This document shows, piece by piece, positions 1-64,000 of a stretch of DNA of 64,000 nt. The stretch is from contig NZ_CP061947.1 in NCBI RefSeq assembly GCF_014838715.1, forward strand, positions 5,136,001-5,200,000. Direction: 5' to 3'. Within the stretch, counting starts at the first letter, position 1. Every line of letters begins with the position of its first letter. The stretch is from Algoriphagus sp. Y33. Its GTDB lineage: Bacteria; Bacteroidota; Bacteroidia; Cytophagales; Cyclobacteriaceae. Position numbers and translations under genes: made by a program. The notes under the pieces are model-generated. The model ran no database searches, was not told the DNA's origin, and saw only the letters and a list, made by a program, of their open reading frames with translations.

Positions 1-152
1 GTGATTGGCCACCACACTTGCATTTTCAGGTGATCTGGGATTTGATGGGAAATGTTGGAGACTTTCCTGGTGTCTGCTCCAAGCGGGAAGTTGATAAATA
101 TGTCGCTAACTGTCCGGACCCCAATTTGATTTTGCGAAGCAACGTGATCTAA
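1..152 (+). CDS. M23 family metallopeptidase, C-terminal end (partial)
   Basis: This is the 3' end of a gene entering from the left edge. Reading from base 3 gives about 49 residues with no stop until TAA at 150-152. The segment holds HLHFQ, the HxH zinc-binding end of LytM-type (M23) peptidases, followed by GDFPGV and CPDPNLIL. That tail is familiar from M23 domains, both alone and fused to class III aminotransferases. The gene converges on coaX and the two stop codons overlap by two bases. The family cleaves peptidoglycan cross-links. The start and the rest of the protein lie outside the window, so its full architecture is unknown. Confidence 0.75.
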   Translation, partial: DWPPHLHFQVIWDLMGNVGDFPGVCSKREVDKYVANCPDPNLILRSNVI

Positions 153-919
153 GCATTGGCTTGGGTGATCAGTCGCAACCCTTCGAGTGTCAGATTCCTG
201 TCGATTTCATCAAAGACTTTTTCCAAAGGGGTTAAGATCTCAGCTAATCCGCCCGTCGCAATTACTGTAAATTTCATGTTAGTTTCCAGCGAGATCGTCT
301 CTAGCATACCTTTTACCAAACTCGTATAGCCATAAAAAACCCCGGCCTGAATCGCATGAATGGTGTTTTTGCCTAGAGCAGATTTCGGAAGCTTTAATGC
401 TACATCCGGAAGTTTGGAGGTATTCGTGAAAAGTGATTTGATGGCTGTCTTTAATCCGGGGACAATATTCACCCCTAAAATCTCACCGCAAGCATCTACC
501 ACAGTAAATGTAAGTGCCGTTCCGAAGTCAACTATGATTAGGGGCTTGGAATACAACGAATAAGCTGCCATCACATTACACATCAGATCGGTACCGATTT
601 CATTGGGACGCAGACTTCTGATTGGTAGTTTTTCAAAACTTGCCGGTGAAATAAGGTAAGGCAACGTACCGAAGTAATTTTCGCAAAACTGAAGAATCTG
701 TTCATTGATCTCAGGGACCACTGAACTGAAACCGATTCTTCTTATATCCGCCGGGCTGATCCCATGCTCTAAAAAATACAATGGTACTTTTTTGTGAAGT
801 TGGGCCGGGAATTTGGAAGAATGCGTTTCGATCCGAAAATGGTTCTTCCAACTTTTATTTTCTTCATCATACAGCGCAAAAACCACATTAGAATTTCCCG
901 CATCTATTGCTAAAAACAT
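149..919 (-). CDS. coaX: Type III pantothenate kinase CoaX
   Basis: Catalyses the first step of coenzyme A synthesis, ATP-dependent phosphorylation of pantothenate, in the cytoplasm. The 256-residue length fits the family. Signatures of the ASKHA fold are visible: DAGNSN at residues 6-11 (phosphate loop), GTDL at 109-112 with the catalytic aspartate, DFGTALTF at 131-138 and TGGLA near 222 (adenosine loop). Type III enzymes need a monovalent cation and are not inhibited by CoA (family knowledge). ATG at 917-919 begins right at the DAGNSN-containing N-terminus, so the start is secure. The neighbouring GNAT gene is divergent, with 61 bases between the two starts. Confidence 0.95.
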   Translation of the reverse strand: MFLAIDAGNSNVVFALYDEENKSWKNHFRIETHSSKFPAQLHKKVPLYFLEHGISPADIRRIGFSSVVPEINEQILQFCENYFGTLPYLISPASFEKLPIRSLRPNEIGTDLMCNVMAAYSLYSKPLIIVDFGTALTFTVVDACGEILGVNIVPGLKTAIKSLFTNTSKLPDVALKLPKSALGKNTIHAIQAGVFYGYTSLVKGMLETISLETNMKFTVIATGGLAEILTPLEKVFDEIDRNLTLEGLRLITQANA

Positions 920-980
920 TGTTTCTCGGATTTGATTAAATTAGCCTTCCCAAAATTAAACGGTTTTATAAACTTTGAAC

Positions 981-1457
981 ATGTACACGCTAAGAGAAGG
1001 AAAAATCGAGGATCTTCCTCGGGTATTGGAATTGATAAATGAGTTGGCGCTTTATGAAAAGGCACCGGAGCAAGTGTCCAATACACTTGAAATGATGGAG
1101 GTAGATGGGTTTGGTGAAAATCCTGTTTATGGAATGTTTGTATGCGTGAAAGATGAGACTTCGGAGATTGTCGGCATTGCAATTTACTATTACCGCTACA
1201 GTACCTGGAAAGGCAAGCGAATTTATCTGGAGGATCTGGTGGTCACTCAATCCGAGCGTGGCAATGGTGCAGGAAAGCTGCTTTTTGACCGTATCATGAA
1301 GAAATGCTTGGAGGAAAATTGTACGGGAATGATGTGGCAAGTGCTTGACTGGAATGAGCCTGCGATCAATTTCTATAGGAAGTATGGCACAACCTTAGAA
1401 GCAGGGTGGCTAAACGCACACTTACAAGACTATGAAATAAAGCAGCTCCTTGATTAG
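981..1457 (+). CDS. GNAT family N-acetyltransferase
   Basis: A 158-residue single-domain acetyltransferase using acetyl-CoA. The GNAT core is clear: EDLVVTQSERGNGAGKLLFD is the motif A pyrophosphate-binding stretch (Q/RxxGxG/A), and WQVLDWNEPAINFYRKYG is motif B. The overall pattern resembles the diamine/thialysine acetyltransferase (SSAT-like) branch, but the substrate cannot be told from sequence. An in-frame TTG lies two codons upstream; ATG at 981 is preferred because it directly precedes YTLREG, the usual start of the domain. It is transcribed away from coaX and followed by a toxin-antitoxin operon. Confidence 0.85.
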   Translation: MYTLREGKIEDLPRVLELINELALYEKAPEQVSNTLEMMEVDGFGENPVYGMFVCVKDETSEIVGIAIYYYRYSTWKGKRIYLEDLVVTQSERGNGAGKLLFDRIMKKCLEENCTGMMWQVLDWNEPAINFYRKYGTTLEAGWLNAHLQDYEIKQLLD

Positions 1458-1464
1458 CGTAAAT

Positions 1465-1512
1465 AAAAATATTGCAGATACAAGAATATGATATTGTGTT
1501 TGCAATATTTTT
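1465..1512 (+). promoter_or_regulatory. 12-bp perfect inverted repeat upstream of the Xre/RES operon
   Basis: AAAAATATTGCA at 1465-1476 is exactly mirrored by TGCAATATTTTT at 1501-1512, with an AT-rich spacer containing the smaller palindrome AATATGATATT. It ends 32 bases before the antitoxin ATG. It could be the operator through which the Xre antitoxin represses its own operon, which is typical of such modules. It could also be a weak terminator for the GNAT gene, because the right arm runs into a T-tract. The sequence alone does not decide. Confidence 0.5.
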
Positions 1513-1544
1513 TTTGTAAATTAGTGAGCGTTAAATGAATAACC

Positions 1545-2012
1545 ATGACACATACTTGGAAGATATCATTAGGAGAAAAGGAGTCTGAGATCATCCGTAC
1601 AGGCAATGATTCCTATTATTTTTTTCAAGAGACTATATCCATGGTAAGTGAGCCATCGCAGACTTATGGGGTGGCCGTTTCGTTTCATGATACAGGTGAG
1701 CTTTTTGATTTTCTTGACTTTACCCAGCAGGATGTTTCAGAAATGCTAGAGGTGGATCCCAGCACATTGTCACGTTGGCGCAAAGAAGACAGAAAGCTTA
1801 CTAAGATCCTTACTAAGAGTATTCTGGAGATAGATCAGGTTATTGCGAAAGGAGTCCGGATTTTCGGTTCGGAGGAGTTGCTTTCGCAATGGCTTCACAC
1901 TGAAAATGCATCCTTGGGCAATCAAAAGCCGGCTACTCTAATGAAAAACCCTTATGGCACTGATCGTGTGGATGAAGCCATAGAGGCCATGTCATGGGGA
2001 GCTGTTTTATAA
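1545..2012 (+). CDS. Xre/MbcA/ParS-type antitoxin of a RES toxin-antitoxin pair
   Basis: A 155-residue antitoxin expected to bind the RES protein encoded three bases downstream and to bind DNA. The middle holds a helix-turn-helix-like stretch (QQDVSEMLEVDPSTLSRWRK). The C-terminal third (VIAKGVRIFGSEELLSQWL, then NPYG) matches the toxin-binding MbcA/ParS domain, where the usual wording is GSeEkA..WL..pn..LGg.kP. LGNQKPATLMKNPYG is a good match to the lid over the toxin active site. Gene order (antitoxin first) and tight spacing are typical of Xre-RES operons. Confidence 0.88.
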   Translation: MTHTWKISLGEKESEIIRTGNDSYYFFQETISMVSEPSQTYGVAVSFHDTGELFDFLDFTQQDVSEMLEVDPSTLSRWRKEDRKLTKILTKSILEIDQVIAKGVRIFGSEELLSQWLHTENASLGNQKPATLMKNPYGTDRVDEAIEAMSWGAVL

Positions 2013-2015
2013 TTT

Positions 2016-2474
2016 ATGAGGTATTTCCGACTGATAGAGCATCTTAGCGGTAGAAGTTCTCTTGGCTATGGGTTGGGAGCCGGAAGGTGGAATCAATACG
2101 GAACCCCGATAATCTACGGATGCAGTATTTCTTCACTTAATTTCCTGGAACTTCTTAGTATCAAGGGTACGGTAGTCACCCAAAGTAAGTGGAAGCTGGT
2201 CGTCCTTGAAATTACCGGACAAATACCGGAACTAGATGCTACACTGTTGCCGCCTGATTGGAAAAATAGACCGCACCCAAGGTCTACACAGGAGTTTGGT
2301 ACAGCTTGGGCTAAAGGTATGATCTCCCCGGTTCTCAAAATCCCCTCATGCCGGATTCCTTTACAAAGCTATTCAAGCGAGCATAATTTGTTGATAAATC
2401 CGCTGCACGCTGATTTTCAAACCTCAGTAAAACCTATGCAAGAATGGGATGTGAGTTTTGAGGTGAACTGTTGA
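2016..2474 (+). CDS. RES domain toxin (NAD+-degrading)
   Basis: A 152-residue RES-domain protein. Characterised relatives (for example MbcT of Mycobacterium and ParT) deplete NAD+ by phosphorolysis or modify target enzymes. Expected family landmarks are present: the N-terminal RYFRLI, GAGRWNQYGTPIIYG at 21-35 (the GGRWN..G..viY motif), a Leu-Glu pair at residues 44-45 (LELL) where the catalytic Glu is expected, and the C-terminal PS....N.LINPLHADF stretch. The gene starts three bases after the antitoxin stop, implying translational coupling. No truncation or lost key residue is visible, so the toxin looks intact. Confidence 0.88.
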   Translation: MRYFRLIEHLSGRSSLGYGLGAGRWNQYGTPIIYGCSISSLNFLELLSIKGTVVTQSKWKLVVLEITGQIPELDATLLPPDWKNRPHPRSTQEFGTAWAKGMISPVLKIPSCRIPLQSYSSEHNLLINPLHADFQTSVKPMQEWDVSFEVNC

Positions 2475-2499
2475 AATTAGCTATTGAAAGATTAAACTA

Positions 2500-2674
2500 T
2501 TAAACCCGAAATATGCATTAGCAATTCTATTGCAGCCATTAATTGCTTCAGAATCAGCCATTACATTGCTATTTTCGACTTCACCATAGCGGTGCTATGC
2601 CTCAGTCTCCAAACAGCCTGATTTTCTTGCAATTAATGTCCTCATAACGAAACCTAATGCATAATCCGGCTTAA
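2500..2674. repeat. MITE-like palindromic element with TTAA ends
   Basis: A 175-bp non-coding block built as nested inverted repeats. Outer arms are TTAA-containing: left arm 2500-2522 and right arm 2653-2674 share TATGCATTAG, and TTAA lies at each extremity. Inside are CATTAATTGC (2537-2546) against GCAATTAATG (2629-2638), an imperfect pair around 2549-2557 and 2617-2628, and a tip hairpin CATAGC-GGT-GCTATG (2585-2599). Terminal inverted repeats plus TTAA at both ends suggest a small non-autonomous transposable element. No second copy is seen in this window, so mobility is inference. Confidence 0.5.
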
Positions 2675-2697
2675 AAAATACTTCTTGGCTAACGCAA

Positions 2698-2723
2698 AAA
2701 GACCGGGAATTCTCTCGGCCTTT
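2698..2723 (-). terminator. Rho-independent terminator of guaB
   Basis: AAAGACCGGGA and TCTCGGCCTTT pair around an ATTC loop (one mismatch and one GU pair). On the minus strand the stem ends in a run of five T residues, 30 bases past the guaB stop. Confidence 0.75.
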
Positions 2724-2752
2724 CCAATATTGCAAGATTCAAAATAAATTGA

Positions 2753-4231
2753 TTATCCCTTCAAACTATAATTTGGAGCTTCTCTGGTTACACTTACATC
2801 ATGCGGATGTGATTCTTTTACCCCTGCAGCTGTGATTTTCACGAATTTCCCATTATTTTGAAGATCTTCGATCGTCTGTGTACCACAGTATCCCATTCCA
2901 GCCTGAAGTCCTCCGACTAATTGGTAAAGAACCTCAGATACCAACCCTTTGAAAGGAACACGGCCAACGATTCCTTCAGGAACCAATTTTTTGATATTGT
3001 CCTCCGCATCTTGGAAATAACGGTCTTTGGAACCTGATTCCATTGCTTCCAAAGAACCCATACCTCTATAGGACTTAAACTTTCTCCCTTCAAAAATAAT
3101 CATCTCTCCCGGAGCTTCCTCAGTTCCTGCCAAAAGTGATCCTATCATAATAGAACTTCCACCGGCGGCAATCGCTTTCACCAAGTCACCCGAATATCTT
3201 ATTCCTCCATCTGCGATTACCGGTACATCTCTGCCCTTCAGTGCTTCGGCGCATTCAAAAACAGCAGACAGCTGTGGTACTCCCACACCGGCAATTATTC
3301 TTGTGGTACAAATAGAGCCCGGGCCTACGCCTACTTTCACTGCATCTGCTCCAGCATCTGCCAACGCAATAGCTGCTTCGGGAGTAGCAATATTTCCCAC
3401 GATCACTTCCAGATCCGGAAACGCATCCTTGATTTTTCTACAGGTCTCAATTACGCCTTTAGAATGCCCGTGGGCAGTATCGATCGATACTACATCTACT
3501 CCTGCGTTTTTCAAAGCCTCCACCCGGTCTACAATATCAGGTGTCACCCCTACGGCCGCCCCTACTCTCAATCTTCCGAATTCATCCTTACAGGCATTTG
3601 GCTTGTCACGTCGCTTTAAAATATCCTTATATGTGATCAACCCTGAAAGCTTGTATTCATCATCTACTATCGGAAGTTTTTCGATTTTATATTCCTGAAG
3701 AATTTCCTCTGCCTGCTCCAATGAAATGCCGGATTTGGCAGTGATAAGATTTTCGACGGTCATGATCTCACGGATAGGCCGATTCTGATCCTTGATGAAG
3801 CGGAGATCGCGGTTAGTGATGATTCCTTTTAAGATCTTATTTTCATCCACCACAGGAATCCCTCCAATATGATATTCACGCATGATCTGCTCCGCATCGC
3901 GTACTTTCGCATCTATGTGAAGTGTGATGGGATCTAGGATCATTCCCGCCTGAGATCGCTTTACTTTGCGTACTTGTGCTGCCTGCTGCTCTATAGACAT
4001 GTTCTTGTGAACAAATCCAAGGCCGCCTTCAAGCGCAATAGCAATAGCCAGTTCAGCTTCGGTGACGGTATCCATAGCAGCTGACACCAACGGAATATTT
4101 AGTCTGATTTTCTTGGTGAGCTGAGTAGAGGTATTCGTGTCTCGTGGAAGGACTTCAGAATAACCTGGAACAAGAAGCACGTCGTCGTAGGTGAGTGCTT
4201 CGTAGAGGAACTTATCGGAATTTCTGTTCAT
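2753..4231 (-). CDS. guaB: Inosine-5'-monophosphate dehydrogenase
   Basis: Oxidises IMP to XMP with NAD+, the committed step of GTP synthesis. At 492 residues it has the standard bacterial layout: a TIM barrel interrupted by two CBS domains (roughly residues 100-205), DTAHGHS at 251-257, and the catalytic loop GVGPGSICTTR with the nucleophile Cys308. The flap region includes GYCGTQTIEDL near the C-terminus. ATG at 4229-4231 begins MNRNSDKFLYEALTYDDVLL, the normal N-terminus. It is a single-gene unit with its own terminator downstream and a strong hairpin in the region before its start. Confidence 0.97.
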   Translation of the reverse strand: MNRNSDKFLYEALTYDDVLLVPGYSEVLPRDTNTSTQLTKKIRLNIPLVSAAMDTVTEAELAIAIALEGGLGFVHKNMSIEQQAAQVRKVKRSQAGMILDPITLHIDAKVRDAEQIMREYHIGGIPVVDENKILKGIITNRDLRFIKDQNRPIREIMTVENLITAKSGISLEQAEEILQEYKIEKLPIVDDEYKLSGLITYKDILKRRDKPNACKDEFGRLRVGAAVGVTPDIVDRVEALKNAGVDVVSIDTAHGHSKGVIETCRKIKDAFPDLEVIVGNIATPEAAIALADAGADAVKVGVGPGSICTTRIIAGVGVPQLSAVFECAEALKGRDVPVIADGGIRYSGDLVKAIAAGGSSIMIGSLLAGTEEAPGEMIIFEGRKFKSYRGMGSLEAMESGSKDRYFQDAEDNIKKLVPEGIVGRVPFKGLVSEVLYQLVGGLQAGMGYCGTQTIEDLQNNGKFVKITAAGVKESHPHDVSVTREAPNYSLKG

Positions 4232-4574
4232 GGCAAATATTGGTGTAGAGGTAACCCTATTTGCCCGTCAAAGTTACACACAAAATCCAATGCCAAACTA
4301 GTCTCCTCCAAAATAAATTTTGAAGGAGACATAAAATTTTATGATTATCCGCAATGATGCCAGTCACATTATTTTCTTGGCTTAGGTCGCTTGAATACCC
4401 TCCACAGCGAGGCAGGGATGACCAGCCTTTGCAGGTAGGCAGTCCGAAGTGGCCTAAATAATAGAGTTTACCAAACCCTTTATTGTTTTCTACTTCAGCT
4501 GACAGAAAACAGATACATCTACAGTTATATGAACTTCCTTTTCGGAAAGCGTCTCATAAAATGTATCGAAGCTC
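4232..4574. other. Intergenic region between guaB and the rsmB-like gene
   Basis: No convincing gene is seen here. Besides the hairpin at 4301-4342 it holds a repeat-like stretch at about 4377-4456. There TTAGGTCGCTT and AAGTGGCCTAA form an imperfect inverted pair enclosing CCCTCC...GAGGCAGGG, the sort of short palindromic debris common between Bacteroidota genes. The decamer GATGCCAGTC (4356-4365) recurs exactly at 9661-9670. Confidence 0.45.
4301..4342 (-). promoter_or_regulatory. Hairpin and palindrome in the guaB upstream region
   Basis: Bases 4301-4330 form a hairpin: GTCTCCT pairs with AGGAGAC, followed after one mismatch by CAAAA with TTTTG around a TAAA loop. Directly adjacent is ATAAAATTTTAT (4331-4342), a perfect 12-bp palindrome. 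Both lie 70-111 bases upstream of the guaB ATG, where an operator or leader structure would be expected. There is no T-run in the guaB direction to make it a terminator. Its role is unproven. Confidence 0.4.
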
Positions 4575-5762
4575 CTACTTCTTCTGAAGTCTGGCAATAT
4601 AGAATCCGTCAAAGCCACTCTCCTGTGCCAGAACCTTTTGATCCTCGATTAATTCAAAATCCTTTCCAGCTTCACTTGCCAAGAATTTGGCAATTTGATC
4701 TTGGTTTTCAGAAGGTAAAATACTGCAAGTAGCATAGACCATTTGTCCACCGGGTTTCACCATCGAAGGGTAGCTTTGAAGGATTTCCTGTTGTGTCGCC
4801 TGGACTTTTGCTATGGATTCTTCACTGAGTTTCCACTTTGTGTCCGGATTTCTACGAAGAACTCCCAAACCGGAACAAGGCACATCAAGTAGCAATCTAT
4901 CCGCTGATTCTTTCAGTCTTTTGATTGTTTTGGAGCCCTCGATCACCTTGCGCTCGATAATAGAAACTCCATCGCGGCGAGCTCTAAGCTTGGTCTGCTG
5001 TAGTTTCCACTCCTCCACATCCATGGAAAGTACTTTCCCTTTGTTTTGCATCAGAGCCGCAATGTGAAGTGATTTTCCTCCTGCGCCTGCACAAGCATCA
5101 ATTACACGCATTCCCGGCTCCACGGCAAGTGCTGCAGCTACCAGTTGGGAGGAAGCATCCTGCACTTCAAACATCCCTTCTTTGAAAGCTGGATTACGGA
5201 ATACATTCGTTCGCTCGTCCAAAATCAGCGCATCTGGATAGCCTTTGATAATGTGCGTGTGAATATTATCCTCTGCCAACCTATTTTTCAGTTGCTCGCG
5301 GGTGATTTTAAGCGTGTTTACACGCAATACCACTTGTGCCTCCTGATTCAAACTGTGGATCTCTGCTTCCCATTTATCTCCTAGTTCTTTTTTCCCAAGG
5401 TCAAATAGCCAATCCGGCACAGACTCCAGCTTGGCAGGATCTTCTAGCTTTTCGTACTTCTCTCTTATCTTTTCAGGATTGATTTTGGCAAACTCCTCCC
5501 ACGGTGGCAGGCTATGACCCTGCATCAGCCAATAAGTTCCAAAAAGATCATAAGGTTCCTTGCTTGGGCTCAAGAAATTGATCAGCCGCCACCAACGAAC
5601 CATCTCATAGGTAGTTTCAGCTATAAATGAACGGTCACGGGCACCCCATTTTGGGTTGGATTTCAACGTGCGCTCGATTACTTTATCAGCGTATTGACCT
5701 TCTTCAAAAATTGCGGCAAGTGCGGTATGAACTCCGCGAATGGTATTGTTGTGTAGCTTCAT
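4575..5762 (-). CDS. RsmB/NOP-family 16S rRNA cytosine-C5 methyltransferase
   Basis: Class I SAM-dependent RNA methyltransferase, most like RsmB (m5C967 of 16S rRNA), 395 residues from the ATG chosen here. The N-terminal third is a NusB-like helical domain (MKLHNNTIRGVHTALAAIF). The catalytic domain shows VIDACAGAGGKSLHIA (SAM loop), LLDVPCSGLGVLRRNPD (motif IV Cys) and YATCSILPSENQDQ (motif VI Cys, the nucleophile). A GTG six codons upstream (5780) is possible, but ATG at 5760-5762 fits the conserved N-terminus. It is transcribed alone. Exact target specificity is inferred from family only. Confidence 0.85.
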   Translation of the reverse strand: MKLHNNTIRGVHTALAAIFEEGQYADKVIERTLKSNPKWGARDRSFIAETTYEMVRWWRLINFLSPSKEPYDLFGTYWLMQGHSLPPWEEFAKINPEKIREKYEKLEDPAKLESVPDWLFDLGKKELGDKWEAEIHSLNQEAQVVLRVNTLKITREQLKNRLAEDNIHTHIIKGYPDALILDERTNVFRNPAFKEGMFEVQDASSQLVAAALAVEPGMRVIDACAGAGGKSLHIAALMQNKGKVLSMDVEEWKLQQTKLRARRDGVSIIERKVIEGSKTIKRLKESADRLLLDVPCSGLGVLRRNPDTKWKLSEESIAKVQATQQEILQSYPSMVKPGGQMVYATCSILPSENQDQIAKFLASEAGKDFELIEDQKVLAQESGFDGFYIARLQKK

Positions 5763-5819
5763 GGGAAATAAATTCTCCACAAAGGTAGTTTTTCTTTCTG
5801 AGTCTGTCAGAATGAGATT

Positions 5820-6108
5820 TTAGAAGGGTTGAAAAACTAGCCCTAAGCGAATTCCATCACGCTTCACCGCAGACCCAAAATCCTCGCTGGTTCCAAAATA
5901 ATTATATAGATTGTAATATCCGCCGAATCCGGAATCCAAGATCGGAGGAGCATTATCCTGCAAGATTTGCCTTCTAAACTCCAAAAGATTTGCTCTTAAC
6001 TCCACTGCCATCCACACCAAACCAAAATTTGGATTGGCTTTGTCCAAACGCTTCTGAAACAAAGCACACAAATGCTAAAACCAAGTATAGGTTCTTCATA
6101 AGCGTCAT
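5820..6108 (-). pseudogene. Frameshifted small outer-membrane beta-barrel protein remnant
   Basis: From ATG at 6106-6108 (or 6097-6099) the minus strand encodes a convincing signal peptide (MKNLYLVLAFVCFVSEAFGQ) followed by KFWFGVDGSGVKSKSFGV, then a TAG stop at 5974-5976. A different frame overlaps it and continues to 5820 with GFGGYYNLYNYFGTSEDFG and the C-terminus GIRLGLVFQPF. Ending in an aromatic residue after alternating hydrophobics is typical of a last outer-membrane strand. Joined, the two frames resemble one secreted barrel protein shortened and broken by a frameshift. A sequencing error is an alternative; the combined length (about 90 residues) is short for a barrel. Confidence 0.5.
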
Positions 6109-6153
6109 GGTTTTTATAACTTTACGAACCTTAATCCTCTATCGCTAAATAAC

Positions 6154-6987
6154 ATGCCTGTATTCCATGAAATTATAACTTCCTGGGCTGAAAAACTTAC
6201 CGATTATGAAAAACAAGAGGCTGAATCTATAGTAAGCTGGCTGTTCGAGCATCATCTGGGATGGAGAAAAAGTGATCTGTTAAATGATGCTGACGAAGGC
6301 TCCTTTCCTCCAAAAATCCTTGAAGACCTAGAGCGATTAAAGATGGGAGAGCCTATTCAGTATATTATTGGAAAAGGGCCATTCTATGGAAGAGACTTTT
6401 TCGTCAGCCCGGATACGTTGATTCCCAGAAATGAAACCGAGGAATTGGTTCACCTGATCATCAAGGAAAATCCTAAAGCAAGCTTGAAACTATTGGACAT
6501 CGGAACAGGAACAGGATGTATCCCGGTATCACTGGCTTTGGAAATGGAAGATCCTGAAGTGTACGCAGTGGATATTTCTGAAGAAGCATTAGCCATCGCC
6601 CGTAAAAATGGAGATGCACTGGGAGCAGAGGTTGTTTTTTCTAAATGTGATATTCTTTCCGAGCTACCTGAAGTCGCGGAATTGGATATTTTGGTAAGCA
6701 ATCCTCCATACATTCCTGAGCAGGAAAAAAGTGAAATGCAGAAAAATGTACTGGATTTTGAGCCGGGGCTAGCCTTGTTTGTAAGCAATGAAGACCCATT
6801 ACTCTTTTACAGAACTATCGCAGAAAAAGGAAAGCAACTGCTGAAGTCAGGAGGAAAAATATATTTTGAAATCAATGAAAAGTATGGGAATGCAGTTTCC
6901 TTATTGATGCAGGAGTCGGGTTATTCGGAGATACGGGTGTTGAAAGATTTGAATGGAAAGGATAGGATTGTAGTCGCTAGATGCTAG
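6154..6987 (+). CDS. prmC: Peptide chain release factor N5-glutamine methyltransferase
   Basis: Methylates the glutamine of the GGQ motif in release factors RF1 and RF2, raising termination efficiency. It is 277 residues long with the helical N-terminal domain (including GEPIQYIIGKGPFYGRDFFV near 66-84), PRNETEEL at 91-98, the SAM-binding DIGTGTGCI at 115-123, and the family-defining NPPY at 183-186. It is preceded by a decayed outer-membrane gene and followed by a decayed antitoxin, so it appears to be a monocistronic gene. Confidence 0.96.
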   Translation: MPVFHEIITSWAEKLTDYEKQEAESIVSWLFEHHLGWRKSDLLNDADEGSFPPKILEDLERLKMGEPIQYIIGKGPFYGRDFFVSPDTLIPRNETEELVHLIIKENPKASLKLLDIGTGTGCIPVSLALEMEDPEVYAVDISEEALAIARKNGDALGAEVVFSKCDILSELPEVAELDILVSNPPYIPEQEKSEMQKNVLDFEPGLALFVSNEDPLLFYRTIAEKGKQLLKSGGKIYFEINEKYGNAVSLLMQESGYSEIRVLKDLNGKDRIVVARC

Positions 6988-7035
6988 ATTTAAGTATCAA
7001 GTAATTAGATTGTCGAATGATAAAGGCGGTCAGCA

Positions 7036-7376
7036 ATAACTCGAACTATCAAGGCTCTAGCTAGGATAGATCAGCTTTTTGATGCTAAATAAGGAACTCG
7101 AGAAGGCGCGGAATTAGAATTATTGGTAACTCTAGTTAGGCTTTATTAATGGGAGACTTTTCCTTTACCGACCTTTGATCCTATAGGAGCAATAAAAACA
7201 GAATGGAAGATCCAAATCTAAAGAATAAAGACCTAGAGCCTATTATGGGTGATGCCGGGAATATTTCTAAAATCTTAAAAAAGAGTCTGACGCTGGATAT
7301 GGGTCGTGGATTAAGCAAAAAGCTTGGCCTGCCGATTGAGGTTTTGGTAGGTAGATCAAACAAAGAAATTGCATAA
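7036..7376 (+). pseudogene. Decayed HigA-type (Xre) antitoxin
   Basis: Conceptual translation in the frame of base 7054 gives ALARIDQLFDAK, a TAA stop (7090), GTREGAELELLVTLVRLY, a second TAA (7147), then FDPIGAIKT. The reading then moves to the frame of ATG 7203, giving MEDPNLKNKDLEPIMG and LGLPIEVLVG to TAA at 7374-7376. End to end this follows the HigA-type pattern ALARIDELFDAKPGTPEGDE...LELLVTLVE.Y...DPIEAIKF.ME.L.L..KDLEPIIG...IPAEVL. Two in-frame stops and one frameshift near 7200 show it is dead. The 57-codon piece from 7203 is still open and could be translated. No toxin gene remains beside it. Confidence 0.8.
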
Positions 7377-7380
7377 ACCT

Positions 7381-7665
7381 ATGAGTCAGAAAAAATGCCC
7401 AAACTGTGGACAATGGTCTGTCTGGACGAACAACTACAAAGATCGCTGCGAGCACTGCGGAGCATATTTGTCTCCTGTAGAGATGGAGCGTCAGGATAAA
7501 TTTGAAAAGGATAAGGAGAAAAACGAAAAGGACTGGATGTTCTATATAAATCCGGATGACAGCTCCATCGTGAAGTTTTTCAAAAAATCCGGCAACCTGT
7601 TTTATACTGTATTTATGGCCATCATGACTTTTATTATGTGGTTGATAGCTGCTTTACCGGGATGA
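7381..7665 (+). CDS. Small zinc-ribbon membrane protein
   Basis: A 94-residue protein starting at ATG 7381 (a TTG four codons upstream is less likely). The N-terminus holds two CxxC knuckles, CPNCGQWS and CEHCG, about 16 residues apart, which suggests a zinc ribbon. A charged stretch rich in Lys, Asp and Glu follows, and the last 25 residues (FYTVFMAIMTFIMWLIAAL) form one transmembrane helix. The ribbon would face the cytoplasm if the N-in rule holds. Its stop codon overlaps the next start (ATGA), so the two membrane proteins are probably coupled. Function not recognised. Confidence 0.7.
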   Translation: MSQKKCPNCGQWSVWTNNYKDRCEHCGAYLSPVEMERQDKFEKDKEKNEKDWMFYINPDDSSIVKFFKKSGNLFYTVFMAIMTFIMWLIAALPG

Positions 7666-8048
7666 TCAGTGTATTCAAAAATCCAATTTTTATTTTCGCC
7701 TCTGTCGCTTTTTGGGTGAATCAATACCTCGAAAAATCGCTCGGGATATTTGTTCCCGTTTATCATGCTTATGGCGATGATTTGATGGCTATGCCTGTAG
7801 CTTTCGGGATTTGTTTGCAAGTAATGAGGTGGTGGTACCCCGCAGGTTCAGGACTTACATTCACAAGAACCCAAGTGCTGGTAGGGTTAGTTTATTTTTC
7901 TGTCGTGTTTGAAGCCGTCTTGCCACTAGTCTCATCAACTTATACTGCCGATATTCTGGATATAGTTTGTTATGCACTCGGCTCCCTGGTATTTTATAAG
8001 TTTATGAATAAACCTGTTCTCCAATCCAAAAATCACCCGGTGCTTTAA
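7662..8048 (+). CDS. Small integral membrane protein
   Basis: A 128-residue protein starting at ATG 7662, which overlaps the upstream stop as ATGA. It is very hydrophobic, with about four predicted membrane segments (IFIFASVAFWVNQYL, MAMPVAFGICLQVM, VLVGLVYFSVVFEAVLPLV, ILDIVCYALGSLVFY). A conserved-looking YGDDLMAMP sits between the first two and DILDIVCYALG before the last. The pattern recalls VanZ-like proteins, but I cannot assign a function. The last 47 bases overlap the 3' end of the convergent gene on the other strand. Confidence 0.65.
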   Translation: MISVFKNPIFIFASVAFWVNQYLEKSLGIFVPVYHAYGDDLMAMPVAFGICLQVMRWWYPAGSGLTFTRTQVLVGLVYFSVVFEAVLPLVSSTYTADILDIVCYALGSLVFYKFMNKPVLQSKNHPVL

Positions 8049-8616
8049 TCTCTGTGATGCCCTCCGGCACTTCCAGCATTGTAGCATAGGTAATTGGCAA
8101 AATCAACTCCCCATTTTCATTTCGGATTTGGACAGGCATCCCTTCCTCTCCGTGGATATGGATGGTGCTTTCAGCAAACCACTTTTTGAATCCCCCTGAT
8201 GTTACAGGATAATACTTCCAGTCACCATCCAAAATGGTAAGATTGAGCAGGTCAAGTTTTTCCCGCAGGTCAAGTGCTTTCAGATGAGCTAATCCCACCA
8301 AATGCACTGCGCTGTGATCGCTGGAGATAAGGTAATCCAGCCCCGTTTGCAAATAATCATCTGCTGAAGCACTGATAAACCTCACCGGATATTGTTCTTC
8401 CAGCAGGTGTTGGTTTTCCGATTGAAAAGACTCTGAAGCCAGAATAACATCAATCTTTATTCCCCAACTCAATACTTGCTCAAGCGCCTTTTCACTGACT
8501 AAAACTGTCGGAACCCATTCCAAAAGGGGAGATACTTGACCAAATCTAACCCGATCTACTTCTAGAATAAGTACTGCCGGCTCCTGCTGCTCTTTGACGA
8601 AATGATGAGATGACAT
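8002..8616 (-). CDS. Uncharacterised protein, possibly thiamine-pyrophosphokinase-like
   Basis: A 204-residue soluble protein with no signal peptide. The N-terminal half alternates short hydrophobic strands and helices (AVLILEV, VPTVLVSEKALEQVL, IDVILASES), and the C-terminal part is beta-rich (PVTSGGFKKWF, GELILPITYA, VPEGITEIKAPGDFWIG). This is weakly reminiscent of thiamine pyrophosphokinase, which pairs a Rossmann-like half with a beta domain, but the usual GGR.DH motif is absent, so catalysis is doubtful. Its ATG overlaps the stop of the M19 dipeptidase gene (TAATG arrangement), indicating translational coupling and a shared operon. Confidence 0.6.
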   Translation of the reverse strand: MSSHHFVKEQQEPAVLILEVDRVRFGQVSPLLEWVPTVLVSEKALEQVLSWGIKIDVILASESFQSENQHLLEEQYPVRFISASADDYLQTGLDYLISSDHSAVHLVGLAHLKALDLREKLDLLNLTILDGDWKYYPVTSGGFKKWFAESTIHIHGEEGMPVQIRNENGELILPITYATMLEVPEGITEIKAPGDFWIGEQVYS

Positions 8617-9605
8617 TAGTTTTGGATTTTGCGATAGAACTCAAGCGAATTTCTATAGGATAGATTTTCCAGATCTTCTTCACTCAATTTATCTTTCAGA
8701 CTTTCTATCAAAGAGGGGTATTTTCCCGCATTCTCTACTAAGGGAAAATAAAATGGGTGCCGGGACGAATCTTCGAAGTCCTTGGTGTAAAAATAGTCAG
8801 CGCCAAAGCAGATAGCCTTTTGCCCTCCAATCTGAAAACCATGGAAAATATGATCAAACAAGCGCTCGGGCACTTCCGGATCCAGAAAAGCCCTGAGGAA
8901 ATTTACCCCAATAATCCCATCACGGTGTATAATTTCTTTGGCAAATTCATCTGTGAGATTGCGGGGATGGGTATAGATCTCCCGAAAATTTGAATGGCTT
9001 GCAATCACTGGTATTTTTAGATTCTGTCTATCAATATGATCGAGAATCCCTTCGGCAAGCAAATCTGAGGTATGTGAAAAGTCTATTGGGATGTTTTTGC
9101 CTGAGATGTAGTCAAGCAACTTTTTGCCATCATCCTTCAACCCTATTCCCTCAGTATAATTCCCTCCACCAAAACGGTTTTCGGTATGGTGTGTCAAACC
9201 TATGTAGGCTAGTTTATTCACTTTTGCCAGAATTCCATCAAACTGACTATAGATATCTTCCCAACTTGCGTCCTCATTTCCCAATCCGGCAGCATTTTCT
9301 ATAGCAGCCATGACTCCTATTCGTTTCTGCTTCTCCCAATTCAGCAGAAAATCTGCGCCGGCAAATGCAATATCGCTATCATGCTTGCCCAACAAGTCAG
9401 AGAAAATCTGTGCTTGTCTCGTGGCCATGGCCATGCTCTCCGACTTTACATCGGTATAAATTGCCAAAATCTGCATACGTACATTTCCGGCTTGTAGCCA
9501 GGGAATCGCACAGGCTATATCATGCTTCAAATAAGGACTTGCATCCGGGATTCTTGCCAGATAGGATAATAAATCACAATGCATGTCAACTATGGGAAAT
9601 TTCAT
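8616..9605 (-). CDS. Membrane-dipeptidase family (M19) peptidase
   Basis: A 329-residue metallopeptidase of the renal dipeptidase family, an amidohydrolase-fold enzyme binding two zinc ions and cleaving dipeptides. Metal-site motifs are visible: VDMHCDLL at residues 6-13 (HxD), GLTHHTENRFGGG, the DFSH strand end and ASHSNFR. No signal peptide or lipobox is seen, so despite the family name it should be cytoplasmic. It is the first gene of a two-gene minus-strand unit with the 204-residue protein downstream. Bacteroidota carry several M19 paralogues and the natural substrate is unknown. Confidence 0.88.
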   Translation of the reverse strand: MKFPIVDMHCDLLSYLARIPDASPYLKHDIACAIPWLQAGNVRMQILAIYTDVKSESMAMATRQAQIFSDLLGKHDSDIAFAGADFLLNWEKQKRIGVMAAIENAAGLGNEDASWEDIYSQFDGILAKVNKLAYIGLTHHTENRFGGGNYTEGIGLKDDGKKLLDYISGKNIPIDFSHTSDLLAEGILDHIDRQNLKIPVIASHSNFREIYTHPRNLTDEFAKEIIHRDGIIGVNFLRAFLDPEVPERLFDHIFHGFQIGGQKAICFGADYFYTKDFEDSSRHPFYFPLVENAGKYPSLIESLKDKLSEEDLENLSYRNSLEFYRKIQN

Positions 9606-9657
9606 CTGATTATAATTTGATTTTCATAGACCATAACCTGTCCAGTGATGAAGGAAA

Positions 9658-9752
9658 CGGGATGCCAGTCCCGTCCGCTGCGGCGGATCGGGAGAAATCA
9701 CACATTGACTTACAACCATGCCAGTGTGTGATCCCGTAGTTACGGAACTATG
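9658..9752. repeat. REP-like cluster of short palindromes
   Basis: Four hairpins follow each other: CGGGA-TGCCAG-TCCCG (9658-9673); TCCGC with GCGGA (9674-9687); ATCACACA with TGTGTGAT (9697-9704 and 9725-9732), extended by CGGGA and TCCCG; and CGTAGTT-ACGG-AACTATG (9735-9752). GC-rich palindromes of this kind between divergent genes look like a dispersed intergenic repeat. The decamer GATGCCAGTC is shared with 4356-4365. Confidence 0.45.
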
Positions 9753-9811
9753 CCTGTCTGCCTTATCAGGCTCCATTTCATCGTTTTTTGGGGTTAAGAC
9801 AAAGTAAGCCA

Positions 9812-9829
9812 AAAAAACGTACGTTTTTT
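9812..9829. promoter_or_regulatory. 18-bp perfect palindrome upstream of the kynurenine genes
   Basis: AAAAAACGTACGTTTTTT reads the same on both strands and ends 70 bases before the dioxygenase start. It is a candidate operator. A competing hairpin can form between CGTTTTTTGG (9782-9791) and CCAAAAAAACG (9809-9819). Confidence 0.45.
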
Positions 9830-9899
9830 AATACTTTTAGGGAGGATTACAGTATGTAGTTTCAGGATAGATTTCAATTTCACCAGAACAACAAGCACT

Positions 9900-10412
9900 A
9901 TGGCCTTAGCCCAACCCTTCAACTTCAAGAAATGGATAGACGAAAATAGACCTTTGCTCAAGCCTCCAATTGGAAATCAGCAGGTTTATAAAGGAAATGA
10001 TGATTTTATTGTGATGGTAGTCGGTGGACCAAATTCCCGAAAAGACTACCACTATAATGAAGGGGAGGAATTTTTCTATCAGCTGGAAGGAGATATCACA
10101 CTGAAGGTAATAGAAGATGGCAAGCCAAAGGACATTCCTATCCGAGAGGGAGAAATATTCCTTCTACCGGCTAAAGTGCCTCATTCTCCGCGCCGACCTG
10201 CCAATACTATCGGATTGGTGATCGAGCGATACAGAAGAAATGGTGAGGTTGATGGATTTATTTGGCATTGCGAAAACTGTGGAGAAAAACTCTACGAAGA
10301 GTATGCCGAAGTGACTGACATTGTAAATCAGCTGCCTCCGATTATGGCCAGGTTTTGGGGTAACCCAGAGCACATTACTTGCAATAATTGCGGGACAGTG
10401 ATGGAGAAATAA
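9900..10412 (+). CDS. 3-hydroxyanthranilate 3,4-dioxygenase
   Basis: Opens the ring of 3-hydroxyanthranilate to give 2-amino-3-carboxymuconate semialdehyde, which cyclises to quinolinate for NAD synthesis or goes on to degradation. The 170-residue cupin shows the expected iron ligands His51, Glu57 and His95, substrate arginines Arg47 and Arg99, and Glu109. The C-terminal rubredoxin-like site is complete (CENCG at 124-128, CNNCG at 161-165), as in the bacterial NbaC/HaaO type. It is the first gene of a plus-strand trio with kynU and kmo, so the genes run opposite to pathway order. Confidence 0.95.
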   Translation: MALAQPFNFKKWIDENRPLLKPPIGNQQVYKGNDDFIVMVVGGPNSRKDYHYNEGEEFFYQLEGDITLKVIEDGKPKDIPIREGEIFLLPAKVPHSPRRPANTIGLVIERYRRNGEVDGFIWHCENCGEKLYEEYAEVTDIVNQLPPIMARFWGNPEHITCNNCGTVMEK

Positions 10413-10516
10413 AGTTATCAGTGGTAAGGCGTCAAAGTTTCAGAATCAACAGCTATAGACTGTTGACCGTAAACTATTGCCGAGAAAAACTGATTTATAG
10501 CCCAACTATTTTAAAA

Positions 10517-11794
10517 ATGAACTATCAATACTCAGCCCAATTTGCTCAGCAAATGGATGAAAAGGATTCTCTTTCCCGCTTTCGAGACCACTTCCTTTTC
10601 CCAAAAGTAAATGGAAAAGACGCAATTTATCTCTGCGGAAATTCTCTGGGATTACAGCCTAAATCCGCAAAAGATTACATCGCTAGGGAATTGTCAAATT
10701 GGGCAGAAATGGGGGTGGATGGTCATTTTCATGGAGAAGACGCCTGGTTTTTCGCAAAGCAAAAATCAAAGCCTGCACTTTCAGAAATCATCGGAGCCCA
10801 TGAGCATGAGGTAGTCGCTATGAACAACTTGTCGGTAAATCTACATCTCCTGATGGTTTCATTTTATCGACCTACCAAAGATCGATATAAAATAATCGTG
10901 GAAGCCGGGGCTTTTCCCTCAGACCAATACATGCTGGAAACTCAGGCAAAGTTTCATGGCTTGGATCCTGAGGAGGTAATTGTGGAACTTAAGCCGAGAG
11001 CAGGTGAGCACACACTTCGTACGGAAGACATTATAGCTGAAATACATAGTCTGGGAGATTCACTTGCCTTGGTCAATATGGCCGGTCTGCAATATTACAC
11101 AGGGCAGGTTTTCGACATGAAAGCCATTACGGCTGCAGCCCATAAAGTAGGGGCTTATGCCGGGTTTGATTTGGCACATGCTGCCGGCAATGTTCTCCTG
11201 AGTTTGCATGATTGGGATGTGGATTTTGCGACATGGTGCAGCTATAAATATATGAATTCAGGGCCCGGAAATGTGTCCGGAGTGTTTGTCCATGAGCGCT
11301 TTGCTGAGCGGGCTGATATGAATCGTTTTGCAGGTTGGTGGGGGCATGATCAGGAGCAGCGCTTTAAAATGGAAAAGGGATTTGTCCCTATGCATGGTGC
11401 GGATGGTTGGCAGCTTTCCAATTCTGATATTCTCGGACTGGCAGTTCATCAGGCTTCTTTGGATATTTTCCAAGAGGCCGGAATGGCAAATTTGAGACAT
11501 AAATCTGAGCAGTTGACAGCATATTTGGCCTATTTAATAGAAGAAATCAGCGGAAAATCAGGGGTTTTGGAAATTATTACTCCTAAAAATCCTGCGGAAA
11601 GAGGTTGTCAGTTATCTTTGCACATTCATCGAGGCGGCAAGTCTGTATTTGATGAATGGTATAAACAAGGAATAGTGGGAGACTGGCGCAATCCGAATGT
11701 GATCCGTCTGGCACCTACGCCACTCTATAACAGCTTCCTAGACGTGTTCCGATTTGCGCAGATTTTGGAACAATCTCTGAAGAAATTCGCTTAA
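10517..11794 (+). CDS. kynU: Kynureninase
   Basis: PLP enzyme that cleaves kynurenine or 3-hydroxykynurenine to (3-hydroxy)anthranilate plus alanine. From ATG 10517 (MNYQYSAQFAQQMD) the protein is 425 residues, the usual length; the open frame extends further upstream, but that extension has no conserved features. Family marks include YLCGNSLGLQPKSAKD, GAFPSDQYMLETQ, the cofactor Asp in GFDLAHAAGN, and WCSYKYMNSGPGNVSG with the PLP-binding lysine. Followed by kmo after a short gap; the product of Kmo is its likely substrate. Confidence 0.95.
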   Translation: MNYQYSAQFAQQMDEKDSLSRFRDHFLFPKVNGKDAIYLCGNSLGLQPKSAKDYIARELSNWAEMGVDGHFHGEDAWFFAKQKSKPALSEIIGAHEHEVVAMNNLSVNLHLLMVSFYRPTKDRYKIIVEAGAFPSDQYMLETQAKFHGLDPEEVIVELKPRAGEHTLRTEDIIAEIHSLGDSLALVNMAGLQYYTGQVFDMKAITAAAHKVGAYAGFDLAHAAGNVLLSLHDWDVDFATWCSYKYMNSGPGNVSGVFVHERFAERADMNRFAGWWGHDQEQRFKMEKGFVPMHGADGWQLSNSDILGLAVHQASLDIFQEAGMANLRHKSEQLTAYLAYLIEEISGKSGVLEIITPKNPAERGCQLSLHIHRGGKSVFDEWYKQGIVGDWRNPNVIRLAPTPLYNSFLDVFRFAQILEQSLKKFA

Positions 11795-11819
11795 AGGAAG
11801 CGTGGATAAAACAATCCAA

Positions 11820-13172
11820 ATGAAAAAGAATCAAGTTACCGTATTGGGAGCCGGACTTATTGGTTCCCTAATGGCTATATACCTTAAGCGTCAGGGCTTA
11901 CAAGTGGAAGTATATGACAAAAGACCCGACAAGCGCACATCACCTTTTGAAGAAGGAAAAAGATCCATCAACATGGCACTTAGCCACCGCGGATGGAAAG
12001 CACTTGAGGAAGTCGGGCTAAAGGATAAGGTAATGCCTCTGGCCATTCCGATGTATGGTCGCAAAGTTCACGATGAGCATGGCGGTACTACGTTTATTTC
12101 CTACGGAAAAGAAAATCAGGCCATATATTCTCTCTCAAGAGGCAAATTCAATCAGTTACTTGTAGAAGAAGGGGAGCGGCTGGGCGTTAACTTCAATTTC
12201 GAACACAAATGCACCGATGTAGATTTCCGCAATCAGCAGATTGATTTCAAGACACCTGAGGGCGAAAAGAAAGTGCTGGCTCCTGTATTATTCGGATCAG
12301 ATGGAGCATATTCTTCCCTAAGACTGGCTATGCAAAAACAAATCCGCTTCAATTACAAGCAAGAATACATCTCCCACGAATACAAAGAGTTGACGATTCC
12401 GGCAACCGCTGATGGTGAATTTGCCATGGATCCACATGCATTGCATATCTGGCCAAGAGGCAAGTTTATGCTGATCGCACTTCCAAATCCTGACAAAACA
12501 TTCACCTGTACACTGTTTTTGCCGCATGGTGGCACTAAAGTATGCTTTGACAAAATCAATGATGAGCATGATTTAGAAATCTTATTCTCTAATTATTTTG
12601 ATGATGCATATCAATTGATGCCTGATCTCAAGACTGAGTTTTTTGCCAACCCTACCTCAGCCCTGATTAATGTGGAGTGCTTTCCATGGGTGCAAGGTAC
12701 AAGTTTGCTGATGGGAGATGCGAGCCATGCGATGGTTCCCTTCTATGGTCAAGGGATGAACTGTGGTTTTGAGGATTGCTCGATCTTGAATGGACTAATC
12801 GATAAGTACGGGACTAACTCATGGGATTTGGTTTTTGAGAAATTTCAGAAAAAGCGCAAAGTGGATACGGATGCCATCTGTCAATTGGCTATGGAGAATT
12901 TTGAAGAAATGAAAGATTCTGTGGCGGATCCTAAGTTTGTCCTTCGTAAGAAAATCGAAGCCAAACTATACGAACTGTATCCAAATGACTGGATCCCTTT
13001 GTATTCCATGGTGACTTTTACGGATATGAGGTATTCGGAAGCCTATGCACAGGGAAAATTGCAAGAGGCTGTAATGGATCGCGTGATGGCTGATCCGCTG
13101 ATCACTGAGAATTGGAATAAACTCGACTATGAGGATATTATCTATAAAATGGAAACGACAAAAGCGGTGTAG
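11820..13172 (+). CDS. kmo: Kynurenine 3-monooxygenase
   Basis: FAD- and NADPH-dependent hydroxylase converting kynurenine to 3-hydroxykynurenine. From ATG 11820 it is 450 residues long. The N-terminus has the Rossmann motif VLGAGLIGSLMA, and the second flavin motif is GDASHAMVPFYGQGMNCGFE around 295-315. A GTG at 11802 is an alternative start and is preceded by AAAGGAAG, which could serve as a ribosome site. ATG is preferred because it gives the usual short lead into the Rossmann strand. The C-terminal region lacks the membrane anchor of the eukaryotic enzyme. Tryptophan dioxygenase and kynurenine formamidase are not in the window. Confidence 0.94.
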   Translation: MKKNQVTVLGAGLIGSLMAIYLKRQGLQVEVYDKRPDKRTSPFEEGKRSINMALSHRGWKALEEVGLKDKVMPLAIPMYGRKVHDEHGGTTFISYGKENQAIYSLSRGKFNQLLVEEGERLGVNFNFEHKCTDVDFRNQQIDFKTPEGEKKVLAPVLFGSDGAYSSLRLAMQKQIRFNYKQEYISHEYKELTIPATADGEFAMDPHALHIWPRGKFMLIALPNPDKTFTCTLFLPHGGTKVCFDKINDEHDLEILFSNYFDDAYQLMPDLKTEFFANPTSALINVECFPWVQGTSLLMGDASHAMVPFYGQGMNCGFEDCSILNGLIDKYGTNSWDLVFEKFQKKRKVDTDAICQLAMENFEEMKDSVADPKFVLRKKIEAKLYELYPNDWIPLYSMVTFTDMRYSEAYAQGKLQEAVMDRVMADPLITENWNKLDYEDIIYKMETTKAV

Positions 13173-13456
13173 CTTTCTTAACCGCAAAGGCTCTAAAGTT
13201 TTGCATAGAAGGCAGCTTTTGAGCTAAGCTCTATTGGGTACACTTACCGCTATTCGTGCCTTATGAGCGAGCAACTATACAGTGCTATTAAATCCAACTA
13301 GTCCATCTGAATCTTTGAGCTGTTGAATGGATGAGAATATCCAGCTTCTGTAGAAGCAGGATAACACTAATTTGTGACCTCAGCGTAATTCTTTGCGCTC
13401 TCTGTGGTTAAAAAAGAATTTATAAAAAAAGCACTGATTGCTCAACGCCTTAAATT
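13173..13456. other. Intergenic region with degenerate AACCACAAAG repeats
   Basis: No gene is seen between the convergent kmo and pheS. TTAACCGCAAAG at 13178-13189 and CTTTGCGCTCTCTGTGGTTAA at 13391-13411 face each other as an inverted pair of the degenerate repeat that also occurs at 15316-15347. No clear T-tailed terminator is recognised. Confidence 0.45.
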
Positions 13457-14485
13457 TTATAAAAGCGGCCTAAACTGCCTCAGGAATCTCACATCATTCT
13501 CGGTGAATAGACGAAGATCTTTGATCTGGTATTTCAGCATAGCAATTCGCTCGATTCCCATACCGAAGGCAAAACCTGTATACTTTTTAGAATCTATCCC
13601 GCAGTTTTCCAACACATTGGGATCTACCATTCCCGAACCGCCGATCTCTACCCAGCCGCTGCCTTTGCAGACATTGCAACCCTTACCGCCACAGATCAGA
13701 CAAGATATATCGATCTCCGCACTTGGTTCGGTAAACGGGAAATATGACGGTCTGAAACGGACCTTGGTTTCCTTTCCAAACATCTCTTTGGCAAAGTGAT
13801 ACAGTGTATTCTTCAAATCTGCGAACCCAACATTTTCATCCACATAAAGCCCTTCCACTTGGTGGAAAATACAATGCGCCCTGGCTGAGATCGCTTCATT
13901 TCTATACACTCTCCCCGGGGACAGCGTGCGAATCGGAGGTTTCTGATTTTCCATCACCCGTACCTGCACAGAAGAAGTATGCGTTCGTAAGGCTATATCA
14001 GGATTTTTCTCAATAAAGAAGGTATCCTGCATCTCGCGGGCAGGGTGATTTTCAGGAAAATTCAGCGCGGTGAAGTTATGCCAATCGTCCTCAATCTCGG
14101 GCCCTTCCGAAAGGTTGAATCCGATGCGTTCGAAAATCTCAATGATACGCTGACGGGTAGCCGTCAAGGGGTGAATTCCTCCCAAGCTTTGATTGGTAGG
14201 AGGAAGCGTCAAATCAATATCAGCCGATTTTGACTTTTTATTTGCCTGATTAACTTTTTCGATCAGCTCTTGGAATTTCGACTCAGCGAGTTGCTTTACT
14301 CCATTTACCAACTGTCCATAGGATTTTTTCTCCTCATTGGGGATTTTTCCCATTCCTGCAAAGAGCTCGCCCACTACACTTTTTTTGGAGATATACTCCA
14401 TTCTGTAGGTTTCTAACTCCTCCGGACTGTTGGCGTCTGCTGCTGCAATAGCGGCTTTGATAGCTTCGATTTTCTCCTGGTACAT
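13457..14485 (-). CDS. pheS: Phenylalanine-tRNA ligase alpha subunit
   Basis: Catalytic subunit of phenylalanyl-tRNA synthetase. The N-terminal coiled coil (about residues 1-90) is followed by the class II core: LGGIHPLT, FNLSEGPEIEDDWHNF (motif 1 area), SPGRVYRNEAISARAHCIFHQVEG (motif 2) and GFAFGMGIERIAMLKY (motif 3). A cysteine-rich insert CLICGGKGCNVCKGSGW, common in many bacterial PheS, is present. The start is ATG 14483-14485; a GTG codon directly before it is in frame but unlikely. pheT is not adjacent, which is usual in Bacteroidota. Confidence 0.97.
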   Translation of the reverse strand: MYQEKIEAIKAAIAAADANSPEELETYRMEYISKKSVVGELFAGMGKIPNEEKKSYGQLVNGVKQLAESKFQELIEKVNQANKKSKSADIDLTLPPTNQSLGGIHPLTATRQRIIEIFERIGFNLSEGPEIEDDWHNFTALNFPENHPAREMQDTFFIEKNPDIALRTHTSSVQVRVMENQKPPIRTLSPGRVYRNEAISARAHCIFHQVEGLYVDENVGFADLKNTLYHFAKEMFGKETKVRFRPSYFPFTEPSAEIDISCLICGGKGCNVCKGSGWVEIGGSGMVDPNVLENCGIDSKKYTGFAFGMGIERIAMLKYQIKDLRLFTENDVRFLRQFRPLL

Positions 14486-14694
14486 CACTTACTGGTTAAT
14501 CAAGCCACAAAGCTAATGCTTTTGATGTTTTTTGGGTATAAAAGACCGGGTGAATGCATAAACTACTTCGTTTACAGCAAGCTTTTGAGTTGTTGCTGAA
14601 ATCTTTTTTTGATTGGCACTAAATCCACCCCTACAAATGCGCTCGTATCTCCTTCCAAATACACTTCCAATAAAATCATCAAACTAAAAAGATC

Positions 14695-15261
14695 ATGAAA
14701 ATCCAAAATTACTTCAAACTCGCCCTAGCAGCCTTTATTTTTCTTTCTTCAAATCTAGCTTTTGCTCAAATGGAAAAAACGAAAACAGTAGGAGGGGCAG
14801 AAATGTATCCTTCCAAAAATATCGTGGAAAACGCGGTGAATTCTAAAGACCACACCACATTGGTGGCTGCGGTAAAAGCTGCCGGATTGGTGGAGACTCT
14901 TCAGGGAGCAGGACCGTTTACTGTTTTTGCACCTGATAATATGGCCTTCGACAAACTTCCTGCAGGAACAGTAGAGTCGCTCTTGAAGCCAGAAAATAAA
15001 ACTCAGCTACAGGCAGTGCTTACTTATCATGTAGTAGCGGGCAAAATGGGATCGAAAGAAATCTCTGCTGCGATCAAAAAAGGTGACGGCAAAGCTATCG
15101 TTACTACAGTGCAAGGCGGTAAGCTAACTGCTTGGATGAAAGGAAAAGATCTGTACATCACGGATGAAAATGGTGGAGAATCCAAAGTGACCATTGCAGA
15201 TGTGTGGCAGTCAAATGGTGTGATTCACTCTGTGGATACAGTGTTGCTTCCCAAAATATAA
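14695..15261 (+). CDS. Secreted fasciclin (FAS1) domain protein
   Basis: A 188-residue exported protein with a clear signal peptide ending ...SSNLAFAQ, then one FAS1 domain. The domain motifs are AGPFTVFAPDNMAFDKLPAG (H1 box), LTYHVVAGKM (YH motif) and NGVIHSVDTVLLP (H2 box). FAS1 domains mediate adhesion or bind small ligands at the cell surface (family knowledge); the ligand here is unknown. A strong terminator follows the stop, so the gene is monocistronic. Confidence 0.92.
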   Translation: MKIQNYFKLALAAFIFLSSNLAFAQMEKTKTVGGAEMYPSKNIVENAVNSKDHTTLVAAVKAAGLVETLQGAGPFTVFAPDNMAFDKLPAGTVESLLKPENKTQLQAVLTYHVVAGKMGSKEISAAIKKGDGKAIVTTVQGGKLTAWMKGKDLYITDENGGESKVTIADVWQSNGVIHSVDTVLLPKI

Positions 15262-15282
15262 TAACTGCGTAACCCAATTGCG

Positions 15283-15310
15283 AAGCCGATTCCTGATGGA
15301 GTCGGCTTTT
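15283..15310 (+). terminator. Terminator of the fasciclin gene
   Basis: AAGCCGA and TCGGCTT pair around a 12-base loop and run into TT, 22 bases after the stop codon. Confidence 0.8.
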
Positions 15311-15315
15311 CTGAT

Positions 15316-15347
15316 TTAACCACAAAGCCCACAAAGAAAGCGCAAAG
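15316..15347. repeat. Degenerate AACCACAAAG-type intergenic repeat
   Basis: TTAACCACAAAG followed by CACAAAG and GCGCAAAG. The same wording appears at 13178-13189 (TTAACCGCAAAG) and reversed at 13391-13411. These are short non-coding repeats of unknown origin. Confidence 0.4.
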
Positions 15348-15388
15348 ATCACTAGTACCTTATTTGTCGCTTGAGAATTTTTGCCGTG

Positions 15389-16465
15389 TTACCTTAAAAG
15401 CTCCTCTGGAATCTGAAACACTGCAATCCCAGGATTTTCATCTGTAGTCAGTCCGTAAATTTCATTGGTTTGTTCGTTAACTAAAATTTGGATGATGGAT
15501 CGATCCAGCTTTAAATTATAAAGTGGCTTCCCTTTGTGGTCAAAAACCCATATCTGCTCAGCCATGATTCCCGTTTCATTGAAATCCAACTGGCCATGTC
15601 CCGCATATAGTGCAAAAATGTAATCGTCCGTAAAAGCAATGTCTCGGTATCTATAGGTCACATTTCGATCATACATCATCGTTCCTCCAAGTTCAGATTC
15701 TAGGTATTGAAACTCTGGGAGAGAAGTATCAGGCCCCATGATCCTAATCAAGTCCTTTGTTTTATAATCAAAGATTTCCAGGATGTCCCTACGGAGACAG
15801 GCTCTGACATAGAGCCCTCTAGTTGGATCACCTTTAAACCAACCATCCTCTAATAATGATATTTGCAATTTGGTAAGATCCGGTCTATCCTCTAACACTT
15901 CAAATTCTCCATATTTTCCAATAAGGTTTCCCTTAGGATCAAACTCCAATATTTTATTTTCACCTTCTCTAGGGACTCCTAAATAATGGCCATCTGGCCC
16001 AAATTCTACAAACCAAAGATCCATCATGGGTTCTGGGAATTTCCAGTCTTTAGTTGCGAGTAATGAAGTGTCGTTAATTGAAAATTCTACCAGTTTCCTC
16101 CTATTCATATTATAAATCCAGAAAAACCCTAAATCAGGAGAATATAAAAACTGGGCTGCATCGGTAATCTCAAGTGGTCCTTGGCCATGCTTTCCCTTTG
16201 GTTTGTCATAAGTCCAATTGGAGGAATTAATTAGATGCATTCTCGGAAATTCCTCCGGAACCCGCCACGCTTCAGCAATCAGAAGTTTGCCTTGGGAAAG
16301 TCCAATATCAGATGGGTTTATAATTACCTCAAAATAATGCTTTTCCGAGGTGACTGAGATCTCCCTGAAATCTTCCTTTTTTATTGTTCTATAGTTCTCT
16401 TCCTCGCTGTTTTTACCACAGGAAACCAATGCAAAAAGTAATAGGAGTAAAATAAATCTGTTCAT
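15389..16465 (-). CDS. BF3164-type lipoprotein (TolB-like six-bladed propeller)
   Basis: A 358-residue lipoprotein: the signal peptide ends in LVSCGK, giving an acylated Cys near residue 16. The mature part has repeated short strands with turn residues (LLIAEAWRVPEEF, GFFWIYNMNRRKLVEFS, GHYLGVPREGENKILEFD, QIWVFDHKGKPLYNLKLD, NEIYGLTTDENPGIAVF), consistent with the TolB-like propeller of Bacteroidota lipoproteins. No catalytic residues can be named, and the role is unknown. The sequence just before it carries AGTTTA and TAAACT half-sites around 16480-16510. Confidence 0.8.
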   Translation of the reverse strand: MNRFILLLLLFALVSCGKNSEEENYRTIKKEDFREISVTSEKHYFEVIINPSDIGLSQGKLLIAEAWRVPEEFPRMHLINSSNWTYDKPKGKHGQGPLEITDAAQFLYSPDLGFFWIYNMNRRKLVEFSINDTSLLATKDWKFPEPMMDLWFVEFGPDGHYLGVPREGENKILEFDPKGNLIGKYGEFEVLEDRPDLTKLQISLLEDGWFKGDPTRGLYVRACLRRDILEIFDYKTKDLIRIMGPDTSLPEFQYLESELGGTMMYDRNVTYRYRDIAFTDDYIFALYAGHGQLDFNETGIMAEQIWVFDHKGKPLYNLKLDRSIIQILVNEQTNEIYGLTTDENPGIAVFQIPEELLR

Positions 16466-16544
16466 CTCTAAAAATTAAGCAGTTTATTATATAACGTAAA
16501 CTACTAGTTTAAAAAATTTCAGCAAAATCGAGATTTCATCTATA

Positions 16545-16577
16545 CAAAAAAGCCGATGGAAATAATTCAATCGGCTT
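16545..16577 (-). terminator. Terminator of the outer-membrane beta-barrel gene
   Basis: AAGCCGAT and ATCGGCTT form an 8-bp stem followed on the minus strand by a run of T residues, about 50 bases past the stop of the 949-residue gene. Confidence 0.85.
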
Positions 16578-16626
16578 ACTACTTCTAGAGCATCATAAAT
16601 CGCAATTCAAAACTCACAATTTATTC

Positions 16627-19476
16627 TTACCAAGTTCTTCCACCCCTTGGCGGACCGCCTCTCCAAGGTTGCTCTGCCTGTTCGGGCTGCTTGAAATTGC
16701 CTATGATGTAGGTGAATGTAAGTAAGCCGTATCGGGTCAAAACATTGGTGTAAACATCGGAAACAGATACATCTGAAATGGTACGGGAAATGCTATTATT
16801 CTGATTGAGCAAATCGAAGATGACTACTTTGAGCTCGGCCTTATTGCTTTTTGCAAATCTACAACCCGCTTCTATATTCCATAACCATACTGACTGGTCA
16901 AACCCTTCCGAAAGCCCACGATACAAACTGTTGTTGACCGTGTTTCCCACAAACAGCTTTCCGTCATTTGGGGAATAGTACAAGCGCAGGTTTGATTCTT
17001 GGATGTAGTAGTTGTTGTCTAGATTCTCCTGTAAACTGGAATTCACTATGGTGTAGGTTCCTGCTGTGCTTAAGGTAAAGTCAAAATTCTTGCTGATGTT
17101 AGAAGTAAATGTTACCCCCTGCCCCAAGTCAATATTCTCATTGATGTTTTTCTCCCCGTTGATCAGGCCTGGGGTTCTATTAAACCCAACTCGCGTATTT
17201 AAGTTAATATTCGTTTTAAGTCCTTTGAGGGGAGCCCCATAGTTCATAAACATTCGACTGTTAAAATTCCCATCCAAATTGACCGGCTGGGTGATCTGTC
17301 CTCCTGGGCGTAAGAGGATTTCTCCATTAATCAATGAATCCTGCGCTACAATGGAAGTACTACTGCCTATGTAATTCTTGGTGGTGGAAATATTGGCAAA
17401 AACGAAGAAGGTACGATTTTTCTCCATATTGAATTTACCGATATTGGCGAATATGCTATTTTGGAAGCTCTGGGCCAAATTGGGGTTGCCTACACTTAAA
17501 TTAAGTGGATTTTGGTTGTTCACTACATTTTGCAACTGTCTCACCGAAGGTTCATCTGTACCCGTTCTATACCTTAATCGGAAGTTAAGCCCGCTTTCTC
17601 TATTTCTATAACTGACATTCGCACTTGGTAAGATATTGTTGAAATCACGTTGGAAGACGCCTTCCACCGGGAAGAAAGCTTCATTATCCAATTTGGCATA
17701 CTGATAATCTAAATTAGCGTTTAAATTCCAGCCATTATTTGTGTAGGCATAGCCGGTTCTCAATCGTTGAGTAATAAATTTATTATTAAACTCATTACTC
17801 AAAGCGGTGTCCAAAACAGCGATGTTCTCATCATTTAGGACTCTGGTCTTTTGATCTGAACCGGTTTTGTTATTGCTGATCTGGTACCCAATAGTTGCGA
17901 TGGATTTTTCGCCCAAAGGTTCTGTCAAGGTTGCATTCACTCTATAATTAAAACCTTTAGAAAGTAACTCTGTGTTCTGGAGCGTGGTGTCCAATTGGTT
18001 TCTCCCGTAATCCATGCTAGCTCCAGAAAGCTCAGAGTCTTCATCATTGCTGCTCCAGGAAGTATTCATATCTGTGGAAAACGTCCTTCCTTTCTTATCA
18101 AATTTATATCGGTAGGTCAGGTTGTTTCCAATGCTATAAGAATTCGTCTCAGCATTGGTGATTGTGCGAAGTGCGGACAGTGAATCAGTGTCATTTGCCA
18201 AAGTCAGTGCATCCCTATCACTGAAATTATTGCTTGTACGGAAGGAAATAGTTGGCGTAAGAATCAATGAGTTCTTGTCATTCAGATCTGCTTCGATTCG
18301 CGCATTTGCTCTGTGATTGAAGTTCTCCACAGAATTGATCAAGTTCTCTTGGTAATTCTGTGTTGTGCTTTCGTTTATTACCGTCTGCCGGTTGGTAACC
18401 TGCCTTAAGGTATTCTGCGTATTGTTGAACAAATAGCTTCCCGAGAAATTGACCTTTGACCCCCATTTGTCACTGTAGTTGAGTCCCATCGCATTGGTAG
18501 TAATTGAGCCAATGTCATTTCCTCCATAAAAATTACTGTTACCACCTCCAAAACCTCCCCGCCCTCTACCTCCTCCGGAAGCATTGGCATTGACACCTGC
18601 TAGATCATCACTGGAGAAATTCTGTTGGTTGATGTTATTGAAAAGCCCAAGTATAGAGACTCTTCTATCTCCGGCAAAAAGGTTTACACTTCCACCTGCA
18701 TTGTACCTCTCGTCAGTTCCATAGCCACCATATACTCTGCCGAACTGCCCGTTTTTGCGATCCTCCCGCAGTATAATATTAATAGTCTTCGTGTAAGTTC
18801 CGTCGTCAAAACCTGTCAATCGGCTTTGGTCAGACTTTTGATCCAATACTTCTACCCTATCAATTGCATCAGCAGGGAGATTTCTCAGGGCGATATTTGG
18901 GTCAGACCCGAAAAACTCACGACCATCTACCAAGATCTTCTGAACTGCCTCCCCTTGAGCCTGAACTTCCCCGTTCTGTATGGTAACCCCGGGAAGTTTT
19001 CCTATCAGATCTTCGGCCATTCCATTTTCTCTAGTCTTAAATGCACTGGCATTGAACGAAGTGGTATCACCTCTCATCTCACCTAAGGGGCTTTGTCCCT
19101 GTATCACCACCTCACCAAGTACCTGAGCATCTTCCATAATTGTCAGCACTCCAAGGTCAACAGGCTCTCTTCCCTTATGGGTCTTGGTGATCGTTTCGTA
19201 TCCTATAAACTTGATTTCAATTTTTACAGAAGGTATTTCAGGCCTGGCAATTTCAAACTGTCCTTTGGCATCTGTCACTGTACCTGCCAAAAGTGAATCT
19301 GCCACTGTTTTGATCAGCACATTTGCTCCCGCCATCGGTGTCTTTGTCGACCCATCCATAACAATACCTGTGAATTTTCTTTCGGCACGATCTTGTCCAG
19401 TAGGACGTTGTGCAAAAGCCGATGTGCCGATTAATAGGCTAAAAATCAAAATAACAAATGCGTAGCTGTTCTTCAT
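16627..19476 (-). CDS. TonB-receptor-like outer-membrane beta-barrel protein
   Basis: A 949-residue exported protein. After the signal peptide (ending SAFAQ) comes a carboxypeptidase-regulatory-like domain (residues about 33-110: FTGIVMDGSTKTPMAGANVLIK) and a plug-like segment (VVIQGQSPLGEMRGDTTSF; IGKLPGVTIQNGEVQAQGE; ILVDGREFFGSDPNIALRNLPA; VEVLDQKS). A long beta-barrel of the outer-membrane family 3 type follows. Unusual features are a Gly/Arg-rich loop GGGRGRGGFGGGNSNFYGG near residue 300 and a PWRGGPPRGGRTW C-terminus. No SusD partner is adjacent, so the cargo is unknown. Such proteins import nutrients or act in envelope assembly. Confidence 0.85.
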   Translation of the reverse strand: MKNSYAFVILIFSLLIGTSAFAQRPTGQDRAERKFTGIVMDGSTKTPMAGANVLIKTVADSLLAGTVTDAKGQFEIARPEIPSVKIEIKFIGYETITKTHKGREPVDLGVLTIMEDAQVLGEVVIQGQSPLGEMRGDTTSFNASAFKTRENGMAEDLIGKLPGVTIQNGEVQAQGEAVQKILVDGREFFGSDPNIALRNLPADAIDRVEVLDQKSDQSRLTGFDDGTYTKTINIILREDRKNGQFGRVYGGYGTDERYNAGGSVNLFAGDRRVSILGLFNNINQQNFSSDDLAGVNANASGGGRGRGGFGGGNSNFYGGNDIGSITTNAMGLNYSDKWGSKVNFSGSYLFNNTQNTLRQVTNRQTVINESTTQNYQENLINSVENFNHRANARIEADLNDKNSLILTPTISFRTSNNFSDRDALTLANDTDSLSALRTITNAETNSYSIGNNLTYRYKFDKKGRTFSTDMNTSWSSNDEDSELSGASMDYGRNQLDTTLQNTELLSKGFNYRVNATLTEPLGEKSIATIGYQISNNKTGSDQKTRVLNDENIAVLDTALSNEFNNKFITQRLRTGYAYTNNGWNLNANLDYQYAKLDNEAFFPVEGVFQRDFNNILPSANVSYRNRESGLNFRLRYRTGTDEPSVRQLQNVVNNQNPLNLSVGNPNLAQSFQNSIFANIGKFNMEKNRTFFVFANISTTKNYIGSSTSIVAQDSLINGEILLRPGGQITQPVNLDGNFNSRMFMNYGAPLKGLKTNINLNTRVGFNRTPGLINGEKNINENIDLGQGVTFTSNISKNFDFTLSTAGTYTIVNSSLQENLDNNYYIQESNLRLYYSPNDGKLFVGNTVNNSLYRGLSEGFDQSVWLWNIEAGCRFAKSNKAELKVVIFDLLNQNNSISRTISDVSVSDVYTNVLTRYGLLTFTYIIGNFKQPEQAEQPWRGGPPRGGRTW

Positions 19477-19601
19477 GTGGATGCTAATTTCTACTTCTTT
19501 GACCTAATAGCAATGTCAAAGGTTTATTCAGCATTTGAAGAAAAACAAGGATGGATAGGGAAAAGGATAAGTGGTATAAAAACCGTTTAAGTTCCGAAAA
19601 A

Positions 19602-19937
19602 CTAAATTTTTCCCATGAGATCTTCATAGGAAATCCCATAGTGGCTATTATCATAAACCGCCTCTCCATCTTTGATTAACAGTACCTGCGGCGATTCGTG
19701 AGGCACCTTAAATTCCTTTGCGACTAAATCTGACAATTCCCTGTAAGCTATCAAATCCAAAAAATAAGGAGTCACTTTTTCCTCATCTGCATCCTTCCAT
19801 TTCCTAAGCAAACGGTCTAATGACATACTGCTGATCGAGCATCGTGTACTATGCTTGAAAATCAGAAAGGGTTTATCCTTGCTAAGAGCTTTAATTTCCT
19901 CTAATTGATTAGCATCAGTGAGTTTATTCCAATTCAT
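19602..19937 (-). CDS. ytxJ: Bacillithiol-linked monothiol redox protein YtxJ
   Basis: A 111-residue thioredoxin-fold protein with a single active-site cysteine, HSTRCSISSMSLDR, Cys33. YtxJ-type proteins (DUF2847) are proposed monothiol bacilliredoxins that remove bacillithiol from protein cysteines. The expected strand pattern (PFLIFKHS, TPYFLDLIAYRELS, VPHESPQVLLIKDGE with the cis-Pro region) is present. It sits between the barrel gene and a divergent lipoprotein gene. Together with the YfiT-type protein at 51786-52319 it suggests this organism makes bacillithiol. Confidence 0.85.
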   Translation of the reverse strand: MNWNKLTDANQLEEIKALSKDKPFLIFKHSTRCSISSMSLDRLLRKWKDADEEKVTPYFLDLIAYRELSDLVAKEFKVPHESPQVLLIKDGEAVYDNSHYGISYEDLMGKI

Positions 19938-20008
19938 TTTGGTGATTTTTTATTTTTGGGGCAATAGTTGTAGAAGAAAGATCATCCTTTAAAAATCAAA
20001 CTTCATTT

Positions 20009-21412
20009 ATGAAAATACAGTTCCTCCACCGGTTTTTAAACTTTCAGATGCCTATCGTGCTAATAGGTGTTTTATTATTTTCCTGCAAAAGCATAAATCC
20101 TGCCGGCAGTCCTGGGCCTAGCACTCCACCACCTTCTGCCACTGCAGGGGTAAATGTACCTCTAAAAGTCCCGAAAGAAACGTTAAGCAAACTATTGAAT
20201 AGCCAGATTCCCACTGTGCTGCTTCAGGAAAAAGGACTGGATATGGGCAGCGGTGTTACTGGTGATTTGCAGATGAGGAGAAATGGCACAATCATATGGA
20301 CAGCGCTAGATAGTCAGCGGATCCAATTGACTGTTCCCATCAATGTAGTCGGAGAAGTAGGTCTCAAGCCAAAAGGGCTGGGAAATTTATTTCAGTCTAA
20401 GCTGCCGTTGAATGAGAATTTCTCTCCCGTATTCGTGATCGACCCAGTGATCAATCCGGATTGGAGCATAGGATCCCAAAGTTTCGAATTGGTGGATTTG
20501 GGCGGTAATTTAGCCGTCGAAGTGTTGGGAATTCAGGTGGATTTCAGTGGCCTACTAAGCAAAGAGATAAGGAAATGGGGAAATGAACACCTGACAGGAG
20601 GAAAAAAAATAGCCAGTTTAAAAACCATAGTAGATCTTGCCTGGGCTCAAGTGGGCAAACCTTTTGCCGTTGAGTGGCTTGGCGGAAATACTGCTTTTTC
20701 CATCCAACCTCAACAGATAAACCTCAATGAATATTTCGATACCGATCAGAATTATAATCTCTGGCTAGGTATGGATGGGAAAGTCAACTCCCATCCTGCC
20801 AATGCTGCTCCTTCACGGGCATTTCCATTGACGGGACTCAGCCAAAATGACAATCCGGCCAACAAAGTAGAGATGATCATTCCACTTACGGTAAGCTATG
20901 ATAAACTTGACGAGCTTCTAAAGCAGAATTTGGACGGAAAAGCATTTCGAGTGGACAGGAAAACCACCATGATTCCATCCAACATCAAGACTCAGCCTTT
21001 TGGAGATTTATTGGCCATAGCTTTGAATTTCACTGCTGAGCAGATCGATGGAAAAACCTTGAACGGAACATTGTTCGTGGTCGGTAAGCCAACCTACGAT
21101 GCGGGTTCACAAAGTTTAAAATTTGATGACATCAATTTTAAAATGGAAAGCGGAAGCTTCGGAGCTCAGGCCGGTGTAGGATTGAAAAAGCGTAAAATCA
21201 TCCGAAAGATTGAAAGCAGAGCCATTTTCCCAATAGAAGATGTGCTGACTGAAAGTTTGGGAAGTATGACCGATCGACTGGGATTGAGCACACCGATCAT
21301 GGATTTGAGCGTTGCCGATCTTACGATAGAGCCTTCAGGATTTTACCCTATGGCAAAAGATTTGGTAATCCATATGAAAGCGAGTGGAAAAGTAGATGTA
21401 GTCTGGAAATAA
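20009..21412 (+). CDS. DUF4403 family lipoprotein
   Basis: A 467-residue exported protein; the signal peptide ends LLFSCKS, so it is a lipoprotein. After a Pro/Ser-rich linker, two related halves (VNVPLKVPKETLSKLLNSQIP and KVEMIIPLTVSYDKLDELLKQN) each begin a beta-rich, helix-anchored module, as in DUF4403 proteins. These are thought to resemble lipid-binding tubular (BPI/TULIP-like) folds, but no experimental role is known to me. It is transcribed divergently from ytxJ and converges on the HEAT-repeat gene, separated by a strong hairpin. Confidence 0.8.
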   Translation: MKIQFLHRFLNFQMPIVLIGVLLFSCKSINPAGSPGPSTPPPSATAGVNVPLKVPKETLSKLLNSQIPTVLLQEKGLDMGSGVTGDLQMRRNGTIIWTALDSQRIQLTVPINVVGEVGLKPKGLGNLFQSKLPLNENFSPVFVIDPVINPDWSIGSQSFELVDLGGNLAVEVLGIQVDFSGLLSKEIRKWGNEHLTGGKKIASLKTIVDLAWAQVGKPFAVEWLGGNTAFSIQPQQINLNEYFDTDQNYNLWLGMDGKVNSHPANAAPSRAFPLTGLSQNDNPANKVEMIIPLTVSYDKLDELLKQNLDGKAFRVDRKTTMIPSNIKTQPFGDLLAIALNFTAEQIDGKTLNGTLFVVGKPTYDAGSQSLKFDDINFKMESGSFGAQAGVGLKKRKIIRKIESRAIFPIEDVLTESLGSMTDRLGLSTPIMDLSVADLTIEPSGFYPMAKDLVIHMKASGKVDVVWK

Positions 21413-21414
21413 AA

Positions 21415-21438
21415 AAGGCCGCATATTTCGGCGGCCTT
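21415..21438 (-). terminator. Terminator between DUF4403 and HEAT-repeat genes
   Basis: AAGGCCGC and GCGGCCTT pair around an 8-base loop. On the minus strand the stem is followed by six T residues, so it mainly serves the HEAT-repeat/LGFP operon; it may also stop plus-strand transcripts. Confidence 0.85.
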
Positions 21439-21459
21439 CCAGGCTTACTCTTTTGAAAA

Positions 21460-21948
21460 TTATTTCATCCTTTTCATCACATTCAGTGCTTCTGACTTGA
21501 TGCCTTCATCCAGGAAAGATTTTGAAATCTTATCAATTTTTGTTTTGAAGGTTTTCTCCATTTTCATCACAGACGCTGATCTCAAAGCAAATTTCACTAC
21601 GGAGGGATCAGTATCATCCAACGATTTGCTCAAGATTGATTCAGCTGCTTTAGCACCCCTCTTTTGAGCACCAAAAGCTGCCGCAATTCTTACCGGAGCA
21701 CTGCCTTTTTCGGCAGCCATTTGCAGAATAGCATTTCCGGCTTCATCATCAATATACCCAACTAGGTAGGCGGCTTTAATAGAAAGATTCTCATCAGCTC
21801 CCTGCACCAGTTCTGCGAGAAATGGGAGAGCGGCTTTTCCGAATTTCTTCGCTCCTGCCGGATAGTCTAACTCATCTTGTCTGAGAAAAGCAAGGAGTTC
21901 TTGCGCATCATAATCCTGCGCGGCTGTGTTACTGTTTGACTTTGCCAT
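21460..21948 (-). CDS. HEAT-repeat protein paired with the LGFP metalloprotease
   Basis: A 162-residue soluble, alpha-helical protein without signal peptide. Helical repeats of about 32 residues are visible (KKFGKAALPFLAELVQGAD; LSIKAAYLVGYIDDEAGNAI; APVRIAAAFGAQKRGAKAAE; PSVVKFALRSASVMKMEK), the spacing and Ala/Leu pattern of HEAT or PBS-lyase-type repeats. It begins 11 bases after the stop of the LGFP-metalloprotease gene, so the two are almost surely co-transcribed. A binding, chaperone or inhibitor role for its partner is plausible but unproven. Confidence 0.75.
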   Translation of the reverse strand: MAKSNSNTAAQDYDAQELLAFLRQDELDYPAGAKKFGKAALPFLAELVQGADENLSIKAAYLVGYIDDEAGNAILQMAAEKGSAPVRIAAAFGAQKRGAKAAESILSKSLDDTDPSVVKFALRSASVMKMEKTFKTKIDKISKSFLDEGIKSEALNVMKRMK

Positions 21949-21959
21949 GATTTTTCAGT

Positions 21960-23204
21960 TTAGAGAGGAATAGTTAGACTTGAGTTACGCATTTTTGTGG
22001 ACTCACTGGAAATAAGATCAGGTGGAGGATTTGTGATATTGAAGGTTCCATTGCCAGTCATGAGACGATTGTTGTCATTCACGTGATGAATCCCCAACAC
22101 GTGTCCAAATTCATGCCCCAAAGTCCATCGGCTGGCCGATCTAACCACCACACAGCCAGGCCTTCCAGACGGATGTGCAGCACAGCCGTTGTATCCAGGC
22201 ACGGTACTCCTTACATAATACACCACTACATCATTCGTTCCTACAAAATTCCTATTGCCAAATAGACTCACTTGCTCAGCAGAAACTGACCCCATGGTAC
22301 AGCCTCCCACATCCACATCTTTGAGAGCAGGCAAGTTAAGATTTTCGGTAGACGCACAGTCTACTCTCACACCCGCCACAGCATATACTTCCTGCATCGC
22401 TGCAAATTGCTCATTGACGGTGAAAGAAGTAGGTGTTTCCAAAATTTTCACATGCACCCTGATGCGCTCCCTCAGCACCCGCACACCTGCTGTAGGTGAC
22501 CAGTAGATACTTCCCCGCTGGAAGTGGGAAATCCGTGCTGCACCACCAAAAACCACCAGCTCATCCGAGGTAGGATATCCCAAAGCACTCTTTTCCCAAC
22601 CCATAGAAGCCCAATGCGAACGGATAGCTCCATGAACTTCATGTGCTCCTGTACTTGGTGTCCAGTAAATGCTACCTCCTTGGAAATGATTATACCTACC
22701 TACTCCGTCAGGGCAAGTGTTTTCATTGGTGAGGGGATATCGGAGGAAACTTTTCTCCCAGCCTAAGCTAGAATATTTTACTCTTATTGCTCCGTGTACT
22801 TCCCATGCTCCCGAGGACGGGCTCCAATAAATGCTGCCTCCCTGAAAATGATTGTAGCGCCCAATACCATCGGGACATTTGGATTCGTCTGTGAGTGGGT
22901 AGCCCAGCAGGCTTCTTTCCCAGCCCATGGATTGCCACCTTGCCCGGATAAGCCCATGAACTTCATGTGCTCCTATCAAAGGATGGTAATAAATAGAACC
23001 ATTCACATAGTGTTGATACCGGCCTATTCCATCCGGACAGGTGTTGATCGGTGTTGTGTTGGTACCGAGCCAACCACTAGCTCCTCCCAGTGCCCAATAC
23101 TTTTGAGTAATCGGATGCGCAGGGAAAACATTGAGCTCTTTCAGCAGTTCCAAATTCAGTTCCTTTTTAAGAGCCAATTTGGGTTCAATTGTTAGTTTTG
23201 CCAT
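21960..23204 (-). CDS. LGFP-repeat protein with C-terminal zinc metalloprotease domain
   Basis: A 414-residue fusion. Residues about 32-248 hold four repeats of 54 residues with CPDGIGRYNHFQGGSIYW and a following EVHGAI, plus LGYP at 100-103, RYP at 155-157 and LGYP at 208-211: LGFP repeats, known from actinobacterial cell-wall proteins. The C-terminal third is a metzincin-like protease with HEFGHVLGIHH at 364-374 (zinc ligands His364, His368, His374; Glu365 as base) and a candidate Met-turn at Met382. Six cysteines in this half could form disulphides, yet no signal peptide is seen. Substrate and export route are unknown. The fusion is unusual for this phylum to my knowledge. Confidence 0.85.
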   Translation of the reverse strand: MAKLTIEPKLALKKELNLELLKELNVFPAHPITQKYWALGGASGWLGTNTTPINTCPDGIGRYQHYVNGSIYYHPLIGAHEVHGLIRARWQSMGWERSLLGYPLTDESKCPDGIGRYNHFQGGSIYWSPSSGAWEVHGAIRVKYSSLGWEKSFLRYPLTNENTCPDGVGRYNHFQGGSIYWTPSTGAHEVHGAIRSHWASMGWEKSALGYPTSDELVVFGGAARISHFQRGSIYWSPTAGVRVLRERIRVHVKILETPTSFTVNEQFAAMQEVYAVAGVRVDCASTENLNLPALKDVDVGGCTMGSVSAEQVSLFGNRNFVGTNDVVVYYVRSTVPGYNGCAAHPSGRPGCVVVRSASRWTLGHEFGHVLGIHHVNDNNRLMTGNGTFNITNPPPDLISSESTKMRNSSLTIPL

Positions 23205-23333
23205 TGAATTAAAAGGTTGAAGTGAGAATAAAAATAGTTCCCAAATTTACTTTTAACTAGCTGAAAAATAGATAATTATGATTGTCAGTTTGGCAAAATT
23301 CAATTATTGATAAAGTTAATTTGGCAAGAATTA

Positions 23334-24005
23334 TTAGCGAATGAGCTGAGCATAACTCTTTATGCCTTTTGCTTCAGCAATTTTTACTAATTTCAGAAAA
23401 AGTAAGGCAGTAAGGTGTGCATCTCCTGCTGCAGTATGACGATCATCGAGTGGGATATTAAAACGCTCGCACAGGACATCCAGACTGTAGTTTTTCACCT
23501 GAATATGGCTAAGGTTAGTTTGTGGTCCATGGTCTAGACGGATAGCAAAATTCATGGTGTCTATGATTGGGTTTTGGAATTGGGTCAAGCCATAGTCTTT
23601 TGTAATTCGTAGCAGCATATCCAGATCAAAACCGAGGTGGTGCCCAACCAGAATAGCATTGGAAATGTATTCCAGCACCTGCTTTATAAACAGAGTCTTA
23701 GAAAGCTGATTCTGTCTCTCCACAAGACCATGGATCAAAGGGGATTGTTTGAGGCTTTGATTGGATTCCGGATACCATTCTACTGCGGAACTGACTAGAA
23801 TTCGCTCATCGGAAATTTTCACAGCACCAAAGGACACTATTGAGTCATTATTCGGGTCAAGTCCCGTGGTTTCTGTGTCAAGTACTACAAAATCAAGCTG
23901 ATTTAGAGCACGAATAGGGGGGATAGGCAATTCATTTTTTGCCAGATACTCTTTAACAAAATCAGGACGTATCCTTTTTGATGTTGAAAATGGCCACCAA
24001 CTCAT
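23334..24005 (-). CDS. DEDDh 3'-5' exonuclease (DnaQ-like)
   Basis: A 223-residue exonuclease. All three Exo motifs are present: FVVLDTETTGLD (ExoI, Asp and Glu), LVGHHLGFDLDML (ExoII) and DRHTAAGDAHLT (ExoIII, His and Asp). About 35 N-terminal residues precede the domain. Its start overlaps the stop of the cNMP/CBS gene by four bases, so the two are translationally coupled. In many bacteria a DnaQ-like exonuclease sits with a DUF294 protein next to actP/acs; its task there is unresolved and need not be DNA proofreading. Confidence 0.9.
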   Translation of the reverse strand: MSWWPFSTSKRIRPDFVKEYLAKNELPIPPIRALNQLDFVVLDTETTGLDPNNDSIVSFGAVKISDERILVSSAVEWYPESNQSLKQSPLIHGLVERQNQLSKTLFIKQVLEYISNAILVGHHLGFDLDMLLRITKDYGLTQFQNPIIDTMNFAIRLDHGPQTNLSHIQVKNYSLDVLCERFNIPLDDRHTAAGDAHLTALLFLKLVKIAEAKGIKSYAQLIR

Positions 24006-25948
24006 CGTCCAAAATGATCTAGCTGAAAACGTACCTTTACAATATCCTGAAGCTCATCAATAGGCACAAAAGTGTTTTTCAGCAATTGTCTCTGAAGTTT
24101 TCCTAGGGATTCAGGACGGATAAATCTTCCATCATTCCCATTTTTCATCCCTTCTATTGCTCTCATTCTAATGAGTATCTCAAATGCTTTTCCTGCCTGA
24201 CTGAATAGTTCCTTGTAATTGGGTTCCAGTTCTGCCAAGCGTTCAAATCGCCTAATGGTATTGTTAATGCCAATTACTGCATGACTTAAGGTAAGCAGCC
24301 TTGCCAAATCAACCAGTGGCCGGATTGCCCTGGCTTTGATGTCGAATTGATCTCTATGTTCCCCCGATTTTTCTACCACAAAATTCCTGAAAAACCCCAG
24401 TGGAGGAGGTGTTGCTAGGGTATTTTGTGCCAAGAAATTGAGGAAAACCGGTTTTTTCTTTAGAGAATCATAGATAAACAAACTCAGCTCTTCCGATAGG
24501 CTTTTGCTTCCGCCGATTGCCCTAAAATCAAAAAAGATCGAGGCAGAAATCAACGCTTCCTGGGTAGGCGTCAAAATCCAATTGGCAAAATAATTTTCCC
24601 ATTGAGCTACAGGTTGAACCCATTTGGGATTGCTGGCCATGATCTCTCCCGGACATGGCGCAAATCCACAGGCTATAAGAATCTCGACCACCGCAGTTCC
24701 CAACTTCAGAAAATACTCTGCTGCTGATGACTTTAAGTCCTCTGTCACATTTTCATAAACCAACGCATTGTCCTGATCCGTCCTGAGCAATTGTTCTTCA
24801 CGTCCCTCACTTCCTAAAGTCAAAAAACAATAGCGTATGCCTTGCATTTCCGAATATTCTTCGGCGAGGGATTTTTCGGCGATCTTAATTGCCTGCCGGA
24901 TAATCACATCATTGATTTCGGTCATGATGGAAGCCACGAAATCCATAGCAACCTCATTTTCCAGATAATATGCCAGCATCTTACTTGCTCTGTCTCTGAT
25001 AGACCTGATTTCTTTTATGTCCTGAGTATTCAGCAATCCATGTATGAGCACCGCAGGGCTATTTCCCATGGAAACCAGTACATCATGATCTGAGATTATT
25101 CCACAGACCTTCGATTGATCTGAACCATCCTCTGTAAGTATCAGATGATGCAGCCGGTTTTTGATCATCGTAAGATAAAGATCCGAAAAGCCCGCATCCT
25201 TGCTCCGGGTGATCACCGGTGAAGTCATTACTTCGATGACTGGCGTGGAAAGGGAAAGTGCTTTTGCCAAGATTTTGGAACGCAGGTCTTTGTCGGTGAT
25301 TATACCGATGGGCATGAAGCCCTCATCCACGATTACGATACTGCTGACATCTGCCTCCACCATTAGCTGGGCGGCTTCCTGAACTGTATTGGAAGGGCCG
25401 CAGGTGAGCACTTTATCAGAAATTTTCACCTCGGACTGGTCCGAGAAAATCAGCAGAGAATTATCTCTTGATTCATTTTTTAGTGCTCCCCGAGCTTTCT
25501 GACCCTGAGACAAATCCTGCCTGACGACCACCTTTCCAGAGGCAAATCCCGCTGCAAAGTAAATTGCTACCCGGTTATTGGTGGCTAGTATTTCTTCAAA
25601 AACCTGTACCGGAATAGCATAAATAAGACTACTTTGACTGATTCGGGCATTTAGGACGTAGGCCCTTTTACCCAAAAGTGCCAATACGCCAAATACATCT
25701 CCCTCGTCTAAGTATTCTTTTATTTCCTCCCCAGACGGCTTGCTTTCTGTAAGATGTATTTCACCTTCTTTTAAGATAAAAAAGTGAGCCTGAGGAGCAT
25801 CGCCTTGCTTGAAAAGTGTTTCCCCCTTTTCTAAAAATTGGATTTCTACAGCGCTCGAAATTTTTTCTAATTCCTCCTCAGACAAAAACGAAAAAGGCGG
25901 AAATCGCTTTAAAAATTCTGCTACTCTATTGACTATTACATTGGCCAT
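24002..25948 (-). CDS. cNMP-binding/CBS/DUF294 nucleotidyltransferase-like protein
   Basis: A 648-residue signalling protein. Domain order: cyclic-nucleotide-binding fold (about 12-135, FKQGDAPQAHFFILKEGEI), a CBS pair (about 175-300, including PIGIITDKDLRSKIL and VCGIISDHDVLV), DUF294 nucleotidyltransferase-like domain (LTLGSEGREEQLLRTDQDNALVY, the G-S...D-x-D active-site pattern), and a DUF294 C-terminal helical domain. It resembles GlnD/GlnE-type modifying enzymes, so it may transfer a nucleotide to a target. Its place beside the acetate genes suggests control of acetate uptake or activation by adenylate or cyclic nucleotide levels; this is inference. Confidence 0.88.
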   Translation of the reverse strand: MANVIVNRVAEFLKRFPPFSFLSEEELEKISSAVEIQFLEKGETLFKQGDAPQAHFFILKEGEIHLTESKPSGEEIKEYLDEGDVFGVLALLGKRAYVLNARISQSSLIYAIPVQVFEEILATNNRVAIYFAAGFASGKVVVRQDLSQGQKARGALKNESRDNSLLIFSDQSEVKISDKVLTCGPSNTVQEAAQLMVEADVSSIVIVDEGFMPIGIITDKDLRSKILAKALSLSTPVIEVMTSPVITRSKDAGFSDLYLTMIKNRLHHLILTEDGSDQSKVCGIISDHDVLVSMGNSPAVLIHGLLNTQDIKEIRSIRDRASKMLAYYLENEVAMDFVASIMTEINDVIIRQAIKIAEKSLAEEYSEMQGIRYCFLTLGSEGREEQLLRTDQDNALVYENVTEDLKSSAAEYFLKLGTAVVEILIACGFAPCPGEIMASNPKWVQPVAQWENYFANWILTPTQEALISASIFFDFRAIGGSKSLSEELSLFIYDSLKKKPVFLNFLAQNTLATPPPLGFFRNFVVEKSGEHRDQFDIKARAIRPLVDLARLLTLSHAVIGINNTIRRFERLAELEPNYKELFSQAGKAFEILIRMRAIEGMKNGNDGRFIRPESLGKLQRQLLKNTFVPIDELQDIVKVRFQLDHFGR

Positions 25949-26066
25949 TTAGGGGAAGGGTTGTCAGATTATCCGTGAATAACCAGTTGATTTCATCTGT
26001 AAATTACTGACTATCTGTCTAAATCCAGTGGGGGAATGACTTTTGAACAGGTATATCAATAATCAG

Positions 26067-26246
26067 ATGGATATGAAATACTCTTATCAATTTCTACGCT
26101 ATTGCAGACGCCTGATGTGGGCACTGATAGTGGCGTTTATGGTCGGGGTTCACAACTTCTATAAACAGGAAATGGACTCTCCGGATTCTATAGTATCTTC
26201 CATTCAGCTGGATGAAGAAGAGGAGGATTCCTCCCCAAAAGATTGA
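26067..26246 (+). CDS. Small single-pass membrane protein, hypothetical
   Basis: From ATG 26067, 59 residues: a short basic N-terminus (YQFLRYCRRL), one transmembrane helix (MWALIVAFMVGVHNFY), then an acidic tail (DEEEEDSSPKD). It lies divergently from the cNMP/CBS gene and converges on acs, ending just before a shared terminator. A TTG start eight codons upstream is possible. Nothing about function is recognised; composition and placement suggest a real small gene, but with moderate certainty. Confidence 0.5.
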   Translation: MDMKYSYQFLRYCRRLMWALIVAFMVGVHNFYKQEMDSPDSIVSSIQLDEEEEDSSPKD

Positions 26247-26249
26247 AAA

Positions 26250-26299
26250 AAGAGCCAAGATCCATGAGTCAATTTCTTGATTCTAGAATCTTGGCTCTT
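26250..26299 (-). terminator. Terminator of acs (bidirectional)
   Basis: AAGAGCCAAGAT (26250-26261) and ATCTTGGCTCTT (26288-26299) form a perfect 12-bp stem. On the minus strand it runs into six T residues, just past the acs stop. It can also end transcripts of the small plus-strand gene. Confidence 0.85.
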
Positions 26300-26302
26300 C
26301 AC

Positions 26303-28195
26303 TTACTTTTTCCCTTCAATAATTTTTGTCACTACATCCGGATCAAGCAAAGTACTTGTATCACCCATATTATCAAGAGATCCCTCGGCTACTTTACGAA
26401 GAATCCTACGCATGATCTTTCCTGACCTGGTTTTCGGTAGGCCGGGTACAAGCTGAATTTTATCAGGCTTGGCTATCGGTCCGATTATTTTCGAAACCAT
26501 TTCCTTAATCTCATTGATCAGGTTATCCTCCGTACGGTTAGTCAGATCAGCGATTACATAAGCGTAGATTCCTTGTCCCTTCACCTCGTGAGGATAGCCC
26601 ACTACAGCTGACTCAATAACTTTCGGATGCTCGTTTATGGCATTTTCCACTTCAGCAGTTCCCATTCTGTGTCCTGAGACATTGATCACATCATCCACCC
26701 GACCAAGGATTCTATAGTACCCATCGTGATCGCGCTTTACTCCATCACCGGTAAAATACATTCCCTTGTAAGTGGAAAAATAGGTCTGCTTACAGCGTTC
26801 ATGATCTCCATAGGTAGTCCTAATCATTCCAGGCCAAGGAAATTTGATGCAGAGATTCCCTTCAACTGAGTTTCCCGTAAGCTCATTTCCTTCAGGATCC
26901 ACAATGCAAAGCTGTACACCGGGAAGCGGCAAGGTGGCGTAAGCCGGTTTGGTAGGAGTGATTCCGGCAATTGGTGAAACCATAATTCCCCCGGTTTCTG
27001 TCTGCCACCACGTATCTACAATAGGACATTTATTTTTTCCTACGTGCGTGTGGTACCAATGCCAAGCTTCTTCGTTGATCGGTTCGCCTACCGATCCCAA
27101 TACTTTTAGAGAACTCAGATCATACTTATGGATAGGATCAGTGCCATAGGCTTGCAATGCACGGATAGCAGTGGGCGCAGTATAGAATACATTGACTTTA
27201 TGTTTTTCCACGACAGCCCAAAATCTCCCTGCATCCGGAAAAGTAGGAACTCCCTCAAACATCAGCGTCGTGGCTCCGGCAAGCAATGGTCCATAAACTA
27301 TATAGGAATGCCCCGTAATCCAGCCTACGTCAGCTGTACACCAATAAACATCGCCTTCCGAATACTGAAAGACATTATCAAAGGAGTACTGAGAATATAC
27401 CATATATCCTCCCGTCGTATGAACTACACCCTTTGGCTTTCCTGTAGAACCGGAAGTGTAAAGAATAAACAGCATATCCTCACTGTCCATTTCTTCAGCA
27501 GGACATTGCTCAGATTCCCCCGCTATCACCTCATGCCACCAGAAATCCCGACCTTCTTTCATAGTCACTTCCTGCTTGGTGCGCTCATAGACGATTACTG
27601 TTTCCACTGAGCTTTTCTCCAATGCTTCATCCACTACAGCTTTTACAGCTATTTTTTTACTTCCCCGGAAATTTCCATCCGAAGTCAAAATTGCCTTGGC
27701 ACCACAATCGATTACCCTATCTGCCAATGCAGAGCTGGAAAAGCCTGCAAAAACAACCGAGTGAATAGCGCCGATTCTAGCGCAGGCAAGCATGGCTATT
27801 GCTGCTTCCGGAACCATCGGCATATAGATGATCACCCTATCTCCCTTACCTATTCCTTTACGTTTTAGTGCATTTGCGAAGCGATTCACTTCGTAAAAAA
27901 GGGCTCGATAGGTCAGTGTCCTTCCTTCTTCATTGGGATCATTTGCCTCCCAGATAATAGCCGGCCGGTCTCCTATGGTAAAAAGATGGCGTTCGAAAAT
28001 ATTCTCAGTGATGTTAAGCTTGCCATCCAAAAACCACTTGATATCAGGCTCCTCAAAGTTCCATTTCAATACCTTTGACCAGCGTTTTCTCCAGTGAAAT
28101 GAATCTGCAATTCTAGCCCAAAACTCTTCCGGCTGAGTTACGCTTTTTTGGTATTCGTATAGGTACCCACTGAGGGTATGTATTCTGTCACTCAT
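26303..28195 (-). CDS. acs: Acetyl-CoA synthetase
   Basis: AMP-forming acetate-CoA ligase, 630 residues. Signatures include FILYTSGSTGKPKGVVHT (ATP loop), WWQTETGG (acetate pocket), and YFTGDGVKRDHDGYYRILGRVDD. The C-terminal GLPKTRSGKIMRRILR contains the lysine that acetylation silences in characterised homologues. It lets the cell grow on acetate or recycle excreted acetate. It lies 47 bases downstream of the ActP-like symporter gene on the same strand, so uptake and activation are co-transcribed. It ends in a strong terminator. Confidence 0.97.
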   Translation of the reverse strand: MSDRIHTLSGYLYEYQKSVTQPEEFWARIADSFHWRKRWSKVLKWNFEEPDIKWFLDGKLNITENIFERHLFTIGDRPAIIWEANDPNEEGRTLTYRALFYEVNRFANALKRKGIGKGDRVIIYMPMVPEAAIAMLACARIGAIHSVVFAGFSSSALADRVIDCGAKAILTSDGNFRGSKKIAVKAVVDEALEKSSVETVIVYERTKQEVTMKEGRDFWWHEVIAGESEQCPAEEMDSEDMLFILYTSGSTGKPKGVVHTTGGYMVYSQYSFDNVFQYSEGDVYWCTADVGWITGHSYIVYGPLLAGATTLMFEGVPTFPDAGRFWAVVEKHKVNVFYTAPTAIRALQAYGTDPIHKYDLSSLKVLGSVGEPINEEAWHWYHTHVGKNKCPIVDTWWQTETGGIMVSPIAGITPTKPAYATLPLPGVQLCIVDPEGNELTGNSVEGNLCIKFPWPGMIRTTYGDHERCKQTYFSTYKGMYFTGDGVKRDHDGYYRILGRVDDVINVSGHRMGTAEVENAINEHPKVIESAVVGYPHEVKGQGIYAYVIADLTNRTEDNLINEIKEMVSKIIGPIAKPDKIQLVPGLPKTRSGKIMRRILRKVAEGSLDNMGDTSTLLDPDVVTKIIEGKK

Positions 28196-28242
28196 GGTAA
28201 TCTTGGTTTATGTTATCAGTTCTGGGTAAAATACGCTCTAAT

Positions 28243-29928
28243 TTAATGATCCTGTGCTTTACCTGCACCACGCGGGATTCTTATTTCCTGTACCATATCC
28301 TGCACGGCTTGGGGCGGAGCAGGGGTAAATTTGGAAACTGTCACACATACTATAAAGTTAAGAATCATTCCTATAGACCCTATGCCCTCAGGAGAAACAC
28401 CAAACCACCAATATTCCGCTGTATTAGTTTCGGGGCTGATAAACTTAAAATAAACAATGTAGCCAATTGTAAAAACCAAGCCGGTAATCATCCCTGAAAT
28501 AGCTCCTTCTTTATTGATTCGCGAGGAGAAAATTCCCATAATAATCACGGGGAAGAAAGATGCCGCTGCCAAGCCAAAGGCAAAAGCCACAACCTGTGCC
28601 ACAAATCCAGGAGGGTTCACTCCGAAATAGCCTGCCAGAAGTACCGCACCGGCAGCGGCTATTCGGGCAATTCGCAGTTCTTTTTTCTCCGTAATATCAG
28701 GCTTGAAAGTCTTGAACAAATCTCTGGACACAGAGGTGGAAATAACAAGAAGCAATCCGGCAGCAGTTGAGAGTGCCGCAGCCATAGCTCCCGCAGCGAC
28801 CAACCCGACCACCCAATTGGGAAGCTGGGCTATCTCAGGGCTTGCCAGTACCATGATATCTCTGTCTATAGTCAATTCATTGGCTACAGGATTGGCTACA
28901 TACTGCACTTTACCATCACCGTTTTTATCCTCTACACTGATCAAATTGGTTTTTTGCCAGGTATTTATCCATTCAGGTAGCTCGGAAATATTTTTCTCAG
29001 AAGTGCTCTCTATCGCATTGTATATACCAAAAGCCGCAATAGCGGGCGCAGTGGTATAAAGAATAGCGATAAAGACCAGTGCATATCCTGCAGAAAGCCT
29101 TGCGTCTTTCACTCTTGGAACCGTGAAAAACCTCACGATCACATGCGGCAATCCTGCCGTACCGACCATCAAAGCCAGCGTAATCATAAACATATCCGTG
29201 ATGCTTTTTCGCCCCGACGTATAAGCGGCAAAGCCCAGTTCGGTGAGGACTCCATCCAGTTTATCCAGAAGTGGCGATCCGTCAGCTACTGCACCTCCCA
29301 ATCCAAGCTGGGGAATAGGATTTCCCGTCAGTTGCATAGAAATAAAAATTGCAGGCACCATATAAGCAAAGATCAGCACACAGTACTGGGCTACTTGGGT
29401 ATAGGTAATCCCTTTCATTCCGCCGAGCACGGCATAAAAAAACACAATGCACATACCGATCACCACTCCCCATTCGATGGGCACTTCCAGATATCTGGAA
29501 AATACAATTCCAACGCCACGCATTTGCCCTGCCACATAAGTAAAGGAGATAAATAAAGCACAGATCACAGCTACGACTTTAGCCGTATTGGAATAATATC
29601 GGTCGCCTACGAAATCCGGAACGGTGAATTTGCCAAATTTGCGTAGGTATGGGGCTAGCAAAAGCGCCAGCAGCACATAACCTCCCGTCCAGCCCATCAA
29701 ATAGACCGAGCCATCGTAACCAGCGAATGAAATAATTCCTGCCATTGAGATAAAGGAGGCGGCAGACATCCAATCTGCAGCAGTTGCCATACCATTGGCC
29801 AAAGGCGAAACTCCTCCACCCGCTACATAGAATTCCTGAGTAGATCCAGCGCGGGACCAGATTGCAATACCAATATAAAGCGCAAATGAAATGCCTACCA
29901 GCAGGTAAGTCCAGGTTAAAATTTCCAT
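28243..29928 (-). CDS. Sodium:solute symporter, ActP-like
   Basis: A 561-residue inner-membrane transporter of the SSS family with about 13 transmembrane helices. The first helices (FYVAGGGVSPLANGMATAADWMSAASFI) match the sodium-site region of the ActP/DhlC branch. A hydrophilic extramembrane loop (NTWQKTNLISVEDKNGDGKVQY) resembles an EF-hand-like stretch seen in this branch. Placement between the DUF4212 subunit gene and acs makes acetate or another short monocarboxylate the likely substrate (inference from context). Confidence 0.9.
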   Translation of the reverse strand: MEILTWTYLLVGISFALYIGIAIWSRAGSTQEFYVAGGGVSPLANGMATAADWMSAASFISMAGIISFAGYDGSVYLMGWTGGYVLLALLLAPYLRKFGKFTVPDFVGDRYYSNTAKVVAVICALFISFTYVAGQMRGVGIVFSRYLEVPIEWGVVIGMCIVFFYAVLGGMKGITYTQVAQYCVLIFAYMVPAIFISMQLTGNPIPQLGLGGAVADGSPLLDKLDGVLTELGFAAYTSGRKSITDMFMITLALMVGTAGLPHVIVRFFTVPRVKDARLSAGYALVFIAILYTTAPAIAAFGIYNAIESTSEKNISELPEWINTWQKTNLISVEDKNGDGKVQYVANPVANELTIDRDIMVLASPEIAQLPNWVVGLVAAGAMAAALSTAAGLLLVISTSVSRDLFKTFKPDITEKKELRIARIAAAGAVLLAGYFGVNPPGFVAQVVAFAFGLAAASFFPVIIMGIFSSRINKEGAISGMITGLVFTIGYIVYFKFISPETNTAEYWWFGVSPEGIGSIGMILNFIVCVTVSKFTPAPPQAVQDMVQEIRIPRGAGKAQDH

Positions 29929-29947
29929 AGTTGTTTAAATTAAAAAG

Positions 29948-30211
29948 TTATTCTTCGTCCACATCAAATTCCCTGTCCAATCGGTTCATTCTGACCACAT
30001 AGACAAAAATCAAAATAACAAACGTGAAAATTGACCCTTGCTGGGCAAACCAAAAACCCAGCTTATAACCACCCAGTCGAATTTCATTGAGCTCGTCTAC
30101 GAATAAAATCCCACAGCCAAAAGAGACAACAAACCATACTAGTAACAGTACAAAAAGAGTTTGGAGGTTTTTCCTCCAATAGGCTTTCATTTTTTCATTT
30201 TGGGGAGGCAT
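29948..30211 (-). CDS. DUF4212 symporter small subunit
   Basis: An 87-residue protein with two transmembrane helices (LFVLLLVWFVVSFGCGILFV and FWFAQQGSIFTFVILIFVYVV) and a charged C-terminus. It belongs to the DUF4212 family that accompanies ActP-like symporters, and the gene lies 19 bases upstream of that gene. It is taken to be the small partner of the transporter. It is the first gene of the acetate operon; 187 bases of apparently non-coding DNA precede it and should hold the promoter. Confidence 0.88.
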   Translation of the reverse strand: MPPQNEKMKAYWRKNLQTLFVLLLVWFVVSFGCGILFVDELNEIRLGGYKLGFWFAQQGSIFTFVILIFVYVVRMNRLDREFDVDEE

Positions 30212-30398
30212 AGGTTAGGGTTTAGGCTTAGAAAATAAAACAAGCCTTGAAGCTAGTGATTGCATCCGTAGGAATGCAAGCTGTTTGATGTGAAATATTT
30301 AAAATTTTAGCATCTACAGTCTATAATGCCCAAGATTATTTGGGGCAAAACTTCGTCTTCTGAATAAATCGCAATTCAATTGAGGTTTCACCAACTGT

Positions 30399-31154
30399 TT
30401 ACTTCATAAAAAACTCCGAAAGAATTGCTAGCCCTGCAGCGAAAAAACTTACCAGTAATTTATTGAGCTGGAATTTGTGGTGCGGACTGCTTTCAAAAAA
30501 AATGGTGGTAGAAATATGCAGAAAACCCCCAGCCACCAAGCCATATAAAATCCCAATTCCCTGCTTGTTTAGGAGTCCAGTTTCATAAAGAAATGAACTG
30601 GACATCATCCCAAGCGGGGAGGCCAAAGCAAAAAGAGTCAATAATATAAGTGTCGTTCTTTTACTTAATGTGCTTGATAATACTGCAGCCAAAGCAAATG
30701 CAGCGGGTCCTTTGTGCAGGATAATCCCAAGCAGCACAGTTTTACTATTATGCACATGACCAAGGGCTTGCTCCCCCTGATCCATCAATTCTCCATGCGA
30801 TAGAAGTGTGCCTTCAAGGAATGCATGAATAAACAAGCCCAGCATAACAGTAGTCATAGCTTTACTGCCCTGATGCTCGTGTACATGAATATGTCCGTGT
30901 TCTATTCCACTGGACCAGAATTCCAGCAATTGCTGTAAAAGAAACCCAATCAGGATGTATAATCCCATTCTTTTACTGTCAAATCCACTGTCAAATAATT
31001 CGGGTAAAATATGGAGAATTGTAATCGAGAATAAATAAGATCCCGCAAATACCAGTACGAGTCGAAAGTATTTCTCTCTAAAATTGGGAGCAAAAAAAAC
31101 CGTTGATCCTGCGATCATGGCTGTAAGAAAAAGAAGTAAAAATTTGAATTCCAT
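30399..31154 (-). CDS. ZIP family metal transporter
   Basis: A 251-residue membrane protein with about eight helices. The metal-binding helices are recognisable: LFIHAFLEGTLLSHGE (HxxxE pattern of TM4) and LGIILHKGPAAFALAAV (HK motif of TM5). The cytoplasmic loop has the His-rich HGHIHVHEHQ, typical of zinc or iron carriers. ZIP proteins bring divalent metal into the cytoplasm. The 5' leader carries a strong hairpin ending two bases before the ATG, a possible regulatory element. apbE lies upstream on the same strand. Confidence 0.88.
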   Translation of the reverse strand: MEFKFLLLFLTAMIAGSTVFFAPNFREKYFRLVLVFAGSYLFSITILHILPELFDSGFDSKRMGLYILIGFLLQQLLEFWSSGIEHGHIHVHEHQGSKAMTTVMLGLFIHAFLEGTLLSHGELMDQGEQALGHVHNSKTVLLGIILHKGPAAFALAAVLSSTLSKRTTLILLTLFALASPLGMMSSSFLYETGLLNKQGIGILYGLVAGGFLHISTTIFFESSPHHKFQLNKLLVSFFAAGLAILSEFFMK

Positions 31155-31156
31155 CG

Positions 31157-31207
31157 GCCTGGGTTACTTTCCTTTTTTGATGAAAAGGAGAAAGCTATAA
31201 CTCAGGC
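31157..31207 (-). promoter_or_regulatory. Start-proximal leader hairpin of the ZIP gene
   Basis: A 51-base inverted repeat between apbE and the ZIP gene. On the mRNA, GCCTGAGTTA pairs with the TAACCCAGGC end and the inner CTTTCTCCTTTT pairs with AAAAGGAAAG around a six-base loop, with a small bulge. It ends two bases upstream of the ZIP ATG and has no T-tract, so it is not a normal terminator. It could gate translation of the metal importer. Confidence 0.5.
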
Positions 31208-31247
31208 AAAGGTAATAAAATTCAATAAGGTTGCATTTAAAATTAAT

Positions 31248-32318
31248 CTACTGCGGAAAGGATAAAAATGGCTTCAGGTTTTCGCTTGCAAACGTCTTAA
31301 ATCCACCCATTCCATCGTCATAGATTAGAAAGACTTCAATTTCCTCCAGTTTTTCATCCAAGATGATTGCCTCATCTTTTCCCATCACCATCATGGCTGT
31401 GGCGTAAGCATCTGCCGTCATACAATTATCAGCCAATACCGTAGCAGAAAGTAATGTATGATCTACAGGATATCCCGTGGCAGGATTGATTGTATGGGAA
31501 ATTCTTACCGAGTCACGCATATAAAAATTGCGGTAATTTCCTGATGTTGCCATCGCCCGATCCTGTAAAGCAATTATACTGATCAGGTCGGATGCATTTG
31601 CAGATTCCACAGGTCGGTTTACTCCAACCTTCCATAGTTCCCCTTTTTCATTCACTCCATTTGCCACAAGCTCTCCACCTATTTCAACCAAATGATTTCC
31701 TATTCCCCTATTTTTCAAGAAGTCAGCGATCACATCAGAACCGTAGCCTTTGGCAATGGCTGAGAAATCCAGGTAAACGCCAGGCACTTTTTTACGGAGC
31801 TGCCGCTGATCAAACTCAATTTTGGAAAAGCCGACTGTAGCCAGTAAGTTTCTGATATCCACACTGTCCTTAAGTTCCGGTCCGCCTGGACCAAACCCCC
31901 AAACATTCACCAAGGAACCTACTGTAGGATCGAAAGCTCCATTGGTATTACCATAAATCTTTTTAGAAGTTTCCAGTATCGGTAACAAGTAAGGCAAGTC
32001 AAAGTCCAGCGTGTCGTTAAGATTAAATCGGCTTAATTCGGAGTCTGGAATGTAGGTAGACAAACTTTGGTTGAAGACCCCCAAAAGAGAATCGATGGAA
32101 GCTTGAAGGTCGCGGTTTTCCTCGTCCAGGTAGGTGATATTGTATGTGGTGCCCATCGTTTTGCCGGAAAGAGTCATTTTTCCGGCCACAGGAGCGGAAT
32201 CTTCCGTCACAGCTGTCTCTGTCTTATCACGGTTCCGCCATGAGTACACCAGCATGATGGCAGTAAGAAGTACAATAGAATATATAATATTTTTCCGGGC
32301 GTTTTGGCGCATGATCAT
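31248..32318 (-). CDS. apbE: FAD:protein FMN transferase (ApbE family)
   Basis: A 356-residue exported, membrane-anchored flavin transferase that attaches FMN to Thr/Ser of partners such as NqrB, NqrC or RnfG. The N-terminus holds one hydrophobic segment (NIIYSIVLLTAIMLVY). Family motifs are SGKTMGTTYNITY, FDPTVGSLVNVWGFG, LDFSAIAKGYGSDVIA, IGGELVANG, ATSGNYRNF, ISHTINPATGYPV and MTADAYATAMMVMG (Mg-binding region). The two possible starts (residues M1 and M3) differ by two codons. No flavoprotein target gene is adjacent. Confidence 0.93.
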   Translation of the reverse strand: MIMRQNARKNIIYSIVLLTAIMLVYSWRNRDKTETAVTEDSAPVAGKMTLSGKTMGTTYNITYLDEENRDLQASIDSLLGVFNQSLSTYIPDSELSRFNLNDTLDFDLPYLLPILETSKKIYGNTNGAFDPTVGSLVNVWGFGPGGPELKDSVDIRNLLATVGFSKIEFDQRQLRKKVPGVYLDFSAIAKGYGSDVIADFLKNRGIGNHLVEIGGELVANGVNEKGELWKVGVNRPVESANASDLISIIALQDRAMATSGNYRNFYMRDSVRISHTINPATGYPVDHTLLSATVLADNCMTADAYATAMMVMGKDEAIILDEKLEEIEVFLIYDDGMGGFKTFASENLKPFLSFPQ

Positions 32319-32408
32319 CTGAATTTGAGGGCGAATTTAAGGCTTATTTTTCAGTATTGCGGGAAAGCCAAGGATTCAAAAATGCGGAAGAAGCCGTTCG
32401 TATTTTTC

Positions 32409-32416
32409 TATATTTG
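32409..32416 (+). promoter_or_regulatory. Bacteroidota -7 promoter element upstream of ruvB
   Basis: TATATTTG matches the TAnnTTTG consensus of the Bacteroidota primary sigma factor, 18 bases before the ruvB ATG. No good -33 TTTG is seen at the expected distance, so the call rests on the -7 box alone. Confidence 0.4.
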
Positions 32417-32434
32417 TGAGCGTACGGATAAACT

Positions 32435-33469
32435 ATGAGAGAAGATTATTTAAGTGGGGAAGATGAAAATCTAAGCCCAAAGGACAAGGATTTTGAAAAA
32501 GCTTTACGGCCTTTAAGCTTTGAGGATTTCACAGGCCAGTTTAAAATCGTAGAGAATTTACGGGTATTTGTGCTCGCTGCAAAAAACAGAAATGAGCCTT
32601 TGGATCACGTGCTTCTACACGGCCCCCCAGGCTTGGGCAAAACCACACTAAGCCACATCATCGCAAATGAACTGCATGCCGGCATCAAAATCACCTCTGG
32701 ACCTGTACTGGACAAACCTTCTGATCTGGCAGGCTTGCTGACCAATCTGGAAGAAGGTGATGTACTCTTTATAGATGAGATCCACAGACTGAATCCTATC
32801 GTAGAAGAGTATTTGTATTCGGCAATGGAGGATTTCAGGATTGATATCATGCTGGATTCTGGTCCAAACGCCCGCTCCGTTCAGATTTCCCTGAGTCCGT
32901 TTACTTTGATAGGCGCTACCACTCGCTCAGGTTTGTTGACTTCTCCGCTCCGTGCGAGATTCGGTATCAATTCCAGACTGGAATACTACGATGCGAAGCT
33001 ACTGACCGATATCGTTACGCGCTCCGCAGGTATTTTGCAAACTCCTATAGACGAAATCGCTGCATACGAAATCGCAAGAAGAAGCAGGGGTACACCCAGA
33101 ATAGCTAATATGCTACTTCGGAGAACCCGAGACTTTGCAGAAGTAAAAGGAGATGGAACAATTACGCTGGAAATCTCAAAAATCGCCTTGGATGCGCTGG
33201 ATGTAGATGTAAATGGATTGGATGAAATGGATAACCGGATCCTGCTGACCATTATAGAAAAATTCAAAGGAGGACCGGTAGGTCTTAGTACCATAGCCAC
33301 AGCTTGTGGGGAGGAAGCAGAAACTATAGAGGAAGTATATGAACCCTTTTTAATCCAAGAAGGGTATTTGAAGCGAACTGCCCGTGGCCGTATGGCTACT
33401 GAATTAGCATATACCCATTTGAAAATAAAGCCTGCTCAGGGAATGGGAGGGTTGTTTGAGGGGATGTGA
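32435..33469 (+). CDS. ruvB: Holliday junction branch migration DNA helicase RuvB
   Basis: AAA+ motor that, with RuvA, drives branch migration at Holliday junctions. The protein is 344 residues with [19 protein letters not shown] at the N-terminus, Walker [10 protein letters not shown], Walker [10 protein letters not shown], sensor 1 [20 protein letters not shown] including the arginine finger, and the C-terminal winged helix ([17 protein letters not shown]). It is the only plus-strand gene between about 26.3 and 43.4 kb. ruvA and ruvC are not nearby. Confidence 0.97.
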
Positions 33470-33551
33470 AAACTTAAGTAGTTTTTCTTCGTTTTGGATC
33501 AACAATTATTTTATGCAAACTTATCTAATACGAAATAGATCAAAGCCATAA

Positions 33552-33775
33552 TCAGACCTTAAAATTCAACTAATCAGTAAAATTACTTCAATTTCAGATG
33601 GGAAAATATTGGAGGAAATCAATACGCCGGTGGATTTAGAATCTGAGTTGGATACTGTGTATGAACTTTCACCTGAACAAAAAAACAGCGATTGAAAAAG
33701 GAAGAAAAGGTTTCTTCATCAGAAGACACTGATAAAATGCTTCATGAATAGACTGGACGCTATCTGAAAATGTAG
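33552..33775 (+). pseudogene. Decayed antitoxin of a RelE/ParE-type module
   Basis: The frame of base 33552 reads SDLKIQLISKITSISDGKI, then LEEINTPVDLESELDTVYEL and SPEQK, to a stop at 33693-33695. Moving one frame at an A7 run (33679-33685) continues TAIEKGRK; another shift gives VSSSEDTDKMLHE, an in-frame TAG (33749), then TGRYLKM and TAG at 33773. Together this follows small Bacteroidota antitoxins that end in a pattern like LSPEQK.AIEKGRKE...S.EE.DKEI..WL. The start codon is also gone. Clearly broken by two frameshifts and a stop. Confidence 0.6.
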
Positions 33776-33841
33776 ATAGATTCCATAAATTTTTGGAAAG
33801 ATCATAATTCCTCTGACATCTATAGTGCGAAATTAGAAATC
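33748..33841 (+). pseudogene. Truncated RelE/ParE-like toxin remnant
   Basis: Directly after the antitoxin remnant, IDWTLSEN (frame of 33748) and, after a shift, IDSINFWKDHNSSDIYSAKL (frame of 33776) resemble the N-terminal part of RelE/ParE toxins (YW..HN.SD.YS.KL). The similarity stops at the end of the response regulator gene, so most of the toxin has been lost. The call depends on pattern memory only. Confidence 0.45.
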
Positions 33842-33846
33842 ATTTT

Positions 33847-34497
33847 TCACCCTCCAATAATCCTGTTTTTCAAAGCCTTTTGTACGGCTTCCAACTTGCT
33901 GTGAACCCGTAATTTTCGGTAGATATTCTCAGTGTGTTTCCGAACGGTTTTAGGAGAAATAAATAAATTTTCCCCGATCTGATTATAATTCAGTCCTTTT
34001 GATGTCTGCTCCAAAATCTCGATTTCCCTTCTTGTCAGCTTTATATTTTCCGCAGGTTCGGAGAAATTAGGCGGGTTACGAAGTAGCTTAAGCGCTTTCA
34101 TCGCAACTGATGGAGTCATTGCAGCACCGCCCTCCATCGTATCCAATATCCCTTGATGAAGGGTTTTTGCATCTACCTCTTTCAGAAAATAGCCATTGGC
34201 ACCGGATTGAATGGCCTTGAAAATATACTCGTCGTCATCAAATACCGTAAGCATGATAGTCTTGATCTGTGGATACCGCTGCGAAAGCTGAGCTACCGTC
34301 TCTATCCCATTCATTTTGGGCATTTCTATGTCCATCAAGATCAGGTGAACATTAGAATCTTTTTCCAACTTCTCCATGAGTTCCAACCCATTATAGGCGG
34401 AGTACTTCACCTCCAGCTCATCAAAAAAAGAAAGCTTTTCCAAGATGGCCCTGAGTAAAAAACTGTTGTCTTCGGCAATTGCTATTTTTATTGACAT
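33847..34497 (-). CDS. NarL/LuxR-type response regulator
   Basis: A 216-residue two-domain regulator. The receiver (1-120) has acidic-pocket AEDN, the phospho-acceptor Asp in LILMDIEMPKMNG and the conserved Lys in YFLKEVD. The C-terminal GerE/LuxR HTH (LTRREIEILEQTSKGLNYNQIGENLFISPKTVRKHTENIYRKL) binds DNA. It lies 22 bases downstream of a sensor kinase gene on the same strand, so the pair forms a two-component system. Target genes are unknown. Confidence 0.94.
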   Translation of the reverse strand: MSIKIAIAEDNSFLLRAILEKLSFFDELEVKYSAYNGLELMEKLEKDSNVHLILMDIEMPKMNGIETVAQLSQRYPQIKTIMLTVFDDDEYIFKAIQSGANGYFLKEVDAKTLHQGILDTMEGGAAMTPSVAMKALKLLRNPPNFSEPAENIKLTRREIEILEQTSKGLNYNQIGENLFISPKTVRKHTENIYRKLRVHSKLEAVQKALKNRIIGG

Positions 34498-34519
34498 GAG
34501 TGTTGAGAGATTTAAGCAG

Positions 34520-36376
34520 CTAAAAGATACAAACTTGTGTGCCTTGCCCCAGTGATGACTGGATTTTCAAATCCCTTCCTATCCGTTCTGCACGGTTTTT
34601 CATATTTATAAGCCCGTTGCCAATACCTGCTTGGTCCATTCCTCTACCATTATCTTCTATACAAATACGGATGTGCCCATTCTGCCGGGAGAAGACAATT
34701 TTAATATGATCTGCTCCCGAATGCTTAATGGCATTATTCACCGCCTCCTGTGCCACTCGATAATAATTGACCCCCTCCATGGAGTTGAGCAGCAAGTCAT
34801 TTTGCAAGCCATCTTGCAGTTCAAGGTCAAACTCAATCTGTGGGCAAGCTTCTTTGGCTTTGACTATTAATCCTGCTAAACGAGCCTGCAAATCCCCAAG
34901 ACTGACACTATCCTTGTTCATCGCCCAGATTGTATCTCGAAGCTCATTCACTGTCTCGATAGTAAATGATGAAATCTGATCTATTTTCAAGGCCATTTTT
35001 TCCTTGCTCAATTTAAAGAATTTCAAGTTGTCCAATGAAGAAACTATAAAGGTCAATTGCGCACCAATATTGTCATGAAGATCTGAGGAAATTCTGTAAC
35101 GCTGCTCATGAAGCTGTTTTTGGGTTTCTTGCTCTGCATAGATCTTATGAAGTTTCGCTTCCTGCTCTAAGTGCCTGTTTTTAGTTTTCTGCCTGTAGTA
35201 AAAGAAAAAAGCCACTCCCAAAATAATGAGCAGGGAGACCACTAATAGCAAAATCTGGTTATTTCTGTTTTTCACCAATAGTTCATGCTCAATAAGTGCA
35301 GCTCTGGATTCAGCCAATTCACGTTCTTTCGTCTGAACCTGATACTTCGCTTCCAGTTCTCCTAGCATTTTCACTCGCTCCTCTTTGAAAATAGAGTCCT
35401 TGAGCGCAGAATATTGCTCTAGATAGTCCATCGCAACCGCTAGTTCTCCTCTGGCTTTGTGAAATAGGTATTGCTCCTCCAGGTAGTCCCGCATTTTCTC
35501 CATGGATTGACTCAGCTCCACATATTTATAGGCAGAATCCAGAAGGACTTCGGCATTTGAAAAGTCCCGAAGCTTGTAAGCAATCGTACCAAGATTGGTA
35601 TAATTTGCTGCTAAGCTATAGAAATCCTGATCTTTTCTGTTCAAGTTGACAGCCGTCAGTATCCAAGACTCCGCTTCCTTATATTTCTCCTGTTTCAGGA
35701 GAGTGTTCCCTATATTATTGAAGGTAAAAGTGATCCTGGTACTATCTAGCTTTTCTATATTTTCAAAAATTTTATAATGGTAAAAAAGGGCAGAATCCGG
35801 CTTATTCCAATCATCAAAATTGATCCCGATTGCATTCAATGAATAGGCGACAAAGGTAGGATTAGCTTTGCTAAAATGAGTCAGTAGATCATATGCTTTT
35901 TTCCCATATTCCACTCCCTTGGCATAGTCTTCCATGTCATGATAAACTACAGAAATATCCAAAAGCGCATAACCTATGTAATTACTATCCAGGCCGAAAG
36001 TAGCATTTTCAAGACCTTTTTGAGAGTACATCAAGGCCTGATCCCAATTACCGGAGTTGGCCTCAAGGCGATTTAAACGGATATAGCACAAACTGATCAG
36101 GTCATTACTAAGTGTAGGATCAAGAAGGGAAGCACTTTTAAGAAAAGTTTCGTGTGCAAGCGCATTTTCATAATTCCGGTTGTATCTCTCCCCAACAAAA
36201 AAATAATAAACTCCACTATCATTGGGCGTTTGCAGATTCTCTTTTTCAAGCTCAAAAATAATGTCTACTGAATCAGGATTTGCATACGTTCTCCCAAGTC
36301 TTTTTCTCAGGTCTTGGGAAAAAGAAACGAAAGAGATAAGAGTGAAAACTAGACTCAAGGAGAGAAGTCTTTGCAT
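34520..36376 (-). CDS. TPR-containing sensor histidine kinase
   Basis: A 618-residue kinase. A signal-like N-terminus (LLSLSLVFTLISFVSFSQ) is followed by a periplasmic array of TPR-type helical repeats (about 40-330), a coiled coil (KERELAESRAALIEHELL), one transmembrane helix (ILLLVVSLLIILGVAFFFYY), HisKA_3 (RISSDLHDNIGAQLTFI, phospho-His) and HATPase (EAVNNAIKHS N-box, EDNGRGMD G1 box, GNGLINMKNRAERIG). This is the common Bacteroidota TPR-kinase design partnered with a NarL-type regulator, encoded just downstream. The signal sensed is unknown. Confidence 0.93.
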   Translation of the reverse strand: MQRLLSLSLVFTLISFVSFSQDLRKRLGRTYANPDSVDIIFELEKENLQTPNDSGVYYFFVGERYNRNYENALAHETFLKSASLLDPTLSNDLISLCYIRLNRLEANSGNWDQALMYSQKGLENATFGLDSNYIGYALLDISVVYHDMEDYAKGVEYGKKAYDLLTHFSKANPTFVAYSLNAIGINFDDWNKPDSALFYHYKIFENIEKLDSTRITFTFNNIGNTLLKQEKYKEAESWILTAVNLNRKDQDFYSLAANYTNLGTIAYKLRDFSNAEVLLDSAYKYVELSQSMEKMRDYLEEQYLFHKARGELAVAMDYLEQYSALKDSIFKEERVKMLGELEAKYQVQTKERELAESRAALIEHELLVKNRNNQILLLVVSLLIILGVAFFFYYRQKTKNRHLEQEAKLHKIYAEQETQKQLHEQRYRISSDLHDNIGAQLTFIVSSLDNLKFFKLSKEKMALKIDQISSFTIETVNELRDTIWAMNKDSVSLGDLQARLAGLIVKAKEACPQIEFDLELQDGLQNDLLLNSMEGVNYYRVAQEAVNNAIKHSGADHIKIVFSRQNGHIRICIEDNGRGMDQAGIGNGLINMKNRAERIGRDLKIQSSLGQGTQVCIF

Positions 36377-36403
36377 TTACCTGAAGTTATGGCTAGGAAA
36401 ATA

Positions 36404-36443
36404 CAAAAAAATGCCGCTAGTTATCAATAGTCAAACGGCATTT
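36404..36443 (-). terminator. Terminator of the S1/P1 nuclease gene
   Basis: AAATGCCG and CGGCATTT pair around a 19-base loop; on the minus strand a run of seven T residues follows, between the nuclease stop and the upstream end of the kinase gene. Confidence 0.8.
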
Positions 36444-36460
36444 ACCAAATTTTTTCTTGT

Positions 36461-37228
36461 TTATCTATAAATTTCCTCTAGAATCTGTGCCAGTCTAACA
36501 CTGGCGGCAATTAATCTTTCCTCTAAAAGCGGGGTACTTTCATAGCCATATGCGTAAGATATTTTCCTGTTTTCCGGTAACTTATATACTGTTGGTCTTG
36601 CTGCCACCGCCTCTTCCAGCCAGTCCTGCATAGTGCCCGCACGGTACTTTGAGATTATCTTCTTGTTTACCCTTCTCGAAAGTTCATCTCCAATTTCAGA
36701 ATAACTCATCCCTTTCCCGTCAAGTATTCCGCTGTCCCATACCGCGTGGAGATTGGTAGTTTTGCCAAAATACTCGAGCTTCACATCATTGCCTCCCTTA
36801 TCTTCACCCGTTCCTACGTGCAGCGGCTGATGGATATCCTCTACCATATGGATGAGCATTTTTAGCAGTTCTGCTTCTTTCCGGGGCTCAAGATCCCCAG
36901 CTTTCAGCTCGCTTTTGATGCGGTTGATTTCAGCAAAGATATTTCCTCCTTTTTCCTGAATGGACTCATCATATTCTCCGGTTTTGCTGGTCATATAATG
37001 CCATGAATAAGCATAATCATATGCATGGTCCGATTTGATATCATCCATCCAAGTTCCACTTCTAGCGATAGACATCGGGTAAAGTACGCTCTCTACCTTT
37101 TTTCGCACAGACTTTTTTAACTGCTTATCAGCCATATAGCCTATCAAATAGTGTCCTAGCTGACCCCAAGCGAATGTTTGGGTAACAAGTAGAAAAGCAA
37201 AAACTGAAGTAGAAAGGAGTTTTTTCAT
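36461..37228 (-). CDS. Secreted S1/P1 family nuclease
   Basis: A 255-residue zinc-dependent nuclease cleaving single-stranded nucleic acids and 3'-nucleotides. The signal peptide ends TQTFA, giving a mature protein that begins WGQLGH, and the N-terminal Trp is itself a zinc ligand in this family. Further ligand motifs are WMDDIKSDH, SWHYM, MLIHMVEDIHQPLHVG and NLHAVWDSG. It is a likely nutrient-phosphate or nucleotide scavenger at the cell surface or outside. It is transcribed with its own terminator. Confidence 0.94.
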   Translation of the reverse strand: MKKLLSTSVFAFLLVTQTFAWGQLGHYLIGYMADKQLKKSVRKKVESVLYPMSIARSGTWMDDIKSDHAYDYAYSWHYMTSKTGEYDESIQEKGGNIFAEINRIKSELKAGDLEPRKEAELLKMLIHMVEDIHQPLHVGTGEDKGGNDVKLEYFGKTTNLHAVWDSGILDGKGMSYSEIGDELSRRVNKKIISKYRAGTMQDWLEEAVAARPTVYKLPENRKISYAYGYESTPLLEERLIAASVRLAQILEEIYR

Positions 37229-37292
37229 CGTAGAGAGGGTCTAATAAAGTGGGAATTTACTCGAAAAGAACTGAAGGGAAGTTAAGGTAAGT

Positions 37293-38483
37293 TTATGCTT
37301 TTTCGAGTTCGGACACGGCCAAGAATGCCATTAGTCCCGCTCCAACTTCCAACGCATCTTCATCAATATCAAAAGTAGGCGTATGAACTCCTGAGGTAAT
37401 TCCTTTGGCTTCATTTCTTGTACCCAATCTGTAGAAACAGCCTGCAACTTCCTGAGAATAAAAAGCAAAATCCTCTGCTGCCATCCAAATATCCAGATCG
37501 AGAACATTCTCTTCTCCTAGATAGGCTATGGCTGCCTGATGGGATCGTTCAGTCAGTTCTGGGTCATTTTTCAAAAATGGGTATCCTTTTTTGATCTCAA
37601 AATCCACTTCTCCACCCATTCCTTCTACTATTCCTTTAGCAATTGAAAGCATTTTTTCATGTGCTTTTGCTCTCCAACCTTCGTCTAACGTGCGGAATGT
37701 ACCTTGTATCTTCACTTCATTAGGAATTACATTGGTAGCTCCCAATGCCTCCACTCTTCCAAAGGAAAGTACAGAAGGAATCTTGGGACTGGCAGCTCTA
37801 CTGACCACCTGCTGCAAAGCCACAATCATATGGGATGCGATCAAAACAGGATCAATCAATGTCTCAGGCATAGCCGCATGACCGCCTTTACCTTTTACTG
37901 TCACGTAGAGTTCATCAGCACTGGCCATGTAGATTCCGGGACGGAAGCCTACTTTGCCCACTTCTATAAAAGGCATTACATGCTGACCAATAATTCCGTT
38001 TGGTCTTGGGTTTTCCAGCACTTTATCCGCAATCATCAAAGACGCGCCACCGGGAGCCACTTCCTCCCCAGGTTGAAAAATTAGCTTGATGGTCCCTTCG
38101 AAGTCATTCTTGACTTCATTTAATATTTTGGCCGCTCCAAGTAGAGATGCAGTATGCGCGTCATGTCCACAGGCATGCATCACACCCGGATTTTTGGATT
38201 TATAGGAAACCTCATTTGCCTCAATGATTGGCAATGCGTCCATATCTGCCCGAAGTGCCACCACTCGCTTCCCGGGATTCTTGCCCTCAATCAAAGCTGA
38301 CCAGCCTGTGTCTGCCTTGGATTCAATGGTCGTAATTCCTATTTCTTGTAATTTTTCCTTTACAAATTTCGATGTATTGTACTCTTGGAAAGAAAGTTCG
38401 GGATTTGCATGAAGATGGCGTCGATTTGCAATTACTTCTTCCTTATAATCCTTAGCCAGAGATTTAATTTTTTCCTTCAGCAT
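37293..38483 (-). CDS. M20 family amidohydrolase
   Basis: A 396-residue metal-dependent amidohydrolase of the IAA-amino acid hydrolase/aminoacylase type (M20D). Metal-site and catalytic motifs: RADMDALPI, HACGHDAHTASLLGAAK, FQPGEEVAPGGASLMI and AEDFAFYSQEV. The inserted dimerisation domain (YVTVKGKGGHAAMP onward) is complete. It begins one base after the stop of the SPOR lipoprotein gene, suggesting co-transcription with secA and that gene. No signal peptide is seen, so it acts in the cytoplasm; the acyl-amino acid substrate is unknown. Confidence 0.9.
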   Translation of the reverse strand: MLKEKIKSLAKDYKEEVIANRRHLHANPELSFQEYNTSKFVKEKLQEIGITTIESKADTGWSALIEGKNPGKRVVALRADMDALPIIEANEVSYKSKNPGVMHACGHDAHTASLLGAAKILNEVKNDFEGTIKLIFQPGEEVAPGGASLMIADKVLENPRPNGIIGQHVMPFIEVGKVGFRPGIYMASADELYVTVKGKGGHAAMPETLIDPVLIASHMIVALQQVVSRAASPKIPSVLSFGRVEALGATNVIPNEVKIQGTFRTLDEGWRAKAHEKMLSIAKGIVEGMGGEVDFEIKKGYPFLKNDPELTERSHQAAIAYLGEENVLDLDIWMAAEDFAFYSQEVAGCFYRLGTRNEAKGITSGVHTPTFDIDEDALEVGAGLMAFLAVSELEKA

Positions 38484-38484
38484 C

Positions 38485-39009
38485 TTATTGGTTGGGTTCT
38501 TTTTGAGTCTTGAAATCTTCCCGTTGAAACCTATCTTGAATTATTCGCGCTGTAGGGAATTGTGTTTTTACTTCGGCAAAGCTTTTTTGAGCTTCTATTT
38601 TATGTACAAATCTTCCAATCTTCACAAGATATCTTGGCTGCTGGTATTGCATCTCCGGTATAAGATCAGGAAAATTCATGGTTATATCATTGCGTGTTTT
38701 GAATGCTTTATCCCGGTCTACTCCCGAATAAACCAAAACTGAATATCCGCTAAAATATGGCTCAGACTTATTCTTACTGATTAAACTTGCCTGAAGCTGA
38801 TCCAACTCATCATCAATCGCTCCGGTGGATTCAGAAGATCCAACAGATGATTTTGAATTCATCTGCGCACGATAATCAGGATATAGAGGAAGAGATGGAT
38901 TCAAATTTTCCTGATAGTTTGCATAGTTTGAGGCAGAACTAGAGGCCTTGCGAGAAGTCTTACACCCCACCAATATAACTACAAATCCTAAAATCCAGAA
39001 AATTCTCAT
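38485..39009 (-). CDS. SPOR-domain-like lipoprotein
   Basis: From ATG 39007-39009, 174 residues: a signal peptide with lipobox (FVVILVGCKTSR), a Ser/Asn-rich linker, then a C-terminal domain (SGYSVLVYSGVDRDKAFKTR... RYLVKIGRFVHKIEAQKSF...) with the strand-helix pattern of SPOR domains that bind denuded peptidoglycan at division sites. Upstream in-frame TTG codons would overlap secA and are not needed. The gene follows secA by a few bases and precedes the M20 gene by one base. Confidence 0.75.
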   Translation of the reverse strand: MRIFWILGFVVILVGCKTSRKASSSASNYANYQENLNPSLPLYPDYRAQMNSKSSVGSSESTGAIDDELDQLQASLISKNKSEPYFSGYSVLVYSGVDRDKAFKTRNDITMNFPDLIPEMQYQQPRYLVKIGRFVHKIEAQKSFAEVKTQFPTARIIQDRFQREDFKTQKEPNQ

Positions 39010-39016
39010 GTTTAGC

Positions 39017-42000
39017 TTAGTTATCAATGATTACACATTTTCCTTCCTGCACATCCTGTTCCACACTTTTGTATTTCACATCATTTTTAGTGGTTCCATT
39101 CGTGTATTGGACAGAAACTTTGTCATTTCTTCCGTACACCTTATCAGATTTTCTAGGTGCCACTACCTGTGGGGCAGGTCTTCCGGCGTTGGAAGCTGCT
39201 ACTGCCGCACGGTTAGCACCGGGATTTAACGTACTATCTACATCAGCCTTAGAAGCCTGTACTTGAGGCTCCGGGCTCCGCTGAGGAGCAGCAGCATGTA
39301 CCTGATTCGGATCTTGTTTAGGCAAATCTGCGCGTGTCAAGAAAGTGGTCATGTCTTCATTAAGCTTGCCGATAAAACGCTTAAACATTTCAAACGCTTC
39401 AAACTTATAGATCAAAAGTGGATCTTTTTGCTCATAAACGGCATTTTGCACCGACTGCTTCAAGTCATCCATATCTCTCAGATGCTCTTTCCAGTTCTGG
39501 TCAATGATAGCCAGCGATACATTTTTCTCGATTGCTCTCACTAATTCTCTGCCTTCAGAGTTAACCGTCTCTTCTAGATTCACCACCACCCCGATTTGCT
39601 TAACTCCATCGGAAATAGGAACCATGATATCCTTCACAGTAGCACCTCTTTCATCTTGAACCCGCTTGAAGATCGGAAACGCCGTATTCATCATCACTTC
39701 ACTTTTCTTCTGATAGGTTTCAAAAGCAACTGTATAAAGCTCTTGGGTCAATTGCCCTGCGTCTTTAGATTTCAGATCGCTTTCCGTTATGTTATAATCC
39801 ACACCCAACGTAGTGAATACATTCATTCTGAAATCCTCCGAATCAGCATTGGATTTACCCATATCTACCAAGCTTTCGCAGACATCATAGAGAATATTCA
39901 GGATATCCAGTTCCAGTCTTTCTCCTTTCAGCGCATTTCTTCTTCTCTTATACACTACTTCACGCTGCGAGTTCATCACATCATCGTACTCAAGCAGTCT
40001 CTTTCTTGTGCCGAAGTTATTTTCCTCCACTTTGCGCTGGGCTCGCTCTATAGACTTGGATATCATGCTATGCTGGATCACCTCACCTTCTTCAAGACCC
40101 ATTCTATCCATCAATTTGGCGATACGGTCAGACCCGAAAAGGCGCATTAAGCTATCTTCCAAGGAAACGAAAAACTGCGAAGATCCCACGTCCCCCTGAC
40201 GACCCGATCTACCTCGGAGCTGTCTATCCACACGACGGGATTCATGACGCTCGGTGCCTATGATTGCCAATCCTCCTGCTTTTCTGGCCTCAGGAGTCAG
40301 CTTAATATCTGTCCCACGACCAGCCATATTGGTTGCAATTGTAACCGTACCTGCTTGACCGGCAATAGCCACTACATCCGCTTCCTTAGCATGCTGCTTC
40401 GCATTCAATACCTGATGGGGGATTTTCTTCAAAGTCAGCATTCTGCTGAGTACTTCCGATATTTCTACCGAAGTAGTACCCACCAACACAGGTCTCCCTG
40501 CAGCGACCAATTCATTGATCTCATCGCCTACTGCATTGAATTTCTCACGGACAGTTTTATAAACTTTATCGTCACGGTCTGCTCTGATAATCGGCTTGTT
40601 GGTAGGGATAACCACCACGTCCAATTTGTAGATTTCCCAGAATTCTCCCGCTTCAGTCTCCGCCGTACCGGTCATCCCCGCCAGCTTGTGATACATTCTG
40701 AAATAGTTCTGTAGCGTAATCGTAGCATACGTTTGGGTAGCGTCTTCCACTTTCACATTTTCCTTCGCCTCAATAGCCTGATGCAATCCGTCAGAGTATC
40801 GTCGCCCTTCCATCACACGGCCAGTCTGCTCATCTACAATTTTCACTTTACCGTCCACCAAAATATACTCCGTGTCCCGCTCAAACATACAATACGCCTT
40901 GAGTAATTGGTTTACGGTGTGAATCCGTTGCGCTTTTATGCTGTAGTCTTTGATTGCTTCTTCTTTACGGACAAGCTTTTCTGTATCCGTAATTCCTTCT
41001 TCCTTCTCCAAATCGGCAATCACTACCCCTATATCAGGAAGAATAAAGAATTCTGTATTTTCATTCTTGGTAGTCATTGTCTCTATCCCACGATCGGTCA
41101 GGTCGACTACGTTTGTTTTTTCATCTATGGTAAACAATAGCGGCTCATCTGCTTCAGGCATCTGGCGCTTATTGTCCTGCAAGTAATAATTTTCTGTCTT
41201 CTGAAGAATCACGCGGATTCCCGGTTCAGAAAGGTATTTAATCAATGGCTTGTACTTAGGCATTCCCCTGAATGCGCGGAAAAGCGCCAAACCGCCTTCT
41301 TTTTCATTGCCATCGGCAATCATTTTCTTGGCTGAACTCAAGAAGCCCTGCACCAGCTTGCGCTGCTCATCTACCAGCGTAGAAACTCTCGGCTTCATGT
41401 CATCAAACTCATGTACATCGCCTTTTGGTACCGGTCCGGATATAATCAATGGGGTTCTTGCATCATCAATAAGTACAGAATCGACCTCATCAATCATTGC
41501 GAAGTGATGCTTGCCCTGAACAAGATCCCCAGCCTCACGGGCCATGTTGTCTCTTAGGTAGTCAAAGCCAAATTCGTTATTGGTACCATACACAATATCC
41601 GATCTATAGGCTTTCTTGCGTCCGGCTGAGTTAGGAGTATATTTATCTATACAATCCACGCTTAAACCATGGAATTCAAAAAGTGGCGCATTCCATTCAG
41701 AGTCACGCTTGGCCAAGTAATCATTCACTGTTACGATATGAACTCCACGTCCGGCAAGTGCATTAAGGTAAGCGGGTAGGGTAGAAACCAGCGTTTTACC
41801 TTCACCTGTCGCCATTTCGGCAATTTTCCCTTTATGAAGAACCATCCCACCGATCAACTGCACATCGTAGTGAACCATATCCCACACCACCTCAGTGCCT
41901 GCTGCCATCCATTTGTTATGCCAAATTGCATCATCTCCCTGAATCTCCACATTCTGCTTGCCTGCAGAGAGTTCACGGTCACGATCAGTAGCCTTCACAA

Positions 42001-42397
42001 CCAGCTTTCCATTTTCTTTAAAGCGCCTTGCCGTTTCCTTCACTACTGCAAAAGCCTGCGGCAAAACTTTCTCCAAAACTATTTCCAGCGCTTGATTTCG
42101 ATCCTTTTCGATCTGATCTATTTGATTGAAAAGCTGATCTTTTTCATGAATAGCTTTCACAGGCAACTCATCTACCTTTGATCTGATCGTGCTGATCTTG
42201 TCATCATATTCCTTCAGATGCGCATTGATTTCAGCTTTGATTTCTTCGGTTTTGCCCCGCAATTGATCATCGCTGAGGCTCTTTAATCCGGAAAAAACCT
42301 CATTGATCTTTGCTACGATCGGAAGAAGTTCCTTGATATCTCTGTCGGACTTGGTTCCAAATACTTTTGCAAGTCCTTTTGCTATAATATCTAACAT
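39017..42397 (-). CDS. secA: Preprotein translocase ATPase SecA
   Basis: Motor of the Sec pathway, 1126 residues, the enlarged size usual in Bacteroidota. Visible are the N-terminal LAKVFGTKSDRDIKELLPIV, Walker A MATGEGKTLV, Walker B MIDEVDSVLIDDARTPLIIS, the preprotein-binding region, and the second helicase lobe with TNMAGRGTDIKL and RQLRGRSGRQGD. The C-terminal tail is unusual in wording: in place of the CxCxSG...CH zinc motif it has GRNDKVSVQYTNGTTKNDVK and ends CVIIDN. It heads a unit with the SPOR lipoprotein and M20 genes. Confidence 0.97.
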   Translation of the reverse strand: MLDIIAKGLAKVFGTKSDRDIKELLPIVAKINEVFSGLKSLSDDQLRGKTEEIKAEINAHLKEYDDKISTIRSKVDELPVKAIHEKDQLFNQIDQIEKDRNQALEIVLEKVLPQAFAVVKETARRFKENGKLVVKATDRDRELSAGKQNVEIQGDDAIWHNKWMAAGTEVVWDMVHYDVQLIGGMVLHKGKIAEMATGEGKTLVSTLPAYLNALAGRGVHIVTVNDYLAKRDSEWNAPLFEFHGLSVDCIDKYTPNSAGRKKAYRSDIVYGTNNEFGFDYLRDNMAREAGDLVQGKHHFAMIDEVDSVLIDDARTPLIISGPVPKGDVHEFDDMKPRVSTLVDEQRKLVQGFLSSAKKMIADGNEKEGGLALFRAFRGMPKYKPLIKYLSEPGIRVILQKTENYYLQDNKRQMPEADEPLLFTIDEKTNVVDLTDRGIETMTTKNENTEFFILPDIGVVIADLEKEEGITDTEKLVRKEEAIKDYSIKAQRIHTVNQLLKAYCMFERDTEYILVDGKVKIVDEQTGRVMEGRRYSDGLHQAIEAKENVKVEDATQTYATITLQNYFRMYHKLAGMTGTAETEAGEFWEIYKLDVVVIPTNKPIIRADRDDKVYKTVREKFNAVGDEINELVAAGRPVLVGTTSVEISEVLSRMLTLKKIPHQVLNAKQHAKEADVVAIAGQAGTVTIATNMAGRGTDIKLTPEARKAGGLAIIGTERHESRRVDRQLRGRSGRQGDVGSSQFFVSLEDSLMRLFGSDRIAKLMDRMGLEEGEVIQHSMISKSIERAQRKVEENNFGTRKRLLEYDDVMNSQREVVYKRRRNALKGERLELDILNILYDVCESLVDMGKSNADSEDFRMNVFTTLGVDYNITESDLKSKDAGQLTQELYTVAFETYQKKSEVMMNTAFPIFKRVQDERGATVKDIMVPISDGVKQIGVVVNLEETVNSEGRELVRAIEKNVSLAIIDQNWKEHLRDMDDLKQSVQNAVYEQKDPLLIYKFEAFEMFKRFIGKLNEDMTTFLTRADLPKQDPNQVHAAAPQRSPEPQVQASKADVDSTLNPGANRAAVAASNAGRPAPQVVAPRKSDKVYGRNDKVSVQYTNGTTKNDVKYKSVEQDVQEGKCVIIDN

Positions 42398-42461
42398 GCT
42401 AGCTTATTGTGATTCTCTATTAGGACTTCAAAATTAAGCCCTTTTTGTTATAATTGATAAT

Positions 42462-42486
42462 AAAACAGGTTCTTGGAAGAAGAACT
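42462..42486 (-). terminator. Weak terminator of dapF
   Basis: GTTCTT (42469-42474) and AAGAAC (42480-42485) pair around a five-base loop, followed on the minus strand by CTGTTTTATT. The stem is short and the T-run imperfect. Confidence 0.4.
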
Positions 42487-42497
42487 CCAATGACTGG

Positions 42498-43271
42498 TTA
42501 AACACTTATTTTCCCGGCAAAAACAGACTCAGCAGGACCTATCAGCCATATTTCTTTGAAGCTACCCATTTCAGACGCTTTAAATTTCACAGATAGCTGA
42601 CCGCCAAGGGTTTTGATTTTAATAGTAGCGGCATGTAGATCTTTGCCCACTGCAATCGCAGCGGCTGTGACTCCTGTCCCGCAGGATAGTGTCTCATCTT
42701 CAACCCCTCTTTCATAAGTCCTGACAAAGATTTCATCCTCACTTATTTTTTCCACGAAGTTGACATTTGTGCCCCCTGGAGCATACATCTGATCATACCT
42801 GACTTTTGCCCCTTCCTCAAAAACAGGGTATTCATGAATGTTTTGAACAAAGCGAATGTGGTGTGGTGAGCCCGTATTGACAAAAGAATCAGCTCCTTTT
42901 TCCTCTATTCCGGCCACATCGCCCATCAGCAGATGCACCAGCCCCTCTTTCAGAATGGCCTCATGAGCTCCGTCAATAGCCAGAAAACTTGTTTTCTCAG
43001 CCACAATCCCCAGAAATGCCGAAAAGGCCACTGCACATCTCGCTCCGTTGCCACACATGCTCTGGCTTCCGTCGGCATTGAAATAGATCATCTCAAAATC
43101 ATACCACGGATGATTTCTAATGAGAATCAATCCATCAGCGCCTACACCAAACCTTCTGTCGCACAGCTTACTTACTAGTGCCAAATCCAAATCATCAAAC
43201 TTCTGAGCACGATCATCGATCATAACGAAGTCATTACCGGTTCCTTGATATTTATAAAATGATATTTCCAT
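42498..43271 (-). CDS. dapF: Diaminopimelate epimerase
   Basis: Interconverts LL- and meso-diaminopimelate for lysine and peptidoglycan synthesis, without cofactor. From ATG 43269-43271 (MEISFYKYQGTGNDFVMID) it is 257 residues; a longer frame upstream adds an unconserved dozen residues. Both catalytic cysteines are present, in MCGNGARC and ETLSCGTGVTAAA, together with RRFGVGADGLI and GGTNVNFVE. It appears monocistronic, with secA to the left and a divergent superoxide dismutase gene to the right. Confidence 0.96.
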   Translation of the reverse strand: MEISFYKYQGTGNDFVMIDDRAQKFDDLDLALVSKLCDRRFGVGADGLILIRNHPWYDFEMIYFNADGSQSMCGNGARCAVAFSAFLGIVAEKTSFLAIDGAHEAILKEGLVHLLMGDVAGIEEKGADSFVNTGSPHHIRFVQNIHEYPVFEEGAKVRYDQMYAPGGTNVNFVEKISEDEIFVRTYERGVEDETLSCGTGVTAAAIAVGKDLHAATIKIKTLGGQLSVKFKASEMGSFKEIWLIGPAESVFAGKISV

Positions 43272-43349
43272 GGAAAATTGTTGTGGTACATCGGGACAAA
43301 AACCCATCCAAGCGAACGTTGAAATACAAACTTAAACATCTTGTCACAA

Positions 43350-43370
43350 AATCAGACTTATTGTCTGATT
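43350..43370. promoter_or_regulatory. Inverted repeat between dapF and superoxide dismutase
   Basis: AATCAGAC-TTATT-GTCTGATT is a perfect 8-bp inverted repeat with a five-base spacer, about 80 bases before either divergent start. It is a candidate operator; no T-run in either direction suggests a terminator. Confidence 0.4.
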
Positions 43371-43450
43371 CTCAATTTAAAAACCGACGGAAAATGTTTA
43401 GTTTCATGCTCACTTGATCAAAATCAAGACAACTAAACCAAATTTTATCT

Positions 43451-44209
43451 ATGCAACAACTTGAAAAGTCTATATCTAGGAGAACTTTCATGTCCAATAC
43501 CACGAAAGCCAGTCTCGCAATGGGTTTCGTGGGCACGGGTATTCTTTCTTCTTGCTCCAATGATGCCAAAGGAGACGGAAAAGCCATTTTAGCCACCGGT
43601 TATTCCCAAACCCCTTTGGCATACGACTATTCCGCATTGGCACCGCACATTGATGCCAAGACAATGGAAATTCATTATACTAAGCATGCTGCATCTTATG
43701 CTTCAAACCTGAAAGCAGCACTAGAAGAAGAAAAGGTAGATACTAACAAGCCGCTAGAAGATGTGCTGAAAAATATCTCCAAGTACTCTACAGCAATGAG
43801 AAATAACGGAGGAGGACATTATAACCACGAACTCTTCTGGAGCATCATGTCCCCAGATGGAGGTGGAAAGCCCGAAGGTGACCTAGCTACAGCGATTGAT
43901 TCTTCTTTCGGTAGCTATGATGCATTTGTAACAGAATTTGAGAATGCCGCCAAAACCAGATTTGGATCAGGCTGGGCTTGGTTGGTAATAGGAGAGGATA
44001 AAAAACTTGCAGTGGGCTCTTCTGCGAACCAAGACAATCCTTTGATGGATATTTCTGATTTCAAAGGAACCCCGCTGGTGGGGCTTGATGTGTGGGAACA
44101 TGCTTATTACTTAAACTATCAAAATAAACGCCCTGATTACGTTTCTGCATTTTGGAATGTATTGAACTGGAAGACAGTAGCTGAGCGGTTTGCTGCAGCT
44201 TCCACATAA
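43451..44209 (+). CDS. Exported Fe/Mn superoxide dismutase (Tat lipoprotein)
   Basis: A 252-residue superoxide dismutase of the Fe/Mn family with an added N-terminal export signal. ISRRTFMS (residues 8-15) is a twin-arginine motif, and ILSSC places a lipobox cysteine at residue 35. The metal ligands are His75, His126, Asp213 and His217 (MEIHYTKH, YNHELFW, LDVWEHAYY). It should be folded and metal-loaded in the cytoplasm, exported by Tat and tethered in the periplasm. Metal choice (Fe, Mn or either) cannot be fixed from sequence. A terminator follows. Confidence 0.92.
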   Translation: MQQLEKSISRRTFMSNTTKASLAMGFVGTGILSSCSNDAKGDGKAILATGYSQTPLAYDYSALAPHIDAKTMEIHYTKHAASYASNLKAALEEEKVDTNKPLEDVLKNISKYSTAMRNNGGGHYNHELFWSIMSPDGGGKPEGDLATAIDSSFGSYDAFVTEFENAAKTRFGSGWAWLVIGEDKKLAVGSSANQDNPLMDISDFKGTPLVGLDVWEHAYYLNYQNKRPDYVSAFWNVLNWKTVAERFAAAST

Positions 44210-44233
44210 TTCTAAGTCAGAAAACCATCCAAG

Positions 44234-44259
44234 AAAGGCCGGAAATCCCGGTCTTTTTT
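44234..44259 (+). terminator. Terminator of the superoxide dismutase gene
   Basis: AAAGGCCGG and CCGGTCTTT pair (one GU) and are followed by TTT, about 25 bases after the stop. Confidence 0.8.
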
Positions 44260-44290
44260 AGTTATTTCAGCCTTTCAACTAATCAAAAAA

Positions 44291-44758
44291 ATGCAAGATC
44301 CTAAGTCACTTACTTCTGTCGCTTTATTCCACGAAACCTTCAAGCACCCCGTTTTGCCTTCTCCAACTATTCCGGAGAAAGTAAGGTGCGATTTACGCGT
44401 ATCCCTTTTGGCCGAAGAGCTGAAAGAGTTGGAAGAAGCTATCGCAAACGATGATTTAGTAGAAGTGGCAGATGCTTTATGTGACCTCCAGTATGTGCTT
44501 TCCGGGGCAATTTTGGAGTTTGGCTTAGGAGAGAAATTCAAAACTCTCTTCGACGAAGTGCAGCGCTCAAATATGAGCAAAGCTTGCAAAACGGAAGAGG
44601 AAGCAAAAGCTACTGTGGCACACTATGATTCCAAAGGAACAGAATGCTTCTATGAAAAAGAAGGTGATCTGTACTTGGTCTTCAGGAAAGGGGACAGAAA
44701 AACACTGAAATCCGTAGCCTATTCACCTGCTGATCTTGAGGGAATCATCAAATCATAA
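44291..44758 (+). CDS. MazG-like nucleoside triphosphate pyrophosphohydrolase
   Basis: A 155-residue all-alpha NTP-PPase. The metal-binding motif is seen as LLAEELKELEEAI followed by VEVADALCDLQYVLSGAILEFG, the ExxE...ExxD arrangement of the MazG/PRA-PH superfamily. An N-terminal FHETFKHPVLPSPTIP stretch and a C-terminal small beta region (GDLYLVFRKGDRKTLKS) match single-domain phage and bacterial members annotated as NTP pyrophosphohydrolases. The probable role is hydrolysis of non-canonical or excess nucleotides. A terminator follows the gene. Confidence 0.82.
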   Translation: MQDPKSLTSVALFHETFKHPVLPSPTIPEKVRCDLRVSLLAEELKELEEAIANDDLVEVADALCDLQYVLSGAILEFGLGEKFKTLFDEVQRSNMSKACKTEEEAKATVAHYDSKGTECFYEKEGDLYLVFRKGDRKTLKSVAYSPADLEGIIKS

Positions 44759-44816
44759 AGAATCCAAGGCGGAGGTTTTCAATTCCTTTCCCTGATAATT
44801 CTTCAATTCCACGATA

Positions 44817-44845
44817 CGGGCCGGGCATATTAAAGCCGGCCTTTT
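44817..44845 (+). terminator. Terminator of the MazG-like gene
   Basis: GGCCGG (44819-44824) and CCGGCC (44836-44841) pair around an 11-base loop and run into TTTT. Confidence 0.85.
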
Positions 44846-44978
44846 CTAATTCATTCATAGGTCTTAAAGTACAAAAAATGAATGTACGGGTAATAAGAAG
44901 AATGAGTTACCCCTTATGTAAGAGTTTATACTTTTGTGGATATTTATGGATAGCTAGAGACAATCGGTAAAACACAAA

Positions 44979-45002
44979 AAGCCCCGTATCTCTACGAGGC
45001 TT
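44979..45002 (-). terminator. Terminator downstream of tRNA-Leu
   Basis: On the minus strand AAGCC-T-CGTA pairs with TACG-G-GGCTT and ends in TTTTT, directly after the tRNA-Leu 3' end. Confidence 0.75.
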
Positions 45003-45005
45003 ATG

Positions 45006-45089
45006 TACCAGGAGCGGGAATCGAACCCGCACGGGATTGCTCCCACAAGATTTTAAGTCTTGCGTGTCTACCTATTCCACCATCCCGGC
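45006..45089 (-). tRNA. tRNA-Leu (anticodon UAA)
   Basis: An 84-base class II tRNA. Anticodon stem CAAGA/TCTTG encloses CTTAAAA with anticodon TAA. There is a long variable arm (TGGGAGCAATCCC region) as expected for leucine, a T-arm GCGGG-TTCGATT-CCCGC, and acceptor GCCGGGA/TCCTGGT with two GU pairs and discriminator A. The 3' CCA is not encoded. It is separated from the upstream tRNA-Gly by its own hairpin. Confidence 0.96.
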
Positions 45090-45130
45090 TTCATTCCGAC
45101 GTGTCGGAACTACTAATTACCTGAAACAAG

Positions 45131-45155
45131 AAAGCCCTTGAATCAAGGGCTTTTT
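45131..45155. terminator. Bidirectional hairpin between the two tRNA genes
   Basis: AAAGCCCTTGA and TCAAGGGCTTT form an 11-bp stem with T-rich flanks on both strands. It lies just past the 3' end of tRNA-Gly. Confidence 0.75.
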
Positions 45156-45156
45156 G

Positions 45157-45229
<73 letters not shown>

Positions 45230-45365
45230 ATTGTGTTAACCAGAACGTGATCCAGTTGAATTGTGGATGCAAAGGTAAGCGTCAGAAATAAAATCACAAG
45301 CATTCCTCCGTTATTTTTTTGTTGATTTTCTCGACTCAATGCTCTTGTCATTGATTTTCAATGAA

Positions 45366-46166
45366 CTATGAAAACGGATACATTGATAATATTTTCACCA
45401 TTTCTCCCACATTTCTAGCTTGGAGCTTCTTTAAGATGTTTTTCCTATGCGTCGCCACTGTATTCACTGAAATATTCAAATCAGCCGCGATTTCCTTGGA
45501 TTCCTTTCCGTCCAAAATCAGTTTTACAATCTCTTTTTGCTTCCGAGTCAAAGAAATTACCCGACTGCTAGGGGAATTTTTACTCACAAATATCCGCGTC
45601 CCATCCTCTTTTTGGTAAGAATAATTCCAATCATAACCAGTTGATTTGGGTGGAGTATGCAACTGAACAATGATATGTAAATCCATGGCAAAATTACCCA
45701 CTGAATCAATCAAGTATGGCCGTACTTTGCCAAGCATCCAAGAGATTACATTGGTTTTACGATGAACCCAGCGTGTGGTGTATGAAAATTCGAATGTATG
45801 CCTCTCTTCCAAAGTAAGCTGATGAAAACTGTCAAAAACTATTTTTTGAAAGCGAAAAAGTTCAGGCCTGTCCTCAGGATGTATCATTGCAAAAGATGTT
45901 TCCATTCCCTTAGATCGAAACATCGACTCAGGATACCCAGTCAACTCTTCTACGTTTCCCGTAAAAAAAGCCAAACTCAGATTTCTATAGTCAAAGCATG
46001 CAATAGTCATTCCCTCCCGCATGCCGATATGTTGGCTTAGTTGCTCAAGTTCATTCATTTTCTTTTGCTCCTCAGGATGCTCTTGAAATTCCTGCTCCTT
46101 CCATTCCTGAAAGAGTTTAGTGAACGTATTTTGCTTCCTAAGGTCTTTCAACAGTACCTTATCCAT
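45366..46166 (-). CDS. PAS-domain LuxR-type transcriptional regulator
   Basis: A 266-residue regulator. An N-terminal helical segment precedes a PAS-like sensory domain (about 50-180: RNLSLAFFTGNVEELTGYP...MIHPEDRPELFRFQKIVFDS). A C-terminal LuxR/GerE helix-turn-helix follows (SLTRKQKEIVKLILDGKESKEIAADLNISVNTVATHRKNILKKL). Bacteroidota have many such one-component regulators with unknown ligands. It lies between a tRNA pair and mutS, all on the minus strand, with 50 bases to mutS, so weak read-through from mutS is possible. Confidence 0.88.
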   Translation of the reverse strand: MDKVLLKDLRKQNTFTKLFQEWKEQEFQEHPEEQKKMNELEQLSQHIGMREGMTIACFDYRNLSLAFFTGNVEELTGYPESMFRSKGMETSFAMIHPEDRPELFRFQKIVFDSFHQLTLEERHTFEFSYTTRWVHRKTNVISWMLGKVRPYLIDSVGNFAMDLHIIVQLHTPPKSTGYDWNYSYQKEDGTRIFVSKNSPSSRVISLTRKQKEIVKLILDGKESKEIAADLNISVNTVATHRKNILKKLQARNVGEMVKILSMYPFS

Positions 46167-46216
46167 AAAAAAATCTATTTATCTAAAAGCTTATTTAATA
46201 CACGAAACCGAACTTC

Positions 46217-48823
46217 TTATGTTTCGATTTTCTTTTTGATTTCATGCAATTTTAAAAGTGCTTCTATCGGCGAGATTGAATTGATATCAATTCCTTCTAT
46301 TAAGTCCTTAGCCTCTTGGAGCTTGGGATCAAGCTCGAACATACTTAGCTGATAGTTGTTCTTTGGAATAGATTTTATATTCTCCCTTTGGTCTGCCACA
46401 GCCTTGTCCTTCTCCAGATGAGACATAATCTCTGCTGCTCTCAATACGATTGGGTTAGGCATGCCTGCCATCTGGGCCACGTGAATACCAAAGCTGTGCT
46501 CACTTCCGCCTGGCTTTAGCTTCCTCATGAAAATTACCTTGTTGCCTACTTCTTTCACGGAAACATTAAAATTTTTGATTTTCGGAAAATCAGATGCCAG
46601 TTGGTTCAACTCATGATAATGCGTAGCAAAAAGAGTCTTCGCCCGGTAAGTAGGGTGATTGTGCAAATATTCCACGATGGACCAAGCAATAGAAATTCCG
46701 TCATAAGTGGACGTACCACGTCCGATTTCATCCATTAAAACTAAGCTTCGATCCGAAAGGTTATTCAAAATACTTGCTGTCTCTGTCATCTCCACCATAA
46801 AGGTTGACTCGCCTTTTGATAAATTATCTGAAGCTCCCACACGGGTGAAAACCTTGTCAATTATCCCGATTCTCGCAAAAGATGCGGGAACAAAGCTTCC
46901 CATCTGAGCCATCAAGACTGTCAGTGCCGTTTGGCGTAGCAATGCTGACTTACCTGCCATATTTGGACCGGTAATGATCATGATCTGCTGAGAATCGTGA
47001 TCCAGATATATATCGTTAGGCACGTAGTCCTCACCGGGAGGCAGCTGCTTCTCGATCACCGGATGTCTGCCGTCTTTGATTTCCAACGTCTCTGTGTCTG
47101 AGATTTTTGGTCTGCAATAGCCATTGGAAAGCGCAATTTGGGCAAAGGAAAGTAATACATCCAGCGTACCTAAAACTCTGGCGTTTTGCTGGATTTGAGT
47201 AACAAACTGAGCAGTCTCTTGCACTAACTCCAGAAAAAACCGCTGCTCAATGGCAATCATTTTATCCTCTGCATTCAGGATTTTATCTTCATATTCCTTC
47301 AGTTCCGGTGTGATATACCGCTCTGCATTTACCAGAGTTTGCTTACGAATCCACTCCGCCGGTACCTTATCCTTATGAGAATGAGTAACTTCAAGATAAT
47401 ATCCGAAGACTTTATTAAAGGCTATTTTAAGTGAAGAAATGCCCGTTTTTTGAACTTCCCGCTGCTGGATTTGTACCAAGAAATCCTTTCCGGTGTTTGC
47501 CAACCCACGGTATTCATCTAATTCCGCATCCACCCCATCATTGATAATACCTCCTTGATGGGTAAGCATAGGCGCATCTTCCTTGAGCTCCTTATCAATC
47601 TTCTCAAGAAGAAACTCACATGGATACAGCTGATCGGAAAGACGCTTCAATGTAGGATTCTTCTGGTTTTTCAGGAGCTCCTTAATCGGCTTCGTATTTT
47701 TCAACGCCCGCTTGATTTGGTTGATTTCACGCGGATTTGCCCGCCCTACCACTACTTTGGAAATCAATCGTTCCAAATCGCCGATATGCTTAAGCGGATC
47801 AACCATGTCATCAATTAAGGTTGAGTTTTGGAAGAAAAAATCCACTACATTCAGCCGTTCATCTATGGCTGACTTCTCCTTCAGAGGCAACACCATCCAT
47901 TTTTTCATCATGCGAGAACCCATCGGTGTCACTGTCTGATCCAAAATATTGATCAATGGAACTCCTCCTTCGTGCTGAGGAAATACCAGTTCCAGATTAC
48001 GGATGGTGAATTTGTCCAGCCACACATATTTCTCCTCCGCTATCCGCGAAATCGAAGAAATATGCTGTATTTCTTTGTGCTCCGTTTCTTCCAAATAGTA
48101 TAAAATCGCTCCTGCAGCTATAATTCCAGCCTCAATTTCTTCTACACCAAACCCTTTGAGATTTGCTGTGCCAAAATGTGTTTTGAGTTTTTCGTAGGTG
48201 AAATCATACTGATAGACCCAATCTTCACAGTGAAAGGTGATGAAATCATTCTTGAGTAAATCGACGGCAGCCTTTTTAGCGGCTTTCGAGAAAATAATCT
48301 CTGCCGGAGCAAAACTTTGAATCAACTTCTCCAAATAGGATGCAGTCCCCTCCGCACACATAAATTCTCCAGTAGAAAGATCCAGAAAAGCGATTCCATG
48401 CCTATCCTTCTCAAAAGAAATAGATGCCAAATAGTTATTTCTCTTGGTGTCCAAGACTTGGTCATTAAAGGAAAGTCCCGGTGTCACCAGCTCCGTCACT
48501 CCTCGCTTTACAATGCCTTTTACGGACTTGGGATCTTCCAACTGATCACAGATAGCCACTCTATTTCCTGCACGTACCAATTTGGGCAGATAAGTATCCA
48601 AAGAATGGTGCGGGAATCCCGCAAGCTCAATATGTGATGCGGAGCCATTTGCCCGTTTGGTCAGGACTATATCCAGGATTTTACTGGCCCGAACGGCATC
48701 TTCTCCAAAAGTCTCATAGAAATCCCCTACCCGAAAAAGCAATAATGCACCGGGATGCTTAGCTTTAATAGCATTGTATTGCTTCATTAAAGGCGTTTCT
48801 TTGCCGTCTTTAGACTTACTCAT
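46217..48823 (-). CDS. mutS: DNA mismatch repair protein MutS
   Basis: Mismatch-recognising ATPase, 868 residues. The mismatch-binding Phe-x-Glu is in GDFYETFGEDA near residue 35 (MKQYNAIKAKHPGALLLFRVGDFYE region). The core and clamp are intact, with Walker A TGPNMAGKSALLRQ, Walker B SLVLMDEIGRGTSTYDG and a C-terminal helix-turn-helix (GGSEHSFGIHVAQMAGMP). Length matches MutS1 of Bacteroidota. It is transcribed alone and divergently from the SpoU methyltransferase gene. Confidence 0.97.
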   Translation of the reverse strand: MSKSKDGKETPLMKQYNAIKAKHPGALLLFRVGDFYETFGEDAVRASKILDIVLTKRANGSASHIELAGFPHHSLDTYLPKLVRAGNRVAICDQLEDPKSVKGIVKRGVTELVTPGLSFNDQVLDTKRNNYLASISFEKDRHGIAFLDLSTGEFMCAEGTASYLEKLIQSFAPAEIIFSKAAKKAAVDLLKNDFITFHCEDWVYQYDFTYEKLKTHFGTANLKGFGVEEIEAGIIAAGAILYYLEETEHKEIQHISSISRIAEEKYVWLDKFTIRNLELVFPQHEGGVPLINILDQTVTPMGSRMMKKWMVLPLKEKSAIDERLNVVDFFFQNSTLIDDMVDPLKHIGDLERLISKVVVGRANPREINQIKRALKNTKPIKELLKNQKNPTLKRLSDQLYPCEFLLEKIDKELKEDAPMLTHQGGIINDGVDAELDEYRGLANTGKDFLVQIQQREVQKTGISSLKIAFNKVFGYYLEVTHSHKDKVPAEWIRKQTLVNAERYITPELKEYEDKILNAEDKMIAIEQRFFLELVQETAQFVTQIQQNARVLGTLDVLLSFAQIALSNGYCRPKISDTETLEIKDGRHPVIEKQLPPGEDYVPNDIYLDHDSQQIMIITGPNMAGKSALLRQTALTVLMAQMGSFVPASFARIGIIDKVFTRVGASDNLSKGESTFMVEMTETASILNNLSDRSLVLMDEIGRGTSTYDGISIAWSIVEYLHNHPTYRAKTLFATHYHELNQLASDFPKIKNFNVSVKEVGNKVIFMRKLKPGGSEHSFGIHVAQMAGMPNPIVLRAAEIMSHLEKDKAVADQRENIKSIPKNNYQLSMFELDPKLQEAKDLIEGIDINSISPIEALLKLHEIKKKIET

Positions 48824-48912
48824 GGGGTATGCTTACTTTTATACTTAATTTCGAAAATTCACTCGCAGAATAAAGTCGAAAATAAGCCATTCACAAAGGA
48901 GAACAAAAAAGG

Positions 48913-49446
48913 ATGAAGAAATTAAGCATGGAAGAACTCGAAAGGGTATCTGTGGAAGAGTTTAAAAAAATGGATAAATCACCGATTGTGCTCGTTCTGG
49001 ACAATGTTCGCAGTCTGAATAATGTGGGTTCCTCCTTCCGGACAGGAGATGCTTTTGGTATAGAAAAAATTTACCTCTGTGGTATTACAGGTACGCCTCC
49101 CCACCGCGATATTCAGAAAACCGCACTGGGAGCTACAGAGTCGGTCGAATGGGAGTATTGCCTGAATACCATGCTTGCACTAGAAAAACTAAAAGAAGAA
49201 GGCTATCATATTTGTGCTCTAGAGCAAGTGGACCGCTCCCTGATGCTGAATGATTTTATACCCGAAAAGGGTAAAAAGTATGCGCTGGTATTTGGAAATG
49301 AAGTTTTTGGAGTAGAAGAAGAAGTGCTTAATGCCTGTGATGAGGTGTTAGAAATTCCCCAGTTGGGCACCAAACACTCCTTGAATATTTCCGTATCACT
49401 TGGGATAGCAGTTTGGGATTTGATGGTAAAAATGAAACAGTTCTAG
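48913..49446 (+). CDS. SpoU/TrmH family RNA 2'-O-methyltransferase
   Basis: A 177-residue SPOUT methyltransferase with the three knot motifs: DNVRSLNNVGSSFRTGDAFG (motif 1, catalytic Arg), YALVFGNEVFGV (motif 2) and IPQLGTKHSLNISVSLGIAV (motif 3). It lacks an N-terminal substrate-binding domain, as in TrmL and short TrmH types. The likely target is a ribose 2'-OH in tRNA; the position is unknown. It converges on the beta-barrel gene with a four-base overlap of 3' ends. Confidence 0.9.
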   Translation: MKKLSMEELERVSVEEFKKMDKSPIVLVLDNVRSLNNVGSSFRTGDAFGIEKIYLCGITGTPPHRDIQKTALGATESVEWEYCLNTMLALEKLKEEGYHICALEQVDRSLMLNDFIPEKGKKYALVFGNEVFGVEEEVLNACDEVLEIPQLGTKHSLNISVSLGIAVWDLMVKMKQF

Positions 49447-49856
49447 TTCTTGCTAAATCGGTACCTTAAACCAAACGATCCACGAAAAATAGAATCATCA
49501 CTAAACCCAATAATAGGTGCCCCTTCTATATGGAATCCAAAATCTTTTTGCTCAAATGGGTAGATGTTTAATCCAACCGGAACTACTATCCCATCAAAAT
49601 TTCCTATTCTCGGTCCTATCCCTCCGTAAAACTCAAATCTGTCTGTTGTTTTGAACTTGTAATTGGCAACCAACTCTACGCTCAAATCACTTAAGAAAGT
49701 ATCTGTACCCACCCTGAATTCCGGAATAAACCGTTCTCCAAATTGATAATTTACGCCCAAAAAAGGCAAGTTACTTTGGTGGAAAGTAATCGTAGTCTGC
49801 GAAAAACCAACTACCGAAAATAAACTAAAACAGACAATCAAAAGGATTTTTTTCAT
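49443..49856 (-). CDS. Small outer-membrane beta-barrel protein
   Basis: A 137-residue exported protein: signal peptide MKKILLIVCFSLFSVVGFSQ, then alternating hydrophobic strands (LPFLGVNYQFGERF, PEFRVGTDTF, LSVELVANYKF, FEFYGGIGPRIG, IVVPVGLNIYPF) ending FGLRYRFSKN, the pattern of a small 8-strand barrel. No motif identifies its role. It may be the last gene of the minus-strand run from comF, though 27 bases separate it from the thioesterase gene. Confidence 0.7.
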   Translation of the reverse strand: MKKILLIVCFSLFSVVGFSQTTITFHQSNLPFLGVNYQFGERFIPEFRVGTDTFLSDLSVELVANYKFKTTDRFEFYGGIGPRIGNFDGIVVPVGLNIYPFEQKDFGFHIEGAPIIGFSDDSIFRGSFGLRYRFSKN

Positions 49857-49883
49857 TTGTGTAAAATTAGGTTGTATAAAAGT

Positions 49884-50339
49884 TTAAAATTCAAGCTCAC
49901 TCAGCTTCACATGTGTTTTAATCATGTTAGAACTGGCTTTAGCCACAAGTTTACCTGAATCCTTAGTAATTACGGCATCCCAATGATTCAGGTTCGATCC
50001 GGAGCGGACTAATTTTGCAGAAACTTCCAATGTCTCCCCGATCTGAGCTGCTGATAAAAAGTCAACATTCAAATTGATGCTTGTCATCAAGTACTCGGAA
50101 CCTGCCACAAAATTTCCCATTCCGATCACATCATCTATCATCAGGGAAGCGACCCCTCCGTGAAGTATTTTGGCAGGGTTACACATCACGGGTAGGACAG
50201 TATAAGCTACTCTTATCACTCCTTTGTCAATTTCCAAAAGGGTTCCAGCAAGCCAATTTCCAGCCATTGAAGGTGTTTTGTCAAGTTTTTGCCCAATCAA
50301 TTTTCTAAAATGCTCCAAGTAGGGATTCAAGTTCTCCAT
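49884..50339 (-). CDS. PaaI-type hotdog-fold thioesterase
   Basis: A 151-residue single hotdog domain. HGGVASLMIDDVIGMGNFV carries the conserved HGG...D of acyl-CoA thioesterases in the PaaI/4HBT group. The strand pattern (LMTSINLNVDFLSAAQIGETLEVSAKLVRSG) is typical. Likely hydrolyses an acyl- or aryl-CoA; substrate unknown. It begins four bases downstream of the 197-residue gene and so belongs to the same operon. Confidence 0.86.
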   Translation of the reverse strand: MENLNPYLEHFRKLIGQKLDKTPSMAGNWLAGTLLEIDKGVIRVAYTVLPVMCNPAKILHGGVASLMIDDVIGMGNFVAGSEYLMTSINLNVDFLSAAQIGETLEVSAKLVRSGSNLNHWDAVITKDSGKLVAKASSNMIKTHVKLSELEF

Positions 50340-50343
50340 AGCA

Positions 50344-50937
50344 TTATCCTTGTTTATTTATCAATCTAAAATAGTCTTCCAATATAGTTTTTAGCGCTAC
50401 TTTTTCTTTTGGATTAGCCCAAATATCGACCCAAGTCGCGTTTTGCTTTATTTCAAATTTGGCCTCGTTGGTTATCCAAGGCTCAAGTTTTCTAACATAC
50501 CCTAAAAATTCAGAGTTATTGCCATTTTGAAGTTGAACTTCCTCCTGTTTGCCGTCTGAAGAAGCTCGGATTTCCAGCGGCCAATCCACATTTACAGGTT
50601 CTATATACAAATAAGCCTCGTCTTTTTGACTATTCAGGATTATCACCAAATCCAGCGTAGGACTACTCTTGGAAACTTTTCTTTTCCCATGACGAAAAAG
50701 AAGCATACCTGCATCAGACCTGGTCTCCCTGTCATAGTTGATTGCCCGTACATTCAGAAAATACATACGGCTCGAAGAAGTCATCCGAAAACTAAGATCT
50801 TCACCCGAGTTATTTGCCCGCTTGGTATTGAAAAAAGAAAGAAGCAATACCAAACCAATAGAAATCACCCCAAAAATCTTTAAAATTTTGATTAATTCGG
50901 GCGAAAGGGTATCGTTGGCTTTTCGCCTTTGAGGCAT
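50344..50937 (-). CDS. Hypothetical protein with one membrane anchor
   Basis: A 197-residue protein with a short basic N-terminus (MPQRRKAND), one transmembrane helix (ILKIFGVISIGLVLLLSFF) and an extracytoplasmic beta-rich domain (SRMYFLNVRAINYD...LDLVIILNSQKDEAYLYIEPV...WVDIWANPKEKVALKTILEDYFRL). I do not recognise the family. It is sandwiched between an SDR gene and the thioesterase gene on the same strand with short gaps. Confidence 0.65.
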   Translation of the reverse strand: MPQRRKANDTLSPELIKILKIFGVISIGLVLLLSFFNTKRANNSGEDLSFRMTSSSRMYFLNVRAINYDRETRSDAGMLLFRHGKRKVSKSSPTLDLVIILNSQKDEAYLYIEPVNVDWPLEIRASSDGKQEEVQLQNGNNSEFLGYVRKLEPWITNEAKFEIKQNATWVDIWANPKEKVALKTILEDYFRLINKQG

Positions 50938-50964
50938 GATGATTTTACTTAACGATAGAAAGAA

Positions 50965-51723
50965 TCAATGTACATAGGAGCCTGCATTGATGTCGATACT
51001 TGTACCGGTGGCATGATCGGCTAATCCAGAACAAAGAAGAGTCACCATCGGAGCAATGTCGTCAGGTTTGGTCAATTCATTTAGTGCTATGTCATTAAGG
51101 GCAAAATCCTCTCCGTATTGAGAGAGAATGTCATGGGCCATATCTGTACGGGTGAAGCCCGGGGCAATCAGAAAAGCCTTGATTCCCTGCTTTCCATAAT
51201 GTCTCGCTATAGATCGTGTCAAACTAACGATTGCTCCTTTAGAAGCCGCATATGCAAGGTAGTCTGGGGTATCCCCACGAAAAGCAGCTCTGGAAGATAT
51301 AGTAACAATTCTGCCATTTTGATTAACTAGAGATTGCGCTACAAATTCCTTGCAGAGAATGCCAAGAGCAGTTGTGTTAACTTGCAGTGTTTCTTGCCAA
51401 ATCTCAAGCCATTTACTTGTTGGAAGGTCGTCCGGTGCTGATCTGGCAATACCCGCATTGTTAACCAAACCCGAGATCGCCCCATATTTTTCTACCAGTT
51501 TTGGGATAAAACCCACAACTTGGTTTACATCAGAAAGATCGCAAGACTCAATAAACGCCGGATTTACCAATTCCGACAAGAGTTTTTCTGCTTCGGCGGC
51601 ATTGCTGTTAAAATGAATAATCACTTCAGCACCTGATTCCGAAAGTTGCTTGGCAATAGCCCTACCTATGCCTCTCGAAGCCCCTGTAACTAGTATTCGT
51701 TGATTTTTGAGGGAAATATTCAT
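50965..51723 (-). CDS. SDR family oxidoreductase (FabG-like)
   Basis: A 252-residue classical short-chain dehydrogenase. TGASRGIGRAIA is the cofactor loop, NNAG the structural motif, and the catalytic Ser (ISSRAAF), Tyr and Lys (YLAYAASK) are present. The pattern is close to 3-oxoacyl-ACP reductase (FabG) paralogues. No basic residue pattern was checked to decide NADPH versus NADH. Context with a thioesterase hints at fatty acyl metabolism, which is only suggestive. Confidence 0.88.
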   Translation of the reverse strand: MNISLKNQRILVTGASRGIGRAIAKQLSESGAEVIIHFNSNAAEAEKLLSELVNPAFIESCDLSDVNQVVGFIPKLVEKYGAISGLVNNAGIARSAPDDLPTSKWLEIWQETLQVNTTALGILCKEFVAQSLVNQNGRIVTISSRAAFRGDTPDYLAYAASKGAIVSLTRSIARHYGKQGIKAFLIAPGFTRTDMAHDILSQYGEDFALNDIALNELTKPDDIAPMVTLLCSGLADHATGTSIDINAGSYVH

Positions 51724-51785
51724 AGACTTGAATTTTCTTTAAAGCTTATGAAAGCTGAAATTTTCTGGAAGAAACAGCAATCCCA

Positions 51786-52319
51786 TTACCACTTTTCACG
51801 AATGATCAAATGCTGAATATGTGCCAAATGATGCATCGAATGCCAATGATACATCAGTGTAACCTCAGCTAACTGAACGGTAGATTGATGTTCTGGATGA
51901 AAATACGTTCTACGAAAATCTGACGAAGTCATGCTCTCCAATATAGCTGACCATTTTAGATGGATGCCCTCTATCAAAGAAAGAGAGGTATCGATAGCTA
52001 CAGAATAATCAGGCATTCTTGCCCAAGCAGCTTCATCATAAGGCTTGATGGTGGGATTTTGCTCTGTTAGAGCCAATTTGAACCGTATCAGCGCATTCAT
52101 ATGGCTATCGGATAGGTGATGGACTACCTGTCTTACAGTCCAGCCTCCCGGGCGATAATGCGTATTCCATTGCTCAGTTGTGAACGTGCCCACTGTGTCT
52201 TTTAAATACTCTGGAAATAAACGAAGATAGGCACTAGCCTCTTTCAACTGTTGGTCTGAAATAGTTTCAGGCTTCAGAAATTTACCTATTGGGTACTTCA
52301 ATAATTCTATATCAATCAT
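51786..52319 (-). CDS. YfiT-type (DinB-like) bacillithiol transferase
   Basis: A 177-residue four-helix-bundle metalloprotein of the YfiT/BstA group: PGGWTVRQVVHHLSDSHMNA gives the first metal His, and YHWHSMHHLAHIQHLI the second His cluster near the C-terminus. The start KYPIGKF is the typical opening of this family (YPIGKF.P). Relatives conjugate bacillithiol to electrophiles in Firmicutes. It lies four bases after the comF gene on the same strand. Confidence 0.88.
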   Translation of the reverse strand: MIDIELLKYPIGKFLKPETISDQQLKEASAYLRLFPEYLKDTVGTFTTEQWNTHYRPGGWTVRQVVHHLSDSHMNALIRFKLALTEQNPTIKPYDEAAWARMPDYSVAIDTSLSLIEGIHLKWSAILESMTSSDFRRTYFHPEHQSTVQLAEVTLMYHWHSMHHLAHIQHLIIREKW

Positions 52320-52323
52320 AATT

Positions 52324-53016
52324 TTATCCTCCGGCTGCGATGGTAACCAAATCTACATTTTTTGCCCCACTTGCCAAAAGCACATTGGCGCAAGCACACA
52401 AAGTAGCTCCTGTCGTCATCACATCATCTACTAGGAGGATTGACTTATCGGTGATAGAATTATGGGGTGAAATCTGAAATACACCGTCCATATTATTCAT
52501 TCGCTCCAGTCGGGATTTCTGGGTTTGTGTTTCAGTAAATTTTCCACGAATTAATTCATTTTCCAACTTCACAGACAATTCCTTGCTTAGGCCTATTCCA
52601 AATTGCTCACTCTGGTTGTATCCTCTTCGGCTTTGCTTTAGTGGGTGCAACGGTACAGGCACGATGACATCCCAGTTCTTTTCAAATCCATGATCACTTA
52701 GAGTTTTACCATACAAGTATCCCAGCTCTTGAGCCAATTGCGGCTTATTCCTGTACTTAAGCTGATGCAAAAGTTTTTGGCTGCGCCCACCTTTGGTAAA
52801 TTTCAGGTAGGCCATTACCATTCCTACAGTACTTAGTCCTTTTACCTTTTCGCATAAATCATTGTCAATTGGCCTTAAATGATAGCTGGTAACAGGAAGT
52901 GTGCCCTTACAAATTACACATAGATTTTTCTCATGATCGTGAAGAGACGTTCCACACAAAAGACAATTGCGTGGAAAGACCAAATCCAAAAAATCTTTTA
53001 CAAAAAATAAACGCAT
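52324..53016 (-). CDS. ComF family protein (phosphoribosyltransferase-like)
   Basis: A 230-residue protein with an N-terminal zinc ribbon (CLLCG...CVICK) and a C-terminal type I PRTase domain; the PRPP loop is SILLVDDVMTTGATLCACANVL, and GYNQSEQFGIGLSKEL is the usual RGxNQ-type motif. ComF supports DNA uptake in naturally transformable species. Heads the short run comF, yfiT-like, SDR on the minus strand, divergent from the AhpD-like gene. Confidence 0.9.
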   Translation of the reverse strand: MRLFFVKDFLDLVFPRNCLLCGTSLHDHEKNLCVICKGTLPVTSYHLRPIDNDLCEKVKGLSTVGMVMAYLKFTKGGRSQKLLHQLKYRNKPQLAQELGYLYGKTLSDHGFEKNWDVIVPVPLHPLKQSRRGYNQSEQFGIGLSKELSVKLENELIRGKFTETQTQKSRLERMNNMDGVFQISPHNSITDKSILLVDDVMTTGATLCACANVLLASGAKNVDLVTIAAGG

Positions 53017-53097
53017 TGCGAAAAAGGCTTGTTCATATCTGCCAAGGGCAAATAGTGGTATATTTGCTACTTAATTCTTTCCTAAACAGTTAAGATA

Positions 53098-53439
53098 ATG
53101 AATCTCATAGAGGAATTCAACGAGTACCGCAGCCGGATGAATGATAAAATTTTGGCTGAAGACAATAAAGTAATCAAGCGTATATTCAATCTTGATACCA
53201 ATGCATACGCTGAAGGATCTATAGATATAAAGTCTAAGGAAATGATTGGACTCGCTTGTTCTATGGTATTAAGATGTGACGACTGTATCAAGTATCACTT
53301 AGGAAAATGCCATGAAGCAGGCCTGACGAAAGAACAAATATTTGAAGTATTCTCGATCGCGACTTTGATAGGAGGGACAATAGTAATCCCACATTTGAGA
53401 AGAGCTACAGAATACTTGGAAACACTTGAAAATCAGTAG
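53098..53439 (+). CDS. Carboxymuconolactone decarboxylase-like (AhpD-type) protein
   Basis: A 113-residue helical protein with the CxxC redox pair and trailing His of AhpD-type members (RCDDCIKYHLGKC). It may act as a disulphide reductase or peroxidase partner; a true carboxymuconolactone decarboxylase role is not implied by the domain name. First gene of a plus-strand block; its stop is six bases before the next start. Confidence 0.85.
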   Translation: MNLIEEFNEYRSRMNDKILAEDNKVIKRIFNLDTNAYAEGSIDIKSKEMIGLACSMVLRCDDCIKYHLGKCHEAGLTKEQIFEVFSIATLIGGTIVIPHLRRATEYLETLENQ

Positions 53440-53445
53440 ATTACA

Positions 53446-53808
53446 ATGTTCAAACGTGATCTGGAATTAGAAAAACGCTGGTCGAAGCTGCTAGAAGGCC
53501 TTAAAGAAACCATAGGTAAAAAACCTGCGGACCTAAATGGCGTACTCTTCCTTATAGGTGTTCAGGAACTTGGCCAAGGAAACAAAATATTCAGCAAAGA
53601 GCAAAAGCAAGACTTGATGCACATCGCTGTTTGCAAAGTTTTGAGTTACGATGGATTTTATGAACTTGACTATGTGGATCAGGATGGTTGGCCGCATTGG
53701 AAATTGATAAAGGAGCTCCCACATTTTGATTTGCTAGAGCAAGAGAAGCTTTTAAAGATTCAGGTATTGGAATATTTTGAAAAGGAATACGAAATAGTAA
53801 TTGAATAA
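53446..53808 (+). CDS. Conserved hypothetical protein
   Basis: A 120-residue soluble protein, no signal or membrane segment. Starts MFKRDLELEKRWSKLLEGLKETIGKKPADLNGVLFLIGVQELGQG and later has YVDQDGWPHWKLIKELPHFDLLEQEKLLK; the mix of helices and a PHW-containing turn looks like an ordered small domain. I do not recognise a family. It is packed between the AhpD-like gene and xth with a three-base gap to xth. Confidence 0.7.
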   Translation: MFKRDLELEKRWSKLLEGLKETIGKKPADLNGVLFLIGVQELGQGNKIFSKEQKQDLMHIAVCKVLSYDGFYELDYVDQDGWPHWKLIKELPHFDLLEQEKLLKIQVLEYFEKEYEIVIE

Positions 53809-53811
53809 ATT

Positions 53812-54573
53812 GTGAAAATAGTATCATACAACGTTAACGGCATTCGTGCTGCGATGAATAAGGGTTTTATAGATTGGCTTAAACAAGTAAATCCAGATAT
53901 AATTGGTTTACAAGAAGTTAAAGCCAATTTAGATCAGATAGATGCTACTATTTTCCAAGACTTGGGCTACGAAATATATTGGTACCCAGCGTTTAAAAAG
54001 GGGTATAGTGGAGTAGCAATTTTGAGTAAAATAAAGCCAAAGTCGGTAAAATTAGGAATGGATTATTCAAAATACGACGATGAAGGAAGGCTCCTTCAGG
54101 CAGATTTTGAAGATTTCTCATTTCTCACAGCTTATTTCCCATCAGGCACCACTGGTGATATTCGCCAAACATTTAAATACGAATTCTTAGACGATATCTT
54201 TGGTTATATACAAGATCTAAAGCAGACAACCCCCAATTTCATATTGAGTGGAGATTATAATATTTGTCATAAAGCTATAGATATTCATAATCCAATATCT
54301 AATAAAAACACTTCAGGCTTCTTGCCTGAAGAGCGGGCTTGGATGGATAAATTTACAGAATCAGGATTTGTGGATAGTTTCAGAAAATTCAACGACCAGC
54401 CTCATAATTATACCTGGTGGAGTTATAGATCAAACTCTCGGGCAAAAAATTTAGGCTGGAGAATTGATTACCACATGGCCACCACTTCTATGGAAGAGCG
54501 TTTGAAAAATTCCGTTATACTAGCGGATGCTAAGCATTCCGATCATTGTCCAATATTAATAGAAGTAGAATAA
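53812..54573 (+). CDS. xth: Exodeoxyribonuclease III
   Basis: AP endonuclease/3'-5' exonuclease of the EEP superfamily, 253 residues. Motifs: VSYNVNGIRAAMNKG, IIGLQEVKA (metal Glu), FILSGDYNICHKAIDIHNP, WWSYRSNSRAKNLGWRIDYHMA and KHSDHCPILIEVE (catalytic His with Asp). GTG at 53812 is used as the start because KIVSYNVNGIR must be included. Three bases separate it from the upstream stop. Contributes to base excision repair. Confidence 0.95.
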   Translation: MKIVSYNVNGIRAAMNKGFIDWLKQVNPDIIGLQEVKANLDQIDATIFQDLGYEIYWYPAFKKGYSGVAILSKIKPKSVKLGMDYSKYDDEGRLLQADFEDFSFLTAYFPSGTTGDIRQTFKYEFLDDIFGYIQDLKQTTPNFILSGDYNICHKAIDIHNPISNKNTSGFLPEERAWMDKFTESGFVDSFRKFNDQPHNYTWWSYRSNSRAKNLGWRIDYHMATTSMEERLKNSVILADAKHSDHCPILIEVE

Positions 54574-54605
54574 AAATAGATACTTCTTACTCATTGAATA
54601 CAACT

Positions 54606-55010
54606 ATGATGAAAAGCATAAAAATTTCTATTCCTTCTCTTCTTGAGAACATAAAAATAATTGAAAGTTTCATCGACAATGCTCGTGAAAAATTTGAGAT
54701 CAATGATGATATCTATGGCAATATCATGATTTCGGTAACTGAATGCATCAGTAATGCTATCATACACGGAAATCAAGGCGATAAAAACAAACTTGTCCAT
54801 TTGGAATTAGCTCTTGAGGAAGACCTACTTCTATTCACTATCCAGGATGAAGGAAGTGGATTTGACCACAATGAGCTTAAGGATCCAACATCTCCCGAAA
54901 ATATCGAAAAAACGGGTGGCAGAGGAATATTCCTGATAAAGCACCTTTCGGATGATGTAAAATTTGAAGAGAACGGCACAAAGACCGTTTTATCATTCTA
55001 TATGAATTAA
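54606..55010 (+). CDS. RsbW-like ATP-binding protein (anti-sigma factor kinase type)
   Basis: A 134-residue GHKL ATPase domain: N-box ISVTECISNAIIHGN, G1 box IQDEGSGFD, and GGRGIFLIKHLSDDV. It belongs to the serine/threonine anti-sigma kinase group (RsbW/SpoIIAB-like). ATG at 54606 (or the next codon) starts the domain; the longer frame overlapping xth is not needed. No antagonist or sigma gene is adjacent, so its partner must lie elsewhere. Followed by ybeY after three bases. Confidence 0.85.
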   Translation: MMKSIKISIPSLLENIKIIESFIDNAREKFEINDDIYGNIMISVTECISNAIIHGNQGDKNKLVHLELALEEDLLLFTIQDEGSGFDHNELKDPTSPENIEKTGGRGIFLIKHLSDDVKFEENGTKTVLSFYMN

Positions 55011-55013
55011 GCT

Positions 55014-55439
55014 ATGCCCGTCAATTTCTTTACTGAAGATGTTTCATTTTCTCTAAAAGAAAAGAGAAAAAGAAAAACTTGGCTCAAGCTGCTTGCTGAA
55101 GCAGAGAATCACACAATTACAGATTTAAATTATATCTTCTGTTCTGACGAATACCTGCACAACATTAATGTAGAATATTTAGACCACGACACCTATACCG
55201 ATATTATCACTTTTGATAATTCCGATGACAAAGAAATTATAGAAGGCGATATATTCATAAGTATAGAGCGCGTAAAGGAAAACGCGGAAATGCTAAACAC
55301 CCAACTGGAAAAAGAACTTAGCAGAGTAATCAGTCATGGTCTTTTTCACTTGCTGGGTTACAAGGATAAGTCAAAAACAGAACTGAGCTTAATGAGAAGC
55401 AAAGAGGATTTTGCAATAAAATTATTCGATGAAACTTAA
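55014..55439 (+). CDS. ybeY: Endoribonuclease YbeY
   Basis: Metal-dependent RNase for 16S rRNA 3' end processing and 70S quality control, 141 residues. The zinc motif region is SRVISHGLFHLLGYKDK, with the first two His ligands and Asp in place of the third His, as commonly seen in Bacteroidota. NVEYLDHDTYTDIITFD supplies the usual LN..yl..d.pTDVLSF pattern. A parS-like site begins two bases after its stop. Confidence 0.92.
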   Translation: MPVNFFTEDVSFSLKEKRKRKTWLKLLAEAENHTITDLNYIFCSDEYLHNINVEYLDHDTYTDIITFDNSDDKEIIEGDIFISIERVKENAEMLNTQLEKELSRVISHGLFHLLGYKDKSKTELSLMRSKEDFAIKLFDET

Positions 55440-55440
55440 A

Positions 55441-55456
55441 CGTTCCACGTGAAACA
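55441..55456. promoter_or_regulatory. parS: parS-like site 1 (ParB binding)
   Basis: CGTTCCACGTGAAACA differs from the parS consensus TGTTTCACGTGAAACA at positions 1 and 5; position 5 is known to be variable. It lies 46 bases left of the perfect site. Confidence 0.75.
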
Positions 55457-55457
55457 G

Positions 55458-55478
55458 TTCCCGCTGTACAGTGGGGAA
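55458..55478. repeat. Near-palindrome between the two parS sites
   Basis: TTCCC-G-CTGTACAG-T-GGGGAA is symmetric around CTGTACAG, with TTCCC facing GGGAA. It sits exactly between the ParB sites. Confidence 0.45.
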
Positions 55479-55486
55479 TTTAAAAA

Positions 55487-55502
55487 TGTTTCACGTGAAA
55501 CA
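55487..55502. promoter_or_regulatory. parS: parS site 2 (perfect consensus)
   Basis: TGTTTCACGTGAAACA is a perfect match to the 16-bp palindromic ParB-binding sequence, the nucleation point for chromosome partition complexes that typically lie near oriC. It is 20 bases upstream of the mnmG ATG. Confidence 0.92.
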
Positions 55503-55521
55503 GTAAACGAGAGAGAAGACA

Positions 55522-57387
55522 ATGTTTCCAATATACGATGTCATAGTAGTAGGGGCAGGGCACGCAGGCTGTGAAGCAGCACATGCTGCGGCACAGATGG
55601 GTTCTAAAGTACTGCTTTGTACTATGAACATGAACACTATTGCCCAAATGTCATGCAATCCTGCAATGGGAGGGGTGGCAAAAGGGCAAATTGTAAGAGA
55701 AATAGATGCGCTGGGGGGAATGTCAGGGATTATCTCAGATAAATCCATGATACAGTTCAGGATGCTTAACAGGTCTAAGGGTCCTGCTATGTGGTCGCCA
55801 AGATCCCAGAATGATCGCATGAAATTCGCAGAAGAGTGGCGGTTAGCCTTAGAACAAACGCCAAACGTGGATTTCTGGCAGGAAATGATCACAGGTTTAT
55901 TGGTAAAAAACGGACAGTTAAAGGGAGTAAGAACAAGTATTGGTCTAGAAATACAAGCCAAAAGTGTTGTATTAACCAATGGTACATTTCTAAATGGCCT
56001 CATTCATATTGGTGAGAAGCAATTTGGAGGAGGAAGAACCGGTGAGGCAGCAGCTCGAGGAATTACCGAGCAACTGGTACAATTAGGCTTCGAATCCGGT
56101 CGAATGAAAACCGGAACGCCTCCAAGAGTGGACGGAAGAAGTTTGGATTATTCGAAAATGGAAGTTCAATATGGCGATGAAAAACCGGAAAAATTCAGCT
56201 ATTCTGATACCACTTCAACACTAAAGGAGCAAAGAACTTGCTGGATTACCTATACAAATAAAGAAGTCCACTCCAGTCTGGAAGAAGGATTTGATAGATC
56301 ACCCATGTTCAATGGAAGAATACAAGGGCTTGGACCAAGATACTGCCCATCCATCGAAGATAAAATCAACCGTTTTGCAGAGAGAGATAGACATCAAATA
56401 TTCGTGGAGCCGGAAGGATGGAATACCGTGGAAATGTACATCAACGGCTTCTCCACTTCGTTACCTGAGGATGTACAATATAAAGCATTACGGAAAATTG
56501 AGGGATTCGAGAACGCAAGAATGTTTCGCCCCGGTTATGCAATAGAATATGATTTCTTTCCACCAACTCAGCTGAAACTCACGTTAGAAACTCAATTAAT
56601 GGAGAACTTATATTTCGCAGGCCAAATTAACGGAACTACAGGATATGAGGAAGCAGCTTCACAAGGATTGGTAGCAGGAATCAATGCCAGCCTAAAAGCT
56701 CAAGAAAAAGATCCTTTCTTACTAAAGAGATCAGATGCCTATATAGGCGTACTCATAGACGACCTGATCAATAAAGGTACTGAAGAGCCCTATAGAATGT
56801 TTACTTCCAGAGCTGAATTTAGGCTTCTACTCCGTCAGGATAATGCTGATCTTCGGCTAACCAAGAAAGGACATGATATAGGATTAGCTTCTGATAAGCG
56901 GTTGGAGAAAATGAACGTTAAGAAGGAGCAGACTGCAAAACTGATCAATGAGCTAAAACAAAAGAAAGTAAGTCCCGAAAGTGTCAATCAAGGCCTTGAA
57001 GAATCCGGCTCAGCATTAATCAAAGAAAAAATATCCGTTGAAAAACTGCTGAAAAGACCACAAATAGGTCTGGAACATTTGAAGAGTTTCAATACAGAAA
57101 TAGGGGAGTATCTATCCAAGTATTCTAATGATGTGCTTGAACAGGCTGAGATACAAATCAAGTATGACAGCTACATAGAGAAAGAGCAGCAAATGGTAGA
57201 GAAGCTCAGTAATATGGAAAACTTCAAAATCCCCTCAAAATTCGACTACATATCCATTCCTGCACTTTCTGCCGAAGGAAAACAAAAGCTCAATAAGATA
57301 AGACCTGAGACCATGGGTCAAGCTTCTAGAATCAGCGGAGTGACTCCTGCAGACTTATCCATAATTACCGTCTACCTTGGAAGATAA
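55522..57387 (+). CDS. mnmG: tRNA uridine-5-carboxymethylaminomethyl synthesis enzyme MnmG (GidA)
   Basis: FAD enzyme that, with MnmE, modifies the wobble uridine of several tRNAs. It is 621 residues with VVGAGHAGCEAAHAAA (FAD loop), CNPAMGGVAKGQIVREIDALGG, GTFLNGLIHIGEKQFGGGR, RMKTGTPPRVDGRS, and the C-terminal helical domain with RISGVTPADLSIITVYL. mnmG commonly lies close to oriC, as here: oriC begins about 2.6 kb downstream. Two parS sites precede it. Confidence 0.97.
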   Translation: MFPIYDVIVVGAGHAGCEAAHAAAQMGSKVLLCTMNMNTIAQMSCNPAMGGVAKGQIVREIDALGGMSGIISDKSMIQFRMLNRSKGPAMWSPRSQNDRMKFAEEWRLALEQTPNVDFWQEMITGLLVKNGQLKGVRTSIGLEIQAKSVVLTNGTFLNGLIHIGEKQFGGGRTGEAAARGITEQLVQLGFESGRMKTGTPPRVDGRSLDYSKMEVQYGDEKPEKFSYSDTTSTLKEQRTCWITYTNKEVHSSLEEGFDRSPMFNGRIQGLGPRYCPSIEDKINRFAERDRHQIFVEPEGWNTVEMYINGFSTSLPEDVQYKALRKIEGFENARMFRPGYAIEYDFFPPTQLKLTLETQLMENLYFAGQINGTTGYEEAASQGLVAGINASLKAQEKDPFLLKRSDAYIGVLIDDLINKGTEEPYRMFTSRAEFRLLLRQDNADLRLTKKGHDIGLASDKRLEKMNVKKEQTAKLINELKQKKVSPESVNQGLEESGSALIKEKISVEKLLKRPQIGLEHLKSFNTEIGEYLSKYSNDVLEQAEIQIKYDSYIEKEQQMVEKLSNMENFKIPSKFDYISIPALSAEGKQKLNKIRPETMGQASRISGVTPADLSIITVYLGR

Positions 57388-57388
57388 A

Positions 57389-58288
57389 ATGTTGGAAAGA
57401 CTTACTAAATGTCCGCTCTGCAAGAGTGGACATTTTCTTAACTATCGAGAAATACAAGATTACGCAGTCAGCCAAGAGCCTTTCATGCTATGCAACTGTA
57501 CAAACTGTGGATTAAAATTCACAAACCCAAGACCTACTGAAGATACAATTGCTCCCTATTACGATTTCCCTGAATATTTCTCCCACGATGATAAGGCTAA
57601 AAACCTAACCCAACTCGTCTATCAAAAAGTCAGAAAATACAATATATCCCAAAAACTAAGGTTTTTAACCAGTCTCAAGCCTCGTAAAGGAAATTATTTG
57701 GATTTCGGATGCGGAACTGCTGAGTTATTGGTACATGCTCATACCCTCGGATGGAAAGTAACAGGTATAGAACCAAATGAAAAAGCCAGAAAACTAGCTA
57801 ACTCAAAAATAAGTGGAAAGGTATACGAATCCATCAATGGGCTACCTAAAGGAAGCTCCTTTGACATCATAACGCTCTACCATGTATTAGAGCATATTCA
57901 TTCACTCAGAAAAACAGTAAAAACACTTATAAAACACTTGAAATCAAATGGTTATATATTAATTGCTATACCAAATCCCGAAAGTCATGATGCTACAAAA
58001 TATGGTGAACATTGGGCAGGTTGGGATGTACCAAGACATCTCTACCACTTCAATCTCCAAGCCATTGAAAATTTCGCAGAAATCTTCGATTTGCAACTAA
58101 AGGAAATATTGCCAATGTCTTTTGACAGCTATTACGTCTCACTCTTGTCTGAAGGATATGCAGATCCACAGCAATCAACGTTAAAGAAATATTGGAAAGC
58201 TATTATTTCAGGAAAAAAATCTAATAAAGAAGCAGTTAAAACTGCAGGAAATTATTCTAGCAACTTATTCGTTTTCAAAAAGAAGTGA
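57389..58288 (+). CDS. Class I SAM-dependent methyltransferase with N-terminal zinc motif
   Basis: 299 residues from ATG 57389, one base after the mnmG stop. An N-terminal CPLC...CNCTNCGLKF pattern suggests a zinc ribbon, then a Methyltransf_12-like SAM domain (YLDFGCGTAELLVHAHTLGWKV, DIITLYHVLEHIHSL). Proteins of this design (CPxC ribbon plus methyltransferase) often modify sugars or lipids; the substrate here is unknown. Its stop overlaps the next GTG by four bases. Confidence 0.85.
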   Translation: MLERLTKCPLCKSGHFLNYREIQDYAVSQEPFMLCNCTNCGLKFTNPRPTEDTIAPYYDFPEYFSHDDKAKNLTQLVYQKVRKYNISQKLRFLTSLKPRKGNYLDFGCGTAELLVHAHTLGWKVTGIEPNEKARKLANSKISGKVYESINGLPKGSSFDIITLYHVLEHIHSLRKTVKTLIKHLKSNGYILIAIPNPESHDATKYGEHWAGWDVPRHLYHFNLQAIENFAEIFDLQLKEILPMSFDSYYVSLLSEGYADPQQSTLKKYWKAIISGKKSNKEAVKTAGNYSSNLFVFKKK

Positions 58289-59958
58289 AACAACATAATC
58301 TAATCATACTTTTAGTTATAAGCATATTAGCTTTTTCATGTGCAAAACAAAGTGCACCAATGGGCGGGCCAAGGGATGAGGATCCACCCAAAGTTACAGA
58401 CATGAACCCAAAGGATCAAAGTCTGAATACAAAACCTGAAGAGATCATCATAACATTTGATGAATACATCAAACTCGATAATGCCAACAAAAACATTCTT
58501 ATTACACCAAGAATAAACAAGGACGAAGTAATTTTCACTGCATTGAAAAATACATTGGTGATCAAGCTAAATCAGGAATTAGAAGATAGCACAACCTATG
58601 TATTCAACTTCCAGAAGTCAATTCAAGATTTGTCCGAAGGAAATCCGGCTGAAAATCTCAAGCTAGTATTTTCAACAGGGAAAAGTATAGACAGTCTCAC
58701 ATTTTCAGGATCAGTGAATTCATACTTTTCGGGAAAAAATGACAAACCGGAAGACGCCATAGTGGGTTTATATCCAATAAATGATACCACAAATGTCTTT
58801 ATAGCACCCCCATATTACTTGACTCAGGTTGATTCAGCCCGTAGATTCAATATCTCAAATATTAAAGCAGGCAAATATCTGGCTTATGCTTGGCAGGATG
58901 ACAATAATAGCCTTAAAGCAGAATACAAGTCAGAAGCATTTGATTTTATTACCGATACCATTAGTATCAACGAAAACATTGAAGGGGTTCAATTCAATCT
59001 CTCAAAAGGTGATCAAAATCCTATCAGATTACTAAGATCGTCTACATTAGGATCTAATTACCTAATTGTCCTAAACAAAATGCCCGTAGATATCACTTTA
59101 GAAAATGAGAAACTCGGGAATGAAATTTTTTATACACTAGGAGATAAAAGAATCAATCTTTTTTCAGATGCCCCTATTTCAGATAGTCTGAAAGTCAATA
59201 TCAACTTAAAAGACTCCGTAGGATATCAAATCGATTCGCTTGTCTGGGCAAAATTTGAAGAATCCGACAGAAAACCGGAAAAACTGACCATTACCCCTAA
59301 CTCAGGGAAAAACTTCTACCAGACCCTTCCTATAGAATTAACCTTCAATAAACCTGTGAAAAGTATCAATTACGACTCACTTTATATTGCTTACGATACC
59401 GCCTCGATGATTCAGATTACCCCGGAGATGCTAAGCTTCAAAGATTCGCTGAGAAGAGATATTATCAACATTACCCTAACTATACCTGATTCCATACCTT
59501 ACGATGCTTTCACGCTCAAAGCAGCAGATTCTACCTTTAGGGATATCGAAGGGTTGTACAATGAAGGACCACTCTCAGGCAATTACAAAAGACTAAAAAG
59601 AGAAACATTGGCAGATGCCATTACAGGAACTATCCAGGACACAGAGGGGCCTTTCATTATCCAGCTGCTCGATAGTAAAGGCGACATAAAAAGAGAATCA
59701 TACGTAGAGACCGGAAACAAATTTTCCTTTAGTTTAATAGAAGCAGGAAACTACCAAATCAGAATAATAGAGGATGCAAACAGAAACCATCGCTGGGATC
59801 CTGCCAACTATGAAGAAAGACGGTATGCAGAACGGGTGTTCTATTACATCGACCCCGAAACGTCAAGTAAAAATATTACCATCAGAGGTGGCTGGACCTT
59901 GGAGGATCTTCAGATAAAAGCTACACCAAAGACCGGCTTAAAAACCATTCAGGATTAG
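58285..59958 (+). CDS. Ig-like (Big_5) domain lipoprotein
   Basis: A 557-residue exported lipoprotein (LVISILAFSCAKQ). The N-terminal mature part (GGPRDEDPPKVTDMNPKDQSLNTKPEEIIITFDEYIKLDN) is the usual Bacterial Ig-like domain 5 opening. Several beta domains follow, ending with RVFYYIDPETSSKNITIRGGWTLEDLQI. It starts at GTG 58285, overlapping the methyltransferase stop (GTGA). Such proteins are widespread in Bacteroidota and are presumably surface or periplasmic; function unknown. It is the last gene before oriC. Confidence 0.85.
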   Translation: MKQHNLIILLVISILAFSCAKQSAPMGGPRDEDPPKVTDMNPKDQSLNTKPEEIIITFDEYIKLDNANKNILITPRINKDEVIFTALKNTLVIKLNQELEDSTTYVFNFQKSIQDLSEGNPAENLKLVFSTGKSIDSLTFSGSVNSYFSGKNDKPEDAIVGLYPINDTTNVFIAPPYYLTQVDSARRFNISNIKAGKYLAYAWQDDNNSLKAEYKSEAFDFITDTISINENIEGVQFNLSKGDQNPIRLLRSSTLGSNYLIVLNKMPVDITLENEKLGNEIFYTLGDKRINLFSDAPISDSLKVNINLKDSVGYQIDSLVWAKFEESDRKPEKLTITPNSGKNFYQTLPIELTFNKPVKSINYDSLYIAYDTASMIQITPEMLSFKDSLRRDIINITLTIPDSIPYDAFTLKAADSTFRDIEGLYNEGPLSGNYKRLKRETLADAITGTIQDTEGPFIIQLLDSKGDIKRESYVETGNKFSFSLIEAGNYQIRIIEDANRNHRWDPANYEERRYAERVFYYIDPETSSKNITIRGGWTLEDLQIKATPKTGLKTIQD

Positions 59959-60421
59959 GCGTGGATAAGTGCCAATTCAAGTGTGGATAAAAACTGGGTA
60001 GGCAAGGATAACCCACTACTTATACACCGGGCTTCACCAAGCTATTTCTCCCGGTAAGTTATTTGGGGAAAAGCCAACAGTTATCCACTTCCCAAAATCA
60101 ATCTATCCACAGCTGATTTCCCAACAGTGAATAAGTAGTCAAGAATCCACATAAATCAGTCAAAAGAATTACTTCAATCATCTACAACAACTTACATGTG
60201 GACAAAACGGGGATAACCCGTGGGAAACCCTAGTAAAGTCCAATGAATAACGTGGAGAAGATTAATCCCCCTTCTTTTCCACAAATCCACAGTCCTAATA
60301 ACCTTAGTAAAGAATTTTTTTAAAAATCTATTTTACAATTATTATAAAAAGAGAGCGTGGATAACTCTTTGTAATGGCTTCGTATTTTGGTAATATTATA
60401 AGACACCCAAAATGATGAACT
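59959..60421. other. oriC: Chromosomal replication origin (oriC)
   Basis: A 463-bp non-coding region with many DnaA boxes. TGTGGATAA at 59982-59990 is a perfect R-type box. One-mismatch boxes are CGTGGATAA (59960-59968 and 60356-60364), TTATACACC (60020-60028), TTATCCACT (60081-60089), CTATCCACA (60103-60111), TGTGGACAA (60197-60205) and TTTTCCACA (60275-60283), plus weaker ones. An AT-rich tract at about 60311-60350 suits a duplex-unwinding element. parS sites and mnmG lie 2.6-4.5 kb to the left. dnaA is not adjacent. Confidence 0.88.
60311..60350. other. AT-rich duplex-unwinding element candidate
   Basis: About 40 bases almost without G or C (two T/A-rich runs around TCTATTTTACAATTATTATA), flanked on the left by the DnaA-box cluster and on the right by a CGTGGATAA box at 60356-60364. 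Position and composition fit the melting site of a bacterial origin. Confidence 0.65.
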
Positions 60422-62170
60422 ATGAAGCCGAGCAGACTTTTTGATTTAATTCCGTACCAAATTGCAACGTATGACAAGGAAGTAGCTTTGTCCAAAAAAA
60501 AGAACGGGAAATGGAAGGCCTATTCATCAAGAGATCTCAAGGAAATAGTCGATAATCTGAGTTTGGCGTTTTTGAAAGAAGGATTGGAAAAGGGAGAGAA
60601 AGTTGCGATAATCTCTGAAAACTGTCCTGAATGGAATTTTATCGATTTGGCCCTTCAGCAGATCGGTGCCATCTCAGTTCCTGTTTACCCCACCATTACT
60701 TCATCTGACTTTGAATACATATTTGACCATGCTGATGTCAAGATGATTTTCGTTGGTGACCAGACCATTTATGATAAAGCAAAAGAGGTCTGTGGACAGC
60801 GCACGATCTATAGCTTTTCACACCTGGATGGAGCTGTTTTCTGGGAGGATTTCTTGGCAAAAGGAGTAAATGAGAGTATTGCAGAGCTTGAGCTTTTGAA
60901 AGCGGCCGTTAAGCCGGATGATTTGTTTACCATTATTTATACCTCAGGCACTACCGGACGGCCAAAAGGTGTGATGCTTTCCCATATCAATGTTCTTTCA
61001 AATGTAGAATCGATCGCATCCATTATGACACCTGCTACCGGTTCATCAAGGATATTGAGTTTTCTTCCACTTTGTCATATTTATGAACGTACGGGTGCAT
61101 TTTGCTTTATGTACTTAGGCTTCTCTATTTATTATGCCGAAAGTCTGGAGATGCTGGGAGAGAATATGAAGGAAATCAAACCGCATGCATTCAATACTGT
61201 TCCCCGACTTTTGGAGAAAATTTATGATAAAATAGTTGCCAGAGGGTACGAGCTTACCGGCATTAAGAAAGGACTTTTCTTTTGGGCACTGAAGCTGGGT
61301 CTGGAGTATGATCCTGCCAAGGAAATGGGAGCTTGGTATGATTTTCAACTGAAAATTGCCAATAAATTAATCTTTAGTAAATGGAGAGAAGCTTTGGGCG
61401 GAGAGGTTCTCCAGATTAATTCAGGCGCTTCAGCCCTGCAGTTTAGATTGGCTAGGGTTTTCTGGGCTGCAGGGATCAAAGTATGTGAGGGATATGGCCT
61501 GACGGAGACTTCACCGGTAGTATCTGCCTCTATTTGTACCCGGGAAGAGATGAGAATCGGATGGGTAGGAAAAATAGTAAAGGATGTGAAAGTGAAAATA
61601 GCTGAAGATGGCGAAATTCTCGTCCAAGGATCCAATGTCATGCAAGGATACTACCGGCAGCCTGAGATGACCGCAGAGGCACTTAAAAACGGCTGGTTTC
61701 ATACAGGTGACATAGGAGAGCTTGACGGAGAATTCTTAAAGATCACGGATCGTAAAAAAGAGATGTTCAAAACCTCCGGAGGGAAGTACATCGCGCCACA
61801 GCTGATGGAGAATAAATTCAAAGAATCTACACTGATTGATCAGCTGATGGTAGTAGGTGAAAACAGAAATTTTCCGGCGGCACTCATTGTCCCTGCTTTT
61901 GAAGGTTTAAAAGACTATTGTAAGCATAAAGGAATCCCCTATACCTCTGATAGGGAGATGATACAGAGGCCGGATATTCTGGATAAATATGATCGCGAAG
62001 TAGAACAGCTGAACAAATACTTTGCGAAATGGGAGCAAGTGAAGCGTTTCAGCCTATTATCAGCACCTTGGGGGATTGAATCGGGGGAATTGACTCCCAC
62101 TATGAAATTAAAGAGAAAAGCGATTTTGCAGAAATACCAAGCCGAAATTAAGCTTATCTATCAGGAATGA
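60422..62170 (+). CDS. Long-chain acyl-CoA ligase (AMP-forming)
   Basis: A 582-residue adenylate-forming enzyme, FadD/ACSL-like, activating fatty acids with ATP and CoA. Motifs: TIIYTSGTTGRPKGVMLSH (P-loop), GYGLTETSPV, and GWFHTGDIGELDGEFLKITDRKKEMFKTSGGKYIAPQ (A8 region). It lacks the PKTRSGK-type C-terminus of acetyl-CoA synthetases and ends in a helical segment, as in long-chain ligases. It is the first gene to the right of oriC, on the leading strand, and is followed by MarR and 3-hydroxyacyl-CoA dehydrogenase genes of fatty acid metabolism. Confidence 0.92.
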   Translation: MKPSRLFDLIPYQIATYDKEVALSKKKNGKWKAYSSRDLKEIVDNLSLAFLKEGLEKGEKVAIISENCPEWNFIDLALQQIGAISVPVYPTITSSDFEYIFDHADVKMIFVGDQTIYDKAKEVCGQRTIYSFSHLDGAVFWEDFLAKGVNESIAELELLKAAVKPDDLFTIIYTSGTTGRPKGVMLSHINVLSNVESIASIMTPATGSSRILSFLPLCHIYERTGAFCFMYLGFSIYYAESLEMLGENMKEIKPHAFNTVPRLLEKIYDKIVARGYELTGIKKGLFFWALKLGLEYDPAKEMGAWYDFQLKIANKLIFSKWREALGGEVLQINSGASALQFRLARVFWAAGIKVCEGYGLTETSPVVSASICTREEMRIGWVGKIVKDVKVKIAEDGEILVQGSNVMQGYYRQPEMTAEALKNGWFHTGDIGELDGEFLKITDRKKEMFKTSGGKYIAPQLMENKFKESTLIDQLMVVGENRNFPAALIVPAFEGLKDYCKHKGIPYTSDREMIQRPDILDKYDREVEQLNKYFAKWEQVKRFSLLSAPWGIESGELTPTMKLKRKAILQKYQAEIKLIYQE

Positions 62171-62222
62171 TGAGCTGATTTAGAATACTTTACATTTTTT
62201 TTAACATTAGTAAATCCTATTG

Positions 62223-62298
62223 TCAAAGGAGGCATTTTTTACAAATATTCTGGTTCTACTGAATTATTTTTCATTTCCATCATCAAGGGAGGCTTTTT
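62223..62298. repeat. Short direct repeat
   Basis: TCAAAGGAGGCATTTTT (62223-62239) recurs as TCAAGGGAGGCTTTTT (62283-62298), two to three differences over 16-17 bases, 60 bases apart, in the gap before the marR gene. Confidence 0.4.
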
Positions 62299-62327
62299 GT
62301 TGAATTCTCCGTAAATGTCAATTTGTG

Positions 62328-62367
62328 ATGCATGCATAACTTTTTTCAATATAGTATGCATGCATAC
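62328..62367 (+). promoter_or_regulatory. Tandem MarR operator candidates
   Basis: ATGCATGCAT at 62328-62337 and GTATGCATGCATAC at 62354-62367 are palindromes sharing the core ATGCATGCAT, with centres 28 bp apart. The second lies 12 bases upstream of TACATTAG (62379-62386), a one-mismatch TAnnTTTG -7 box, so binding there would cover the -33 region. The MarR regulator starts 50 bases downstream. Autoregulation is inferred. Confidence 0.6.
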
Positions 62368-62416
62368 ATTATTTTTTGTACATTAGAAATCGTTAAAATT
62401 GAAGCAATTCGGAGAG

Positions 62417-62887
62417 ATGAAGAGAGAAGAAACAGTTGATTATCATATAAAAAGTGCCTGGCACGCCATCTCCAGAATGTACAATCAGCAGGCTGCCGCA
62501 GAAGGTTTTACTACTGCCATCGGCTTTGTACTGATCAACATCAATTCGAAGGAAGGAACACCGGCTACCAAAATTGCGCCGCAAATAGGCTTGGAGACCA
62601 GAAGCCTAACCCGTATGCTGAAGACGATGGAAGAAAAAGGACTTATTTTCAAAAAACCGGATTTGGTGGACAAACGGTCTGTCCGGATCTACCTTACAGA
62701 AAAAGGGAAAAAGAAAAAGGAAATTTCAGTAAATACCATTCGGGAATTCAATGAACAGGTGCGTGGAGTGATCAGCGAAGAAGAGTTGAACAGCTTTTTT
62801 AGCGTATTTGAAAAGATACAGCTGGTCATCGATCAGGTGCAGATTGATAAGGGAGTAGATATCAACAAACCAATATTTGAATTATGA
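62417..62887 (+). CDS. MarR family transcriptional regulator
   Basis: From ATG 62417, 156 residues; the winged helix-turn-helix is TPATKIAPQIGLETRSLTRMLKTMEEKGLIFKKPDLVDKRSVRIYLTEKGKK, the MarR hallmark (DkRsv.v.LTe.G). An upstream TTG at 62399 is a less likely start. It lies between the acyl-CoA ligase and a 3-hydroxyacyl-CoA dehydrogenase, so it probably senses acyl-CoAs or fatty acids and controls this block. Two palindromic operators precede it. Confidence 0.9.
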   Translation: MKREETVDYHIKSAWHAISRMYNQQAAAEGFTTAIGFVLININSKEGTPATKIAPQIGLETRSLTRMLKTMEEKGLIFKKPDLVDKRSVRIYLTEKGKKKKEISVNTIREFNEQVRGVISEEELNSFFSVFEKIQLVIDQVQIDKGVDINKPIFEL

Positions 62888-62922
62888 ACCAATAACCGCC
62901 ACTAGGCTAAAAGCCCAAAATT

Positions 62923-64000
62923 ATGAACAGAACCATTAAAAAAGTTGCCGTTTTAGGTTCGGGAGTTATGGGATCCAGAATTGCCTGTCATTTCGCCAAT
63001 ATTGGCGTTCAGGTACTTTTATTGGACATTGTACCTTTTGAACTCTCAGAGCAGGAACAGAAAAAAGGACTCACTAAGGATCATCCTATGGTCAGAAACC
63101 GGATAGTAAACGAAGCTTTGCAAAGCACATTGAAGTCAAATCCTTCAGCTATCTATGATAAAGCTTTTGCATCCAGGATTACCACAGGAAATTTTGATGA
63201 TGACCTTCCCAAGATAAAGGACTATGATTGGGTAATCGAAGTAATTGTGGAAAGATTGGATATTAAGCAGGGTCTTTTTGAAAAAGTAGAAAAATGTAGA
63301 AAACCGGGCACACTGATCACCTCCAATACTTCCGGTATTCCTATGCATATGATGTGTGAAGGAAGGTCGGAAGACTTTCAGGAGAATTTTGTAGGAACAC
63401 ACTTTTTCAATCCACCCCGGTATCTGAGACTTTTGGAGATTATTCCAGGTCCTAAAACAAAGCCGGAGATCGTGGATTTTATGATGGAATATGGTGATAA
63501 ATTCCTTGGAAAAGAAACCGTGCTGTGTAAGGATACACCGGCGTTTATAGCAAATAGAATTGGTGTATATGCAATTATTTCGGCCATGCACACCATTGAG
63601 AAAATGGGGCTTGGAGTATCTGAAGTGGATAAATTGACCGGAACGATCATAGGTCGGGCCAAATCCGCCACTTTCCGAACCATGGATGTGGTCGGTTTGG
63701 ATACTACCGTGAATGTGGCCAATAATCTTTACAAAGCCCTTCCGGATGATGAATCCAGAGATAAATTCAAGCTTCCGAAAATAGTAGAGGTTTTACACAG
63801 CAATAAGTGGTTCGGGGATAAGACTGGGCAGGGATACTTCAAAATGATCCGTCACAAAGATGGCTCCAAAGAGTTGAAGGAAATAGACTTTGAGACGTTC
63901 GAATATAAGGAGGTAGAAAAGCCAAAATTCAAAGCTTTGGAAGCTGCAAAGGAATTTGAAGACCTTAGAAAGCGGATCAAATATCTGGTGAATTTTGATG
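62923..64000 (+). CDS. 3-hydroxyacyl-CoA dehydrogenase/enoyl-CoA hydratase family protein (partial)
   Basis: The gene is cut by the right edge; 359 codons are visible from ATG 62923. The N-terminal NAD-binding domain has VAVLGSGVMGSRIACHF, the catalytic His region GTHFFNPPRYLRLLEII, TSNTSGIPMHMM, and the C-terminal dehydrogenase domain follows (GDKFLGKETVLCKDTPAFIANRIG). The layout fits the long beta-oxidation proteins that carry a hydratase domain at the C-terminus, probably outside the window. It starts 35 bases after the marR stop, likely in one operon. Confidence 0.9.
   Translation, partial: MNRTIKKVAVLGSGVMGSRIACHFANIGVQVLLLDIVPFELSEQEQKKGLTKDHPMVRNRIVNEALQSTLKSNPSAIYDKAFASRITTGNFDDDLPKIKDYDWVIEVIVERLDIKQGLFEKVEKCRKPGTLITSNTSGIPMHMMCEGRSEDFQENFVGTHFFNPPRYLRLLEIIPGPKTKPEIVDFMMEYGDKFLGKETVLCKDTPAFIANRIGVYAIISAMHTIEKMGLGVSEVDKLTGTIIGRAKSATFRTMDVVGLDTTVNVANNLYKALPDDESRDKFKLPKIVEVLHSNKWFGDKTGQGYFKMIRHKDGSKELKEIDFETFEYKEVEKPKFKALEAAKEFEDLRKRIKYLVNFD

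Follow-up and report, generated by a model that had tools for sequence, protein, structure and literature searches.

We predict, with near certainty, that the whole of an intergenic gap of 463 bp in the chromosome of Algoriphagus sp. Y33 is the chromosomal origin of replication, oriC, and that it is used by a DnaA protein encoded 1.18 Mb away. The gap occupies positions 59959-60421 of the window that we have analysed, a stretch of 64,000 nucleotides (bases 5,136,001-5,200,000 of a genome that is a single contig of 6,378,979 bp), which corresponds to C1:5,195,959-5,196,421 in genome coordinates. A preliminary description of this DNA had placed an origin here, and our analysis supports it through a minimum of third-position skew, a cluster of DnaA boxes, the least stable DNA of the window and conservation in relatives; the weight of the argument lies with the third-position skew and the relatives, from which our confidence follows. 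The features expected of an oriC were found together at this place: the genome encodes DnaA, the box cluster exceeds chance, an AT-rich unwinding element (predicted from computed stability and position) lies beside the boxes, place and sequence are both conserved in relatives, and the cumulative skew has its minimum here for third codon positions, with a near tie for the raw skew. The neighbouring genes are those already named in the preliminary description, an Ig-like lipoprotein gene directly to the left (58285-59958, plus strand; Big_5, PF13205) and an AMP-binding acyl-CoA ligase gene to the right (60422-62170, plus strand), and further left lie two conserved neighbours, a class I methyltransferase gene (57377-58288, plus strand) and mnmG (gidA; 55522-57387, plus strand). 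Among named sequences, the lipoprotein is best matched by those of Algoriphagus species.

The skew of the chromosome was followed in a contiguous 100 kb and in a sample of 80 stretches (one per 80 kb, nearly all of 20 kb) plus the window, later extended by 15 stretches to 95 plus the window. We gave preference to third codon positions because they control better for gene orientation. Within the contiguous 100 kb, third-position skew passes from -0.27 in the lipoprotein gene to +0.17 in the ligase gene and the cumulative minimum is located precisely between the two, while in the sampled genome the cumulative minimum lies at the window, the maximum lies at 1.90 Mb and the sign turns between 1.90 and 1.94 Mb, giving replichores of about 3.11 and 3.27 Mb with ter taken at 1.93 Mb. 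The claim of a skew minimum at the gap therefore holds for third codon positions, whereas the raw skew has its minimum here or, with another weighting, marginally at 4.88-4.96 Mb. Raw GC skew switches sign in the region of the window and again near 1.9-2.0 Mb; its minimum in the contiguous 100 kb is at window position 53012, 7 kb left of the gap, and its cumulative value in the sampled genome is a near tie between the window (-9337) and 4.88-4.96 Mb (-9239), which turns marginally in favour of 4.88 Mb when gap-weighted sums are used (-38108 for the window against -38237). A second raw-skew low is found at C1 4880001-4980000 and is followed by positive skew at 4.96 Mb; it may be a local inversion or an effect of gene orientation.

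Some clusters of DnaA boxes are known to have regulatory roles, and taken together with the raw skew they allow another reading, in which the cluster in the gap titrates DnaA or serves regulation and replication starts at 53012 or near 4.88-4.96 Mb. We consider this very unlikely. The raw skew is shifted between 53.1 and 60 kb because the ORFs there lie on the plus strand, but the third-position minimum coincides exactly with the gap in the local analysis and with the window in that of the whole sampled genome, and the AT tract of the gap is the least stable DNA of the window. The relatives point the same way. Their loci were located with an alignment of 16 lipoproteins, and the best 80 of 100 found were all examined; 69 of these best 80 had 5 kb or more on both sides, and in all 69 the downstream third-position skew exceeds the upstream one (means +0.07 and -0.11; downstream positive in 62, upstream negative in 66), and the local cumulative minimum is at the end of the lipoprotein gene in 45 of the 69, with the provision that related species are non-independent observations in these and all other counts of relatives. 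The complete genome G047 (5.69 Mb, 20 stretches) has its third-position skew step at the same locus, from -0.17 to +0.12 across two 20-kb stretches whose common border is inside the homologous lipoprotein gene; among its left-arm stretches, that at 1.14 Mb has a third-position skew near zero.

The DnaA-box cluster of the gap is the second line of evidence for an origin. Compared with TTATCCACA, the gap holds one perfect site, six sites with a single mismatch and eight with two mismatches, and compared with the looser consensus TTATNCACA it holds one perfect and eight single-mismatch sites; the perfect box of the preliminary description and its occurrence of boxes on both strands are thus borne out, whereas its "at least seven" single-mismatch boxes are reached with TTATNCACA only. 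The seven sites with at most one mismatch stand against 0.17 expected from the rate in the 1.66 Mb of sampled genome, of which the gap is the densest cluster (four sites in the next best 463-bp window), and first-order Markov sequences derived from the gap itself contained 0.15 sites on average and 2 at the maximum (500 sequences). Conservation of the individual boxes was expressed as the share of 68 aligned gaps (the window and 67 others) that have a box at a stated mismatch limit. From left to right, the array begins on the minus strand with TTATCCACG (59960-59968; one mismatch), found with at most one mismatch in 46% of the gaps, and with the perfect box TTATCCACA (59982-59990), found, as are all those that follow, with at most two mismatches, in 91%. 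It continues with the weak, two-mismatch boxes TTATACACC (60020-60028, plus strand; 79%) and TTTTCCCCA (60064-60072, minus strand; 82%), the one-mismatch boxes TTATCCACT (60081-60089; 81%) and CTATCCACA (60103-60111; 74%), both on the plus strand, the weak box GAATCCACA (60143-60151, plus strand; two mismatches; 81%) and, on the minus strand, the one-mismatch box TTGTCCACA (60197-60205; 63%) followed by the weak, two-mismatch boxes TTATCCCCG (60208-60216; 79%) and TTCTCCACG (60251-60259; 79%). The two identical copies of CGTGGATAA that had been seen at 59960 and 60356 are both present, and the idea that they mark boundaries is half borne out, in that a box with at most one mismatch occupies the right site in 72% of the 68 aligned gaps and the left site in 46%. 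Elsewhere in the sampled genome, two windows near C1 5287801 and 6161701 have four boxes with at most one mismatch per 463 bp; they could have a role in regulation or titration or be due to chance.

The genome has a single match to PF00308 (dnaA), at base 397, in a gene at C1:1-1419 whose product carries FGGRDHSTVIHA in its C-terminal domain, a motif that we take to be the box-binding signature. The distance from dnaA to the gap is 1.18 Mb round the circle, so the description of an origin without adjacent dnaA was correct, and in the family sample all 15 single-contig genomes with this lipoprotein are alike in this, with dnaA 0.42-2.41 Mb from its locus (three genome lengths being rounded). 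That the record begins at dnaA might be taken to mean that the real origin is there, at base 1, like that of many other bacteria, and that the cluster in the gap is secondary. We regard such an arrangement as extremely improbable: dnaA lies 1.18 Mb inside one replichore with positive sampled skew on both sides, there is no cluster of boxes with at most one mismatch at the gene (relative to its start, the nearest such boxes lie 1.3 kb upstream and 7.9 kb downstream), and the 15 family genomes also have dnaA apart from the locus. Four minus-strand DnaA-like sites do occur within about 490 bp at C1:6364577-6365063, 14 kb upstream of dnaA, in a stretch that by eye is coding-like, and they are probably due to chance. 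A dnaA gene remote from oriC is documented as common in Bacteroidetes in the available excerpt of PMC4755523, so that an oriC without dnaA is in itself not new for the phylum.

To the right of the box array, the gap contains what appear to be the parts of an opening site. A tandem pair of DnaA boxes, TTTTCCACA and AAATCCACA (60275-60291, plus strand), with starts 8 bp apart and one mismatch at 60275 and two at 60283, faces the AT tract; at a limit of two mismatches, the first box is present in 100% and the second in 99% of the 68 aligned gaps, and the pair, together with the TAATAACC-type motif and the T tract that follow it, is the most conserved piece of the alignment. After a spacer of 2-3 nt comes an interrupted DnaA-trio-like element (60295-60309, minus strand), reading CTA ATA ACC TTA GTA on the plus strand and giving A-centred triplets on the minus strand, in which the middle base fits in 68, 68, 6, 58 and 57 of the 68 gaps at places one to five and the third triplet is ACC in 39 of them. 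The same place in L261, a locus from another family, holds six unbroken triplets as judged by eye from the sequence, and we infer from this that the version of the family is an interrupted DnaA-trio. The published trio rule, as given in the consulted part of PMC8287927 (section 13), requires at least three consecutive A-centred triplets within 16 nt of a DnaA box, the boxes having at most two mismatches and being single or tandem with a second box of at most four. The boxes at 60275 and 60283, with one and two mismatches and near the trios, are of the quality that a basal unwinding system calls for. The window has three A-centred triplets on the left side and six on the right; on the left side, the full rule is passed by 39 of the 68 gaps against about 50% of shuffled sequences, and runs of at least five triplets occur in 14 of the 68 against 7% of shuffles, so that the rule discriminates little on this side. 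The DNA unwinding element is predicted at 60296-60355 from stability and AT content: among the 63,950 stretches of 51 bp that the 64-kb window contains, the one beginning at 60296 is the least stable, and the AT-rich tract that had been pointed out before is confirmed at 60309-60355, with 87% A+T.

The same arrangement of genes and boxes was found in relatives. Among the best 80 of the 100 loci, the methyltransferase gene is present in 80 and mnmG lies upstream in 79, the remaining contig beginning inside the methyltransferase gene; in a sample of 148 genomes of the family, the lipoprotein was found in 138 and dnaA in 146. An acyl-CoA ligase gene follows the gap in 68 of the best 80 loci, four loci end too early to tell, and eight (L143-L145, L148, L149, L154, L156 and L160) have no ligase match there. 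The 68 gaps that end at a ligase gene contain 2-10 sites with at most one mismatch each, and the eight loci that lack the ligase contain 6-8 within the next 700 nt. The count of the tandem-box core depends on its definition, since a looser, box-based search finds it in 77 of 77 loci longer than 430 nt (from the best 80 of 100) and a strict regular expression finds it in 69 sequences out of 81, missing 12, of which four are loci that end early; of the eight loci without the ligase, the looser search finds it in all eight and a strict expression in five.

These eight loci bear on a further reading, according to which the conserved sequence is mainly the promoter or operator region of the acyl-CoA ligase gene. 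An inverted repeat, TTTTGG...CCAAAA around the palindrome TAATATTA, does lie at 60385-60412 just ahead of that gene, and 33 of the 68 ligase-ending gaps (loci from the best 80 of 100) have TAATATTA within their final 70 nt. In all eight loci that have no ligase beside the gap, TAATATTA is absent, but the boxes and the tandem core persist, which suggests that the repeat may belong to the ligase gene and that the box array does not; as an account of the array, the promoter reading is thus scarcely credible. The repeat could possibly be an operator, perhaps for the gene of a MarR-type regulator at 62399-62887. A scan of 59900-60500 found no sigma-70 promoter and one terminator-like site, which is within the expectation from shuffles. 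An RNA gene in the gap was also considered and rejected, since Rfam at gathering thresholds gave zero matches over 57000-63000.

Beyond the AT tract, the predicted origin has a further distinctive part, a DnaA box that faces inward. In the window this is a second copy of TTATCCACG (60356-60364, minus strand), 81 bp from the first tandem box. A minus-strand box with at most one mismatch is found to the right of the AT tract in 68 of the 77 loci longer than 430 nt (from the best 80 of 100), against none of the 77 for the plus-strand control and 1.1% of shuffled segments; with at most two mismatches it is found in all 78 sequences (the same 77 loci, from the best 80 of 100, and the window), against 0 of 78 for the plus strand and about 6% (6.1%) of shuffled segments. 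Its distance from the first tandem box is near 72 bp in 20 of the 78 sequences and near 81 bp in 44, and 14 have a box at both positions, which in 13 of these 14 are 9 bp apart; the two position ranges, for at most two mismatches, were set after the results for at most one mismatch had been seen. We first read this bimodal spacing as helical phasing, and it proved to be two box positions 9 bp apart. A periodicity scan of the spacing has a broad peak near 9.5. With two positions 9 bp apart and so broad a peak, helical phasing is only suggestive: the right box stands at about 72 and/or about 81 bp, two positions that differ by nearly a full helical turn, which would fit a role for rotational phase. 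Runs of at least five triplets directed inward from the right box occur in 38 of the 68 gaps against about 17% in shuffles, a difference that close relatives inflate.

We extended the comparison to 20 further loci. The lipoprotein served to locate 16 of them, in other genera of the family, and four (L259-L262), which belong to three different families within the order, were hand-picked for likeness to the consensus from 31 genomes outside the family with motif hits. All 20 have mnmG and a lipoprotein homologue and 16 have the methyltransferase gene; seven of the 20 are motif hits, so that in them the core is present by construction and the mnmG neighbour is not. The densest 500-bp window of these loci holds 3-12 boxes, with weak clusters in four of them (three boxes in L247 and L257, four in L244 and in L262, where two of the four are inside the lipoprotein gene). 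The core is absent from four of the 20 by the definition used here; in the 16 loci that have it, a right box with at most one mismatch is present in nine, at a spacing of 78-82, and lacking in seven. The 31 genomes come from a pattern search in the order, which covered 390 genomes and matched 79: 48 of the 74 family members and 31 of the 316 others. The reversed control pattern matched three genomes in the family and 16 outside, and about half of the outside-family hits may therefore be chance. Eight outside-family loci among the matches listed (L193-L200; about 2-3 kb each) include one lipoprotein homologue, in L194, and several boxes each in L196-L198. A stricter pattern, applied to a sample of the phylum, matched 9 of 395 genomes, five of 15 in the order of Algoriphagus and four of 380 outside it. 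One of the hits within the order, in G130, is not at the origin; of the four outside the order, L279 and L284 lie among several boxes and L278 and L283 do not convincingly do so. A right box with at most one mismatch was found in two of the seven loci of the outside-family set, and one of these two, L284, is outside the class. In this locus (genome G643, same phylum, other class), a box cluster includes the tandem core described above, and a perfect box faces inward at a distance of 78 bp. L284 hints that a two-sided layout could be older than the order.

Based on these elements, the following course of initiation can be proposed. DnaA would occupy the stronger boxes first and the weaker boxes later. 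From the tandem pair at 60275-60291, a filament of DnaA would be guided along the adjacent trio-like element, on its minus strand, and would open the AT tract at 60296-60355. Up to this point, opening from a tandem pair over a trio-like element is the ordinary model. The conserved box in opposite orientation suggests, in addition, a second, inward-facing anchor for DnaA: the box at 60356-60364 may hold DnaA on the far side, either to seed another filament, on the opposite strand, or to act as a clamp accompanied by a bend. Helicases would be loaded next, and forks would travel both ways to about 1.93 Mb. The most far-reaching version, a two-sided opening in which DnaA filaments grow inward on opposite strands and one helicase is loaded per strand, is a possible outcome that we put forward tentatively and would at present lean against. 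Inward-facing boxes around the opening site thus pose a testable question, whether DnaA is loaded from one side or from both. No paper on DnaA loading from two "sides of the DUE" was found, and no related study of an Algoriphagus oriC was recognised, in a literature search that left most subscription journals outside.

The preliminary description fairly stated that origins in this branch are rarely mapped by experiment. Xu et al. reportedly described, in 2012, replicating oriC plasmids for Cytophaga hutchinsonii, which we take to belong to the same order as Algoriphagus and in which an origin fragment is used to support plasmid replication; the plasmid tables of other papers, as far as those excerpts go, have oriC plasmids of this species in use. 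Our data therefore offer a precise and conserved origin map for an order with one oriC-plasmid system met in the literature searched. Such a map can serve in the building of plasmids and in read-depth estimates of growth rate in environmental Cyclobacteriaceae, and it portrays an origin that stays beside mnmG while dnaA sits 0.4 to 2.4 Mb off.

In Escherichia coli, oriC likewise adjoins mnmG/gidA, with dnaA elsewhere. One passage puts the origin of Yersinia between the same two genes as that of E. coli, gidA and mioC, and the E. coli oriC is described with left and right DnaA-box arrays in the section consulted of PMC10316083. The gap of Algoriphagus resembles it in its mnmG/gidA neighbour, in an AT-rich unwinding element beside a box and in boxes of both orientations; in contrast, the E. 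coli boxes flank the unwinding element on one side, whereas inward-facing boxes lie on both sides in Algoriphagus. Within the Bacteroidota, the oriC regions in DoriC and Ori-Finder, resources made for predicting such origins according to the part seen of PMC10225481, are similar, the example of Prevotella intermedia OMA14 (excerpted text of PMC4755523) likewise having a box cluster at a skew transition and a distant dnaA. To this, the gap adds a distinctive and well-conserved layout: a tandem pair, an interrupted trio-like motif, an AT tract and one or more opposed inward boxes. A further likeness is to the basal unwinding system of Bacillus subtilis and others, in which tandem boxes also face A-centred triplets and an AT tract (PMC8287927, PMC6669920, in the portions available). 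In B. subtilis, according to the same portion of PMC6669920, trio-proximal boxes lose their function when reversed, whereas a distal box, subject to helical phasing, is functional in both orientations. The tandem boxes of Algoriphagus are 8 bp apart from start to start and share one base, whereas the published search, in the excerpt of PMC8287927, allows at most 3 bp between boxes. Other features also set Algoriphagus apart from the basal unwinding system: in most aligned gaps the third place interrupts the triplet run, and past the AT tract there is a second box that faces inward.
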